From the NCBI GenBank assembly GCA_017960565.1, contig JAGCYY010000011.1, forward strand, positions 1-52,068: a DNA stretch of 52,068 nucleotides, written 5' to 3'. The notes beneath the pieces were generated by a model. It made no database searches, was not told the origin of the DNA, and worked only from the letters and a program-made list of their open reading frames with translations. The position numbers and the translations under genes were made by a program. Below are positions 1 through 52,068 of the stretch, piece after piece. The DNA is from a bacterium. Its GTDB lineage: Bacteria; Bacillota_I; Bacilli_A; Izemoplasmatales; UBA1188. Each line of letters starts with the position of its first letter. The first letter of the stretch is position 1.

Positions 1-46
1 CGTTATTTTGTTATACTTTATTTTCAAAATTTTGTTATAAATTTAA

Positions 47-89
47 AGACTAACTTCCGTTTTAATAAACAATTTTCGGAAGTTAGTCT
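47..89. terminator. Perfect inverted repeat downstream of tRNA-Arg
   Basis: A 13-bp perfect stem (47-59 with 77-89) encloses a 17-base AT loop. It lies about 70 bases beyond the 3' end of the tRNA-Arg gene, and leftward transcripts would meet a T-rich stretch after it. It could terminate tRNA transcription or a rightward transcript; no gene is visible to its left within the window. Confidence 0.5.
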
Positions 90-157
90 AAGAGTTTGGC
101 TATTTTTATTTAAAACTGAATTTAATTTAAGAATTCACAATTCTAACATTAAAAAGA

Positions 158-228
158 GTTCCCCACCAGAATTGAACTGATAATTTGAGCTCCGGAAACT
201 CACGTTATATCCGTTTAACTAGGGGAAC
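158..228 (-). tRNA. tRNA-Arg (anticodon CCG)
   Basis: On the minus strand the cloverleaf folds fully. The acceptor stem GTTCCCC/GGGGAAC has 7 pairs, the D arm GTTA/TAAC 4 pairs and the anticodon stem TGAGT/GCTCA 5 pairs. The anticodon loop TTCCGGA gives CCG, and the T stem ATCAG/CTGGT closes a TTCAATT loop. CCA is not encoded, the base after the acceptor stem is U, and a run of T follows. The T loop is slightly atypical. It decodes the rare CGG codon. Confidence 0.8.
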
Positions 229-237
229 TTTTATATT

Positions 238-266
238 ATTATTCAATATTAAAATTGTTTTTTCAA
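238..266 (-). promoter_or_regulatory. Promoter of tRNA-Arg
   Basis: Minus strand -35 TTGAAA (261-266), 17-bp spacer, -10 AATAAT (238-243), placing the transcription start a few bases before the tRNA 5' end. This is a good sigma-A match and supports the tRNA being live. Confidence 0.6.
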
Positions 267-290
267 GTGCATATGTCCTATATATAACTA

Positions 291-1724
291 TTATCTTTTT
301 TGATTACTCATCCAATCCCATATACCATCATAGTTTTCTACAGTTTCCGTTCCGCCTTCATATGTTCCAATAAAGCCGTAGTTCGATTCTGTGCCTTTGT
401 TATATGATATATTCTTTATTGATTGAACTTTTTTAACTTCATTATTAAATAGATATACCCAAGAATAGTGACCAATGTAGTTGACATCAGGCATATCAGT
501 ACCACGAACTTTGTCGAACATTGTATAGAAACAATTGTTGTTGAATTCTATTAGTCTTGCGTATATTGGTTCACCATAATATTTTGGATTTAAAATTACA
601 TCGTCGATAGATTGTACTATCCATGTTGGAGTGTTTCTTAAAGAATATATCATTTCTTGTGATACATCTGTGTTTAAATATCCAGGACATATTGGATATA
701 TTGCGGCAAAATAGTCAGGAAGTTGAAAAGCCATCTCAAATGTCATAAATCCTCCATTTGAACAGCCACCTATGTATATTCTTGATGTATCTATGTCCTC
801 ATTATTTTCCACAAAATCAAATATAGTCGCAATAAGATATTCAGTGTAGAATGACTTTGACTTTGCTGAATATGATCCAGTTCCATTCGCATCCATCCAC
901 ATAGTCTCACATTGTGGAACTAGGACGTAGGCACCGCTAGATCCGTCTTTTTTAAAATAATTTTGGATTTCGTCTTTAAAAAGCGCTGTGACTTCGTTCC
1001 CTAAAACGGCGATCTCTGGTGATGTGCCTCCTTCCCCTGCCCCATGAAGCCAAATTATCAGCGGATTTTTCTTATTGTCTTCTATTGGTTTATAAGCCAT
1101 ATATCTTATAATTGTTTCATCAAATTCAGCTTCGCCTTTATAAAGATTAAATAGATCTGGAAGAATTAAGCCTTCATAAGATGCCTCTTTTGAATTAATC
1201 AAAAGCTTATAGAGGTTTGAGATATCATTAAAAGGATCTTCATATGGTTTTCTTCCGGAATTGATAACTGGAAATGCGTTTTTATTTGCTTTAAATGATA
1301 TATAGATGTATTGAGATTCGTCTATTGTTTCTATTAAATCTGGAGTGCATTTATAACTATCAATGATTTCTATTCTTGTTTCAGTTGATCCTTCATAATA
1401 TAGTTCAATGTTTGATGAATCTTCATCATCTAAATATATGACAGCTCCATCTACATATAATGTATTTTCATTAGCGTGTGCTACTATCTTATAACTTAAG
1501 CCTTCACCAAAATCATCATATGGGTCAATTGGATCTTCTTCGTATGTCCTAGGTGTTTCAAGATTATTTATATCTATTCTTTCAAAGTCACGTCCCATAT
1601 CTATAAATCTTGAATCTATAGTAGTAACTAAATCTTTTGTGGTAGTTTCTTCTTTCCTACAAGAACATAAAATAAATATATTTAATAAAAAGACAAAAAT
1701 GATTAATATTTTTGATATCTTCAT
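291..1724 (-). CDS. Lipoprotein esterase, alpha/beta hydrolase (PHB depolymerase/feruloyl esterase-like)
   Basis: Predicted surface lipoprotein of 477 residues that probably hydrolyses ester bonds in a polymer or glycan substituent; the substrate is unknown. The N-terminus is hydrophobic and ends in a lipobox (ILCSC, Cys about residue 22). The C-terminal half carries IIWLHGAGEGG (oxyanion region) and IGGCSNGG, the GxSxG nucleophile elbow; the acidic and histidine members of the triad probably lie in the last 120 residues (VQSIDD and NYIGHYSW). The N-terminal 190 residues are a separate region I cannot assign. The start at 1724 follows AGGAGG by 7 bases. It has its own promoter and follows the terminator of the nucleoside transporter operon, so it is probably transcribed alone. 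Confidence 0.75.
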   Translation of the reverse strand: MKISKILIIFVFLLNIFILCSCRKEETTTKDLVTTIDSRFIDMGRDFERIDINNLETPRTYEEDPIDPYDDFGEGLSYKIVAHANENTLYVDGAVIYLDDEDSSNIELYYEGSTETRIEIIDSYKCTPDLIETIDESQYIYISFKANKNAFPVINSGRKPYEDPFNDISNLYKLLINSKEASYEGLILPDLFNLYKGEAEFDETIIRYMAYKPIEDNKKNPLIIWLHGAGEGGTSPEIAVLGNEVTALFKDEIQNYFKKDGSSGAYVLVPQCETMWMDANGTGSYSAKSKSFYTEYLIATIFDFVENNEDIDTSRIYIGGCSNGGFMTFEMAFQLPDYFAAIYPICPGYLNTDVSQEMIYSLRNTPTWIVQSIDDVILNPKYYGEPIYARLIEFNNNCFYTMFDKVRGTDMPDVNYIGHYSWVYLFNNEVKKVQSIKNISYNKGTESNYGFIGTYEGGTETVENYDGIWDWMSNQKR

Positions 1725-1756
1725 ATGTGTTCCTCCTAAAACATATTCTTTATTTA

Positions 1757-1785
1757 AATATATCACTAAAAGTGATAATTTTAAA
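1757..1785 (-). promoter_or_regulatory. Promoter with palindromic spacer upstream of the esterase
   Basis: Minus strand -35 TTTAAA (1780-1785), 17-bp spacer, extended -10 TGATATATT (core 1757-1762). A perfect inverted repeat, TATCAC-5 nt-GTGATA (1761-1777), fills the spacer and could bind a repressor. A near-identical spacer occurs before the MATE gene at 9295-9315. Confidence 0.5.
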
Positions 1786-1798
1786 GATGCGGGAAATA

Positions 1799-1824
1799 AA
1801 AAAGGGATTATCGAAATCCCTTTT
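1799..1824 (-). terminator. Intrinsic terminator of the nucleoside transporter operon
   Basis: A hairpin AAAAGGGATT/AATCCCTTTT on the minus strand is followed by a T run. It lies just past the nupQ stop codon and separates that operon from the esterase gene. Confidence 0.75.
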
Positions 1825-1828
1825 GAAT

Positions 1829-2788
1829 CTATCTTTCTTCTCTAAAATAGTTGATGCCAAGACCTTGTGGAGGTTTTGAAGTTTTGGCATCTAGAATAGA
1901 TGTTACTATTAAGACTATTACTGTGAAGATATATGGAAGCATCGCAAATAATTTTAATTGAACATTTGATATTCCTAAATAGTTAGGAAGAATTGTTAGA
2001 CCACCAAAGATGATTGATCCAACCATTCCGATTGTTGGTTTCCACATTGAGAAGATGACAAGTGCGACAGATAGCCAACCAAATGCTTCAATATTCGCTT
2101 CTACGAATGTTGTACCACCGCTTCTATCCATTACATAATAAAGGCCACCTAAACCGGCTATTGCACTGCCAATTAATATTGCAGAGTATTTATATACAGT
2201 GACATTTATTCCTTGTGCATCGGCGGTTTGTGGACTTTCACCGACAGATCTTAAGAATAGACCTACTTTAGTCTTCTTTAAGACGAAATGAAGTGTGATT
2301 GCGAGAATGAATGCTAGATATACTAAGAAGCCATATGAGAAGAATAATTGGCCAAATACTCCTAAGTCCTCATAGAATGTAAATAGGGTTTTGATTGATC
2401 TGCTAGCTCTTGTGAGCAAACTTTGATCCATACTTGACCCAATGAATTTCATAAAGCCAACACCAAATGTAGTTAAAACTAAACCTGTAACGTTTTGATT
2501 TGCTTGAAGTGTTACAGTGAGGAACGCATATAAGAGTCCTCCTAGTGCCGCAAATAATCCAGACATTATTATGGCAATAATCATTAGGAAAATGCCGATT
2601 ATATCTCCGGTACCGAAAATAGCGAAATATAGATTAACGCCGATTGCACCACCAAGTGCGCCTAAAGACATAATTCCTGGAATACCTAGATTTAAGTTGC
2701 CAGCTTTTTCTATTAATGTTTCACCGATGCAGCCAAATAGGTATACAACACCCATAGCTACTGCACCTGTTAAGAAAGATGCGAACAT
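1829..2788 (-). CDS. nupQ: Nucleoside ABC transporter permease (NupQ/YufQ type)
   Basis: Inner-membrane permease of 319 residues in the branched-chain-amino-acid/ribose permease superfamily. It has about eight hydrophobic segments and the family motif GESPQTADAQGI in the cytoplasmic loop that contacts the ATPase. N-terminal GEIL-like residues (GCIGETLIEKAGNLNLG) are typical of the second permease of BMP-dependent nucleoside importers. It starts 1 base after the nupP stop, so the two permeases are translated together, and it is the last gene of the xpt-nupNOPQ operon. Guanosine or general purine nucleosides are the likely substrate, judging from the riboswitch. Confidence 0.85.
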   Translation of the reverse strand: MFASFLTGAVAMGVVYLFGCIGETLIEKAGNLNLGIPGIMSLGALGGAIGVNLYFAIFGTGDIIGIFLMIIAIIMSGLFAALGGLLYAFLTVTLQANQNVTGLVLTTFGVGFMKFIGSSMDQSLLTRASRSIKTLFTFYEDLGVFGQLFFSYGFLVYLAFILAITLHFVLKKTKVGLFLRSVGESPQTADAQGINVTVYKYSAILIGSAIAGLGGLYYVMDRSGGTTFVEANIEAFGWLSVALVIFSMWKPTIGMVGSIIFGGLTILPNYLGISNVQLKLFAMLPYIFTVIVLIVTSILDAKTSKPPQGLGINYFREER

Positions 2789-2789
2789 A

Positions 2790-3965
2790 TTATTTTACCT
2801 CCTCCTTAACTGTTTCTATTTCTTGAGGTTCAACTTTTTCAACCTTTTGTGGTTCCTCTTTTTCTTTTCTCTTAATATTGATTTTAACTTTATATCTTAT
2901 AAAGAATTCACTTATTAATATTGAGAAGAATATTAAGCCAATGATAACACTTGAAAGGTTATTACTACCAAGTTGATAACTTGCAGTAATCTTAGATGTT
3001 CCAAGTGTTAAGAAAGCAAGAGCGAACGATACCAATGCCATTATTAGTGGATTGAAATTAGAAAGCCAAGCGATTAGTACTGCCGTAAAGCCTAATGATC
3101 CACATGTAGTAGTATTTATTGAGTGATTGATTACTGATGTGAATAAGAAACCGATGATTCCACAGATAGCTCCTGAAAGAATAAGTGTTCTTATCATTAT
3201 TTTTTTTGTGTTCATACCGACATATCTTGCGGTATTTATTGAATCACCAAGAACTATTGCTTCATATCCGTGTTTTGTCTTAGTCATATAGATATGAATG
3301 AATACAGCAACTAATATTATTACAACGATAGGAATAAAATATTCATTGATTGGTGAATGTAACCAACCTGTTTGTGTATCCATATTGATAACACCCGGAG
3401 ATTCTTTTGCACCTTTCGCAAGAACATAGTTTACATAAGCAACGAGTGCACTAGCTATATAGTTCATCATTAAAGTGAAAAGAGTTTCGTTTGTACCAAA
3501 GAATGTTTTAAATATCGCTGGTATTACTGCCCAGATGATAGATGCTAATAAACTACCGGCAAACATAAATACAAGCAATAAGAAATTATTGAATCCTGAT
3601 TTCATTCCAAAATCTTTTAAGTAGAACATAATTATAATGGATACAAGTGAACCGACAAGAACTTGACCGTTGGCCCCCATATTCCAATATCTCATCTTAA
3701 ATGCTGGAAGAATTGCCATACCGAACCCAAGAAGGATTGCGGCATCAAGGAATAATTTCCAAGGTCTGATTGTTGCGCCTTCAAAGAAAAATTTTGCGAT
3801 ATCGATTGGCTTTCCTTGGCAAACAATCATAGCGATTATTAAACTTATTATAATAGAAATCGCTATTGCACCTACTCTAATTAATATTCCTTGCCATTTA
3901 GGCATATCAAATCTTTTAAATGTAGTAAAGAGAGGAGTGTGAACTTTCTTATTTTCTTTATTCAT
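2790..3965 (-). CDS. nupP: Nucleoside ABC transporter permease (NupP/YufP type)
   Basis: Partner permease of 391 residues with 8-10 membrane segments. RYWNMGANGQVLVG and VLGDSINTARYVGMN are hallmarks of the first permease of BMP-family nucleoside importers. N-terminal (about 20) and C-terminal (about 35, highly charged EEPQKVEKVEPQ) tails are cytosolic. Its start lies 8 bases inside the nupO 3' end, indicating translational coupling. The charged tail is longer than I would expect and has low complexity. Confidence 0.85.
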   Translation of the reverse strand: MNKENKKVHTPLFTTFKRFDMPKWQGILIRVGAIAISIIISLIIAMIVCQGKPIDIAKFFFEGATIRPWKLFLDAAILLGFGMAILPAFKMRYWNMGANGQVLVGSLVSIIIMFYLKDFGMKSGFNNFLLLVFMFAGSLLASIIWAVIPAIFKTFFGTNETLFTLMMNYIASALVAYVNYVLAKGAKESPGVINMDTQTGWLHSPINEYFIPIVVIILVAVFIHIYMTKTKHGYEAIVLGDSINTARYVGMNTKKIMIRTLILSGAICGIIGFLFTSVINHSINTTTCGSLGFTAVLIAWLSNFNPLIMALVSFALAFLTLGTSKITASYQLGSNNLSSVIIGLIFFSILISEFFIRYKVKINIKRKEKEEPQKVEKVEPQEIETVKEEVK

Positions 3966-5553
3966 TTGGTGTTACATCCTCCTTCTTTAGTTCTTCCCAT
4001 TCTTTTGAAGAAAGGTTGCTGTCTTCAGCTATTCCAAATTTACCTGGTTTTTCTTCTGTCAGGTTTTTAGCACCTGTCATCATTAAACCGATTTCTTCTT
4101 TATTAGTGTTCTTTGTGTGAACTATACCCATGTTTTTGCCATGACATAGTACCATAATTTTATCGCAGAATGTCATCAATACATCTAGGTCTTCACCAAT
4201 GAAGAGGATTGCTGTGTTTTTAGCTTTTTCTTCATTTAAGATATCATAGATCATATATGATGAGTTAATATCTAGACCTCTTACTGGATATGCAGTAATG
4301 ATTACATTGGGTTTTAAACCGATTTCTCTACCAACTAATATCTTTTGAATATTACCACCTGATAGATTCTTTACAGGCGTTTCTGTAGATGGTGTTACAA
4401 CACCATATCTTTCTATTAAATCATTAGCGTAATCTCTTGCAGATTTTCTATCTACGAAAGGGCCTTTATTTTGTCTATATGTTTTTAATAATAAATTATC
4501 TGTGATTGAAAGGTTTGGTGCAAGACCAAGACCTAGTCTATCTTCTGGAATAAAGCTCATTGAAATACCAATTTCTTTAATCTTTTCTGGGCTATATCCT
4601 TTTATTGATTTTCCAAAGTGCGTGATAGAGCCTTCATAATTTCTAAGACCTACTATTGCTTCACACATTTCTTTTTGACCACAACCAGCAATACCAGCAA
4701 CGCCTAATATCTGACCACCTCTTAAATAGAAATCAAGATCGTCTATTGCGACTGTCTTATCATCTTTTAAGACGTGTAAGCCTCTAATCTCAAGTGTTGG
4801 TGCAGTTGCTTGAATTCTCAATCTTTCAAGTTTTAAATCAACTTTTTTACCAACCATATATTCAGTAAGCTCTTTAGGGTTAGTATCTTTGGTGTTGAGT
4901 GAAGTTATATATTCACCTTTTCTTAAGATGGATACTCTATCTGAAATTGCCATAACTTCATTTAATTTATGGGTGATGATAATGATAGATTTATTATCTT
5001 CTCTCATCTTTCTCATAACATTAAATAGTTTATCTATTTCTTGAGGAGTTAAAACCGCTGTTGGTTCATCAAGAATTAATATTTTTGCATTTCTATATAA
5101 TACTTTTACAATCTCAACAGTTTGTTTTTCAGAAACACTCATCTCATGGATTCTTTTCTTTAAATCTAATTCAAATCCATATTTGTCACAGATGTTTTGG
5201 ATTTCACCATAAGCATTTCTGATATTTCCTTTAATACCAAGCACGATGTTTTCATAAGCACTAAATACATCGACAAGTTTAAAATGTTGGTGTACCATAC
5301 CGATTCCATAATCAAAAGAATCCTTAGGTGAATGGATATTAGCAAGTTCACCATTAATAAATATTTCACCTTCTTCTGGTTGATATATACCAGATAGCAT
5401 ATTCATTAATGTTGTTTTACCGCTACCATTTTCTCCAAGTATGGAAAGTATTTCACCTTCATATAGTTTTAAATTGATATTTTTGTTTGCTTGAATACCT
5501 TTAAAACTTTTTGAGATATTTTTAAGTTCTATGACTATTCTTTTTTCTTCCAT
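3958..5553 (-). CDS. nupO: Nucleoside ABC transporter ATP-binding protein, two ABC cassettes (NupO/YufO type)
   Basis: Cytosolic ATPase of 531 residues with two fused ABC domains. The first cassette has Walker A GENGSGKTT, Walker B ILILDEPTAVLTP and a degenerate signature MSVSEKQ. The second has a degenerate P-loop region AGIAGCGQKE, a good signature NLSGGNIQK, and Walker B drifted to ITAYPVRGLD. This asymmetric pattern is usual in ribose/nucleoside-type ATPases. The C-terminal 40 residues are an acidic extension. It drives import through NupP and NupQ using the BMP lipoprotein upstream. Confidence 0.88.
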   Translation of the reverse strand: MEEKRIVIELKNISKSFKGIQANKNINLKLYEGEILSILGENGSGKTTLMNMLSGIYQPEEGEIFINGELANIHSPKDSFDYGIGMVHQHFKLVDVFSAYENIVLGIKGNIRNAYGEIQNICDKYGFELDLKKRIHEMSVSEKQTVEIVKVLYRNAKILILDEPTAVLTPQEIDKLFNVMRKMREDNKSIIIITHKLNEVMAISDRVSILRKGEYITSLNTKDTNPKELTEYMVGKKVDLKLERLRIQATAPTLEIRGLHVLKDDKTVAIDDLDFYLRGGQILGVAGIAGCGQKEMCEAIVGLRNYEGSITHFGKSIKGYSPEKIKEIGISMSFIPEDRLGLGLAPNLSITDNLLLKTYRQNKGPFVDRKSARDYANDLIERYGVVTPSTETPVKNLSGGNIQKILVGREIGLKPNVIITAYPVRGLDINSSYMIYDILNEEKAKNTAILFIGEDLDVLMTFCDKIMVLCHGKNMGIVHTKNTNKEEIGLMMTGAKNLTEEKPGKFGIAEDSNLSSKEWEELKKEDVTPNE

Positions 5554-5579
5554 TTTAAAACCTCAAGAAATAGACAAAT

Positions 5580-5610
5580 TTAGGCGGGCTTTAAGATAAA
5601 ACCCGCCTAA
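5580..5610 (-). terminator. Intercistronic hairpin between nupN and nupO
   Basis: A GC-rich 9-bp stem, TTAGGCGGG/CCCGCCTAA, with a 13-base loop. No proper T run follows, so it is better read as a partial attenuator or a 3'-end stabiliser. Such structures commonly raise the amount of the binding-protein message relative to the permease genes. Confidence 0.55.
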
Positions 5611-5630
5611 TATATTTGTAACGTGTTTAA

Positions 5631-6896
5631 TTAGCTAGCAGCATTGATTTCAGTGATACCATCAATTCTTAAATCGAAATATGGAGCACTACGATATGAA
5701 GATTCATCAAAGAATGTAACACCGTTTACAGTCTTGATAACGTTAGTTTCACCTGTGAAAGTGCCATCATCATCAACGTCAGCTAAGTATTCAGTTAAGT
5801 GTACGCCACCTACAGTGAATGTAGAGCAGTCGAATACTTTAACAGAACCATTTTGTAATTTAGCTTTAACTTCATCGATCTTAGCTTGAGTTCCAGAAGC
5901 TGGAGCTTTCTTACCAATTGTATTTAATTTAACAGAACCAGTAGCGATTGTTCCTGTCCAGTCTGTATCAATCTTTTCACCTTTAACTGTTTGTTTGATC
6001 ATATATTCGAAGTATGGAGTCCAGTCGATCTTAGAAGAAACAACGTAAGTGTTAGGGCATTTGCTAACAGTTGATCCATTATAAGTGATGTTTGGAACTT
6101 TAGCAGCTTCACAAGCTTCAGGAGCACCATATGAGTCAGCATGTTGAGAAATTAATACGCATTTATCAGTGTTGATTAAAGCTTCAGCAGCAGCTTTTTC
6201 AGCATCAAAATCATACCAGCTGTTTGTATATCTAACTTTCATTGTAACAGTTGGGCAAACTGATTTAGCACCAAGATAGAATGAAGTATAACCAGATACA
6301 ACTTCAGCATAAGGGAAAGCACCTACATAACCCATAACAGCAGTTTCAGCAGTGCATTTACCATCTTTGATCATTTCATTTAATTTTAAACCTGCAGCTA
6401 CGCCAGCAAGATATCTACCTTCATAGATAGAAGCGAAAGCGTTAGAATAGTTATCTAAGTTTTCAGTATGAGCTTTAGTACCAGTAGCATGGCAGAAGTT
6501 TACGTTAGGGAATTGTTTTGCAGCTTGAATCATGAAATCTTCATGTCCAAATGAATCAGCGAATACTACGTTACATGTAGCAGCGAGTTCTCTTGCTTTT
6601 TCTAAACAAGAAGAATCTTCACCAACACCAGTGTGTAATTCTAAACTAGTTCTTTGAATACCTAAGTTGTTTAATGCTCTATACATAGAATTGATGAAGT
6701 TCTTATCATATGTAGAAGAGTCATCATGTAAACAAATTAGACCGATTTTAACGTTGGCGTCTTTGAGTTCGCCGTTTTCGTTGAATGTTCCAACTCCGTC
6801 TTCATCGTCGTCATTTTTAGTAGTGCAAGCAGTTACAGATAATGCTAGTGCAGCAACCATTAGTAATGCGAATAATGATTTGATTAATTTTTTCAT
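5631..6896 (-). CDS. nupN: BMP-family nucleoside-binding lipoprotein (NupN/PnrA-like)
   Basis: Substrate-binding lipoprotein of 421 residues anchored outside the membrane. The signal peptide ends in the lipobox LSVTAC (Cys24). The mature protein has the PnrA/BMP fold signatures VFADSFGHEDFM, FASIYEGRYLAGVAAG, MGYVGAFPYAEVVSGYTSF and the C-terminal ADVDDDG segment. An acidic NDDDEDG linker follows the lipid anchor. Placement between the guanine-riboswitch xpt gene and nupOPQ supports purine nucleoside binding. A small stem-loop (GTTAG/CTAAC) lies in the 44-base gap to xpt. Confidence 0.88.
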   Translation of the reverse strand: MKKLIKSLFALLMVAALALSVTACTTKNDDDEDGVGTFNENGELKDANVKIGLICLHDDSSTYDKNFINSMYRALNNLGIQRTSLELHTGVGEDSSCLEKARELAATCNVVFADSFGHEDFMIQAAKQFPNVNFCHATGTKAHTENLDNYSNAFASIYEGRYLAGVAAGLKLNEMIKDGKCTAETAVMGYVGAFPYAEVVSGYTSFYLGAKSVCPTVTMKVRYTNSWYDFDAEKAAAEALINTDKCVLISQHADSYGAPEACEAAKVPNITYNGSTVSKCPNTYVVSSKIDWTPYFEYMIKQTVKGEKIDTDWTGTIATGSVKLNTIGKKAPASGTQAKIDEVKAKLQNGSVKVFDCSTFTVGGVHLTEYLADVDDDGTFTGETNVIKTVNGVTFFDESSYRSAPYFDLRIDGITEINAAS

Positions 6897-6940
6897 TTTC
6901 CTTCCTCTTTTATTTTTCGTTAGTTATCTAACTTTTTGCT

Positions 6941-7510
6941 TTAATTAAATTCTATATCCTCATCAGTCATCCTAGTGATGCCTGCAAGAGACTCGATTCT
7001 ATAACCTTTTTCTCTGAGACTATTACCACCATTTTGGTAAACTTTTTCAATCTCTACTACTGCTCCAGCAACATGTGCTTTTGCTTCTTCAACTATGCTT
7101 ATCAATCCTTCAAGTGCTTTACCATTCGCAAGGAAGTCATCGCAGATTAGTACTTCGTCACCTTCGTTTAAATAAGCTTTAGAAACAGAGATGTGGTTTG
7201 TATTTTTGTGAGTATAAGAATATACCTTTGCAGTATATATCTCACCACTAACATTTGAAGTGATACTTTTTTTCGCAAATACCATAGGAACGCTTAATTT
7301 CATAGCTATCGCAGTCGCGAATGGAATACCAGATGCTTCAATTGTTAAGACTTTTGTAATCTTAGTACCCTTAAATAGTCTTTCTACTTCTTCGGCCATA
7401 TGTTTCAGTAATTCTGTATCAATTTGTTGATTTAAGAATTTACCAACTTTTAATACTTCTCCAGGAAGTATCTCGCCGTCTTTTTTAATTTTATCTTCTA
7501 ATTCTTTCAT
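6941..7510 (-). CDS. xpt: Xanthine phosphoribosyltransferase
   Basis: Type I phosphoribosyltransferase of 189 residues that converts xanthine plus PRPP to XMP in purine salvage. The PRPP-binding motif VLICDDFLANGKA is intact, and TIEASGIPFATAIA is the typical Xpt N-terminal pyrophosphate-binding loop. Length matches the family. I chose ATG at 7510 because AAGGTG ends five bases upstream; a GTG two codons earlier would overlap that site. First gene of the operon, directly after a guanine riboswitch and terminator. Confidence 0.92.
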   Translation of the reverse strand: MKELEDKIKKDGEILPGEVLKVGKFLNQQIDTELLKHMAEEVERLFKGTKITKVLTIEASGIPFATAIAMKLSVPMVFAKKSITSNVSGEIYTAKVYSYTHKNTNHISVSKAYLNEGDEVLICDDFLANGKALEGLISIVEEAKAHVAGAVVEIEKVYQNGGNSLREKGYRIESLAGITRMTDEDIEFN

Positions 7511-7532
7511 AATCACACCTTAAAAATAAAAA

Positions 7533-7553
7533 GATAGGCCCGTTTTGCCTACC
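7533..7553 (-). terminator. Riboswitch-controlled terminator before xpt
   Basis: The hairpin GGTAGGC/GCCTATC on the minus strand is followed by TTTTTATTTTT, which runs directly into the xpt ribosome binding site. A second stem, CACGTACAAG/CTTGTGCGTG (7574-7595), sits between it and the aptamer and is also followed by a T-rich stretch. One or both form the expression platform. Confidence 0.75.
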
Positions 7554-7601
7554 ATCAAGAAAAAATAATAATTCACGCACAAGAGCTTGTACGTGGGATT
7601 T

Positions 7602-7670
7602 CCCAATAGTCGTGTATAAGGCAACACGGTAGAAACATCTCCGCCATCTATATGGAGACCTATATTGGAT
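7602..7670 (-). promoter_or_regulatory. Purine (guanine-class) riboswitch aptamer
   Basis: The minus strand shows the purine aptamer core. P1 is CCAATA/TATTGG and P2 is GTCTCC/GGAGAT. J2/3 is the invariant GTTTCTACC (7628-7636), P3 is GTGT/ACAC, and J3/1 is GACTAT (7606-7611). The C in GACTAT is the specificity base for guanine or hypoxanthine rather than adenine. Together with the downstream terminator it should switch off xpt and nupNOPQ when guanine is abundant. Confidence 0.92.
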
Positions 7671-7749
7671 ATTAAGTTTTACACTTATATTGTTGCATAT
7701 TTTTTTAAAAATAGGAAACAATTTTTTGAAAATTTTTCATGAAAAAAAA

Positions 7750-7787
7750 TGATAGCGTTTTCATTTTACATTTTTCTTAAAATTATA
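7750..7787 (-). promoter_or_regulatory. Promoter and cre site of the xpt-nup operon
   Basis: Minus strand -35 TTGTTA, 17-bp spacer, -10 TAAAAT. The final T of the -10 begins TGAAAACGCTATCA (7750-7763), which fits the CcpA cre consensus at every defined position. CcpA binding here would block the promoter, so carbon catabolite repression of purine nucleoside uptake is the inference. The spacing to the aptamer is about 80 bases. Confidence 0.6.
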
Positions 7788-7793
7788 ACAAAA

Positions 7794-7813
7794 AGTCGGC
7801 TTTTTAGCCGACT
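7794..7813 (-). terminator. Intrinsic terminator of the MATE gene
   Basis: A perfect 8-bp stem AGTCGGCT/AGCCGACT with a four-base loop, followed by a short T run on the minus strand. The MATE stop codon lies inside the hairpin. Confidence 0.8.
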
Positions 7814-9264
7814 ACTGTCACTGGATCGAGGTACGTTCTCTCTCCAATTTTTTCAAATTCTTTCTTTTCAATAAGCAATATTACAGGAATATAAACGATG
7901 TTTACTAGTATCCAACTTATAGGGAATGCTGCATAGAGCCAGAAGATTGTGTGGAAGAATTCTGTCTTAAATAATGTTAATAAGAATAGTATTCTCGTTC
8001 CAGAACAACCAATTATTGTGATAATAGCTGGTGGTGTTGATTTCTTAAGTCCTCTTAAGTAACATCCATTAATATCCATCCAACCGTCTAGAAAATATGT
8101 AAATACCATAAGATACAATCTTTCTCTTCCAGCTAGGATAGCGTTTTCTATTATGATTCCTTCTGAAGCATCTGAAATAAATATTTTGAGGAGTGGTTTA
8201 TAGAATACTAGGCAAATAGTTGCGGATATGGTCCAAAATATCAACATCCAAGATACTGAATACCAATAACTTTTTTTAATATTTGTTTTATCTTTTGCAC
8301 CAAAATTCTGCCCGGCAAAAGAAATTAATCCAACTGCGAAAGCATCTATCATCGCAAAAACATATCCTTCTATCTGGGCTGATGCAGATGAGCCTGAAAC
8401 TATTTCGTTTTGTGAAATTAATATTCCACTAATTTCATAGTTGGTTATGGTGTAGAGAGATGATTGTATAAGAACGTTAGGAATACAGAATGCTAGACCT
8501 TGTATGCCAGCTGGTATACCTATTTTTAATATATCTAATAATTCGGTTTTGTGAATTTTTAATTTTCTAAATCTTAGTCTCACAAAACCTCTTTTATTGT
8601 AATGGAACCAAAATACGACAAGTATAGCTGCAATAGCTTCACTTATTACTGTCGCAAGACCGACGCCTCTTACATCCATCTTAAAGATAATTACAAATAT
8701 CAAATCAAATATTACGTTTATAAATCCAGAGATAATAAGTATATAAAGAGGTCTTTTTGAATCACCAAGTGCACGAAGCATTTGTGCTCCAAAATTATAT
8801 ATCATTAATAGTGGTATACCACAGAAATATATTCTGAGATACGTGGTGGCTTTATCTATTATAGATGCTGGAGTGTCCATAACTATTAAAAGTTCTGGAG
8901 CTAAGAAATAACCAAGTATTCCGAATATTATTCCGCCATAAAAGGCTATCAAGAATGATGTATGTAAAATATTTTCTGCTTTTTCTTGATTATTTGATCC
9001 TTTCGCAACTGAAATACACACATTTGCACCAGTCGCAAGAGACGCCAAAACAACGATAATTAAATTAATTAATGCGCCATTTGAACCTATCGCAGTCATC
9101 GATAGTGCTCCACCACCATAATTAGATACAGTCCATAGATCTATTGTTGTGTATAAAAGCTGAAAAATAGTTGTCATCATTAGTGGCAACACAAAGCGAA
9201 GCATTTTCTTGAATAAATTTCCATGCGTTAAGTCCATTTCTGAACGAATATTAAGTGCTGACAT
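7804..9264 (-). CDS. MATE family multidrug/sodium exporter
   Basis: Twelve-helix membrane exporter of 486 residues that probably expels organic cations or drugs in exchange for Na+ or H+. The two MatE halves are recognisable: FVLPLMMTTIFQLLYTTIDLW opens the first and LDILKIGIPAGIQGLAF the second. ISFAGQNFGAKD in the second half is the family's conserved loop. Ribosome binding site AGAGG precedes the start. It has its own extended -10 promoter with a palindromic spacer and its own terminator, so it is a single-gene unit. Substrate cannot be deduced. Confidence 0.88.
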   Translation of the reverse strand: MSALNIRSEMDLTHGNLFKKMLRFVLPLMMTTIFQLLYTTIDLWTVSNYGGGALSMTAIGSNGALINLIIVVLASLATGANVCISVAKGSNNQEKAENILHTSFLIAFYGGIIFGILGYFLAPELLIVMDTPASIIDKATTYLRIYFCGIPLLMIYNFGAQMLRALGDSKRPLYILIISGFINVIFDLIFVIIFKMDVRGVGLATVISEAIAAILVVFWFHYNKRGFVRLRFRKLKIHKTELLDILKIGIPAGIQGLAFCIPNVLIQSSLYTITNYEISGILISQNEIVSGSSASAQIEGYVFAMIDAFAVGLISFAGQNFGAKDKTNIKKSYWYSVSWMLIFWTISATICLVFYKPLLKIFISDASEGIIIENAILAGRERLYLMVFTYFLDGWMDINGCYLRGLKKSTPPAIITIIGCSGTRILFLLTLFKTEFFHTIFWLYAAFPISWILVNIVYIPVILLIEKKEFEKIGERTYLDPVTVVG

Positions 9265-9294
9265 TTAGTACCTCTTATTCAACAAACGCTTTAA

Positions 9295-9323
9295 ATTGTA
9301 TCACAAAAAATGATAAATGAATA
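9295..9323 (-). promoter_or_regulatory. Promoter with palindrome upstream of the MATE gene
   Basis: Extended -10 TGATACAAT (core 9295-9300) on the minus strand with a weak -35 (TATTCA) at 17 bp. The spacer contains TATCA-7 nt-TGATA (9299-9315), very like the spacer before the esterase at 1761-1777, which suggests a shared regulator. Confidence 0.4.
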
Positions 9324-9327
9324 AAAA

Positions 9328-10209
9328 TTATGTTTTTTCTTGATTTTTGTTTAGGTTTAATTCTGATATAAATGTTGCGCCTAATATCAATATTGTTCCG
9401 ATTAGGGTATATATTGTCATATTCTCTCTTAAGATGATGACAGATAAAAGAATTGAAACAACCGGTTCTATGTAACTTAAAATAGAAATTGTTTGGCCAT
9501 CTAGATTTGGCATTGAGCCAAAATATAATATATAGGCAAATCCTGTGTGGATTATTCCAATCACAAGAAGTAAAATAATCATTTTATAATCTATTTCGAT
9601 GACGGAAAAATCTGTGTTAAACATCATGAATGGAAATATTACTAAAGATGCGATAAGTAGCACAAAAGATGTTTTAGAATATGGATCTATGTCTTTCATG
9701 TATTTATTGAAAACAATTAGTCCAACATATGTTAAGGCAGAGCCTAGCCCTAATAATAACCCTGTCCTATTTATCCCTCCGGCAAGTCCTATAGGATCAG
9801 TCACAAAAACCATACCGATAACCGCAATCAAAACACATATTATTTTTTTAATTGATAAGTGTTCTTTTAAAAGAAGTGGTGATAATAATATCATAATCAC
9901 TGGTGCTAAATAGTTAAGCAGTGTTGCGATAGCAACTGTAGTGTAATTATATGATGTAAAAAGACATACCCAATTTAACCCTAGCGCAATCCCTGCAAGT
10001 ATTAACCATAATATGTTGTTTTTTATTGCAGTAAAATCTATTTTTTGTTTTTTAAATATAAACGCATATACTAAAATCACTAATACGCCAAGAACTGCCC
10101 TTGTCAAAACAATAAGTGTTGGTGACAACAAAATATAGTGGCTAAATATTGCCACTGTTCCGTATATAAACATTGCAGTAAGATATTTTATTTTTGAGGT
10201 GTTGTTCAT
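9328..10209 (-). CDS. EamA/DMT-superfamily transporter
   Basis: Integral membrane protein of 293 residues with ten predicted helices made of two EamA repeats. ALGLNWVCLFTSYNYTTVAIATLLNYLAPVI is the conserved end of the first repeat and SILSYIEPVVSILLSVIIL that of the second. The family exports metabolites or amino acids; the substrate is not evident. The ribosome binding site is weak. It is divergent from the ACT/UPF0210 pair and lies upstream of the MATE gene in the same orientation. Confidence 0.85.
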   Translation of the reverse strand: MNNTSKIKYLTAMFIYGTVAIFSHYILLSPTLIVLTRAVLGVLVILVYAFIFKKQKIDFTAIKNNILWLILAGIALGLNWVCLFTSYNYTTVAIATLLNYLAPVIMILLSPLLLKEHLSIKKIICVLIAVIGMVFVTDPIGLAGGINRTGLLLGLGSALTYVGLIVFNKYMKDIDPYSKTSFVLLIASLVIFPFMMFNTDFSVIEIDYKMIILLLVIGIIHTGFAYILYFGSMPNLDGQTISILSYIEPVVSILLSVIILRENMTIYTLIGTILILGATFISELNLNKNQEKT

Positions 10210-10326
10210 CGCTTCTTTATATTTTTATTTTAGTTTATGTAATATTTTATCTTTTTTTTATGGTTTTTCAAGAATATTTTCAATATTAATTTTTTAAAAA
10301 TAGTATTCAAAACCAACTTATTAATA

Positions 10327-10332
10327 TATAAT
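10327..10332 (+). promoter_or_regulatory. Probable -10 element of the ACT/UPF0210 operon
   Basis: TATAAT 29 bases before the ACT start codon. The -35 at 17 bp (TATTCA, 10304-10309) is weak. Confidence 0.4.
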
Positions 10333-10360
10333 AAGCAAAAAGATAATGTGGAGGACTATT

Positions 10361-10630
10361 ATGAACGCGGTTGTGACAGTTATTGGCAAAGATACAGTAG
10401 GCATAATTGCAGGAATATCATCATTATGTGCTTTAAAAGATGCAAATATAGTTGATATTACCCAAAGTGTTCTTGGGGAATATTTTGCGATGATAATGCT
10501 TATTAATATCGAAAAATTGAGTGTTCCTTTTAGTGAATTTGTCGATCTATTAAATAATTTTGGTAAAGAAAAATCTCTTGAAGTACATACAGTTCATGAG
10601 GACATATTCAATTCAATGCATCACATTTAG
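10361..10630 (+). CDS. ACT domain protein, UPF0237 family
   Basis: Small cytosolic regulator of 89 residues made of a single ACT domain (beta-alpha-beta-beta-alpha-beta). AVVTVIGKDTVGIIAGISSLCA is the typical first strand, ligand loop and helix. The start at 10361 follows GGAGG at good spacing. It is followed after 9 bases by the UPF0210 gene; this pair is conserved across Firmicutes. ACT domains usually bind amino acids, so it may sense one and act on its partner. The function of the pair is unknown. Confidence 0.88.
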   Translation: MNAVVTVIGKDTVGIIAGISSLCALKDANIVDITQSVLGEYFAMIMLINIEKLSVPFSEFVDLLNNFGKEKSLEVHTVHEDIFNSMHHI

Positions 10631-10639
10631 AGGTTTAGA

Positions 10640-12004
10640 ATGTCTATTATTAATAGAGATGATATATTAGAAACAATCGAAATGATACGATCAGAGAACC
10701 TTGATATTAGAACTATCACCATGGGTATCTCTCTTTTTGATTGTGTTAGTGACGATGAAAATAAGCTCTGTGAAAATATATACAATAAGATCACAACTTC
10801 TGCGAAAGATTTAGTTAAAGTAGGTTCTGAGATTGAGAAAGAATATGGTGTTCCTATTGTAAATAAAAGAGTATCTGTTACACCAATATCCCTTATTGGT
10901 GGTGGGTTAGATAAAAATGGTTTTGTGCACATTGCGAAAACACTCGATAAAGCTGCAAAAGCTATCGGTGTAGATTTTATTGGTGGTTATACTGCACTCG
11001 TACATAAAGGAGCAACAAAAAGCGATATCAATTTGATTGAATCTATTCCAGAAGCTTTGTCATCTACTGAACTTGTTTGTTCTTCTGTGAATGTCGCTAC
11101 AACAAAAGCGGGAATAAATATGGATATGGTTGATTTAATGGGGAAAATCATTAAAGAAACAGCATATATGACAAAAGATTCTAATTCCATAGGTTGTGCA
11201 AAGCTTGTTGTTTTTGCAAATTCACCAGAAGATAATCCGTTTATGGCTGGTGCTTATCATGGAGTTGGCGAACCAGATATTACAATAAATGTTGGTGTAT
11301 CTGGACCTGGTGTTGTTCATAGTGCAATTAAGAGAGCAGGTAATTGTGATTTTTCACATCTTGCTGAAATAGTAAAGAAAACAGCATTTAAAATCACAAG
11401 AGTTGGTCAACTTGTCGCAAGTGAAGCCGCAAGAAGGCTTGGTGTACCATTTGGCATAGTTGATTTATCGCTTGCTCCAACACCAAAAGTTGGTGATTCT
11501 GTAGCACATATACTCGAAGAAATGGGTCTTGAAATGTGCGGTGCTCATGGTACTACTGCTGCTTTAGCTTTGTTAAATGATGCTGTTAAGAAGGGTGGTG
11601 TCATGGCATCTGGTCATGTTGGGGGATTATCTGGTGCTTTCATACCTGTATCGGAAGATAGGGGAATGATTAATGCTTGTTATCATGGCGCACTGACACT
11701 TGAAAAGCTTGAAGCAATGACAGCGGTTTGTTCAGTTGGGCTTGATATGATTGCGATTCCTTTTGATACCTCTTCTAGTGTCATTTCTGGGATTATTGCT
11801 GATGAAATATCTATTGGAGTCATTAACAACAAGACTACTGCTGTTAGATTAATACCTGTATATGGTAAAAAAGTCGGTGATACAGTTGATTTTGGCGGTC
11901 TTCTTGGCTATGCACCAATAATAAAAGTAAACAATTTATCACCTGATAGATTTATTAAAAGAGGTGGCAGGATTCCTGCACCAATTCATAGTTTAAAGAA
12001 CTAA
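10640..12004 (+). CDS. PFL family protein, UPF0210 (DUF711)
   Basis: Conserved cytosolic protein of 454 residues distantly related to pyruvate-formate-lyase-like folds. Glycine-rich signatures typical of UPF0210 are clear: [57 protein letters not shown] and [18 protein letters not shown]. Full family length. It is co-transcribed with the ACT protein and ends in a strong terminator. No experimentally established reaction is known to me. Confidence 0.9.
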
Positions 12005-12010
12005 ATAATT

Positions 12011-12028
12011 GACGTTGTTTTCAACGTC
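12011..12028 (+). terminator. Terminator of the ACT/UPF0210 operon
   Basis: Stem GACGTTG/CAACGTC with a TTTT loop, followed by a run of six T on the plus strand. Confidence 0.9.
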
Positions 12029-12111
12029 TTTTTTAATAATCACATTATTTAAATGACAATATAGTAATTGTTTATTAAAATATTCTAAATATCGGATATT
12101 TTATCATAATA

Positions 12112-12152
12112 AAAGACTATTAGAAATGTTTTTACGTCTCGTAATAGTCTTT
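12112..12152. terminator. Terminator of the YugP-like gene (possibly bidirectional)
   Basis: A perfect 11-bp stem, AAAGACTATTA/TAATAGTCTTT, lies just past the leftward gene's stop. T runs flank both sides, so it may also back up the rightward terminator at 12011. Confidence 0.75.
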
Positions 12153-12158
12153 TTCGCA

Positions 12159-12983
12159 TTAGTTATTTGATGATCTTGAACTTGATCCTTGAGCTGATGC
12201 TATGATTTGAAGTACACGAAGAATTAATTCTAAGAATGCTAAGATCATGTTGTTGATATATTCGAGATTATAAATCTTATATAAATCCCTAATATTTTCG
12301 ATTTCTTCTTCTGTAGCTAGCCCATCTTCTCTTAAAATTTCAATTGATCTAGCTTGAGCTTTTGTTTCTGCTTTTAATATTACAGCGGTAAGTGCAAAAG
12401 ATACAACATAGAACGCAACACCAAGCCCTGCAGCAATAAATGTTCCAATAAAACTTGGTTCTGTGCCATTTATAAACGCAAGAACAAAATCGATTACCAC
12501 CCCAACAACAATTAATGGTAAGAACATTAATGGACCAAATAATTGTAGAGGAATCAGTGTGTTTCTCGTCTTCATAATTGGGTCATTTTCTTTATCCATT
12601 ATAGCTAAAGCAGATTTTTGTGATGCCATTGCTAGAGCGGTAATGGATTTCTTTTTATGTATTAAACGTCTTAATCTAACTTTGTGGAAGAAATGAGAAT
12701 AAGAATTTCCCCATATTAATGATCCTGTGCATTTTACTTTGATGTTTTCAAGGCCATTATCATCTAATATTTTTCTTGCAACTTGTTCGCCAGTTAGTCC
12801 ACAAGAGTTCTTTGTTCTATTGAGTCTAAAATATCTGAAGAACAGAACTATTGATATTCCTACTCCGACAAAACCAAAAATTACAATTAAAAATCCAACC
12901 ACAAGCATTGCGATAGCGATACCATCGCTTGTAGTTCCTGTGTTTGATTTGATCAATTCTAAAATTGCTTCAAAAAATCCCAT
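12159..12983 (-). CDS. YugP-like membrane protein lacking the HExxH zinc motif
   Basis: Membrane protein of 274 residues. Its order matches the YugP (Zn_peptidase_2) family: an N-terminal helix, CGLTGEQVARKILDDNGL (the family's TGxxVAxxIL), KVRLRRLIHKKKSITALAMASQKSALAIM, then two further hydrophobic segments and a C-terminal amphipathic tail ending in a Ser/Gln-rich stretch. In active members the segment AVAVAAHExGHAIQ holds the zinc ligands. Here the corresponding HExxH reads SQKSA, so it should not be a zinc protease. The hydrophobic loop after LTD-H is also altered. It lies downstream of tRNA-Trp and its terminator. A scaffold or inhibitor role is only a guess. Confidence 0.65.
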   Translation of the reverse strand: MGFFEAILELIKSNTGTTSDGIAIAMLVVGFLIVIFGFVGVGISIVLFFRYFRLNRTKNSCGLTGEQVARKILDDNGLENIKVKCTGSLIWGNSYSHFFHKVRLRRLIHKKKSITALAMASQKSALAIMDKENDPIMKTRNTLIPLQLFGPLMFLPLIVVGVVIDFVLAFINGTEPSFIGTFIAAGLGVAFYVVSFALTAVILKAETKAQARSIEILREDGLATEEEIENIRDLYKIYNLEYINNMILAFLELILRVLQIIASAQGSSSRSSNN

Positions 12984-13010
12984 ATTGTGTTACCTCTTCT
13001 TAAAAAAATA

Positions 13011-13028
13011 AGCCCAGTTTCTTGGGCT
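13011..13028 (-). terminator. Terminator of tRNA-Trp
   Basis: Hairpin AGCCCA/TGGGCT with a 6-base loop, followed by TATTTTTTT on the minus strand. It sits between tRNA-Trp and the YugP-like gene, whose ribosome binding site follows at once; I see no separate promoter, so the latter may depend on read-through. Confidence 0.8.
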
Positions 13029-13042
13029 AAAGATTAATAGGT

Positions 13043-13117
13043 TGGCAGGGGCTGTAGGATTCGAACCCACACTTGTGGTTTTGGAGACCATCGTGCTGCC
13101 ATTGACACCAAGCCCCT
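13043..13117 (-). tRNA. tRNA-Trp (anticodon CCA)
   Basis: Minus strand acceptor AGGGGCT/AGCCCCT, D arm with AATGGCAGCA, anticodon stem-loop GGT-CTCCAAA-ACC typical of bacterial tRNA-Trp, and T arm GTGGGTTCGAATCCTAC. Discriminator G73 and CCA are encoded. It is the only Trp tRNA in the window and reads UGG; intact genes ending in UGA show the standard code. Confidence 0.95.
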
Positions 13118-13129
13118 AATGCTTATTCT

Positions 13130-13158
13130 ATTATACATTGAGAAATGATATTTCTCAA
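13130..13158 (-). promoter_or_regulatory. Promoter of tRNA-Trp with inverted repeat
   Basis: Minus strand -35 TTGAGA (13153-13158), 17-bp spacer, -10 TATAAT (13130-13135), with the tRNA starting about 12 bases further. A perfect repeat TTGAGAAA-5 nt-TTTCTCAA (13138-13158) covers the -35 and spacer. Confidence 0.75.
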
Positions 13159-13245
13159 GTATTTTTTATTGTTTTCTATAAGAAAGGGATTAATAAATAA
13201 TCCTTAAGAACAATATAATATTTATATAAAATTTTAAGAACATTT

Positions 13246-13280
13246 AATCAGGTAACACGAAAAAGGTGTGTTACCTGATT
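13246..13280 (-). terminator. Terminator of the cyclic di-GMP operon
   Basis: A perfect 13-bp stem AATCAGGTAACAC/GTGTTACCTGATT, a 9-base loop and a T-rich stretch follow the last gene of the operon. Confidence 0.75.
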
Positions 13281-13285
13281 CATAT

Positions 13286-16219
13286 TTATGCATTTTGTTT
13301 TTCTTCGTTTAATAAAGAAATAGCGATATCTGCGAGCTTTGGATCAAATTGTCTACCTTTTCCTTTTTCCAGTTCAGATTTAATTATATCAATATCTAAA
13401 GCTTTTCTATAACATCTTGAAGAATTCATCGCATCATAAGCATCTGCGACAGAAATTATTCTTGCGAATAGTGGTATGTCTTCGCCTTTTAGCCCGTAAC
13501 AGTATCCTGATCCATCATATCTTTCGTGATGATATTTAGCACCCTCATCAACACCTTTCAACATTGTAAAGTTTTTGAGAATGTCTCCACCAGCGACTGT
13601 ATGTCTTTTGATTGTTTCAAATTCTTCGTCTGTCAGTCTTGCAGGTTTTTTAAGAATATCATCTGGAACACCAATTTTACCTATATCATGTAATAGAGCG
13701 ATATAATATAATCTTTCTAAATCTTCTTCATTTAAACCGAGTTTTTGACCAATCTTGACAGAAAAATCTGCGACTCTTTTTGAGTGACCTTCTGTGTACG
13801 GATCTTTGGCATCTATTGCGCCAGAGATAGTGGCGATTGTTTCATCAGTAATCTTTTTGTATTCTTCTTCTTTTTTCTCAATACGTTTGATTCTAACTCT
13901 CGCAATGATAAAGAATATTAGGAATGTTGCGACTGCAGCTATTATCATTATAGTTAGAGGGAACCAAATGGTCTCTTGGAATTTAGGAGATTTGATAAAT
14001 GTAATAACTATCTCATCACCATAAAGATTATCGCTGTTTAATGCTCTGAAATGGAATACATATGTGCCAGGCCCTAGGTTTGTGTATTCTATTGTACGTT
14101 GGTCAGCTATTGCACCCATCTTAGGTTCGGTGTCGAATCCTTCAAGCCAATATTCAGCTCTAGTATCTTCGCCAGTAAAAGAAAGCGCGGCAAGAGTTAT
14201 TGATAATTTAGATAAGTTTTTATCTAATTTTACTGTATCAGTACCATCCCATTCTTGGCCATCACTGAATGTCATGCTTTTGACCTGAACTTTTGGTTTT
14301 GCATTGTTTTTATAGATTGTAGCTTCGTCGAATATTCCAATACCGTTTGTAGTACATATGATAAAGAGAGTTCCTTCGTGGAAACTAAATGAATTGGCGA
14401 TTAGTGGCCCTGGAAGTCCATCATAACGAGCAAAATAATTTGTTTTTATATGTTCTTTGTCGTTATTTATTAGTTCTTCTTTAGAAATCTTTATGATACC
14501 ACTGGCTCTAAATACCCAAAGAGATTCATTGTCAGCGAAAAAATCTACAACACTTCCGCTACCATATTCAGGAATGTTTAATTTGGTGAAACTTGAACTA
14601 GTGCCATAGTATGTATCATATCCACAAGAAACAAATAAATTGTTTGAATTTGTGTCATTTTTGATTCTTAAAATGACACCGCTTGAAAGATCTTTATTGC
14701 TTTCAAATGGAACATAAGTGTCCTCTTTTATCTCATATATTCCTTTGCCGTTAGTTCCTGCGATGATTTTACCATCGTTTGTTTCATTTAGGCATAGAAT
14801 CATTGTTCCAGTGTCGATTGTTTTAACATGAACACCATTTTCCACTACTTCGACAGCTTTACCAGTTCCTATATATAATTTGTTGTCACTAGAATAAAGT
14901 AGACATCTTATTCTTTGATCAGAGAATTCGGTTGCAGGAATATTTACATCAATTGTATCTGTCTCACCATCGTATATGTATAAACCTTTATAATGTGTTC
15001 CTACATATAGTTTTCCTCCACCAGATACTATATGATGAACATGAGTTCCCGGATTTATAGCGTTTGATAGAGGGTTGTCCTCAATTTTATTCCAATTTTC
15101 ATCGAAAACTAATATATTATCCTCTGAACCAACATAATATCTATTTTGATATTTAGAAATGGTATATGTTTCTTTATCTTCTATTTCGTCTACATTCGCA
15201 ACCTTCATAATTTTTGTTTTTCTTACATGAATTACTCCGTATTTAGAAGATGCTATCCAGAGATTATGTTCATAGTCTTCAGTAATCTTTTCCAGGTTTG
15301 AGGTATATTTTAGATATGAATAATCGTAGAACTCACCACCATTAATCATTGACAAACCATTTGCACCACAAATCCATATTTCGTGTGATTCTGTTTCTAT
15401 GATGTGATTTGTTTCTCTTAGTACTTCATTTTCGATTGTAGTTCTAGTCTCATTTTCTTTTCCAGGATTTTTAATAATAAACAATTTATTAGAACTTGTT
15501 CCAACATAAAGAGTTGAATCTGAAGACATTAGTGCAGAATAAGCATATGTACTAGCACCAAAATCTTTTACTATTATTGGTGTTTCTGAGATGTTTTTTG
15601 TGTTGATTATTACGACGTTTCCGTTATAATCAACACCATAAAGATAATCATCTTTAAGTGATAAGGTATAAAAAGTTGAATTTCTATATGGATTTCCATC
15701 AATAGAAAATTGTTCTAGGTTGTAGTTAATAACTTTGTTGTTTTCTATGTAGGCAATCCCATCATATGTTCCGATCCATATTCGATCAAAACTATCTTCC
15801 ATAAAACATCTAATAGATGAATGCTTGTTTAATTCTAAGTCTTGTTCAGGCTGTTTAAATTCATTACCATCTAAATAGAAAGCTCCCTGATCATTTGAAC
15901 CGACCCAAAAGATACCATTTTTATCTTGGTATAAACTTCTTATATTATGAGATGAAAGGCCCATTGTTCCACTTATTAATTCAAATGATACACCATCGTA
16001 TTTTTGTAGCCCTCCATAACCACCAATCCATACATATCCGTCACTTGTTTGGAAAACAGCATTGGCTTCGCCTGTAGGGATACCATTATCGCTTGAATAT
16101 ACATCAACTTCGTATGGTGTTATTTGCTTTATGTCTTCTGCTTTTGTGCTTTTTGAAATAAACATAAATACGGCTAGAAGTGATATTAATAGTATTAAAA
16201 TTAGGGATTTCTTTTGCAT
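13286..16219 (-). CDS. Beta-propeller sensor with HD-GYP c-di-GMP phosphodiesterase domain
   Basis: Membrane sensor of 977 residues that should hydrolyse cyclic di-GMP in response to an outside signal. A signal peptide (about 1-27) is followed by a long extracytoplasmic two-component-regulator propeller (about 35-650; repeats such as DGYVWIGGYGGLQKYDG and NGIFWVGSNDQGAF). Next come a Y_Y_Y domain (about 660-745, YTNLGPGTYVFHFRALN), one membrane helix (about 755-780) and an HD-GYP domain (about 800-970). HD ligands LLHDIGK and the HHERYDGSGY motif are present; the third residue of GYP is Cys, and a downstream VADAYDAM block is normal. The usual histidine kinase output of this sensor class is replaced. 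It is the last gene of the operon with the GGDEF and EAL proteins. Confidence 0.9.
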   Translation of the reverse strand: MQKKSLILILLISLLAVFMFISKSTKAEDIKQITPYEVDVYSSDNGIPTGEANAVFQTSDGYVWIGGYGGLQKYDGVSFELISGTMGLSSHNIRSLYQDKNGIFWVGSNDQGAFYLDGNEFKQPEQDLELNKHSSIRCFMEDSFDRIWIGTYDGIAYIENNKVINYNLEQFSIDGNPYRNSTFYTLSLKDDYLYGVDYNGNVVIINTKNISETPIIVKDFGASTYAYSALMSSDSTLYVGTSSNKLFIIKNPGKENETRTTIENEVLRETNHIIETESHEIWICGANGLSMINGGEFYDYSYLKYTSNLEKITEDYEHNLWIASSKYGVIHVRKTKIMKVANVDEIEDKETYTISKYQNRYYVGSEDNILVFDENWNKIEDNPLSNAINPGTHVHHIVSGGGKLYVGTHYKGLYIYDGETDTIDVNIPATEFSDQRIRCLLYSSDNKLYIGTGKAVEVVENGVHVKTIDTGTMILCLNETNDGKIIAGTNGKGIYEIKEDTYVPFESNKDLSSGVILRIKNDTNSNNLFVSCGYDTYYGTSSSFTKLNIPEYGSGSVVDFFADNESLWVFRASGIIKISKEELINNDKEHIKTNYFARYDGLPGPLIANSFSFHEGTLFIICTTNGIGIFDEATIYKNNAKPKVQVKSMTFSDGQEWDGTDTVKLDKNLSKLSITLAALSFTGEDTRAEYWLEGFDTEPKMGAIADQRTIEYTNLGPGTYVFHFRALNSDNLYGDEIVITFIKSPKFQETIWFPLTIMIIAAVATFLIFFIIARVRIKRIEKKEEEYKKITDETIATISGAIDAKDPYTEGHSKRVADFSVKIGQKLGLNEEDLERLYYIALLHDIGKIGVPDDILKKPARLTDEEFETIKRHTVAGGDILKNFTMLKGVDEGAKYHHERYDGSGYCYGLKGEDIPLFARIISVADAYDAMNSSRCYRKALDIDIIKSELEKGKGRQFDPKLADIAISLLNEEKQNA

Positions 16220-16230
16220 AAGAAGACCTC

Positions 16231-16707
16231 CTATTTATCTAATAGTTTTGTAAACTTGTCTTCTGTGATTCTATAAACAGTCCAGTCGCTCATAGCTTTT
16301 GCACCGAGTGATAAGTAAAAATTAATGCTTGGTTTATTCCAATTGAGACACCACCATTCAAGTCTTCCATATCCACGTTCGATAGCTATCTTAGATAATT
16401 CTTTGATAGTCATCTTACCATAACCTTTATGGCGATATTCTTCTTTTATATATAAATCTTCTAAATAGATTCCGGCCTTACCAAGAAATGTTGAAAAATT
16501 GTTGAAGAAAACAGCGAAGCCAATTTCCTTATCATTTTCTAAAATAAATAAAACTTCTGCTTTCTTCTTTTCAAATATCCATTCTTCTATCAACTCTTTT
16601 GTTGCAGTTACTTCATCCAACATTTTTTCATATGATGCAAGTTCTTTAATAAAACTTAATATAAGTTTGGAGTCTTCCTTTTTAGCAAATCTAAATGTTG
16701 GGTTCAT
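16231..16707 (-). CDS. GNAT acetyltransferase, diamine/thialysine (SSAT-like) subgroup
   Basis: Cytosolic N-acetyltransferase of 158 residues using acetyl-CoA. The acetyl-CoA loop EYRHKGYGK and the subgroup signature RLEWWCLNWNKPSINFYLSLGA followed by WTVYRI match spermidine/spermine or thialysine acetyltransferases. AGGAGG lies 5 bases before the start. It sits 45 bases after the GGDEF gene and 11 bases before the HD-GYP gene, in one transcript. A link between polyamine acetylation and c-di-GMP signalling is suggested by position only. Confidence 0.85.
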   Translation of the reverse strand: MNPTFRFAKKEDSKLILSFIKELASYEKMLDEVTATKELIEEWIFEKKKAEVLFILENDKEIGFAVFFNNFSTFLGKAGIYLEDLYIKEEYRHKGYGKMTIKELSKIAIERGYGRLEWWCLNWNKPSINFYLSLGAKAMSDWTVYRITEDKFTKLLDK

Positions 16708-16752
16708 AGTGCCTCCTATTACTAAAAAAATACAAAATGTACTTCTTTAACT

Positions 16753-18156
16753 TTATGCAATATTATTTAGATATTGTTTATGCATATTCTCTTTATTTGA
16801 ATACATATGAATTTCAGCATCTTTCATAATTTTTCTTATTGTGCTTGTGTTTACTGTATCAGAATATGCATACCCATAAGATACACTGGCTTTATTTGCT
16901 TTTTGTAGAGATTTGAATTTTTCTGCTCTTTCTTCTAATTCATCTAAGGTGATGTCTGTCATAATCGATACAAATTCATCGCCACCAACTCTAAAGCAGT
17001 TTTCATCACTACCTTGACCAAAACATTCACCGATACATTTTGCAGCTCTTCTTAAGAGATTATCTCCTTCTTCGTGGCCTATTGTATCGTTTGTGAGTTT
17101 GAGATAATTTACATCAAAAAGAATATATGCGAATGACTTGTTGTCATTTTGACCTACTATTGATTCAAGACATTGTTCATATTTATATCTATTATTTAGA
17201 CCAGTCAAGAAATCTTTTTCTGCCATTGAACGAAGTTTAGAATCTAATTCATCACGACGTTTAAGAAGATTGTTGTAGGCATAGGCAAGAAGTTTAGTTT
17301 CTTTATATCCGTTTTTAGTATCAAATTCTTTATCCGATTCTATTGATTTTGTGAATACAGCAAGTGGATAAATTAAATTCTTATATAAGCCAATGAATAG
17401 TGCTGTAAATGTAATTATGACAAGGGCAGTGTGAATTAGTAGAGTTGTTTGCATTGTGCTAATCTGTTTAGAAATATCTTTGATCTTATTATCAGATAAA
17501 TCTTGTAGATGTGTTGTGTACTTAGTAACATTTTGATTAACATTATATTTCATTGAACCATATCTTTCACTCAGCACAAGCGATTGAGCTTTGTTGATCT
17601 TTTCTTCGTTTGTGAGTTCAGTATCAACTTGCTCAAGTTCAGGTAGGTTTTCTCTAATAACATCTAAATTTGGTTGAGGAGGGAAAGGATAAATGCTGTT
17701 CACAAGTGCAAGAGCATAAAGTTGTGTGTTTAATAAGTCGCCAGCATTTACACCAGCATCTCTTATATAATTTATTGCTTCATTATCAGCACCATTTTCA
17801 CTTAGTTTTTTAATGATGTCTGCACCTCTATGATCTTGAGATAATTCAGCAGCAAAAGCATTTAATGGGCCAATATTTGTATTATTGTTGTCGAGTCTTG
17901 GCTTAACAACGAATGAAATACATGATTCTGATAATTGGCTTACACCTGCTAGCAACGCTGTTGCGTCAGCAATAGACTCTTTTGTGCTTTCTGCGGTTTC
18001 TGTCATCGAAACACTATTTCTATTGATGTTTATAATTAAAGCTACTACAACAATATGAAGGGCTACCAATAAAGCAATGATTGGAATAGTTAGAGCATTG
18101 ATGGTTATCAACTTTTTCTTTTTAATGTTGTCGTTTGATTGATTTACCTTTTCCAT
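16753..18156 (-). CDS. Membrane diguanylate cyclase (GGDEF) with extracytoplasmic helical sensor
   Basis: Predicted diguanylate cyclase of 467 residues. Two membrane helices (about 20-45 and 235-260) flank an outside region of about 190 residues, mainly helical, resembling four-helix-bundle sensors. The cytosolic GGDEF domain (about 305-465) has the metal-binding FDVNYLKLTND and an intact FRVGGDEF active site. I see no RxxD inhibitory site five residues upstream, so product inhibition is doubtful. ATG at 18156 was chosen because it follows the EAL gene's stop by one base with a GGAGA upstream; in-frame starts further up would lie in the EAL gene. Confidence 0.88.
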   Translation of the reverse strand: MEKVNQSNDNIKKKKLITINALTIPIIALLVALHIVVVALIININRNSVSMTETAESTKESIADATALLAGVSQLSESCISFVVKPRLDNNNTNIGPLNAFAAELSQDHRGADIIKKLSENGADNEAINYIRDAGVNAGDLLNTQLYALALVNSIYPFPPQPNLDVIRENLPELEQVDTELTNEEKINKAQSLVLSERYGSMKYNVNQNVTKYTTHLQDLSDNKIKDISKQISTMQTTLLIHTALVIITFTALFIGLYKNLIYPLAVFTKSIESDKEFDTKNGYKETKLLAYAYNNLLKRRDELDSKLRSMAEKDFLTGLNNRYKYEQCLESIVGQNDNKSFAYILFDVNYLKLTNDTIGHEEGDNLLRRAAKCIGECFGQGSDENCFRVGGDEFVSIMTDITLDELEERAEKFKSLQKANKASVSYGYAYSDTVNTSTIRKIMKDAEIHMYSNKENMHKQYLNNIA

Positions 18157-18157
18157 A

Positions 18158-20287
18158 TTACTCTTTCTCCTTGGTTTGATTATCTTTCTTTTGTTTTTCA
18201 AGGAATACAGCTGGAGAGTATAAATATCCTTGATAATAATCACAACCAATCTTGTGAAGAATTTCACGTTTCTTATCTAAATCTACGTATTCTGCAAGAA
18301 CGACTAAATTAAGTGATTTAGAAAGCTGAATGATAGAAGATACGATATCTTGAGTATTATCGTGAGTGAATAATCCATCAACCAAAGATCCATCAAGTTT
18401 AATAATATCGAAGAGATCTTCTCTTAAATATTTGATTGATGTTTGTCCCATTGAGAAGTCATCAATGGCGAGTGATAAACCGATTTCTTTGATTGATTTT
18501 AATGCTGCAAGAGTTTCATCACTTATTGAGATGGCAGCTTGTTCTGTAATTTCAATACATATTTTTTTGTTTTTGAATAAGTCTTGAGATTTTAATTGTC
18601 CACAATATTGAACATATCTTGGGGTTATAACTGTGGTTCCTGTAACATTTACAGAAACCTTGATGCCTTTACCAAACTTTTCTTCGACTTGTTCATAATC
18701 ATCAAGTGCGGTTTTTAAAATTCTTTCTTCAAGTTCTGCAAGGAATCCTCCTTCTTCTGCAAGTTTTATTACTAGCGGAGGATAAAGCATACCAATTACC
18801 GGATGTTCGAATCTTAGAAGTGCTTCAGCGCCAAAACATTCTCCATCATATTTATATTGTGGTTGATATGCAAGAACTATTCCTTTCTTGAAACTATACC
18901 TTAAATCATTACATAAGTCTTTAGCATAATCTCCATAGAAGTTACCAAGTTCAATAATCTTTTTGTTTCCGTTGAATTGATTTTCGTTTTCTTTGAAATA
19001 ATTCATGAATAAATCGAAGTTCTTTTTAGTGTTTTCTTCTGATTGTTTATCGAGTAGACGAACGAATGGAAGATAGATTAGAACACCTAATAAAACATTT
19101 ATTATTTGAAGAACCGATCCAGCAATAGATCCTGTGGCAGTATATCCACCAAGTATTATTGGAGTTGTCCATTCAACTGCATTAGTTATCATAGGAACGA
19201 GTCCTGTAGATATTGCGATGTATGCAACTGAATAACATACTAAAGGGACAATTAGGAACGGAATTAACATAATTGGGTTAAAGATGATTGGTAGACCAAA
19301 CACCATTAATTCATTGATGTTAAATATCATTGGGAATGCAGCAGTAAGACCCAAACTCTTTCTAGCTTTATTTTTAGAGAAAGCTAATATTGCGATTAAG
19401 AGACAGATAGTTGCACCACACCCGCCCATAAGCACAAAACAATCGAAGAATTCTTTCGTAAGAATTGCGGATGCCTGGCCACCAGCTGCCACTGCAGCTT
19501 GGTTTGCCTCAAGCCCTGGAACAAAATATGTTTGCATGACACCTTCAAGTGTGTCGCTTCCATGTACACCAAAGAACCAAAGGATAGATGAAATTAAGAC
19601 AAAGAAGAATCCTTTGAAAAAACCAACTTCTCCGAACGAGAATGACCAGTTGAATGCATTTATAATTAATGATCTAAATGAATCAACATTGAATATTTCA
19701 ACGATTAAGGTGTTTATTATACCAAAAATTACAGAAACAATAGCGATCGGAAGAACGGTAACTATCATCTTATTAAATTCTCTATCACTACCTACAGCGT
19801 TGTTTGTATTTTTTCTCGCTTTTTGTAATAATTTATAAAAATATAGATAAGTTGCGGATGCACCAAGACCTGTGATAATCGCTAAGAACATTGATTTTGG
19901 GCCCATTTGATCTGTGCCAAAATTTGGAAGATATGCTCCAGCTAAAATAAAGAATACCAATATTGAAGATACTACTGCTCCACTGATAGATGTGTGCGAA
20001 TCAGATTTTAGTCTTGTATATTCTCTACTTATAGAATATGTCATATATACTGATAAAACACCAAAAGTTGCTTTGTTTATGACATTAAAAAGATTTAGGA
20101 AGAATCCTCCTAAAAATGTGTTAATAGCATTTGTATAGGCCTCTACTGGAAATGTTTGAAGTATTAGTGCAAAAGCTCCTATTATTAAGACTGGAATTAT
20201 GTGTATCAGTCCATTCCTAATGGATCTAACAATCGTGAAGTTTTCAATCTTACTAATTGTGTCGCTAATATTGTACTCTTTTTTCAT
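18158..20287 (-). CDS. PTS EIIC-like permease fused to an EAL c-di-GMP phosphodiesterase domain
   Basis: Fusion of 709 residues. Residues about 1-425 form a sugar PTS EIIC domain of the lactose/cellobiose (ChbC) type with about ten membrane helices. FFGVHGSD and NINELMVFGLPIIFNP keep the histidine and glutamate associated with sugar handling, though the usual NEP proline is Leu. Residues about 450-700 form an EAL domain with EAL (AEALLRF), Asn in VNVTG, EITE, AIDDFSMG, KLDGSLV, AEYVD and QGYLYSP, so the metal and catalytic residues look intact. No EIIA or EIIB domain or gene is nearby. It may sense a sugar directly and lower c-di-GMP. First gene of the operon, with a consensus-like promoter. 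Confidence 0.9.
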   Translation of the reverse strand: MKKEYNISDTISKIENFTIVRSIRNGLIHIIPVLIIGAFALILQTFPVEAYTNAINTFLGGFFLNLFNVINKATFGVLSVYMTYSISREYTRLKSDSHTSISGAVVSSILVFFILAGAYLPNFGTDQMGPKSMFLAIITGLGASATYLYFYKLLQKARKNTNNAVGSDREFNKMIVTVLPIAIVSVIFGIINTLIVEIFNVDSFRSLIINAFNWSFSFGEVGFFKGFFFVLISSILWFFGVHGSDTLEGVMQTYFVPGLEANQAAVAAGGQASAILTKEFFDCFVLMGGCGATICLLIAILAFSKNKARKSLGLTAAFPMIFNINELMVFGLPIIFNPIMLIPFLIVPLVCYSVAYIAISTGLVPMITNAVEWTTPIILGGYTATGSIAGSVLQIINVLLGVLIYLPFVRLLDKQSEENTKKNFDLFMNYFKENENQFNGNKKIIELGNFYGDYAKDLCNDLRYSFKKGIVLAYQPQYKYDGECFGAEALLRFEHPVIGMLYPPLVIKLAEEGGFLAELEERILKTALDDYEQVEEKFGKGIKVSVNVTGTTVITPRYVQYCGQLKSQDLFKNKKICIEITEQAAISISDETLAALKSIKEIGLSLAIDDFSMGQTSIKYLREDLFDIIKLDGSLVDGLFTHDNTQDIVSSIIQLSKSLNLVVLAEYVDLDKKREILHKIGCDYYQGYLYSPAVFLEKQKKDNQTKEKE

Positions 20288-20353
20288 CTTGACCTCTTCT
20301 TAATCAACAGTAAATTATATATAAAAATTAGTAAATTTTTAATTACCTCGTTC

Positions 20354-20401
20354 ATTATACTAAGAAACGATATTTTTTTCAACAACGATTTTTCGCGAAA
20401 A
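20354..20401 (-). promoter_or_regulatory. Promoter and upstream palindrome of the c-di-GMP operon
   Basis: Minus strand -35 TTGAAA (20377-20382), 17-bp spacer, -10 TATAAT (20354-20359). A perfect palindrome TTTTCGCGAAAA (20390-20401) sits 7 bases upstream of the -35, a position suiting an activator or repressor. The leader is about 60 bases. Confidence 0.65.
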
Positions 20402-20435
20402 CAATTATTTTTTATATTTGTGTTTTTTTAATAAA

Positions 20436-20457
20436 AAATGAGATATAAATCTCATTT
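20436..20457 (-). terminator. Terminator of the MATE/partner-switching operon
   Basis: Hairpin AAATGAGAT/ATCTCATTT with a 4-base loop, followed by TTTTTATT on the minus strand, just past the 39-residue protein gene. Confidence 0.75.
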
Positions 20458-20481
20458 GCTTAATATATGGTTAAATATTAT

Positions 20482-20601
20482 TTAATCCCATCTACTTGGT
20501 GGTTTTTTATGTTCATCATCATTGTTGTCTTTATTAAAAATGGAGTATATTATTACACCTAAAATTATTAATCCTGCACCACCATATATAACCCATTCCA
20601 T
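20482..20601 (-). CDS. Small single-pass membrane protein (39 residues)
   Basis: A short gene starting ATG at 20601 with AAAGGAA about 7 bases upstream. The product begins MEWVIYGGAGLIILGVIIYSI, one membrane helix, followed by a charged tail NKDNNDDEHKKPPSRWD. It lies 30 bases after the GNAT gene and ends right before the operon terminator. No family recognised. Similar small helix-plus-acidic-tail proteins occur in many Firmicutes. Its reality rests on the ribosome binding site, helix and placement. Confidence 0.6.
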   Translation of the reverse strand: MEWVIYGGAGLIILGVIIYSIFNKDNNDDEHKKPPSRWD

Positions 20602-20631
20602 ATATAAGTTCCTTTATAAATGGTTTTAATT

Positions 20632-21174
20632 TTATTTATCTAAATTCACTATATTTGAATAAACAAGCATGTCGTGATATCCATCTTTGAGTTTTAAATA
20701 ATTAGTGATTGTTTTTTCATATATTAAACCGCATTTTTCCATTACTCTTGAAGATGCAATATTGTGTATTTCACATCCACCAAAAAATTTTTTTACGTTT
20801 AGTTTATTAAGCGAAAAATCTTTTATAGTTTTTAGCGCTTCGGTCATATATCCATTTTTTTGATATTTTTCCCAAATTGCATAATTAAATTCTAAAGAAT
20901 CTTCATTGTTATCGACTCTTAAATATATGCATCCAATAATTGTGTTATCTTTTAGTGTGATAAGCCAATTGTAATATTCTTTATTTTGATATTTCTGATC
21001 TATTCCTTTTAAAGAATCTTTTTCTTGATCTAGTGTTCTAGGTTCTTTGTTTGCATAATACAAAAAAGCTTTGTCATTCACAAAACTATTAAATATTCCT
21101 TCTGCATCTGATTCTTTCATTCTTCTTAAAATTAATCTAGAAGTTGATAATTTAATTGTGCCTAAGTGTTTCAT
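20632..21174 (-). CDS. GNAT acetyltransferase, RimJ/RimL type
   Basis: Cytosolic acetyltransferase of 180 residues of the Acetyltransf_3 group, which modifies ribosomal protein N-termini, other proteins or small amines. TSRLILRRMKESDAEGIFNSF is the classic N-terminus, WEKYQKNGYMTEAL the acetyl-CoA loop and NIASSRVMEKCGL the C-terminal signature. No good ribosome binding site; it starts 3 bases after the ATPase gene's stop, so expression likely depends on coupling. Its link with the partner-switching genes is by position only. Confidence 0.85.
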   Translation of the reverse strand: MKHLGTIKLSTSRLILRRMKESDAEGIFNSFVNDKAFLYYANKEPRTLDQEKDSLKGIDQKYQNKEYYNWLITLKDNTIIGCIYLRVDNNEDSLEFNYAIWEKYQKNGYMTEALKTIKDFSLNKLNVKKFFGGCEIHNIASSRVMEKCGLIYEKTITNYLKLKDGYHDMLVYSNIVNLDK

Positions 21175-21177
21175 AAA

Positions 21178-21594
21178 TCATTTAATTATTATTTTTCGTA
21201 GTACGAGGATGTTTTTGCCTTCTTTAAAGTCATATGCGACTTCATCCATTGCTTTTTTTGTCATCAAAATACCAAGCCCACCAATTGGTCGCTCCTCTGC
21301 TTCTATTGAGATGTCTGGATCTTTGTTTTCTAGAGGGTTAAATGGTCTTCCTGAATCGATAAATGTTATTTCAAGCGTTGAATTATTTCTAATTGATTCT
21401 ATCAATATTTTTACTATACCAGAGTTTGGATAATATGCATAACTTGCAATATTTACAAATATTTCTTCTACCGAAATGGCTATTTGTGTTTGTATCTTTG
21501 TTGGGCAATCTATCGTTTTTAGATAATCTCTAATAAAAGAGAGAACCATTGTAAGATTGTCCACATAAGATTCAATTTTTAGTTCTTTTTTCAT
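21178..21594 (-). CDS. RsbW-like anti-sigma/serine kinase ATPase domain protein
   Basis: Single HATPase_c domain protein of 138 residues, cytosolic. N box SVEEIFVNIASYAY retains the ExxxN magnesium site, G1 is FIDSGRPFNP, and G2 is PIGGLGILM. Proteins of this type phosphorylate a STAS partner on Ser and sequester a target when the partner is phosphorylated. The STAS gene lies directly upstream with an 8-base gap. Unlike rsbW loci there is no sigma factor next to it, so the target is unknown. The ribosome binding site is weak, implying translational coupling. Confidence 0.88.
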   Translation of the reverse strand: MKKELKIESYVDNLTMVLSFIRDYLKTIDCPTKIQTQIAISVEEIFVNIASYAYYPNSGIVKILIESIRNNSTLEITFIDSGRPFNPLENKDPDISIEAEERPIGGLGILMTKKAMDEVAYDFKEGKNILVLRKIIIK

Positions 21595-21602
21595 AGATTA
21601 AA

Positions 21603-21902
21603 TTAACACATATCAAAAACAGCATCTAATCCGACATTTTCAAGCACTTCTTTAAAGTTCTCTCCAACATCTTTGAGCATCATTTGTCCCTTTACTGCTT
21701 TAAGAATTTTATAAGTTGAAAGCAAGACTCTTATTCCTGCCGATGAGACATAGTCACACTCTTTAAAATTTAAAATTAGTGTTTCTATACCAGGAAGTTC
21801 CTTTTCAAGTAAAAGAGAAAGTTCTGGAGCAGTTAATGTATTAAGTTCTCCTGATAAGACAACTTCTAATTGTTTTCCATTCTTTTTAGCTTCTAATTTC
21901 AT
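21603..21902 (-). CDS. STAS anti-anti-sigma-factor-like protein (RsbV/SpoIIAA type)
   Basis: Cytosolic protein of 99 residues forming one STAS domain. The phosphorylation loop reads FKECDYVSSAGIRVLLS, with the serine pair of the family just before Ala-Gly. It should bind the RsbW-like ATPase when unphosphorylated. GGAGG precedes the start. It lies 10 bases after the SpoIIE phosphatase gene and 8 bases before the ATPase gene, completing a phosphatase/antagonist/kinase trio. Confidence 0.92.
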   Translation of the reverse strand: MKLEAKKNGKQLEVVLSGELNTLTAPELSLLLEKELPGIETLILNFKECDYVSSAGIRVLLSTYKILKAVKGQMMLKDVGENFKEVLENVGLDAVFDMC

Positions 21903-21912
21903 TTTTATCCTC

Positions 21913-23379
21913 CTACTTTTTGATTGTAAGTACCATCATAGTTATATCATCAAATTGCGGAACATCAGCTGAAAAAACATCGACTTCTTCTAATATTTTA
22001 TTTAATAAAGTTTCACCGGTAGCGTTAGATGATTCGTCTAGTATTTGTGATAATTTTTCAACTCCAAATAGAGATCCAAAGTCACTATGAGCTTCTACAA
22101 CGCCATCAGTATATAGCAATAATCTATCTCCTTTTTCAAGCTGTATTTCGCTTTGTTTATATCTTGTCTCTTCAAATCCACCAAGGAATAAGCCATGGTT
22201 AATTTTTATTTGATTAGTTGCTTGATTATATTTTTTAAATAGCGGGTAGTTGTGTCCTGCGTTTGAATACTTGAGTATCAATGAGTTCGTATCAAGTATG
22301 CCTATCCATGCAGTCGCAAACATATTTTCTTCATTATTTTCACATAAACGTTTGTTTACAAAGGTAAATATTTCTTGAGTAGAATCATGCGTTAGTGCAT
22401 AGTCTTTAATCATTGTCTTTGTAGTCATCATAAATAAGGCCGCTGGTGTTCCTTTTCCAGAAACATCAGCAATAATGATGCATATTTTATCATCACCAAT
22501 TTCAAAATAGTCATAAAAGTCACCACCAACTTCACGAGCCGTTTTCATAGTGGCATATAGATCAATATTTGGATGATTTTTAAATTCTGGATTATATGGT
22601 GGTAGGGCATCAATCTGAATTTTAGATGCAATACGAAGGTCTGATGCCTGTGCTTCTATTTTTTCTTGTGTGCTAATAAGCATTCTTGTGTTGATAGTTG
22701 TCGTTAAGTACATAAGCGCAATCGCACAAGCTAAAGAAAGAGCATAATAATCACCATTGCTGCCAATGTTGATTATTATTTCTAGCAAATAGAATAGCGG
22801 TACAAGGGCACCATAGACAATTAAACTTCTTGCAGTATGTCTAATTTCTTTATCTTTAAATTTTTTATAAAAACCATAATAAAACGATGGAACAAGCGCA
22901 ACTGCAAGATGAACAAATAGTAAAGGTGTAAATAAATAATTAAATAACACCATCTCTTGAATTCTACCATATTCATCAACATAATATAAAAGCTTAGTCC
23001 ACGGTGTTGTGACACAGATTAAGAAAAATATAATATTTGGAACAGCATATAATAGGATGTTTAACCATCTCTTTTTAGGCATTAATCCATACTGTTCTAA
23101 GAAAAACCAGTCTAGTATTGTCCCAAAGATTACAAAAGCGATTGCGTAGCCTGATGCGAATATGTAATTTAATGCTTTTAGGTTGATGTTTCCATCGACA
23201 TAATCAGTTAAGATTTCAAATAAGCACATTAATACACTTGATATCAGCATTAAAGATAACTTATCTTTAAGTTTTCTCTTATAAAACACTAAGTTATTGA
23301 ATAAGATGATAATTAACAACACTAGAGCCGTAAAAAGCAATGTTCTATATAAATTATCAATAATAAGTTGCCATTCCAT
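21913..23379 (-). CDS. Membrane SpoIIE/PP2C-type phosphatase (RsbU-like)
   Basis: Membrane-anchored phosphatase of 488 residues. Seven predicted helices (about 8-245) form an N-terminal sensor similar in layout to 7TM receptors, followed by a short linker and a PP2C/SpoIIE catalytic domain (about 260-485). Motifs VGGDFYDYF, IADVSGKGTPAALFM, SNAGHN, LLYTDGVVEA and FDDITMM give all metal-binding aspartates. It should dephosphorylate the STAS protein encoded next and thereby free or capture the ATPase partner. Good GAGGAG ribosome site; 15 bases after the MATE-ATPase fusion gene. Confidence 0.92.
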   Translation of the reverse strand: MEWQLIIDNLYRTLLFTALVLLIIILFNNLVFYKRKLKDKLSLMLISSVLMCLFEILTDYVDGNINLKALNYIFASGYAIAFVIFGTILDWFFLEQYGLMPKKRWLNILLYAVPNIIFFLICVTTPWTKLLYYVDEYGRIQEMVLFNYLFTPLLFVHLAVALVPSFYYGFYKKFKDKEIRHTARSLIVYGALVPLFYLLEIIINIGSNGDYYALSLACAIALMYLTTTINTRMLISTQEKIEAQASDLRIASKIQIDALPPYNPEFKNHPNIDLYATMKTAREVGGDFYDYFEIGDDKICIIIADVSGKGTPAALFMMTTKTMIKDYALTHDSTQEIFTFVNKRLCENNEENMFATAWIGILDTNSLILKYSNAGHNYPLFKKYNQATNQIKINHGLFLGGFEETRYKQSEIQLEKGDRLLLYTDGVVEAHSDFGSLFGVEKLSQILDESSNATGETLLNKILEEVDVFSADVPQFDDITMMVLTIKK

Positions 23380-23394
23380 AGAGATTCTCCTCTT

Positions 23395-25137
23395 TTAAAA
23401 TTCTTTCTTAATTAAAAATGAACTTCTATTAAAACTAATCGTGGTTAGATGTCTTCTATTTTGCCCGATTCTTTCCATATAAGTTGAAACCATAAAAGCA
23501 CCTATTGAAGATATGTTTATATCTTCTTCGGATACATCAAATAATATGCCATCATCTTTTGTAATAATCTGTATACCATCGTCCTTGATGGTAATTAAGC
23601 ATTCACTTAAGACTATTTTATCTGGGTTTTTCTCTTTAATAAACATATACAGTTCTTCTATTAATAGTTTAACCCTTCCAGTCGTCTTATGATCACAACT
23701 TTTTTCGTTTAATAGTTTTTCTATTTCTTTTTGTAGAGAAATAATATGTGTTGGTTCTACTTCAAGATTGAAAGAATATGATTCTTGTGTAAATGGGAGT
23801 TTAGATAAGAATAGAGGCCAATTTTCCTTCCCATAACGCTTAACAACAAATACAAGAACTATTATATAAGTTAATACAGGCGCCAAGAAAAGGCCAATAA
23901 ATACACCATATATGCCAAATATTAAACCTAAGATAGTTGATAACATCAATGCGAAAATAAAATCTCTAAGTGCGCTGATTATTATACCAAGACTAATTTT
24001 TCTTATGACAAGATAATAAGATGTGATTAAATACAACAAGCTTACAAAAATAGAACCAATCGCAATAATTCTAACCTCATTAACAACATACCTAATCAGT
24101 TCTTCGTCGGTTATATTCAATATTTTAGGAATTACATCAGCAAACAACACTAGTAGTATTGTCACTACTATCCCTTCAATAATCGCTGATTTTTCAGCTA
24201 CACGATATAAAGATTTGATACCGTCTTTGTTTTCTTCGCCAATGTATATACCAAAAATTGGAGTAGTCGCTTCTCCTATTCCATCAAAAACCATCTGTAG
24301 TTCGCGGCATATAGTAATTACGGATACAGTTATCAAAAATGCTGGTCCAAATAAATTGCTGATAATAATATTCAATAAAGCAATAAGCACTCCTAAAAAC
24401 AAATAAGAGCTTGAATCTATGATGCTATAACTAAAAACCTTTTTTAATAAATCTTTGGAAAAATATAAATTCCATTTAAGTGAATTGCTTTTTCTAAAAA
24501 AGTGAGTAAGTAATATCAAAATTGCAAGAACATTAAAACCGAACGACGAAAGACCTATGCCTTTTATACCAATTATTTGGCTTAAAAGGATTGACGATAT
24601 GATGTTTCCAAGGCCTTGAACAATGTTTGCGGTTGTCGACAGCATCTCATCGCCATCGGAATAAACGACAGCTGATATCAACATTTGAAGTGGGAGCAAT
24701 AATATTGTAAATCTCATCCAATATAGATATCCTCTTGCTGACTCTAAAACACCATCAAGAGAATTGCTGCTTCTTAGATATATGTCCCCAAGTAATATCA
24801 CTAATATAAACAAGAAGACACCAACTATAATGGACATAAGTAACCCGAATCCAAAAGCATGATTGGCTTCTTCTTTATCAAACATCCCCATTGCTTTAGA
24901 ATATACGATAGGAATACCTAGAGAAAAGATAGAACCGAAGAATGCCGCTATTGAATACATTGGTGTAACAAGTGTAATTCCAGCCACTGCATCTTGACCA
25001 AGTGAGATTCCGGCAATGATAGAATCAGACATAAGTAAGAGAGATACTATCATCATGGTTAGAGTGCCACCGAGGAGCATTGAATAATATTTTTTAGACA
25101 TAAGTGTCTTTTTCCTTTTTGAAAATAGCTTAGTCAT
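23395..25137 (-). CDS. MATE transporter fused to a C-terminal RsbW-like ATPase domain
   Basis: Fusion of 580 residues. Residues about 1-445 are a MATE exporter with twelve helices (MLLGGTLTMMIVSLLLMSDSIIAG opens the first half). The last 120 residues resemble an HATPase_c domain: helix with IEELYMFIKEK at the N box, ITKDDGILFD at G1 and SIGAFMVSTYMERIG at G2. The Asn of ExxxN is replaced by Phe and the G2 glycines are reduced, so ATP hydrolysis is doubtful and a protein-binding role (perhaps with the STAS protein) is more likely. It overlaps the upstream MATE gene by 8 bases. Confidence 0.82.
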   Translation of the reverse strand: MTKLFSKRKKTLMSKKYYSMLLGGTLTMMIVSLLLMSDSIIAGISLGQDAVAGITLVTPMYSIAAFFGSIFSLGIPIVYSKAMGMFDKEEANHAFGFGLLMSIIVGVFLFILVILLGDIYLRSSNSLDGVLESARGYLYWMRFTILLLPLQMLISAVVYSDGDEMLSTTANIVQGLGNIISSILLSQIIGIKGIGLSSFGFNVLAILILLTHFFRKSNSLKWNLYFSKDLLKKVFSYSIIDSSSYLFLGVLIALLNIIISNLFGPAFLITVSVITICRELQMVFDGIGEATTPIFGIYIGEENKDGIKSLYRVAEKSAIIEGIVVTILLVLFADVIPKILNITDEELIRYVVNEVRIIAIGSIFVSLLYLITSYYLVIRKISLGIIISALRDFIFALMLSTILGLIFGIYGVFIGLFLAPVLTYIIVLVFVVKRYGKENWPLFLSKLPFTQESYSFNLEVEPTHIISLQKEIEKLLNEKSCDHKTTGRVKLLIEELYMFIKEKNPDKIVLSECLITIKDDGIQIITKDDGILFDVSEEDINISSIGAFMVSTYMERIGQNRRHLTTISFNRSSFLIKKEF

Positions 25138-26569
25138 AATTTTGTTCCTCTGTGATTAATTCATTTTTTATGTTCTTCAGTTTATATAGATATTTCTTCA
25201 TTCCAAAGTCTTTAATTTTTGTTGGGAATCTATTGTTTACGATTGTAACAATAACGAAATTTAAAAGGAGCGTGAATATCTCACCAGCAAAAGTGCCTAA
25301 GCAAAAGCCGATGGCCCCAAATAATTCCCCAAATAAAATTTTAAAACCAAGCGGGAATAAAAATGCTTCAACAAATAAAGCAATATGAGCAAACGAATAA
25401 GCTTTAACTATTTTGTAATAAGATATTATTTGGCTGTTGATTAAATAAAACACAAAACTTATAGCGCAAGATGTTGTAAGTAAAAAAGCATAATGAATTG
25501 CTTCTTGATCACCTAATGGCAAGAACGCTTTAGCGGTAGGATAAGCTACTAAAATTAATATAACACTAAAGATTATACCTCCAATGGTCGCAAGATATGT
25601 AAGTTTTTTTGCAGAATTTTCTAAGTCTTTTTCTATAATATCACTATTTTCTTTAGATTCGATACTTATAAATCTTCCAACTCTAGTTCCAAGCATTGAT
25701 GTAACTAAAAAGCTAAATCCTATACATAATATTTCAGGAATGTTATCTATTGCCTCAAACACCGCCATTCCTGCAATTAATGATTCAGAAAAACGAGATA
25801 AAACATAGATATTTTCAATTAAATAGAAAATAGATGCTGCAAAATACTCTATAAAATCAGGAAGACCAGTATAAAGAGAATCTTTAACATCTTTGAATTT
25901 GAAGTTTAATTTATCAAATGATGCTAAAGATGTCTTTCTTTTTATTATGAAGGCATAGAAAATTAAGTAAAGATCAGCTAAAGAAATACTGATGATATTA
26001 ATAAACATATACCACATCATACTAGGACCGAGTATTGTAACAAGAATGCTTCCTAGTATCATGCTTGTATATAAAATTATGTTTATAACTATCAGTTGTT
26101 TCTTTTCTTCAAAGAAAAGCAAGCAGCTAGTTATACTAAATATTCCTTGTGGAATAAAGCAAAATATAATCATTATATAAGCTTCATCGCTTAATACAGC
26201 AAGAGTTTCACTTCCGTCATTAGCGCCTAATAAATCAAGCACGGGAAGTTTGAAAAAATAAAACAATATAGTAAGAATAATCATTATAAGGATTATCCAT
26301 GTATAACCAGCGTTTTTATGCTTTTTAAAAGACTCAAAATCTTTTGCACCATAATCTTTTGAACATACTGTTTGAATACCACAATAAGCAAGCGCTGAAA
26401 AAGCTCCTATTATTGCTAAAAGGGGCATCATTACTTCATATGCCGCAGCGCCATCCAATCCTAAAAATCTGCTTACGAAAAAAGTATTAATTAAATTAAT
26501 AATTATAATATCTATTTCAACAATTAAAGAAAAAATAAATAGCACAAATAGATTATTGCTTTTTTCCAT
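25130..26569 (-). CDS. MATE family exporter
   Basis: Membrane exporter of 479 residues with twelve helices in two MatE halves; N-terminal LFVLFIFSLIVEIDIIIINLINTFFVSRFLG and ESLIAGMAVFEAIDNIPEILCIGFSFLVTSMLGTRVG in the second half fit the family. First gene of the operon that continues with the MATE-ATPase fusion and the SpoIIE/STAS/ATPase trio. The overlapping start of the next gene (8 bases) suggests the two MATE proteins are made in similar amounts, possibly as a pair. Confidence 0.85.
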   Translation of the reverse strand: MEKSNNLFVLFIFSLIVEIDIIIINLINTFFVSRFLGLDGAAAYEVMMPLLAIIGAFSALAYCGIQTVCSKDYGAKDFESFKKHKNAGYTWIILIMIILTILFYFFKLPVLDLLGANDGSETLAVLSDEAYIMIIFCFIPQGIFSITSCLLFFEEKKQLIVINIILYTSMILGSILVTILGPSMMWYMFINIISISLADLYLIFYAFIIKRKTSLASFDKLNFKFKDVKDSLYTGLPDFIEYFAASIFYLIENIYVLSRFSESLIAGMAVFEAIDNIPEILCIGFSFLVTSMLGTRVGRFISIESKENSDIIEKDLENSAKKLTYLATIGGIIFSVILILVAYPTAKAFLPLGDQEAIHYAFLLTTSCAISFVFYLINSQIISYYKIVKAYSFAHIALFVEAFLFPLGFKILFGELFGAIGFCLGTFAGEIFTLLLNFVIVTIVNNRFPTKIKDFGMKKYLYKLKNIKNELITEEQNYD

Positions 26570-26702
26570 TTAAGTAGATCCTCTTTTTAGTTTTTTACAA
26601 CACATTTATTATATAAGAAATCATTCAAAAAAATAATATTTTTTATTATTTTTTTATTACTTAAGATGTTTTAAGGTTATATATAAACTGATAAATATAA
26701 AA

Positions 26703-26728
26703 AAGAAACAATTTATGAATTGCTTCTT
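26703..26728 (-). terminator. Terminator of the Pr6Pr-like gene
   Basis: On the minus strand a 10-bp stem with one G-U pair, AAGAAGCAAT/ATTGTTTCTT, is followed by TTTTTTATATT. The 200-base gap from here to the MATE operon holds no gene; a TATAAT lies near 26617-26622 on the minus strand without a clear -35. Confidence 0.6.
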
Positions 26729-26770
26729 GTTTTTGTGAGTTATAAACTATATGTTTTTATTTTTTATCAA

Positions 26771-27694
26771 TTATTCATTTTTTTCTTTATCAAAATAATT
26801 TTGAATATATAAATCACACAGTTCTTTTGTTGAAAGTCCGCTTTGATATTTTTTCTCCATCATCGACATAATTCTACGTGGGACTACTAATTCTCCACCC
26901 ATATCGTTATCTCTATCTATTTTAGCTAAAGTTTGAATTGCAGATTCAATATCAGGATAAGAAAAGGTTGTTGAGTGTTGATAATATTTTTCAATACCAA
27001 TTTTTCTCTTTTTATGAATAAAATTATGCGTTAAACGTAATCCGTTCGCTAAAGCAAAACTTATTAAACAAAGCAGAAGCATAACTACAGGCACCGGTAG
27101 ATATTCTGTTATACGTTCTATTTGATAATGATCTCTCCATCCCCCGCTTTCTTCTCCTATAATAAATACCATTACAAGATATACAAAAGAATATAAAACT
27201 ACTGGAATAATTGCAATAATTGAAGACTTCCATCTTATTCTATGATCTGAGTTTATAAAAAAGAATAATCCAATAGACAAAATTGGACATATAGTATGAA
27301 AAAAGAGATTGTTAGAATGTATCATCATCCGATAAAAACCTGTTGCTGGTGAAAGAACAGTTAAAGCAATAACAAAAGTAATCGCTACTCCAGTAGTCCC
27401 CATAAACATTAAATTCACATACCAGCGTGGTAGATGATAATTTCTAAATCTTAAACCGTCTACAGCAAATGGAATGCACATGGCCGCTGAAACTGCCATT
27501 AAAATATTGGATAGAATTGTAAACATATGATATGTTTTCCAACCAACTTCTTCAACAAGTTCATTTGGGTTACTAAGTAGCTGATTAGTAACAGCAAAAA
27601 ACACAAGAACGCATAGAAGCGAACATACAACTATCGCAAGAATACAGCGTATCTTATTAATCGTTAATGCATTTACATTCTTCTTGTCTTTCAT
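26771..27694 (-). CDS. Pr6Pr-like multi-pass membrane protein
   Basis: Membrane protein of 307 residues with about seven helices. The segments YHMFTILSNILMAVSA, FFHTICPILSIGLFFF and VPVVMLLLCLISFALANG follow the Pr6Pr (FAR-17a/AIG1-like) layout, a family of poorly understood bacterial membrane proteins. A cytosolic tail of about 80 residues with KKYQSGLSTKELCDLYIQNYF follows the last helix. GGAGC lies before the start. Single-gene unit. Function unknown. Confidence 0.6.
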   Translation of the reverse strand: MKDKKNVNALTINKIRCILAIVVCSLLCVLVFFAVTNQLLSNPNELVEEVGWKTYHMFTILSNILMAVSAAMCIPFAVDGLRFRNYHLPRWYVNLMFMGTTGVAITFVIALTVLSPATGFYRMMIHSNNLFFHTICPILSIGLFFFINSDHRIRWKSSIIAIIPVVLYSFVYLVMVFIIGEESGGWRDHYQIERITEYLPVPVVMLLLCLISFALANGLRLTHNFIHKKRKIGIEKYYQHSTTFSYPDIESAIQTLAKIDRDNDMGGELVVPRRIMSMMEKKYQSGLSTKELCDLYIQNYFDKEKNE

Positions 27695-28316
27695 AATTAG
27701 CTCCTTTGAATTAATGTTTTAGTGTCGTTAGCGGTTTAAACTTTCGTGTATTGTTTTTGAAAAGTTTTTACCAATAAACACCTTTACTGATCACTTATTT
27801 TTAATTATTTCTACATTTAATTTTTGCATAATTTATCAAATTTTTATAACATTTTTTGTTATTGTAAAAGTCAACCTCAAAATGTTGTTTTTTAAATGCC
27901 TTCAATATATTTCCAAGAACATCATGGTTTATTGTTTCAACCCTAAATCGAAACCACTTAAATGCTGATAAACTTTTAAAAAGAAAAGACTCATCTAAGA
28001 GCTTCATGCACTAAAATGAGCCTATTTTTTGATTTCTTTGATTATTTTCTAGTCAGCAAAACTACGGCTTTAATGTGAATACTGGTTAGATAGGTGCTGA
28101 AAACACTTAAAAAACGCGGGTTGTAATTGCATAAGTGCTGGCGAAACTTAAACTAACTGCTTTTTGTTGAAACCTCAAATTATAAGATTATCCACAGATT
28201 AGACAATATTATTAAAACTCCTTCAATCAACTATACAATAATTGTTCCCATTTTAAGCATTGTTCCTTCACCCTTTTCTATTTGTTCTCTTAACATAGAT
28301 AAAAAGAAGGGAGCAA
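27695..28316. other. Gap of about 620 bp with no confident gene
   Basis: A weak 68-codon leftward frame (27801-28007) has no ribosome binding site; its product (SLSAFKWFRFRVETINHD) is not recognised, and it may be a decayed gene end. At 28013-28071 the sequence resembles 29918-29975. Around 28125-28150 the AATTGCATAAGTG-CTGGCGAAAC string partly matches the IS21-like end at 36002-36043. This looks like the debris of past insertions. Confidence 0.4.
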
Positions 28317-29606
28317 CTAATTTTTTAAACATCCAAGCGGAACAACGTATACTCCATCATCTCTTTTATATGCAAGCTGCCCTTTTGTTACAACCATTAA
28401 AAAACTACAATTCCCTGTTTTTTCTATATCTATATCCCTTGCAATATCCAACAATTTCTTCGCTGCAGAATCAATGTCCTCTTTACCACCAAGTTTAACT
28501 TCAGCTAATGCCCATGAACCATCATCAAAAACAATAACTATATCCGCTTCTCTTTTTTTTGAATCGCGATATTTATAAACTTTAGCATTAATAGCATCAG
28601 CATATATTCTTATGTCTCTTACAACCAGTGATTCAAACATTAGGCCAAATGTATCCATGTTCCTAAATAATGAATTTGGAGTTAAACCTAATGCGGCTGC
28701 ACCAATTGAAGGATCTGTAAAATGCCTTGTTTCTTTTGTTCTAATAGCTGTTTTACTTCGAACATTAGGATTCCAAGCAGGTAATTCCTCAATAACATGA
28801 AGGTATTCTAAAGCGTTAAGATATTTATAAAACGTTTCTTTGTCAAAAGTAGATTCATCACTAACGCAATCATCTATTAATGTTTGAGTGGTTGCTGCAA
28901 TTGATACATTTCTTGCATATGATCTTAATACTTTTCTCGCTCTTGATTCATCTTTAACTAATTTAATACTTTTTAGTGAAAATAAATCATCAGTCACTAA
29001 TACTTCATAATAATCTTTTGCTTGAGCAAGGGCAATATCTTTGTCATCATTAATAGCAAGTGGCCAACCACCACGACAAATTAAAAACGCATAATCTTCT
29101 ATAGAAAGATTGCATTTAGCAATTTTAAATTCTCCATTTTTAAGTTTTGATAGAGAAACCAATCCATTTCCTTCGCCGCTCTCAAATATGGACATCGTTC
29201 TCATTCTTTTTCTTATTATTCTTCCATTACCTGTATGGCTTCGTTCATATCCTTTATCATCAATATCTCTATCTGTAACACTACCAGTTAAAATAAACTG
29301 TCCAAATTCTGATGCTTCATCCACCTCAACTTTAATTTGATCCCATATAAAATAAATATGCTGCCATTCATCAATCAATAGTGGTTTGTTTCTAGTGCTT
29401 AAAAAAATATGCGGAGCAAGTTTGGCTTCCAAAATTAACTCATCTCTAGTTTTTAAGGGCATTAAATCAACTGTTTCTTTTGCATATCTTTTGCAAGTAG
29501 TTGATTTGCCACACCACTTAGGTCCTTCAACAACTACAGCGCCTTTACTTTTCAAAACAAACTCTAAAGTATCATCAAATATCCTTTTGATATATTTTTT
29601 TGTCAT
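28317..29606 (-). CDS. AAA-type ATPase with DUF4143 nuclease-like C-terminus
   Basis: Protein of 429 residues. Walker A GPKWCGKST (about 28-36) and Walker B KPLLIDEWQ form the N-terminal P-loop domain. A winged-helix region (about 240-300) leads to a DUF4143 domain with DIVIVFDDGSWALAEVKLGG, reminiscent of the D-ExK core of PD-(D/E)xK nucleases. This ATPase family is common in Firmicutes and archaea; its role is unclear. The start at 29606 follows GGAGG by 5 bases. Four tandem repeats overlie its promoter, suggesting self-regulation. Confidence 0.85.
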   Translation of the reverse strand: MTKKYIKRIFDDTLEFVLKSKGAVVVEGPKWCGKSTTCKRYAKETVDLMPLKTRDELILEAKLAPHIFLSTRNKPLLIDEWQHIYFIWDQIKVEVDEASEFGQFILTGSVTDRDIDDKGYERSHTGNGRIIRKRMRTMSIFESGEGNGLVSLSKLKNGEFKIAKCNLSIEDYAFLICRGGWPLAINDDKDIALAQAKDYYEVLVTDDLFSLKSIKLVKDESRARKVLRSYARNVSIAATTQTLIDDCVSDESTFDKETFYKYLNALEYLHVIEELPAWNPNVRSKTAIRTKETRHFTDPSIGAAALGLTPNSLFRNMDTFGLMFESLVVRDIRIYADAINAKVYKYRDSKKREADIVIVFDDGSWALAEVKLGGKEDIDSAAKKLLDIARDIDIEKTGNCSFLMVVTKGQLAYKRDDGVYVVPLGCLKN

Positions 29607-29634
29607 AAATACCTCCACGATATTACTCAACATA

Positions 29635-29663
29635 ATTATACAACAACCGAGTAAATATTACAA
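29635..29663 (-). promoter_or_regulatory. Promoter of the DUF4143 ATPase
   Basis: Minus strand -35 TTGTAA (29658-29663), 17-bp spacer, -10 TATAAT (29635-29640). The first of the four direct repeats occupies the spacer. Confidence 0.7.
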
Positions 29664-29729
29664 TGTAAATCGAGTAAATATTTATATATCAATCGAGTAA
29701 TTATTAAATCAATAATCGAGTTAATGTCA
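29644..29729. repeat. Four direct repeats with exact 23-bp period (iteron-like operator)
   Basis: Copies of CGAGTAAATATT start at 29648, 29671, 29694 and 29717. The first is CGAGTAAATATT, the second identical, the third CGAGTAATTATT and the fourth CGAGTTAATGTC. All four are preceded by AAT or AAC. The 23-bp period puts them on nearly the same DNA face. They run from the promoter spacer upstream, an arrangement typical of cooperative repressor sites. Confidence 0.8.
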
Positions 29730-29883
29730 TCTTTTAATAATTTTTACACAACATCAAACCTATACACTCTATTCTTAATTGTTTTGAAAAGTTATCTCAG
29801 TCTTTTTCAATATGTTGGCAAATACAAAAAGGTTTTAACGATAAAATCGGCACTTTAGTGCTGACAAACTTTCAAATAATAAA

Positions 29884-29927
29884 AGCCCATCTAATCTCAA
29901 TTTTTGATTTTTTGATTAAAATGGGCT
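29884..29927 (-). terminator. Terminator downstream of the 133-residue protein gene
   Basis: Stem AGCCCAT/ATGGGCT extended by an imperfect AATC/GATT pairing, loop rich in T, then TTTATTATT on the minus strand. It lies about 100 bases past the stop at 30024. The 29730-30023 gap holds nothing else that I recognise. Confidence 0.6.
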
Positions 29928-30023
29928 GTTTTTGATTATTTTTGATTTTTTAGTGTCAGCAAACAAACTGTTTCAAGTGGCGACCAATACTTCTGGTCAA
30001 CTAGGCAAATCACAAAGAACAAA

Positions 30024-30425
30024 TTATTTCAAATAATACTTTACTTTAACTGTAGTAGATTTACCACTTGGTGGAGCCGAGATAACTTCATCACCTGGTT
30101 CCATGCAGTCATACATTGCTGTACAAATACAAGGTGTTCTATTAGTTACACCTAAATCAATTTGAATATCATTACATAGAAGTGTAATAGATTCATCTCC
30201 TTCTTCTTTAGCTGTTGCTTTTGCAGCCATGATATAATCTCTAGCTTGTTGTGTTAATGATACTTTTCTTTCAAATCTTTGACTATTTGTAAATCTTCCT
30301 TGATGAGCAGCAGGATCTCTTGGATCAACATCACTAAGTGATTGTCCTTTTTCCAACTTTTCAACTTTTTCTTCTAATGTTTTAATACGATCTAACAATT
30401 CTAAAATAATCTTTTCGTAATTCAT
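30024..30425 (-). CDS. Hypothetical protein with N-terminal coiled coil
   Basis: Protein of 133 residues, cytosolic. Residues 1-28 form a leucine-zipper-like coil (IILELLDRIKTLEEKVEKLE). A flexible DPRDPAAHQGRF linker follows, then a compact C-terminal part with KVSLTQQARDYIMAAKATAKEEG and ITLLCNDIQIDLGVTNRTPCICTAMYD that looks like a winged helix. I do not recognise the family. It has its own promoter with an inverted repeat at the start of transcription, and its own terminator, and may therefore be a small autoregulated DNA-binding protein. Confidence 0.7.
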   Translation of the reverse strand: MNYEKIILELLDRIKTLEEKVEKLEKGQSLSDVDPRDPAAHQGRFTNSQRFERKVSLTQQARDYIMAAKATAKEEGDESITLLCNDIQIDLGVTNRTPCICTAMYDCMEPGDEVISAPPSGKSTTVKVKYYLK

Positions 30426-30442
30426 TTTTTATCCTCCTTCAT

Positions 30443-30484
30443 TTAAGTACACTTAAGTATAACATATGTATTTTTATATGTAAA
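30443..30484 (-). promoter_or_regulatory. Promoter and operator of the 133-residue protein gene
   Basis: Minus strand -35 TTTACA (30479-30484), 17-bp spacer, extended -10 TGTTATACT (core 30456-30461). The inverted repeat TTAAGT-GT-ACTTAA (30443-30456) overlaps the start of transcription. Confidence 0.65.
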
Positions 30485-30538
30485 GAGTTTTTTTAAAATA
30501 TTTTTAAGTTTTTTTATGTTTTTATTAAGTATTTAAAA

Positions 30539-30559
30539 AATAGCCATTAATTGGCTATT
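30539..30559 (-). terminator. Terminator of the YhcG-type nuclease unit
   Basis: Perfect 8-bp stem AATAGCCA/TGGCTATT, 5-base loop, then TTTTTTAAAT on the minus strand; it includes the last codons of the 118-residue frame. Confidence 0.8.
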
Positions 30560-30903
30560 CTTTTCTTTCTATTCTTATAAAAATCAGATATTTCTTTTTC
30601 ATAGGATCTATCTTCTATTTTATTAAATTTAATTAGTGCAGCTGCAATAATTCTACATCTTTCTTCTTTAGGATGAGAAACGAGCCCTTCTGAATCTCTT
30701 AACCCTAAAATATTTAAAACTGACTTAATTGAATTAGAATTTGTTCCTAATCCATATTCTTTCTTTAAATACTTTATTACATCAACATATTTAGGAACAA
30801 ATAATGGAGAACCTTTTGTCTTTATTCTATTTTCATACCTAGCAATGGTGATATATTTCTTGACATCGCATATTCCACTATTGTTTGATTTCTCTCTGAA
30901 CAT
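30547..30903 (-). CDS. Hypothetical protein overlapping the YhcG 3' end (possibly a displaced C-terminus)
   Basis: Open frame of 118 codons. It overlaps the end of the YhcG-type gene by 82 bases in another frame; the only ATG lies at its very start, inside the YhcG gene, with no clear ribosome binding site. After the overlap the product has a protein-like composition (PLFVPKYVDVIKYLKKEYGLG, SIKSVLNILGLRDSEGLVSHPKEERCRIIAAALIKFN) that looks like a small helical domain. It may be a real short gene starting at a non-ATG codon, or a C-terminal extension reached by frameshift. Confidence 0.5.
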   Translation of the reverse strand: MFREKSNNSGICDVKKYITIARYENRIKTKGSPLFVPKYVDVIKYLKKEYGLGTNSNSIKSVLNILGLRDSEGLVSHPKEERCRIIAAALIKFNKIEDRSYEKEISDFYKNRKKRIAN

Positions 30904-31769
30904 AATATAACACCTATTGATGGATTATCTTCTTTTATTTTTTCTTGTCTATCTAAAGCTTCAAGATAAAAATTCATTTTAGATACATATTCTGGCTCAA
31001 ATTTACCCACTTTTAGTTCAAATGCTACCAAGCATTTTAAACATCTATTATAAAATAACAAATCAATATAAAAGTCAGTATCTCCAACTTGTATTCTATA
31101 CTCCTCACCGACAAATGCAAAATCTTTTCCTATTTCCAAAATGAAATCTTTCAAATTCGATACTATTGACTTTCGCAAATCCTTCTCAGAATAATTATTT
31201 GGCAAATCTAAGAATTCTAGTGAATACTGATCTAGTATTCTTGTTGCAGGGATGTCATCTTCGTTAATTGTTCTAGTTGTTGACTCCAAATCATTATTAT
31301 CTTTAGAAAGCATGTATCTATAGAAATATCCACTTGACAATTGTCTATTTAGTTCTCTTGCAGAATAATTATTTTTGATACACATACGAAGAAAAAATTC
31401 TTTTTCCTCCATTGTTTTTGTCCCAGAAAGAATTGTTAAATTATTGCTCCAACTAATTTGTCTCAACAGTGTTGAGATAGTTTCATTATCTTTATAAGTC
31501 TCGTAAAATTGCATCATTCTATATAGACCAGCTCTATTAAACCCTTTTAATGATGGGTACTTTTCACTAATACTTTTCGCAATATTATCAATAACTTTAG
31601 AACCCCATTTTTCAGATTCTACTTTCTCGGATAAGTACTTACCTATTTCATAATACATAGACACTAATTCTTCGTTTATTTTGCGATATGCATTTTCTCT
31701 ATGTTTTTCAATAAGCTTAACTATATCAACTAATGGACTATTAACATCTTCAATTTCGTTCTTTTTCAT
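30822..31769 (-). CDS. YhcG-type PDDEXK nuclease domain protein (DUF1016)
   Basis: Protein of 315 residues. N-terminal DUF1016_N helical domain (about 10-150: YYEIGKYLSEK, WGSKVIDNIAKSISEKYP, GFNRAGLYRMMQFYETY, LLRQISWSNN) and C-terminal PD-(D/E)xK nuclease domain (about 175-310: FAFVGEEYRIQVGDTDFYIDLLFYNRCLKCLVAFELKVGKF, with D and ExK catalytic residues). It ends soon after VEYAMSRNISP, where relatives usually continue for 30-60 residues. Start chosen at 31769 after GGGGG; an ATG four codons upstream is possible. Family members accompany restriction and defence genes. Confidence 0.85.
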   Translation of the reverse strand: MKKNEIEDVNSPLVDIVKLIEKHRENAYRKINEELVSMYYEIGKYLSEKVESEKWGSKVIDNIAKSISEKYPSLKGFNRAGLYRMMQFYETYKDNETISTLLRQISWSNNLTILSGTKTMEEKEFFLRMCIKNNYSARELNRQLSSGYFYRYMLSKDNNDLESTTRTINEDDIPATRILDQYSLEFLDLPNNYSEKDLRKSIVSNLKDFILEIGKDFAFVGEEYRIQVGDTDFYIDLLFYNRCLKCLVAFELKVGKFEPEYVSKMNFYLEALDRQEKIKEDNPSIGVILCSERNQTIVEYAMSRNISPLLGMKIE

Positions 31770-31838
31770 AATAACCCCCATTTCTAAAACTACTATGCAT
31801 AATTATTTATATCTCTTCTGTGCTTTTTTATATTAATA

Positions 31839-33227
31839 CTATTGAACTTTTTTCAAATAAACCCATTTTCCCATATCATAAGAAGTATCATAAGCTTCAA
31901 TAAAATTAGTATCTTCGCCACCGATGCATACCTTTAAAACATCTATACCAAGGTTCCCAGTAACATACACTTTTGCATATTCTTTTGCTCTCTCAAAATC
32001 TATAAATTGTGATAATATTATATTTCCTTCTAAGACTTCATACTGTGCTTTCTTATTGGAATATCTTTCAACATATGTTTGGGTCGGTAAGTTAGGAAAT
32101 GGTCTTACCATCACTCGATTATTTGTTTTAAAAAAATTTCCATTACTACCATTGTATTGATCATAAACAAGGTTAATTTGCACTTTAACTTTGTCAGTAT
32201 TAATATCTGGCGAATATTTATCAACAGATAATATAAAATCAACTATATTACAACGCCATGTATGACTATCCCACGCATTCTCATTAATTGGTTTTTCATT
32301 TTCATCTTTCTCTAATTTCCCATGATAATGTAAGTAAATACGTGAATCCTTGCTAATATGATTATCAGAAGGTGATGGGTAAAATGCGATATCAGTTATG
32401 CCTTTAAGATTATAATACCAATATCTATATGAATAATTATGATAATACCATTCTGGTAGGTCTTTTTCTAGTAGTTTTGTTACTCTTCCTGTTTTTCTAT
32501 TCCTTAAGAAAGTTTCATCATCTTCTTTTGTAAGTATCTCAAATTTAACACTCTTTTGAATTTGTTTATATGCTTTTATCTCTAAGATATCGTTATAAAA
32601 ACATCTATAATTGTTATATGTTTGATCTTTGTGATAATGACCAAAAAACCAATATTTGTATTTTAATTGTGACATAAATTCTTCTAAAACTTTAGTATTT
32701 GAATCAACATCATAATTAAACATCTTTTTAACAACTTTTGATGGTGCACAATGCGTCAATACATAATCTACTCGAAAGTTATACTTTTCTAAATTATTTA
32801 AACCATTTTCAATATCTTCGATTGTAATGTTTTCTTCTTCCCACCAAGATATTCGATTAGTTCGATATACTTTGTCAATAGAGGTAGCACCACCCATGCA
32901 AAAGAGCAATAATCCATTTAGTTCTATCACTTCTCCTCTTAGAATATGATAAACATTAGAATACAATCTATGGCATCTTGCGCCATTAAAGGTAACGATA
33001 GGAAATTTATTTAATAGTTCAAAATTTTCATGATTTCCATCAATAAATAGAATAGTTAATCCTAAGAAAGCATAGTCATGAATAAAGCACTCGTTCTCAC
33101 TCCAAATCATTCCAGCATCCCCTAATATAATTAAATATTCTTCTTTTGTAACGTATTTATTTGAAAAATAAGTCTTTATTCTTTTTAAATCAATATTCCC
33201 ATGAGTATCACCAGTAATATAAATCAT
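31839..33227 (-). CDS. Calcineurin-like metallophosphoesterase with extra C-terminal domain
   Basis: Protein of 462 residues, probably cytosolic. The N-terminal 230 residues carry the metallophosphoesterase metal motifs in order: GDTHG (6-10), GDAG, GNHEN, a late THCAP and GHYHKD. The following 230 residues are unrelated to it and I do not recognise them; they include an RNRKTGRV segment, WYYHNYSYRYWYYNLKG, an ISKDSRIYLHYHG strand and a C-terminal region rich in Tyr and Asp. Overlaps the preceding gene's stop as ATGA, with GGAGG 10 bases upstream. Substrate could be a nucleotide, nucleic acid or phosphoprotein. Confidence 0.8.
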   Translation of the reverse strand: MIYITGDTHGNIDLKRIKTYFSNKYVTKEEYLIILGDAGMIWSENECFIHDYAFLGLTILFIDGNHENFELLNKFPIVTFNGARCHRLYSNVYHILRGEVIELNGLLLFCMGGATSIDKVYRTNRISWWEEENITIEDIENGLNNLEKYNFRVDYVLTHCAPSKVVKKMFNYDVDSNTKVLEEFMSQLKYKYWFFGHYHKDQTYNNYRCFYNDILEIKAYKQIQKSVKFEILTKEDDETFLRNRKTGRVTKLLEKDLPEWYYHNYSYRYWYYNLKGITDIAFYPSPSDNHISKDSRIYLHYHGKLEKDENEKPINENAWDSHTWRCNIVDFILSVDKYSPDINTDKVKVQINLVYDQYNGSNGNFFKTNNRVMVRPFPNLPTQTYVERYSNKKAQYEVLEGNIILSQFIDFERAKEYAKVYVTGNLGIDVLKVCIGGEDTNFIEAYDTSYDMGKWVYLKKVQ

Positions 33228-33826
33228 TTTTGATTGTCCTCCAACTTTTCGTATGACTCTAACATTTTAGGTATAAAATCATCATTCTCATAATTATTAA
33301 CAATTATTTTAATTTCTTTAGATATATCATATTCATCAATTACAAAGTATCTCTTAATGGTTCTTAACATATTTTCATAATTAAAAATAATGAATGTATT
33401 ATAATAATCAAGTGCCTGCGTAAACAAATATTCATAATCATCAGCCAAATGAACTAAATAAGAATTATAATTATCACAATGTTCAATTAAAAAAATAGGC
33501 TTATATTTTTCTAAATATTCAAAATCATATCGAGATAAATCTCGATCTTTTCTTTCCTTTTGACTTGTAAGTATGGCAATATTAGTAGTAACCATCCAAC
33601 CAGTAAATAAATTTTTCATCTTTTTGGCTAAACCGGTATATTCAGATGATAATACTTTTTCTTTTAGAACATCAAACCAAGAATTATAAATATAATATGA
33701 ACTACTATTTGAAGAATGTTTATTCTTAATTGGAGAATAAAAGCCTCCTGATAATGCTTTAATATAATAATAAACTATGCCTTGAAACAAAAAGAAATTA
33801 TGTTCGCCTTTGACTAATAGTTTCAT
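33224..33826 (-). CDS. Hypothetical protein, cassette partner of the phosphoesterase
   Basis: Protein of 200 residues, no membrane segment or known motif visible. Tyr/Asn-rich with many aromatic residues (FFLFQGIVYYYIKALSGGFYSPI, HCDNYNSYLVHLADDYEYLF). The start at 33826 is preceded by an optimal AGGAGGTGA at 5 bases; a GTG three codons earlier would overlap it. Translationally coupled to the phosphoesterase (ATGA overlap) and 19 bases after the MGLDLYIE gene. Not recognised. Confidence 0.65.
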   Translation of the reverse strand: MKLLVKGEHNFFLFQGIVYYYIKALSGGFYSPIKNKHSSNSSSYYIYNSWFDVLKEKVLSSEYTGLAKKMKNLFTGWMVTTNIAILTSQKERKDRDLSRYDFEYLEKYKPIFLIEHCDNYNSYLVHLADDYEYLFTQALDYYNTFIIFNYENMLRTIKRYFVIDEYDISKEIKIIVNNYENDDFIPKMLESYEKLEDNQK

Positions 33827-33845
33827 TTTTATCACCTCCTTTATT

Positions 33846-34334
33846 TTATATGCTGCTATAAATAGAATATTCCTTATTCTTTACATCAATGTTATTTAAA
33901 CAATTTGCTAAACTACGAACAAAGCCTAATAGTGTTTCATAATTACCCCATCCATTTTCTGGATTATATTTTTCTAATTTCTTCTTATTCTTTATAAGAA
34001 GTTCTAAGGACTTATTAATATAATTTACATATTTTTCATCGACATATTTAAATCCCAAGTCACTTGGATGCCATAACAACAAATATAAATTTATATTATT
34101 ATCTAGGATGATATGTTCTGCCATTTCACTTAAATTATGAGTCATATGTCTATTAAAAATATAGTTATCCACATATTCATATTCATAGATATGACTAATA
34201 TCACGATTAGGAAAATACTTTTTTACTTCTTCTATTGTTTTAAGTTCTTTATTCATCCCATTTTCTCTGATGTAAACTCCAGTAGTTCGATGTTTGATTT
34301 TTTCACTTGTTTCGATATATAGATCTAATCCCAT
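33846..34334 (-). CDS. Hypothetical protein (MGLDLYIE type)
   Basis: Protein of 162 residues. The MGLDLYIE opening is shared by a set of small uncharacterised proteins often seen in prophages and mobile regions. The rest is charged and aromatic (SHIYEYEYVDNYIFNRHM, LYLLLWHPSDLGFKYV), probably a small alpha/beta fold. GAGAGG precedes the start. First gene of the three-gene unit with the 200-residue protein and phosphoesterase, divergent from the XRE regulator. Function unknown. Confidence 0.65.
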   Translation of the reverse strand: MGLDLYIETSEKIKHRTTGVYIRENGMNKELKTIEEVKKYFPNRDISHIYEYEYVDNYIFNRHMTHNLSEMAEHIILDNNINLYLLLWHPSDLGFKYVDEKYVNYINKSLELLIKNKKKLEKYNPENGWGNYETLLGFVRSLANCLNNIDVKNKEYSIYSSI

Positions 34335-34399
34335 TTTTTTCCTCTCTTTGCCTATTATAATTTTGCAATTAAGTAGCCAAATTTGTTTTATATATGTTA

Positions 34400-34501
34400 T
34401 TATTACATATAATATTATACTATGTAGTATTTAAATAGTCAACAAAAAATATATATTTTTTTCATATTTTTATTGATAAATTATTTATTACATATTATAA
34501 T
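34400..34501. promoter_or_regulatory. Divergent regulatory region with paired XRE-operator candidates
   Basis: The plus-strand promoter of the XRE gene is nearly perfect: -35 TTGATA (34473-34478), 17 bp, -10 TATAAT (34496-34501). Two copies of TTATTACATAT followed by ATAAT/TATAAT occur at 34400-34416 and 34485-34501. The second covers the -10. They are natural candidates for binding by the XRE protein, which would control itself and the leftward three-gene unit. Confidence 0.6.
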
Positions 34502-34523
34502 ATATTTGAGGTGATTAACATAA

Positions 34524-34889
34524 ATGTCATTTGGAGAACAATTAACAAAACTAAGAAAAAGGAATAATCTTACACAAATAGAACTTGCAGATACTGTAGG
34601 TGTTAAACAATATGTCATTTCTGCTTGGGAAAACGATAGAACTGAACCCAATATTTCACAATTATCAAAATTAGGTGATCTTTTTGGTGTTTCCATTGAT
34701 TATCTTATTGATAAAGAAGTCATCATCGCTATAAATGAAGAACAATTCATAAAAACGATAGAAAACATCAATAAAGATGTTAACGATGAATTTATTAAAA
34801 CGATTCATTCATTATGTGATGACTTGCCAGACAATAAAAAAGAAAAGATGCTAAATGTAATTAAAGCATCTACAGAATTAATAAAATAA
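34524..34889 (+). CDS. XRE-family helix-turn-helix regulator
   Basis: DNA-binding protein of 121 residues. The HTH domain (about 1-66) reads FGEQLTKLRKRNNLTQIELADTVGVKQYVISAWENDRTEPNISQLSKLGDLFGVSIDYLID, with all hallmarks of the Cro/C1 type. The C-terminal 50 residues form a helical tail (VNDEFIKTIHSLCDDL) that may dimerise. GAGGTG ribosome site 7 bases before ATG; the leader is very short. Convergent-free, with its own terminator. It is divergent from the MGLDLYIE/phosphoesterase unit and probably represses it. Confidence 0.9.
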   Translation: MSFGEQLTKLRKRNNLTQIELADTVGVKQYVISAWENDRTEPNISQLSKLGDLFGVSIDYLIDKEVIIAINEEQFIKTIENINKDVNDEFIKTIHSLCDDLPDNKKEKMLNVIKASTELIK

Positions 34890-34919
34890 ACTCTTAGAAC
34901 CACAATGGTCTAAGAGTTT
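34888..34919 (+). terminator. Terminator of the XRE gene
   Basis: Perfect stem AAACTCTTAGA/TCTAAGAGTTT starting at the stop codon, loop of 10 bases, then a T run. Confidence 0.85.
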
Positions 34920-34990
34920 TTTTGATAGTTTTAATGTCTCGACTATCTATTGCGACGTAAGTGAAATTTACTAAGAAAACATATAAATTA

Positions 34991-35752
34991 TTAGCCTTCA
35001 AACCATAGTTTTCCATCGATTACTATCGATTTTGCTTTAATGTTTTTACCATATTCATCACTATCTCCGTATTCAATTATTTTGTGGCATATATGGTCAA
35101 AAATTTCTCTAATATTATTTAATTTTAAGTACTCATTCTTTTCATTATAAAAGTCAATAAAAGTTTTATATGCAACAAGAAAATACTTATTATTAAACTC
35201 ATCAGTAAGTTCTATTTCTGGTTCACAATCATATGAAATCATATAATTTACATTAAAAATGAATATTTCTTTTTTGGCGTCAAATTTTTGCTCTTCATCA
35301 AATTCTTCTTCTAATAGACTTGGCATGTTCTTATACAATACATCCAAACAATAATAGCATTTTCCTTCTATAAAAGAAGCAATGAAACTATTATTATCAA
35401 CTATTATTTTATCGCCATAAAAATCTTCTACTTTGACTTTTGATTTATAAAAAGCATCATAACCTGCAAAATTACTAATAAATTCTTTTACACTAATCCA
35501 ATCATCCCTATAATTATTAAAATCACATAGAATATCATCAACAGGGATAATTTCTAATTCTTTTTCTCGATGCTTCCATGGAATAAAAACTAGTGAACAC
35601 AATTTTTTCTTTGGTTTAGTTTTTTTTGAATACCATGTATGACCAAAAAACTTATGTCGCTTTTCTATTGTTTCACACACTTCCCACATAAAACATGCAA
35701 GAGGTATACATTCAATTAATGTATCGCCATATATAGCTTTTACTTTATCCAT
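34991..35752 (-). CDS. Hypothetical protein, accessory region
   Basis: Protein of 253 residues, soluble, acidic. Segments include IECIPLACFMWEVCETIEKRHKFFGHTWYSKKTKPKK, CSLVFIPWKHREKELEIIPVDDILCDFNNYRDDW and NSFIASFIEGKCYYCLDVLYKNMPSLLEEEFDEE. No motif I can assign. The ATG at 35752 is 13 bases from AGGAGG, longer than usual; a TTG four codons upstream is nearly on top of the site, so the true start is uncertain. Monocistronic. Confidence 0.6.
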   Translation of the reverse strand: MDKVKAIYGDTLIECIPLACFMWEVCETIEKRHKFFGHTWYSKKTKPKKKLCSLVFIPWKHREKELEIIPVDDILCDFNNYRDDWISVKEFISNFAGYDAFYKSKVKVEDFYGDKIIVDNNSFIASFIEGKCYYCLDVLYKNMPSLLEEEFDEEQKFDAKKEIFIFNVNYMISYDCEPEIELTDEFNNKYFLVAYKTFIDFYNEKNEYLKLNNIREIFDHICHKIIEYGDSDEYGKNIKAKSIVIDGKLWFEG

Positions 35753-35770
35753 GTAAAAACTCAAACCTCC

Positions 35771-35902
35771 TTACAATATTTTTATAATTTCTTGTTTTAT
35801 CGCTTTGATATGTTCCGCAATACTAAGCCCGAAATTACCTCGACTTTCTTTATATGCACGAACCCAACTGGGAAATAATAGAATAATTAAAACGTAACAA
35901 AT
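35771..35902 (-). pseudogene. Possible truncated gene end next to an IS21-like end
   Basis: A stop-terminated open frame of 43 codons without any ATG. Its C-terminal translation VRAYKESRGNFGLSIAEHIKAIKQEI looks protein-like. It stops right before the ribosome binding site of the gene at 35752. It may be the 3' remnant of a gene once joined to the region now broken by the IS-like end at 35969-36043. Confidence 0.3.
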
Positions 35903-35968
35903 CTATTATGATTCACATAAGCCGTTCATACAAAATGGTATATCAGATAAAAATAATAAGTAAATACG

Positions 35969-36043
35969 TTTGCACCAATTTCATAGCGACTTTTATACTA
36001 TTTTGCACCAATTTCATAGTGAGTTTTGGCTGCTGGCGCAACA
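35969..36043. mobile_element. Solitary IS21-like terminus with internal direct repeats
   Basis: Two copies of TTTGCACCAATTTCATAG start at 35969 and 36002 (33-bp period, 24 of 26 bases alike including the following GYGASTTTT). They are followed by GGCTGCTGGCGCAACA (36028-36043). Read on the minus strand this begins TGTTGCGCCAGCAGCC with CTATGAAATTGGTGCAAA repeats inside, the usual plan of IS21-family ends. No istA or istB gene is present, so this is a relic. Confidence 0.5.
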
Positions 36044-36072
36044 AAGCAACATACATAATTTAATACTTGTAA

Positions 36073-37122
36073 TCATTCAAACTCTTGCTGCAATAATATA
36101 TATTCTTTAAAACGAGGTAAAGCAAAGCTAAGTTTTCCCCACCCATTTTTAACTAGTATTCCTTTTTTTAGAAGTTTGTCCCTATATTGCGAAATATTCT
36201 CTTTATTCATTTTTAGATTCTCCATAATATTTGAAATACTACCATCATCAATTTTTGATAACGCGTTGACGATCATTTTTTCTTTATCAGGCAAATCAAA
36301 ATATATTTTTTCATATACATACTCCCTCAAATATCGATCAAACTCTTTTAAAACATTACCATCTAGTTTCTTTTTATTTTGTTCAAACAAAACATATCCT
36401 AAAACTTGATATGCAAACGCATAACCATTTGTAAGCTTTGATAAAATAATAGCATCTTCTTTCGATACTTCAAATACATCTTCAAAAGACTCAGCTATAC
36501 TCATAAGGCTTAATGATCCAATATTTATTTGCGGTGCACGATACAAAAAAGTAAGCGATTTTTCATTTTGTAAATTCCTTACATTTTCATATAGTCCCGT
36601 CATCAATAAAAATAATGGATAATCTTTGCGGATAAATATTTGATATTGTTGAACAAACGTTTTAACATTTTGATTATTAGACACATCATCTACACAAATT
36701 AAAACTTTCTTGTTTTTCTTCATCAAGACATCAAACATTTTTTCAAGTAAAGTGATAACATTAGATATTGGATTTTCTCCGCTTAATGTTATTGAAATAC
36801 CCTTAAAAGAAAAACTAAAATCCTTTTTTACAAATTTGTATTTATATTTGCACTTTTCATAAATACTTGAAGCTAAGTACTCGAGCATATCAGTTTCAGG
36901 ATTGAGTTCTACTACTACCCAATCATCTATTTCATCAAAATACTTACATAATCTTGTAAGCAACACAGTCTTACCAGATCCTCTTACACCAGTAATAAGT
37001 GTAGTAGTAGACGATGGATTAAGAGATAAGAACTTATCTTTTATCTCATCAAAGATACTAGAATTTGAAATAATTGTTTTAGGCTCTTTACCAAATGTCA
37101 AAGAAAAAGGATTTTGCTTCAT
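36073..37122 (-). CDS. P-loop ATPase with C-terminal winged helix (archaeal-ATPase/AAA-like)
   Basis: Protein of 349 residues. Walker A is GVRGSGKTVLLTRL (about 45-52), Walker B is VLICVDDVSNN, and LLMTGLYENVRNLQNEKS with FLYRAPQINIGSLSLMSIAESFEDVF gives the sensor and lid of the AAA/STAND-like ATPase_2 family. A winged-helix tail (about 280-345, ALSKIDDGSISNIMENLKMNKENISQYRDKLLKKGIL) should bind DNA. ATG at 37122 follows GGAG by 6 bases. Tandem repeats with four TCATACTTT half-sites cover its promoter. Function unknown; an autoregulated toxin-like or defence ATPase is possible. Confidence 0.8.
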   Translation of the reverse strand: MKQNPFSLTFGKEPKTIISNSSIFDEIKDKFLSLNPSSTTTLITGVRGSGKTVLLTRLCKYFDEIDDWVVVELNPETDMLEYLASSIYEKCKYKYKFVKKDFSFSFKGISITLSGENPISNVITLLEKMFDVLMKKNKKVLICVDDVSNNQNVKTFVQQYQIFIRKDYPLFLLMTGLYENVRNLQNEKSLTFLYRAPQINIGSLSLMSIAESFEDVFEVSKEDAIILSKLTNGYAFAYQVLGYVLFEQNKKKLDGNVLKEFDRYLREYVYEKIYFDLPDKEKMIVNALSKIDDGSISNIMENLKMNKENISQYRDKLLKKGILVKNGWGKLSFALPRFKEYILLQQEFE

Positions 37123-37131
37123 AATATTCTC

Positions 37132-37184
37132 CATTCATACTTTATCATACTTTTATTTTTCATTCATACTTTATCATACTTTTA
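37132..37184. repeat. Tandem 24-bp repeats before the second ATPase
   Basis: CATTCATACTTTATCATAC... occurs at 37132-37155 and, identical over 24 bases, at 37161-37184 (29-bp period). Each copy holds two CATACTTT half-sites 11 bp apart, making four in total. They overlie the presumed promoter and reach the ribosome binding site. Confidence 0.75.
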
Positions 37185-37204
37185 ATATAAAATCAAGTTT
37201 TATT

Positions 37205-37434
37205 TACAAAAAAATGCCGAATTATAATCCAGCATTTCTTGTTTTGTTATGTTTCGTTTAACTTCTTATTACTATGTAATAAGAAGTTAATGCTTTTTTT
37301 ACTTTTTAGTGTTCCCAGCCCGGTTCGTTAACGCGCAGACACTTTCGACGATAGCATTTTAGTCGGCTATCCTAGAAAACATATCAAATAATTTATAACT
37401 TTTTCATAGCCTATTAGTTTTTAACCTAATACAA
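37205..37434. terminator. Gap with two hairpins
   Basis: A leftward hairpin near 37210-37236 (AAATGC with G-U pairs, then seven T) may end transcription from the membrane-protein gene at 37435. A perfect 12-bp stem AACTTCTTATTA/TAATAAGAAGTT (37260-37288) is followed by T runs on the plus strand. No gene is visible in the rest. Confidence 0.5.
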
Positions 37435-38343
37435 TTAATTAATAATTGAAATAATATGCCCCTCACCTACAATTTTATTTCCTTCCCTAATTGTAAATTC
37501 GGTTTTTTCTTTCAATAACTCATATATTTCCAAATCATAAATTGTTCTTATTTTTGCTTCGCCAGTTAAATCAAACTCACTAAAGTTTGATGATTCAAAA
37601 ATTATACCGAGATAATCTTTTGTTCCCTTGATTACCAAATGTGGCATATAGTTACCACTATTTAAATCAGGAAAAGTATCCCTTTTATCACCATAGAATT
37701 TACATTCAATATCATATCGAATTACATTATGATTTTTGAATGCCATTTTATCTTTTATAAAACAAATATCTTTATAATTTCTAAAATAATTAATATACTT
37801 TTCGTCTACCGCATCAATGCTTTCTAAATCTTCAGCAGATAAATTCTCTAGTTCTTTTTCATATAGTGTCTCAAGTTGATATCTTGTTGTTTGAGCATAA
37901 TCTAACATTGCTTTAAACACTTTATTATCAGAATCAATTATATTAGTATTTCTTCGATATTTCATATTCTTTTCTTCATTTTTCCTTGATATATCAACAT
38001 ATATAATTCTTGCAAGTTCACTTATAACTGATAATATCATGAAAGAGAATGAGATTATTGCTCCCACTTTTGAAATATCGATACTAAATGATGTGAAAAA
38101 TACTGCTAGAAAAATAAATAGTTGAATATACGAAACAAAGAAAAACAGCACCTCCCAAATGGAATACCTATGAAAATGCTTGGGCTTAAAATAGATAAGT
38201 TTAAATATACCTTCTTTTTTTATTAAGCCATGGCTTTTATAGTGCATAGAAAATTGTCTGTTACCAGCTGTAATACAGTCAACTTGCAAGAACAAAAAAG
38301 ATGCAATTGTTGAATATAGCAAAAAAGCTTGTTCTGTAGTCAT
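37435..38343 (-). CDS. Membrane protein with C-terminal EF-Tu-domain-like beta barrel
   Basis: Protein of 302 residues. Three predicted helices (about 5-22, 60-85, 92-115) precede a cytosolic charged stretch (RKNEEKNMKYRR, then a coil at LYEKELENLSAEDLESID). The last 85 residues (MPHLVIKGTKDYLGIIFESSNFSEFDLTGEAKIRTIYDLEIY..EFTIREGNKIVGEGHIISI) resemble the C-terminal barrel of elongation factor Tu. GGAGA lies before the start. No transporter or enzyme family recognised. An odd membrane-tethered barrel, possibly binding a translation-related ligand or an unknown partner. Confidence 0.6.
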   Translation of the reverse strand: MTTEQAFLLYSTIASFLFLQVDCITAGNRQFSMHYKSHGLIKKEGIFKLIYFKPKHFHRYSIWEVLFFFVSYIQLFIFLAVFFTSFSIDISKVGAIISFSFMILSVISELARIIYVDISRKNEEKNMKYRRNTNIIDSDNKVFKAMLDYAQTTRYQLETLYEKELENLSAEDLESIDAVDEKYINYFRNYKDICFIKDKMAFKNHNVIRYDIECKFYGDKRDTFPDLNSGNYMPHLVIKGTKDYLGIIFESSNFSEFDLTGEAKIRTIYDLEIYELLKEKTEFTIREGNKIVGEGHIISIIN

Positions 38344-38403
38344 ATTTTTTCTCCATTTTTCTAATAATTCAATCTCTCTTAACCGATTTGTCCTTCCGTT
38401 AAA

Positions 38404-38425
38404 AAGTATTCACCGATGAATACTT
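38404..38425 (-). terminator. Terminator of the rlmD operon
   Basis: Perfect 9-bp stem AAGTATTCA/TGAATACTT, 4-base loop, then TTT on the minus strand, about 80 bases beyond the rlmD stop. Confidence 0.7.
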
Positions 38426-38506
38426 CTTGTATTCAACGTTTTTTTGGACATTTTTATAAAACATCATTTTTTCTTCTTTTTCTTGTTTTTTATACATTCA
38501 CTAACA

Positions 38507-39883
38507 TTATTTTTTGTTCTCGATTAACTGCCCAGTTCGCCAGAACAATTGGACGACCGTTTCAACATGGGCGGTTTCAGTAAAAAAGTCATATGGCCTT
38601 ATGTTTTTTACCTCATATTTATCAATTAGATCATTTAGGTTTTTTGCTAGTGTAGAAGAGTTACAGGAAATATAATAAATTTTCTTTGCGTTGATTTTGT
38701 TTAGTGCATCTATTACTTTAGGGTCTAAGCCACTACGAGGAGGGTCTAAAATAACGATATCGGGGTGGATGCCTTCTTCAATTAGTCTTGGAAATCTATT
38801 TTCAATTCTATCGCTGTAGAAAGTTATATTTGAAATGTCGTTTTCTCTGGCGATGATTCTCGCGTTTTTTATTGAATCACTATTTATGTCTACTGAGTAT
38901 ACGTGCTTAGCTTTTGTCGCAAAAAGAAGACCGAGAACCCCAATTCCTGAGTATCCATCGAAGACTATATCATCACTAGATATTTCATCTTCTAATACTC
39001 TTCTAAAAGCGTTTTCGCTTGATTTTTTATTTAATTGATAGAAAGATTTAGGGCTTAGACTTATTTTTAAACCTAGGCAATTATCATGAATATAGTTTCT
39101 ACCAACGATTATTTCTGTTATGTTACCAAAAATAGAGACGCTGCCCTTGTCTTGAATGCTGTAGGCAACGCTTTTTACTTCATCTATTGAGTTGTATATT
39201 TCTTCAGAAATAGTTTTTAATATATCTTTATACTCACTGACAATAAATGTGACTTGTGCTTCTTTTGATTCTTCTAATGCACGAACACAAAGATATTTTA
39301 GAATACCTCCATTTTTTGTTGTTGTTTGTTTATATTTTAATAAAACTGATAGAACTTTTTTATTTATCTTATTTACAAGTGGAGTTTGAATAGGACATTC
39401 GTCAATATAAATAAATTTATTTGTGTTTTCTTGATACAAACCTAGTGCTAGGCCAAAATTAGTATCTCTAAATGGCATTTGAGATTTGTTTCTATAGGCG
39501 ATTTCTGGTGATGGTTCAGTTAATTCTATTGTGGTTTTGGATAGATCTAATTTTGGGGTGTATCTTTTTAAAGAATTTATAAGTACCTGTCTTTTGATTT
39601 TAAGTTGTTCGTTCATTTTTATGTGCTGCATATTACATGCACCACACGATTCATAATATTTACAGAAAGGTTCTACTCTTCTATTAGATTTTTCTATGAA
39701 CGAATCGATAGATGCGACAAGATATTTGTCGTGAACTTCTTCTATTTTCGCATATATTCTTTCTTTTTGTATTGCGCCCTTCACAAAAACAGCTAGTTTG
39801 TTGTAGTAGCCTATTCCTTCGCCGTTTATTCCTGTCGTTTTGATATCTAAGACAATAACTGATCCTTTAATTATGTTAGCCAT
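38507..39883 (-). CDS. rlmD: 23S rRNA (uracil-C5)-methyltransferase, RlmD/RumA type
   Basis: SAM-dependent RNA methyltransferase of 458 residues acting on 23S rRNA uridine(s), probably U1939 and, as in Bacillus, perhaps U747. An N-terminal TRAM domain is followed by four cysteines of an iron-sulfur cluster (CKYYESCGACNMQHI, then ECPIQ), a SAM-binding motif VFDGYSGIGVLGLLFA, DPPRSGLDPKVI and the catalytic cysteine in YISCNSSTLAKNL. All key residues present. Starts 10 bases after the histidine kinase, so co-transcribed with that two-component system. Confidence 0.92.
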   Translation of the reverse strand: MANIIKGSVIVLDIKTTGINGEGIGYYNKLAVFVKGAIQKERIYAKIEEVHDKYLVASIDSFIEKSNRRVEPFCKYYESCGACNMQHIKMNEQLKIKRQVLINSLKRYTPKLDLSKTTIELTEPSPEIAYRNKSQMPFRDTNFGLALGLYQENTNKFIYIDECPIQTPLVNKINKKVLSVLLKYKQTTTKNGGILKYLCVRALEESKEAQVTFIVSEYKDILKTISEEIYNSIDEVKSVAYSIQDKGSVSIFGNITEIIVGRNYIHDNCLGLKISLSPKSFYQLNKKSSENAFRRVLEDEISSDDIVFDGYSGIGVLGLLFATKAKHVYSVDINSDSIKNARIIARENDISNITFYSDRIENRFPRLIEEGIHPDIVILDPPRSGLDPKVIDALNKINAKKIYYISCNSSTLAKNLNDLIDKYEVKNIRPYDFFTETAHVETVVQLFWRTGQLIENKK

Positions 39884-39893
39884 ATAGTCACCA

Positions 39894-41408
39894 TTATTCT
39901 TTCTCTTTGATTTTGTTTAGATTTAGTTCGTAATAAAATACAACTCCATCTTCTTCATTATAAGTTCCAAAATCATTGCCATATGTGTTCATTATTGATT
40001 TAACTATGGCAAGGCCTAGTCCAGATCCTCCATATTTCCTACTTCTAGATTTATCAATCTTATAAAAAGATTCCCAAATCAATTTTTGATTTTCAGAACT
40101 TATATTTTCGCCTGTGTTTTTAATAGAAATACGATATTTATCTTTTATTGTTTTACCGATGATGGTGATTTGTTTTCTTTCATCAACATGATTTAAAGCA
40201 TTCATAAAGAAATTATTAAATACTGTTTGCATCATTTCAAAATCACCATTTACAGTCTGATCATCCACATCAACTGTTAGAGATATTTCTTTTTCTTTTA
40301 ATTTTAGTTCGTTTGGTCTTAGGCTGTCTTCTACTAATTCTTTTATTTGGAAATCTTCTTCATCTAAGCTTAAGAATCCTGATTCTATTTGTGTAAATTT
40401 TAAAAGATCTCTAACTAGTTTGTTCATTTTTAGAGATTCGTCAATGATGATGTCAGTATAATTGTTTACATCATCTTGAGTTAAACCTTCTAATTTTAAC
40501 GCTTCAGCATAACCGCCTATTATCGATATTGGTGTTTTAAGTTCGTGAGAAACATCGGATATAAATTGTTCTCTCAGTTTGTTTACTCTTTCCTTAAGTT
40601 TTATATCTTGTTCAAGTTTGGTGTTTGCCTCTGTGAGTTTTTTGATTGATTTTTCTAGCTCATCAGACATCTTGTTGATGGAAATTGCTAACTGACCGAT
40701 TTCGTCTTTTGATTCTATTTCTAATTTTGATGAAAAGTCTAGATTAGCCATTTTTCTTGTCTTAATTTCCGCTTCTTTGATTGGCTTTACAAGTCTTCTA
40801 GATAAGAAGAACACTATTATTATTGATACAGCTAAAACAATGGCAGTTACATAGAGTGTAAAAAGATTAAATATACCCATGCTGCCCCTAATTGATATGT
40901 ATGATGTATAAACTAGGAGATACCCTAAAACAACACCTTCTTTTGAGACCTTGCCGACAACAGCAATGTTTGTCACGTCTTTTTCAACATCATCACTATC
41001 AATAAATTCAACTTGAATACCACTATCATCAACATATGTAGCTAATTTTTCAGCGTTATCTAACCTAATTTGTTTGTTGTTTTCGTCTTTTACTATCAGA
41101 CCTTTTAAAGATCTTATTGGTACCCCTGGCCCTAATGTAACGTTTTCACCATTATCATCAAATAAATAGATTATAGTTCCTGTGTTTTGTGAAACACTCA
41201 TTATGCCAGATATCATACCTATTGTATTTATGCCATCATCGCTTTCAATGACATAATCTCTTGCAGAATTATAGGCATTAATTAAATCTCTTTGTTTTTC
41301 GTGCAAATAAAACTTGTCCGCAAAAAGATTATCAACGAGTACTATTAAAGCAGCGAAAGAAATTAAAACCCCAATAAATGTGAGCATTAATTTCTTATTA
41401 AGACTCAT
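39894..41408 (-). CDS. Membrane sensor histidine kinase
   Basis: Sensor kinase of 504 residues. Two membrane helices (about 7-27 and 185-205) enclose an outside sensor domain of about 155 residues. HAMP (about 205-258), HisKA with FISDVSHELKTPISIIGG (phosphorylated His about 290), and HATPase_c with the N box in FNNFFMNALNH, G1 IKNTGENI and G2 GGSGLGLAIV. It should phosphorylate the adjacent OmpR-type regulator, whose 3' end it overlaps by 11 bases. The signal is unknown; the sensor resembles Gram-positive cell-envelope kinases. Confidence 0.92.
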   Translation of the reverse strand: MSLNKKLMLTFIGVLISFAALIVLVDNLFADKFYLHEKQRDLINAYNSARDYVIESDDGINTIGMISGIMSVSQNTGTIIYLFDDNGENVTLGPGVPIRSLKGLIVKDENNKQIRLDNAEKLATYVDDSGIQVEFIDSDDVEKDVTNIAVVGKVSKEGVVLGYLLVYTSYISIRGSMGIFNLFTLYVTAIVLAVSIIIVFFLSRRLVKPIKEAEIKTRKMANLDFSSKLEIESKDEIGQLAISINKMSDELEKSIKKLTEANTKLEQDIKLKERVNKLREQFISDVSHELKTPISIIGGYAEALKLEGLTQDDVNNYTDIIIDESLKMNKLVRDLLKFTQIESGFLSLDEEDFQIKELVEDSLRPNELKLKEKEISLTVDVDDQTVNGDFEMMQTVFNNFFMNALNHVDERKQITIIGKTIKDKYRISIKNTGENISSENQKLIWESFYKIDKSRSRKYGGSGLGLAIVKSIMNTYGNDFGTYNEEDGVVFYYELNLNKIKEKE

Positions 41409-42105
41409 TTTCTTGGCCTTCTTTTTCGTATTTAGTTTCTAGTTTATATCCTATGCTTCTAACTGTAGATATGTATCTTGATGCATCTTTGAGTTTTGCT
41501 CTAAGTTGTTTTACGTGAGTGTCTACTGTCCTTAGATCACCATAATAATCATAGTTCCAAACATAATTTAATATTTTATCTCTTGATAAAGCGATACCTT
41601 TGTTGTCGATAAAACATTTTAATAATTCATATTCTTTTGGTGTGAGTTGTATCTCTTCACCATTTACATATACTTCTCTTGCAGCCGAATTGACTTTAAT
41701 AATTCCAAATTCAATAGATTTGTTGTTGTCTTCTTGCCCTTTTATTAGCTTTTCACATCTTGCCAGTAAGATGTTTGGAGAAAATGGTTTTGTAACATAA
41801 TCGTCTGCACCAAGTCTAAAACCTCTTAGCTGACTTTCTTCCTCAGCTTTTGCAGTTAGCATTACTACTGGAACGCTAGATGCTTCTTTGATTTTTTCAA
41901 GCACAGTCCATCCAGAATATTTAGGCATCATAACATCTAATATTACTAGATTAATTTTGGTTTTGCCAGAGAAAAATATTTCGAGCGCTTCTTCTCCATC
42001 TTGTGCTTCTAAACATCTATATCCGAGTTTTTTTGTGAAAAACTCACATAATAATTTACGAATTCTAAGTTCGTCATCAGCTATTAATACATTTACTTGT
42101 TTCAT
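41398..42105 (-). CDS. OmpR-family response regulator
   Basis: Transcription factor of 235 residues. Receiver domain (about 1-120) with acidic pair DDELRI, phospho-acceptor Asp in VILDVMMPKYSG, and VVMLTAKAEE and DDYVTKPF; winged-helix output (about 130-230) with LTPKEYELLKCFIDN and RTVDTHVKQLRAKL. The ATG at 42105 follows GGAGA, while the upstream in-frame ATG lacks a site. Just upstream is an inverted repeat (TCTATCATA/TATGATAGA within 42127-42172) that may be its own operator. First gene of the regulator-kinase-rlmD unit. Confidence 0.92.
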   Translation of the reverse strand: MKQVNVLIADDELRIRKLLCEFFTKKLGYRCLEAQDGEEALEIFFSGKTKINLVILDVMMPKYSGWTVLEKIKEASSVPVVMLTAKAEEESQLRGFRLGADDYVTKPFSPNILLARCEKLIKGQEDNNKSIEFGIIKVNSAAREVYVNGEEIQLTPKEYELLKCFIDNKGIALSRDKILNYVWNYDYYGDLRTVDTHVKQLRAKLKDASRYISTVRSIGYKLETKYEKEGQENES

Positions 42106-42205
42106 ATATAATTTCTCCTTTTTATTATCTATCATAATTATATCATATTATACTTTATAAATATGATAGAAATGTGATGTTTTTATATATAAAATACGAA
42201 CAAAA

Positions 42206-42232
42206 AAGCAAAACCTTTTGTTGGTTTTGCTT
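42206..42232 (-). terminator. Terminator of dut
   Basis: Perfect 10-bp stem AAGCAAAACC/GGTTTTGCTT, 7-base loop, then TTTT on the minus strand, overlapping the dut stop codon. Confidence 0.85.
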
Positions 42233-42692
42233 ATTTTCCTGTCGATCCATAACCACCTTTTCTCTCGATTTTTATGTCATCGTCTTCGGTGATTCCATAT
42301 TTCAAAAATATGCCTTGTACTATTCTATCGTTTTTTGTCAAAGATAGAGTGTTTTCTGAATGATTAGTTACAAATAAAATAATATGTCCTTCGTTATCTG
42401 CGTTATAATAATCGCTATCGACTACCCCACACGTATTATCTAGTGTTAGTTTATATTTTCTTCCAAGGCTGCTTCTTGGGAAGAGAAAGAGAACATAATC
42501 TTCTCGCATTTTGCATCTAATATTTGTTTCTATTGCTACAGATTCATGTGGTTTAATGATTAGATCATAAGGAATATAAAAATCATATCCTGCGCTTCCT
42601 TGAGTCGCCCTTTTTGGAAGCATTATGTCATCATAATATTCTTTATTTTTATCATTCATCTTTATCTTTTCGAATTTCGCTATTCTTTCCAT
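42231..42692 (-). CDS. dut: dUTP diphosphatase
   Basis: Trimeric dUTPase of 153 residues, hydrolysing dUTP to dUMP to keep uracil out of DNA. All five motifs are present: GSAGYDFYIP, PRSSLGRK, GVVDSDYYN, the fourth in KNDRIVQGIF, and the C-terminal glycine-rich KGGYGSTGK. Good GGAGGG ribosome site. It overlaps the upstream small membrane protein gene by 41 bases in a different frame. Confidence 0.93.
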   Translation of the reverse strand: MERIAKFEKIKMNDKNKEYYDDIMLPKRATQGSAGYDFYIPYDLIIKPHESVAIETNIRCKMREDYVLFLFPRSSLGRKYKLTLDNTCGVVDSDYYNADNEGHIILFVTNHSENTLSLTKNDRIVQGIFLKYGITEDDDIKIERKGGYGSTGK

Positions 42693-42909
42693 TTGATTTC
42701 CCTCCTAATATTTTTATCATCAAATAAAACGAGACTATAAAGAGGATTAAAACTAAAGCAACTGAGCCAATAAATTCTAAAAGAAGCATTGTATCAAATT
42801 CTATGGCAGTAAAAAAGTTTTGCCCTGTGTAAACGGCTAAAATAGTGGAAAACATTATTCCTATTAGTATCACACCTATCAATATTTTTCTTACGAGATT
42901 TTTGTTCAT
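42652..42909 (-). CDS. Small membrane protein upstream of dut
   Basis: Protein of 85 residues with two hydrophobic helices (about 8-30 and 40-70) and a charged tail (GGKSNGKNSEIRKDKDE). ATG at 42909 has AGAGG at 9 bases; a TTG six codons earlier lies over that site. Translationally overlapping with dut. Not recognised; may be a membrane anchor or a passenger. Confidence 0.65.
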   Translation of the reverse strand: MNKNLVRKILIGVILIGIMFSTILAVYTGQNFFTAIEFDTMLLLEFIGSVALVLILFIVSFYLMIKILGGKSNGKNSEIRKDKDE

Positions 42910-42973
42910 ACTTCTTATCCTCTTCAATTAGTTCTATTTTAACATATTTTTATCTATAAAACTTATGTTTTAA

Positions 42974-42982
42974 TGTTATAAT
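42974..42982 (+). promoter_or_regulatory. Extended -10 promoter of rnj
   Basis: TGTTATAAT 18 bases before the rnj start codon. The -35 at 17 bp (CTATAA) is poor, as expected for an extended -10 promoter. Confidence 0.55.
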
Positions 42983-42999
42983 GATTTTAGGAGGCACAC

Positions 43000-44748
43000 A
43001 TGGAAATACGTAAGGATGTGAATCAACCTAGACCGACTGGTGATTTGAAAGTTTTTGCCCTTGGTGGTCTTTATGAAGTTGGCAAAAACATGTACATATT
43101 AGAATATAAAGAAGAGATACTTATCATCGACTCTGGAATTTTGTTTCCAGAAGATGATCTTTATGGCATTGACTATATTATTCCTGACTATTCATATCTA
43201 ATTCAAAACCAACACAAAATAAGAGGCCTCTTTATAACACATGGTCATGAAGATCATATAGGTGGCATACCTTATTTATTAAAACAGGTTAAGATTCCAA
43301 GAATTTTTGCGAATGGTTTTACTGCGTCTTTAATTAGAAAAAAATTAGAAGATTATCCAAATCTTAAAGCTCAAATATACGAATTCCACGAACTAGAAAG
43401 ACTAAAATTTACTAATTTTATTGTTTCTTTCTTTAGAGTTTCTCACTCTATTCCAGATGCTTTCGGAATGTGTATTACAACACCATATGGTGATGTGGTT
43501 ACTACAGGAGATTTTAAGATAGACTTAACTCCAACTGGAAAAGATGCTGATTATCAAAAGATATGTTCAATGGGACAAAAAGGAGTTCTTCTTCTTTTAA
43601 GTGACTCTACAAATGCTAAAGTTAAGGAAATATCTACATCAGAAAAATTTGTTGCTGATAATATTAAAGACTTGTTTAGAGAAATAAAAGGAAGAATTAT
43701 TGTTGCAACATTCGCATCTAATGTTTCTAGATTAAATCAATTGATAGAATCTTCAATTGAAAACAATAGAAAGATTTTAGTAACTGGTAGAAGTATGGAG
43801 AGTGTTGTTCAAATTGGTAGAGACATCGGTTATATTAAGGCAAAGGAAGAAAACTTTATTGATGAAAAAACCCTTGGTGATTATCCAAACAACGAGATCA
43901 CGATTCTTTCTACTGGTTCACAAGGAGAGCCTCTTGCAGCGCTATCTAGAATAGCACAAGGTCAACATAAATTAATTAAGATAGAAAAAGGCGATACAGT
44001 TATTTTTTCGAGTTCAGCAATACCTGGTAATGCACCAGAAATAGATAACGTAATAAACCTTCTTTCTAAACAAGGTGCAGAAGTTATTGTTCAATCATCG
44101 TTCAACGATGTACATGCATCAGGCCATGCTTCTTCTTTTGAAGAAAAATTAATAATTAAATTATTACGACCTAAATATTTTATGCCTGTTCATGGTGAAT
44201 ATTATATGCTTAAGACCCATGCGAAAAGTGCTATAGATTGTGGTATTGGCCCAAAGAATATATTTATATTAGAGAATGGCACAGTTCTTGTGATTAATGA
44301 AAATGGGGCTAAAGTGTTATCACAGAAGGTTCCTGCGAAAGCTATTCTTATTGATGGCATGGATATTGGCGGTATAAATACTGCAGTAATAAACGAAAGA
44401 AAAGTTCTTTCCCAAACAGGAATGCTTACAATCATTGTTTCATTAAATAATAATGGTAAGACACTTGTAAGACCGACAATTATCTCAAAAGGTTTCTTAT
44501 TCGCAAAAGACAACGAAGATGTATTCACAAATATTGAAATCTTTACAATAGAATATTTTAATAATTATCCTATTTCTATTAATGATAATCTTGAGGAAGC
44601 AAAAGAAAAATTTAAAGCAGATATAGGACTATATATTAGAGACATATGTAAACAAAATCCTTCAATATTTGTAATAATCAATCGGACTGATATAGAAAAA
44701 GCGGATCTAGTTCCTGGTAAAGCAAGTCCAACAATTGATGAAATATAA
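43000..44748 (+). CDS. rnj: Ribonuclease J
   Basis: Metallo-beta-lactamase-fold ribonuclease of 582 residues that degrades and matures mRNA and rRNA by endo- and 5'-3' exonucleolysis. Motif 2 THGHEDHIGG (about 78-87), FRVSHSIPDAFG, TTGDFKID, beta-CASP motifs (ATFASNVSRL, STGSQGEPLAAL) and the C-terminal HASGHASSFEE and MPVHGEYYMLKTHA. Optimal AGGAGG before ATG and a strong terminator after. Monocistronic. It may be J1 or J2; sequence alone does not decide. Confidence 0.93.
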   Translation: MEIRKDVNQPRPTGDLKVFALGGLYEVGKNMYILEYKEEILIIDSGILFPEDDLYGIDYIIPDYSYLIQNQHKIRGLFITHGHEDHIGGIPYLLKQVKIPRIFANGFTASLIRKKLEDYPNLKAQIYEFHELERLKFTNFIVSFFRVSHSIPDAFGMCITTPYGDVVTTGDFKIDLTPTGKDADYQKICSMGQKGVLLLLSDSTNAKVKEISTSEKFVADNIKDLFREIKGRIIVATFASNVSRLNQLIESSIENNRKILVTGRSMESVVQIGRDIGYIKAKEENFIDEKTLGDYPNNEITILSTGSQGEPLAALSRIAQGQHKLIKIEKGDTVIFSSSAIPGNAPEIDNVINLLSKQGAEVIVQSSFNDVHASGHASSFEEKLIIKLLRPKYFMPVHGEYYMLKTHAKSAIDCGIGPKNIFILENGTVLVINENGAKVLSQKVPAKAILIDGMDIGGINTAVINERKVLSQTGMLTIIVSLNNNGKTLVRPTIISKGFLFAKDNEDVFTNIEIFTIEYFNNYPISINDNLEEAKEKFKADIGLYIRDICKQNPSIFVIINRTDIEKADLVPGKASPTIDEI

Positions 44749-44770
44749 AAACAAACCACTCGGTTTGTTT
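44749..44770. terminator. Bidirectional terminator of rnj and the rimP operon
   Basis: Stem AAACAAACC/GGTTTGTTT with an ACTC loop right after the rnj stop, T runs on both sides. It serves rnj rightward and the long leftward operon. Confidence 0.8.
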
Positions 44771-44840
44771 TTATATTTTTTTTTCAAAGCTGAAGTGTGT
44801 GTATTTGCCAACTATCTATCTTTTTTGGAAAGAGCCTTTT

Positions 44841-45764
44841 TTATTGTTCTTCTATTTCTTCGAGTATTTCTTCTTCTTTAGATTTTAATTCTTTTAATTT
44901 TTCTTTAAGATCAATGTCATGATCTCCGTTTAACAGTTTTTTATAAGAATCAAAAATTTCTTTAGTTGCAGCTGCATCTGTAAGAGCGTGATGTGCTTGA
45001 GTTGCTTCAATATCATTAAAAACTTTTAATGCATTGAATAAGCCTATGTCTGATTTTAGTTCATAATGCTTTCTTATAAGAGACACAAGGTCAATATATT
45101 CTGCAGATATTTTTTTAAATTTGTGTAATTTATAAAAAGCTGATAAGACTTTTGTGTCGTTTCCACCCCAAACAAAAATCACAGGATTATAGATATTTAT
45201 TAATCTTAAATAATCATTGTAAAAATCTTCTGCACTTATTGCATCTTCTAGATCTTTATCATCGATTCTAAGAAATCTTTTGGTTCTTAGCGATACAGGA
45301 TTTAGTGTTTTTATATAGTTAGAATATTCGTTTACAATAACATCATCTTTGTCGCTTATTACAACGCCTATTTGTAATAACTCGGAAATAAAATCTGGCT
45401 GTTTTTCGCCATATTCAGGCATTGTAAATTCAAAATCTAAAAACATTTTATATTCGTAAGAATTAATTTCTTCTCTGTGAGTAAGGAGTTTTTCTTGCTT
45501 ATTAAAAACGGTGATAAGACCTTTTTTGGATTGATATTCTATTTTTTCAATGTCTGTAACAAGTTTTGCTTCAGCTCCTTTTAAGATTTTTATATCATCT
45601 GAATAGCTGAAGAAGATATATACAGACTTATATGTCATTGATTTATAAAAGATTTTATATAGATGTCTTGGAAAATAGAAGAAAGAAAGCTTGTTTTCAA
45701 GCTTGATAGATATCATTCTTTCTCTTGGATAATAATCATGGACAAGTCCATATGCGCTATTCAA
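44841..45764 (-). CDS. DnaQ-like 3'-5' exonuclease domain protein
   Basis: Protein of 307 residues. N-terminal 130 residues are an unrecognised region (ERMISIKLENKLSFFYFPRHLYKIF). From about 135 there is a DEDDh exonuclease: LDFEFTMPEYGEKQPDF (D-E), FVWGGNDTKVLSAFYK, and HHALTDAAATKEIF with the H and D, matching the exonuclease family of DNA polymerase III epsilon. The TTG start at 45764 uses GAGG nine bases upstream inside uvrC; the frame overlaps the uvrC stop by 8 bases. It is the last gene of the operon. Confidence 0.8.
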   Translation of the reverse strand: MNSAYGLVHDYYPRERMISIKLENKLSFFYFPRHLYKIFYKSMTYKSVYIFFSYSDDIKILKGAEAKLVTDIEKIEYQSKKGLITVFNKQEKLLTHREEINSYEYKMFLDFEFTMPEYGEKQPDFISELLQIGVVISDKDDVIVNEYSNYIKTLNPVSLRTKRFLRIDDKDLEDAISAEDFYNDYLRLINIYNPVIFVWGGNDTKVLSAFYKLHKFKKISAEYIDLVSLIRKHYELKSDIGLFNALKVFNDIEATQAHHALTDAAATKEIFDSYKKLLNGDHDIDLKEKLKELKSKEEEILEEIEEQ

Positions 45765-47520
45765 ATTCTATTTCCTCATTTAGTCTTTCTTTTATGCTTA
45801 TTATTGTTTTATCATTTATGCCAAGTTCTTTAAGTTCTTTATCGCTTGCTTCTTTAATTGCATCTATTGTTTTATATTTAGATAGAAGCTTTTCTTTTGT
45901 GGATTCACCAACACCTTTAATCTCATCAAGCACAGATGTAAATGCTGATTTTTCTTTGATTGTTCTATGGAATGTTATTGCGAATCTGTGAACTTCTTCT
46001 TGAACTTCAAATAAGAATTTAAATAAATTTGAGTGTTTATTTAATTCGTATTCATTATCTTTAAATATGAGGGTGTTGGTAGAATGGGTATCGTCTTTCT
46101 TCATTCCAGCAACGTTTATATTTAATCCTATTTCTTTTAAAGATTCAAGACAGGCTTTCACTTGCGTTTCACCGCCATCTATTAAAATTAGATCAGGTTT
46201 TGGTAGGTTTTCTTCTTTGATACGTTTATATCTTCTATATGTTACTTCTCTCATTGTTCCATAATCGTTTGGGCCAATTATAGATTTTATGTGATATTTT
46301 CGATATTCTTTTGGGGCTTTTCTTCCACCAATATACACAACACAACTTGATACAGGTGAATCTCCAAATAGATTAGAGTTATCAAATGATTCTATTCTGT
46401 TTGGAATTGGAATATTTAAAAGCGATGATAGTTCTATGAGAGCTAAACGTTTCTTATCTACTTGAATTTTGTTTTTGTTTTCAAGAGCGATTTCGCTGTT
46501 CTTTTTTGCCATCAATAATAGATTGTGTTTAGTACCTTTAAGAGGACTAACTGCTTCTGTGTTTTCTATTATATCTTTTATTAAAGAATTGTATTCTTTT
46601 TCTATAAAGATATATTTTGGTGGTTCTATTAATTCATAATTTTTGATTATAGAGTTGATGATTGCATCTTCTAAATCAAAATAATATGGAATTATATCGT
46701 TTTTGGATAATATAATCTTCCCACCTCTTAAATATATCAATGAGAGAGATAAAAGGGATTCATCATATGTTATTCCATATATATCTGCATCTAGTTTTTC
46801 TTTTAACACAACATCTTGTCTAATGAGTGTTTTGTTGATATCGTCTATTAGATCTCTTGTCTTTTTCGCGTTTTCAAAATCTAGAAAACTGCTGTACATA
46901 TTCATCTCTTCTTTTAATCTTGTGATAAGGGATAATTCGTTGCCATATAATAGGCCTTTTATTTCTTTATAGATTTTATCATATTCTTCTTTTTTTATTT
47001 CGTTAATGCATGGGGCCATGCATTCACCCATCTCATAATAGATACAGGTCTTTTTTGGAACTGTGTTGCATTTTCTTAACTTATATATCTGATTTAAGAG
47101 TTCCATAGTTTTTCTAGCTGCCACAACATTTGTATATGGTCCAAAATATCGATTGTTCTTTTTAGATAGATTTCTTGTGACAATTAGTTTTGGGTTTTTT
47201 TCATTAGTAAATTCTATATATGGATATGTCTTGTCATCTGTTAAATCGATATTATAAAAGGGGTTATATTCTTTTATTAAAGATATTTCTAAAAGAAAGG
47301 CTTCTCTTTCATTGCTTGTGACAATGTACCTTAAATCATCGATTTTAGATACAAGCGCTGAGGTTTTGTTGTTGTGGGCACCGACAAAATAAGAGCGAAC
47401 TCTGTTTTTTAAATTTTTCGCTTTTCCAACGTAAATTATTGTCCCATTTTCATCTAACATCTGATAAGAACCAGGTAGTTCTGGAAGGGTATCGAGCTTT
47501 TCTCTTATTTTCTCGTTCAT
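45757..47520 (-). CDS. uvrC: UvrABC excinuclease subunit C
   Basis: Nucleotide excision repair nuclease of 587 residues that makes both incisions. N-terminal GIY-YIG domain (GSYQMLDENGTIIYVGKAKNLKNRV), UVR domain (about 200-235: EMNMYSSFLDFENAKKTRDLIDDI), RNase-H-like second active site (ESFDNSNLFGDSPVSS, LILIDGGETQVK) and C-terminal helix-hairpin-helix (LDEIKGVGESTKEKLL and ELGINDKT). Full length. It follows rbfA without a gap, an arrangement that brings a repair gene into the translation operon. Confidence 0.95.
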   Translation of the reverse strand: MNEKIREKLDTLPELPGSYQMLDENGTIIYVGKAKNLKNRVRSYFVGAHNNKTSALVSKIDDLRYIVTSNEREAFLLEISLIKEYNPFYNIDLTDDKTYPYIEFTNEKNPKLIVTRNLSKKNNRYFGPYTNVVAARKTMELLNQIYKLRKCNTVPKKTCIYYEMGECMAPCINEIKKEEYDKIYKEIKGLLYGNELSLITRLKEEMNMYSSFLDFENAKKTRDLIDDINKTLIRQDVVLKEKLDADIYGITYDESLLSLSLIYLRGGKIILSKNDIIPYYFDLEDAIINSIIKNYELIEPPKYIFIEKEYNSLIKDIIENTEAVSPLKGTKHNLLLMAKKNSEIALENKNKIQVDKKRLALIELSSLLNIPIPNRIESFDNSNLFGDSPVSSCVVYIGGRKAPKEYRKYHIKSIIGPNDYGTMREVTYRRYKRIKEENLPKPDLILIDGGETQVKACLESLKEIGLNINVAGMKKDDTHSTNTLIFKDNEYELNKHSNLFKFLFEVQEEVHRFAITFHRTIKEKSAFTSVLDEIKGVGESTKEKLLSKYKTIDAIKEASDKELKELGINDKTIISIKERLNEEIEFE

Positions 47521-47880
47521 TTAGTTTTCGTCTTCTACAATTTCTTTTGCTTTAGCTTCTTTAAGTAACTCTTCTATTCTTGATCTATTTTGATATGAAT
47601 CATCATATTTAAAGATTAAATTAGGAACTTTTCGCATTTGAACTTTAGATGCTAAGCTTGATCTAATAAAACCTTTAGATGATTCTAAACCTTCTCTGGC
47701 ACGTTTTTTGTCTTTGTCACTTAAGACAGTATAGTATACAGTTAAATATTCTAAATCTGATGTAATACTACATTCAGTAACTGTGACTAGACCTATGTTG
47801 TTTTTAACTTCGAAATTTAAAATTTCAGATAAAGCTCTTTTGATTGAAGATTCAAGTCTTAATAGATAATTACTCTTCAT
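47521..47880 (-). CDS. rbfA: Ribosome-binding factor A
   Basis: Small KH-fold protein of 119 residues that helps 30S subunit maturation at the 16S rRNA 5' end. The sequence has the RbfA order: RLESSIKRALSEILNFEVKNNIGLVTVTECSITSDLEYLTVYYTVLS and RKVPNLIFKYDDSYQNRSRIEELL. The ATG at 47880 lies 11 bases inside the infB end, with GAGGAAG at suitable distance; earlier in-frame ATGs sit within infB. Abuts uvrC. Confidence 0.92.
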   Translation of the reverse strand: MKSNYLLRLESSIKRALSEILNFEVKNNIGLVTVTECSITSDLEYLTVYYTVLSDKDKKRAREGLESSKGFIRSSLASKVQMRKVPNLIFKYDDSYQNRSRIEELLKEAKAKEIVEDEN

Positions 47881-49732
47881 CTTTAACTTCCTCTGTGATA
47901 CTAAATTGCATAATATCACCTACTTTGATGTCGTTGAAGTTTTGAACCATGATACCACAGTCAAATCCTTGTTTAACTTCTTTAACATCATCTTTAAAAC
48001 GACGTAATGATGATAATTTGCCTGTGTAGATCACAATACCTTCTCTTATTACTTCAACGATACAATTTCTTCTTACGAAGCCATCTGTGACATATGATCC
48101 AGCAATAGTTCCAAGTTTTGTAACTTTGAATGTTTCTCTAACTTCTGCTTGACCACATACTTTATCTTCATAAACTGGGGCAAGCATGCCTTTCATAGCG
48201 GCTTCAATGTCTTCTAATAATTTATAGATAATATTATAAGATCTAATATCAACACCTTTTGATTTTGCAAAGTCTTTAACATTGGCGAGTGCAATAACAT
48301 TAAATGCAATAATTACAGCGCGACTTGCTTGAGCTAATAGAACATCTGTCTCAGTAACTGGACCTACTGATGCACGGATGACATTTAATTTTGCCCCATT
48401 TACATCAATTTTTTCTAAAGATCCTTTCATCGCTTCTGCAGAACCAGATGTATCTGTTTTAAGCATTAAGTTTAATTCAGGAACTTCGCCTTCTGCGCTT
48501 TGTTTAAATAATTGATCTAAAGATACAACATTTGTTTTGGCTTGTGATTCTTGTTTAGCACGCTGTGTTCTCGTTTCAGAGATAGATCTAGCTTGACGTT
48601 CATCTTTAAATACTAAGAACTGATCACCGGCTTGTGGTACTTCAGATAAACCTGTAATAGATACAGCATCGCTTGGAAAAGCTTGTCTTACTTGTTTGCC
48701 TAAGTCGTTTGTCATTGTACGAACTTTTCCCCATACATTTCCAACAACTACTACATCAGAAACGTGAAGAGTACCTGCTTTAACTAAAAGAGTTGCAGTA
48801 GGGCCTTTTGATTTATCTAGTTTTGATTCAATTACATATCCTGTTGCATCACGAGATGGATTTGCCTTATATTCTTCTACTTCAGCTACAAGTTGAATTG
48901 TGTCGAGAAGAAGTGGTACATTTGTACCTTTTAAAGCTGATATTCCAACAAAAGGAACTGTTCCACCCCATTCTTCTGGCAATAATCCTAGTTCAGACAA
49001 TTCTGTTTTGGCGCGATCTGGGTTTGCATTGTTTTTATCTATTTTGTTTATCGCAACTATGATAGGGCAATTAGATGCTTTAGCATGGTCAATTGCCTCT
49101 TTTGTTTGTGGCATTACGCCATCGTCTGCGGCAACAACCAAAACTACAATATCGGTGATTTTTGCACCACGTGCACGCATTTCAGTGAATGCAGCATGCC
49201 CTGGCGTATCAATAAATGTTATTTTCTTTCCGTTTCTTTCAACAGAATATGCACCGATTGCTTGGGTGATACCTCCGGCTTCAGATAAAACCACTCTTGA
49301 ATTTCTTATAGTATCAAGAAGTGTTGTTTTACCATGGTCTACGTGTCCCATAATTGTGACAACTGGCGGTCTTGAAACAAGGTCTTTTGGATCATCAATA
49401 TATTCAATCTTTTCAAAGTTAGTAAAGTCTTTTGATTCATCCACTTTAAACTCAATTTTTAATTCACCAGCTAGAAGTTCAGCTGTATCTCTGTCTAATG
49501 ATTGTGTTTGGTTAGCCATAATACCTAACATCATTAGAGATTTGATTATGTCAGCAGTGCTTCTTTTTGTAACTTCAGCAATATCACCAACAGTCATACC
49601 ATCTGCGTAGATTAAAGGAAGTTTTGGCAGAGGTTGAACTGGTTTTGGTTTGTTGTATGTGTTAAAGTTTTTGTTTCTTGGTTGATTATTCTTTTTTGAG
49701 TTTTGTTTATATTGAGGTTTATTGTTTTGCAT
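47870..49732 (-). CDS. infB: Translation initiation factor IF-2
   Basis: Translational GTPase of 620 residues bringing fMet-tRNA to the 30S subunit. A short Asn/Gln/Lys/Pro-rich N-terminus (1-40) precedes the IF2_N motif and the G domain with GHVDHGKTT (G1), DTPGHAAFT (G3) and NKID (G4). The second and third beta-barrels and the C-terminal fMet-tRNA-binding domain follow. The N-terminal extension is shorter than in Bacillus, as seen in Mollicutes and related lineages. AGGAGG before ATG. Confidence 0.96.
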
Positions 49733-49747
49733 AAAATGCCTCCTTTT

Positions 49748-50044
49748 TTATGCGCTTTTAGTAATAGAATCGCTAAATCCTTTGTCAGTTATTCCAATTA
49801 CCCTTATATTTGCCTTGCTTCCGATAGCGTGGCATAGTTCTTCTTTTGTAAATTCTAGAACATAAGGTATCTTATTAAAATCGCATAGTTTTTTTATTTG
49901 TTTCTCAGTTGAACTTGAATAGTCCTTATCAAAGAATACTAGAAAACAATTGTTTTTCTTGATGGCATCTATTGTTAAATCGGAACCAATAGATATCTTT
50001 TTAGCTTTATATGCTAGTCCTAATAGATTTAATTTTCTATTCAT
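49748..50044 (-). CDS. ylxQ: L7Ae-family ribosomal-protein-like protein YlxQ
   Basis: RNA-binding protein of 98 residues with the L7Ae/L30e/Gadd45 fold. NLLGLAYKAKKISIGSDLTIDAIKKNNCFLVFFDKDYS and the final CHAIGSKANIRVIGITDKGF match YlxQ. Overlaps the ylxR stop by 8 bases. Widely conserved in the nusA-infB operon of Firmicutes; its precise binding target is unknown. Confidence 0.9.
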   Translation of the reverse strand: MNRKLNLLGLAYKAKKISIGSDLTIDAIKKNNCFLVFFDKDYSSSTEKQIKKLCDFNKIPYVLEFTKEELCHAIGSKANIRVIGITDKGFSDSITKSA

Positions 50045-50297
50045 TTTTGATTAACTTTAAAAGGTTGTCATAGATAATATCGTCGACTGTGACTTCGAGA
50101 TGTTTTTCAAGAATTTTTGTTTTTTTAGCTTTTAAGATAACTTCTTCATCTTTTTTTAGATAAGCGCCTCTGCCGTTTGCCCTACCAGTTTCATCGATAA
50201 TGACACTGTTTTCTGGGGTTCTTACTATTCTAATTAAAGATTTTTTTTCGAGCCTTTCGCCTGTGACAACACATTTTCTTAATGGGATTTTTTTCAT
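50037..50297 (-). CDS. ylxR: YlxR family protein (DUF448)
   Basis: Conserved 86-residue protein of the nusA operon. Starts KKIPLRKCVVTGERLEKKSLIRIVRTPE and keeps the family block GRANGRGAYLKKDEEVILKAKK; the Lys/Arg-rich surface is expected to bind nucleic acid. Two bases follow the nusA stop. Studies in other Firmicutes implicate YlxR in global regulation and RNA binding. Confidence 0.92.
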   Translation of the reverse strand: MKKIPLRKCVVTGERLEKKSLIRIVRTPENSVIIDETGRANGRGAYLKKDEEVILKAKKTKILEKHLEVTVDDIIYDNLLKLIKNE

Positions 50298-50300
50298 ATT

Positions 50301-51377
50301 TTAGAAATCAATGTTTTCAGCTAGAGCTTGTGTTACGCTCTTAATATCAATCTTCCAACCAGAAGAGTGAACAGCAAGTCGAACGTTTTGTCCTTTTTTG
50401 CCGATTGCGAGTGAAAATTGATCATCTGGAACAACGGCTGTAGCTTGTTTTTCGGCTTCGTTGAATTGAACGCCTATTACTTCTGCAGGTTTTAATGCAT
50501 TAGTCACAAGTTCTCTTGGGTCATTACTCCATTCATAAATATCGATTTTTTCGCCATTTAGAATATCAATAACGTCTTTGATTCTCTTTCCTTTTTGGCC
50601 AAGACATGAACCGAGTGCATCTACATCTTCTGATGTTGATTTAACGCATACTTTTGATCTATCTCCGGAATCTCTTGAGATGCCAACGATTTCTACTGTA
50701 CCATCTTTAATTTCTGGGATATATTCTTCAAATAATCTTCTAATTAGGTTACTATCGCTTCTTGAAACATAGACACGAGGACCTTTAGGTGTCATTTCAA
50801 CTTTAGATAGATATACTTTAATTTTTTCACCAATTCTGCATTCATCTCTTGGGATTTCTACTTTAGATATTGTGCTTGTAGTATCAAAGCCTAGATCTAA
50901 AGTAATTTGTGTGTCAGAAATAGATGTGATAGTACCTGTGATCATTTCATCTTCTCTTTGGCTGAAATATTCATAACTCTTTTCTCTTTCTAAACGACGA
51001 ATTTCTTGGTTTAAAATTTGTTTAGTTGAGTTGATTGCGATTCTACCAAAATCTTTAGGATTTACACTTACTTTTACTTCGAAGTAGTCACCAAGTTTTG
51101 CGGTTCTTCTGATTGCTTTAGCTTCTTGTAAAGTCACTCTAGAAGGATCTTCTTCAGTATCTTGAGCTTTTTCTTCGGGTGTTATAACTGTATAATATTG
51201 ATAAATATAGATTTCACCTTTTTCTTCGTTGAACTTTACTCCAGCGTTAGGAATACCTTTTTCTTTTTTATAGGCATTGACAATGCCTTTTTCTACTGCT
51301 TCAAGAATTTGTGCTTTTTCTAGTCCTCTTTCTTCGCATAATTCTTCAAGAGCGTTGAAAAAATCATGATTAATCAT
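50301..51377 (-). CDS. nusA: Transcription termination/antitermination factor NusA
   Basis: RNA-polymerase-associated factor of 358 residues. N-terminal polymerase-binding domain (about 1-125: EERGLEKAQILEAVEKGIVNAYK), S1 domain (about 130-200, EDEMITGTITSISDTQITLDLG) and two KH domains (about 200-350, including DSGDRSKVCVKS..CLGQKGKRIKDV and AIGKKGQNVRLAVHSSGWKIDI). No C-terminal acidic repeats, as in other Firmicutes. RBS AGGAAC. 11 bases after rimP. Confidence 0.96.
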   Translation of the reverse strand: MINHDFFNALEELCEERGLEKAQILEAVEKGIVNAYKKEKGIPNAGVKFNEEKGEIYIYQYYTVITPEEKAQDTEEDPSRVTLQEAKAIRRTAKLGDYFEVKVSVNPKDFGRIAINSTKQILNQEIRRLEREKSYEYFSQREDEMITGTITSISDTQITLDLGFDTTSTISKVEIPRDECRIGEKIKVYLSKVEMTPKGPRVYVSRSDSNLIRRLFEEYIPEIKDGTVEIVGISRDSGDRSKVCVKSTSEDVDALGSCLGQKGKRIKDVIDILNGEKIDIYEWSNDPRELVTNALKPAEVIGVQFNEAEKQATAVVPDDQFSLAIGKKGQNVRLAVHSSGWKIDIKSVTQALAENIDF

Positions 51378-51388
51378 TTTTGTTCCTC

Positions 51389-51823
51389 CTAGAACTTAAC
51401 GACTATATGAATATTCATAATGTCGTTTACATTTATTTTTACTTTTTTGTTTTTTTGAGTTTTGATTGTGAGGGAATCGGATGTCGCTTCTATGAGTTCG
51501 CCTTTGTGAAGTTGGTCCATGGTTTTAATTTCTACACATTCGCCGATATAATAACTAGCATCATCAAATTCAAAATCTTTTTCAAGACCTCTTGATGATA
51601 TTTCAAGATTATATTCTTCTTCGATTGGGTCTTCTTTGTCTAAATATTCGTTGATTTTGTTTGTGATAAATTCAATATCTTCTATATCCACAAAACCTTT
51701 TTTGTCCACGATGATAGATAAAACATTTTTATCGTTTTCTTTTTTATAATCGATGCTGTAGAGAATTAAAGATGCATTATCTAAAATAGGGGTAATATCA
51801 TTTTTAATTTTTGTGATATTCAT
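51389..51823 (-). CDS. rimP: Ribosome maturation factor RimP
   Basis: 30S assembly factor of 144 residues. The N-terminal alpha-beta domain (about 1-75: NVLSIIVDKKGFVDIEDIEFITNKINEYLDKEDPIEEEYNLEISSRGLEKDFE) with the typical ISSPGLE-like turn (here SSRGLE) and a C-terminal SH3-like barrel. AAGGAGAG precedes the ATG. First gene of the rimP-nusA-ylxR-ylxQ-infB-rbfA-uvrC-exonuclease unit. Confidence 0.9.
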   Translation of the reverse strand: MNITKIKNDITPILDNASLILYSIDYKKENDKNVLSIIVDKKGFVDIEDIEFITNKINEYLDKEDPIEEEYNLEISSRGLEKDFEFDDASYYIGECVEIKTMDQLHKGELIEATSDSLTIKTQKNKKVKINVNDIMNIHIVVKF

Positions 51824-51847
51824 GCGGCTCTCTCCTTCAATAAAATT

Positions 51848-51903
51848 GAGCGGTTATTCACCACTCACAATAGGATTTTAACATAATTGATAAAATATTG
51901 CAA
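51848..51903 (-). promoter_or_regulatory. Promoter and leader hairpin of the rimP operon
   Basis: Minus strand -35 TTGCAA (51898-51903), 17-bp spacer, extended -10 TGTTAAAAT (core 51875-51880). The leader then forms a stem GAGTGGT/ACCGCTC (51848-51866) about 25 bases before the rimP start, a possible translation or stability element. Confidence 0.65.
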
Positions 51904-51934
51904 CGACAAGATTATTAGTAATAAATCTAATATG

Positions 51935-52068
51935 TTTAACAAGTGATAATGTCTTAAATGTATACAAGGGAAAATGTCCCAAACTAAATTAATTATTAAA
52001 TAGATAGAATGTAGTCATATCTTCCATCCATTAATAAGCGATTATGTCCTCATGATATAATTTTATTA
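51935..52068. mobile_element. Probable insertion-sequence end (partial, continues beyond the window)
   Basis: Three direct copies of a motif A(C/T)AAGNGAWWATGTC start at 51939, 51964 and 52034. One of them (51966-51980) forms GGGAAAATGTCCC, partially palindromic. An AT-rich segment without genes follows and the window ends in TATAATTTTATTA, which could be a promoter of a gene beginning outside. Repeated transposase-binding motifs at an IS end would look like this, but no transposase is in view. Confidence 0.4.

Follow-up and report, generated by a model that had tools for sequence, protein, structure and literature searches.

Partner switches are textbook devices for the control of sigma factors, and in Rsb and SpoIIA systems the partner is a sigma factor, with the cognate SigB/F/G-type gene usually linked. 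What, then, does a partner switch control when it is encoded in one operon with two MATE exporters and no sigma factor? We addressed this question for contig JAGCYY010000011.1 (52,068 bp; C31 in a draft genome of 1.32 Mb, 35 contigs and 92.6% completeness), the whole of which is the window referred to below. In our preferred reading, to which we give a probability of about 0.62, the output of the switch is a membrane exporter, with the STAS protein docking on an RsbW-like tail of the second transporter (MATE2) and thereby altering transport.

The operon occupies positions 20482-26569 of the minus strand, with seven open reading frames (ORFs), one overlap of 8 nt and otherwise gaps of 3-30 nt. 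An earlier note, made from the sequence alone, had described a MATE, a MATE-ATPase fusion, SpoIIE, STAS and HATPase proteins, a GNAT and a 39-residue membrane protein linked by overlaps and short gaps, and this description holds: all seven ORFs are present on one strand, and the MATE, SpoIIE, STAS, HATPase and GNAT proteins have Pfam or NCBIfam matches. Its operon edge at 20436 lay about 45 nt too far downstream of the real end at 20482. The features are as follows.

25130-26569, minus strand: MATE1, a 479-aa MATE-family transporter without a C-terminal HATPase domain (Pfam MatE, 7e-14)
23395-25137, minus strand: MATE2, whole gene, overlapping MATE1 by 8 nt
23818-25137, minus strand: transporter part of MATE2, residues 1-440 (Pfam MatE, 6e-20)
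23395-23817, minus strand: C-terminal RsbW/SpoIIAB-type HATPase domain of MATE2, residues 441-580, assigned from hhalign, HMM and Foldseek comparisons
21913-23379, minus strand: SpoIIE/PP2C phosphatase, 488 aa, 15 nt after MATE2 (Pfam SpoIIE, 7e-47)
21603-21902, minus strand: STAS protein of the anti-sigma-factor-antagonist type, 10 nt after SpoIIE (Pfam STAS, 9e-14)
21178-21594, minus strand: predicted stand-alone RsbW-like Ser kinase (HATPase), 8 nt after STAS (Pfam HATPase_c_2, 2e-18)
20632-21174, minus strand: GNAT acetyltransferase, RimL-like, the last large gene of the operon, after a 3-nt gap (Pfam Acetyltransf_3, 2e-28)
20482-20601, minus strand: putative gene for a 39-aa single-TM peptide, after a 30-nt gap (ORF and sequence only)

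PF01554 (MatE) matched two stretches in MATE2 and one in MATE1, and both proteins passed the cut-off. A promoter and terminator scan gave a result no better than shuffles. Adjoining the operon, positions 13286-20287 of the window hold a c-di-GMP cluster recognized by motifs only, with an HD-GYP protein bearing beta-propeller-like repeats, a GGDEF protein and a 709-aa EIIC-EAL protein, by its motifs a PTS-EIIC-like membrane part fused to an EAL domain.

The switch proteins retain their characteristic motifs. The phosphatase has a hydrophobic N-terminal region (residues 1 to ~235), and a motif check found its metal-binding PP2C motifs complete (GGDFYD, DVSGKG, YTDG and FDDIT). The STAS protein scored 62 bits against TIGR00377, past the cut-off of 53.45, and alignment placed a candidate phospho-Ser in the 'SSAG' of its loop 'YVSSAGIR'. 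By alignment, the ATP site of the stand-alone HATPase is intact (N-box EEIFVN, G1 DSGRPFNP and G2 GGLGI). The same genome holds a second partner-switch locus (L042:7701-12049), comprising a STAS protein, a SpoIIE-HATPase fusion and a STAS-APH-type kinase (TIGR02172-like); no sigma gene was seen in its neighbourhood as displayed, and related SpoIIE-HATPase loci occur in three sister genomes.

The C-terminus of MATE2 had no match when the full protein was scanned against Pfam and reached E = 0.02 when scanned alone. Profile methods were more sensitive. Using hhalign, a profile of MATE2-clade tails aligned with stand-alone or SpoIIE-fused HATPases over nearly the whole domain (probability 96.4%, E = 1.3e-9; reversed control, 0.6%), an HMM built from stand-alone and SpoIIE-fused HATPase domains only recovered the MATE2 tail at 3.3e-5 and those of relatives down to 2e-14, and the tails of several MATE2 relatives exceeded the Pfam cut-off. 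AlphaFold models from shallow alignments were poor (pLDDT 47.5 for the tail and 39.4 for the full length); a Foldseek search with the tail model returned RsbW/SpoIIAB-type proteins as its top nine hits, which we count as weak support because E values were only 0.01-0.14 and the alignment included the window's own HATPase. Judged by these comparisons of sequence, the C-terminus of MATE2 derives from an RsbW/SpoIIAB-type ATPase.

In the N-box of RsbW and SpoIIAB, the Asn holds Mg-ATP and the Glu faces the STAS Ser. The MATE2 tail has Phe in place of this Asn (EELYMF) and retains the Glu; its Gly-rich G2 lid is without its glycines, and the Asp-x-Gly of G1 is retained ('KDDG'). Loss of the Asn and the lid argues that the tail is probably a non-catalytic RsbW-like domain, a dead kinase, which in turn makes a docking surface more likely than an acting kinase. 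The ATPase of the earlier note's 'MATE-ATPase fusion' thus survives as the origin of the tail, and probably not as its activity.

Across 90 genomes of the order, six of them from the window's genus, searches with the MATE2 tail recovered no fused relative, nor did a single-protein search of 296 genomes of the class; a search of the phylum gave weak short matches only. The tail is absent from the same-genus genomes, and local conservation of the system is therefore lacking. Relatives surfaced solely with profiles from distant relatives, and one scan of genome contigs gave two loci. The first fused relatives came from a Selenomonas ruminantium plasmid, followed by G776 and the S. ruminantium HD4 genome. 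A 4-sequence profile run against 246 genomes from the order to which G776 belongs recovered about 35 fused proteins, and a 16-sequence profile gave a match at E ≤ 1e-80 in 93 of 189 genomes of the order of G529, with most of the matches listed spanning the whole fused model; this larger profile also found three other fused proteins in the window's own class. The resulting family of MATE-HATPase fusions exceeds 100 proteins in three taxonomic groups, and we found such a fusion described in none of the 5.39 million openly accessible papers searched. Phylogenetically, the first-set fused proteins form one MATE clade (45 rows, support 99/99), and the tailless MATE1 nests among the fused MATEs as a long branch.

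Several architectures extend beyond the basic fusion. An 889-aa MATE-HATPase (L122:7101-9770) carries an extra C-terminal HD-CE domain. MATE proteins at L099:2898-5144 and L100:7911-10184 have an N-terminal extension of ~200 aa, which in L100 resembles a 5TM-5TMR_LYT/ECF-S-like membrane domain also present on the second SpoIIE of the window genome (L042). An N-terminal RsbW-like domain occurs on sodium:dicarboxylate (SDF-type) symporters at L060:6378-7952 (assigned by sequence similarity) and L102:9882-11492 (assigned by Pfam), and such domains are thus found on more than one transporter family; the L102 symporter gene lies directly upstream of a MATE-HATPase gene.

Fused MATEs are linked to SpoIIE well above expectation. 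Of 80 fused-MATE loci, 25 had a SpoIIE gene on the same strand within 8 kb, against about 1.2 expected, and none of 20 control loci with plain (unfused) MATEs had one within that distance. The first set contributed 8 of 40 loci, always on the same strand and with gaps of 13-3823 nt, where 0.63 were expected from 87 SpoIIE genes in ~80 Mb of the same genomes (Poisson, P = 4e-7; 6 of 38 and P = 4e-5 minus the two seed loci). The second set contributed 17 of 40, against about 0.6 expected (P = 2e-19), a fraction inflated by biased sampling because the profile used to select the loci contained many linked members. A random association of MATE genes with the switch in relatives, the contrary outcome named in the earlier note, therefore fails. 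About 70% of the fused MATEs sampled are without SpoIIE within 8 kb, including the closest relatives of the window protein (L093-L098).

Linked loci take recurrent forms. A block of MATE-HATPase, a 338-349-aa GNAT and SpoIIE is common to eleven Selenomonas-order loci (L061, L201, L209, L210, L213, L214, L216, L217, L218, L219 and L221); several of these have a separate HATPase close by, and two have STAS. Within the window's own class, G241 has an NRPS, MATE-HATPase, STAS and SpoIIE-HATPase, and G231 has the same arrangement with STAS not detected. Mapped on the tree, linkage requires nine label changes, at least eight of them on well-supported branches, so the association between SpoIIE and fused MATEs was gained or lost many times. 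This recurring pairing suggests that the switch controls export, not transcription. Among 78 fusions compared, the N-box Glu is retained in all but one and the Asn in 43. By simple counting, the Asn is lost in 21 of 26 linked versus 14 of 52 unlinked fusions (P = 8e-6); a relationship between Asn loss and SpoIIE linkage disappeared in phylogenetically independent pairs (median p 0.5), leaving a clade-level pattern only.

Could the switch nevertheless serve a sigma factor encoded elsewhere? The earlier note had seen none in the operon, and we found no sigma-70 region 2 gene on the whole contig. The four such genes of the genome, all on contigs C29 and C5, comprise rpoD, the gene next to it, which encodes a divergent sigma-like protein of 253 aa, and one gene each for an ECF-like and a SigH-like sigma. 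The neighbourhoods of SpoIIE-linked fused-MATE loci had no detected sigma gene, and sigma matches near fused MATEs were confined to two SpoIIE-unlinked loci, L203 (rpoD) and L122 (ECF, weak). In an ordinary partner switch, the kinase would act as anti-sigma factor on a sigma encoded elsewhere, with the MATE genes merely members of a regulon or operon. The resemblance of the STAS protein and kinase to SpoIIAA/SpoIIAB and RsbV/RsbW speaks for this arrangement, as does the presence of the three non-rpoD sigma proteins; however, none of these reached the cut-off of the curated SigB/F/G models (best 63 versus 234 bits), an absence that is not absolute because the genome is 92.6% complete. It also leaves unexplained the RsbW-like transporter tail and the repeated SpoIIE linkage without a nearby sigma gene, and we consider it unlikely.

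With the exporter as output, the kinase (21178-21594) would phosphorylate the STAS Ser and so keep STAS off its target. The membrane SpoIIE would sense a signal and dephosphorylate STAS, and free STAS would then dock on the RsbW-like tail of MATE2, in which the Asn is lost and the N-box Glu kept. Docking would change the transport activity of MATE2, in either direction, and MATE1 may be a heteromeric or paralogous partner. A stand-alone kinase alongside a dead tail fits the tail as target, not enzyme. We infer STAS binding and transport gating from the parts, their sequence motifs and their genomic association. The earlier proposal that the phosphorylation switch may govern exporter activity thereby gains strong comparative support from the SpoIIE linkage, with the amendment that the fused ATPase is probably not the acting kinase.

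The direction of control might instead be reversed, with the transporter as sensor: the MATE2 tail would dimerize with the stand-alone kinase, sense nucleotide or transport state and feed this into STAS phosphorylation. RsbW and SpoIIAB are dimers in solved structures and RsbW acts as a dimer, which is consistent with such pairing, as are the G1 Asp-x-Gly retained in the MATE2 clade and the N-box Asn still present in more than half of the fusions. Yet the N-terminal membrane region of SpoIIE could already sense, and fusions exist without a separate kinase nearby; we judge this arrangement improbable.

The Selenomonas-order block, with its ~340-aa GNAT between MATE and SpoIIE, and the terminal GNAT of the window operon raise a further alternative, in which STAS would regulate the GNAT (for example, in acetylating a product or a ribosomal protein) and MATE2 would be a mere exporter neighbour. 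We rejected the window GNAT as an ortholog of the block GNAT: at 180 aa, it falls under another Pfam family (Acetyltransf_3), and blastp against the first set of loci gave no match for it. This difference, together with the many linked loci from which a GNAT is missing, makes regulation of the GNAT very unlikely. A vestigial, functionless tail in a chance gene cluster would accord with the degeneracy of the MATE2 tail and its absence from sister genomes, but is the least credible account, given that both the domain and the Glu of its N-box persist across the family in three taxonomic groups and that linkage is far above chance.

If MATE2 is a switch-controlled exporter, what might it export? 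Genes near fused MATEs encode, among others, NRPSs that end in a reductase domain (L118, L198, L199 and L208), an adenylation-condensation protein (L095), GH3 acyl-amido synthetases (L111, L112 and L119), ATP-grasp ligases (L119 and L126) and a glutamate-cysteine-ligase-like enzyme (L026), and SpoIIE-unlinked fusions often adjoin NRPS, GH3 or peptide-ligase genes. Judged by these neighbours, small products derived from amino acids or peptides are the probable cargo of the fusion family, and the MATE2 substrate may well be a metabolite of this kind; the window operon itself has no such biosynthesis enzyme except the GNAT. At L198:6983-15711 and L199:62-9368, both in genomes of 1.1-1.3 Mb from the class of the window, an NRPS with a terminal reductase shares a 4-nt overlap with the MATE-HATPase gene; SpoIIE-HATPase then follows, plus STAS in L198. 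Elsewhere, STAS is fused to an NRPS condensation domain in proteins (L235:12408-14000 and L236:8725-10329) that adjoin (L236) or lie near (L235) a MATE-HATPase, with a second STAS and SpoIIE in L235; these STAS-condensation proteins are a possible direct link from biosynthesis enzyme to exporter. A STAS-APH kinase adjoins a MATE-HATPase in L223, and L234 has a similar STAS protein.

A broader reading, which we hold tentatively and with some doubt, is that STAS and RsbW-like domains form a general phospho-controlled docking code coupling biosynthesis to export, in which SpoIIE and the kinase would time the plugging of an enzyme or regulator into a transporter. Its basis is the RsbW-like tails on MATEs, the STAS domains that are separate or enzyme-fused (L235, L236, L223 and L234) and the SDF symporters (L060 and L102). 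If true, control of the exporter by the switch would extend partner switching to post-translational control of efflux, through widespread exporters with an anti-sigma-type domain, encoded in operons together with phosphatase, kinase and STAS, and would point to testable regulators of the export of natural products from NRPS, GH3 and peptide-ligase clusters of anaerobes. The open literature searched yielded no transporter with an RsbW-like tail in an operon with such a switch.

The closest known systems share individual elements with the window. Like SpoIIAA/SpoIIAB/SpoIIE and RsbV/RsbW/RsbU of B. subtilis, it combines a PP2C phosphatase, a STAS protein and a GHKL Ser kinase with intact motifs; unlike them, its operon is without a sigma factor, and the candidate target is a transporter with its own RsbW-like domain. 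A non-sigma output of a partner switch is established, in that SiaC activates the cyclase SiaD (PMC8457831, PMC7647112). In SiaABCD and HsbRA/HsbD of Pseudomonas aeruginosa, what a STAS-type protein controls is not a sigma factor but an effector, a diguanylate cyclase (PMC7647112, PMC8457831), whereas the effector in the window would be a MATE exporter, with docking proposed to occur via an RsbW-like tail and not a stalk domain. SypA/SypE of Vibrio fischeri similarly has STAS as the more downstream component and a final target not known as a sigma factor (PMC10120452), but SypE is a multidomain kinase/phosphatase and the system has no transporter fusion. SLC26/SulP transporters, like MATE2, bear a partner-switch-type domain on the cytosolic side (PMC8256260, PMC6497670); theirs is a STAS tail, whereas MATE2 belongs to the MATE family and has an RsbW-like domain, the other partner of the pair, in that place.
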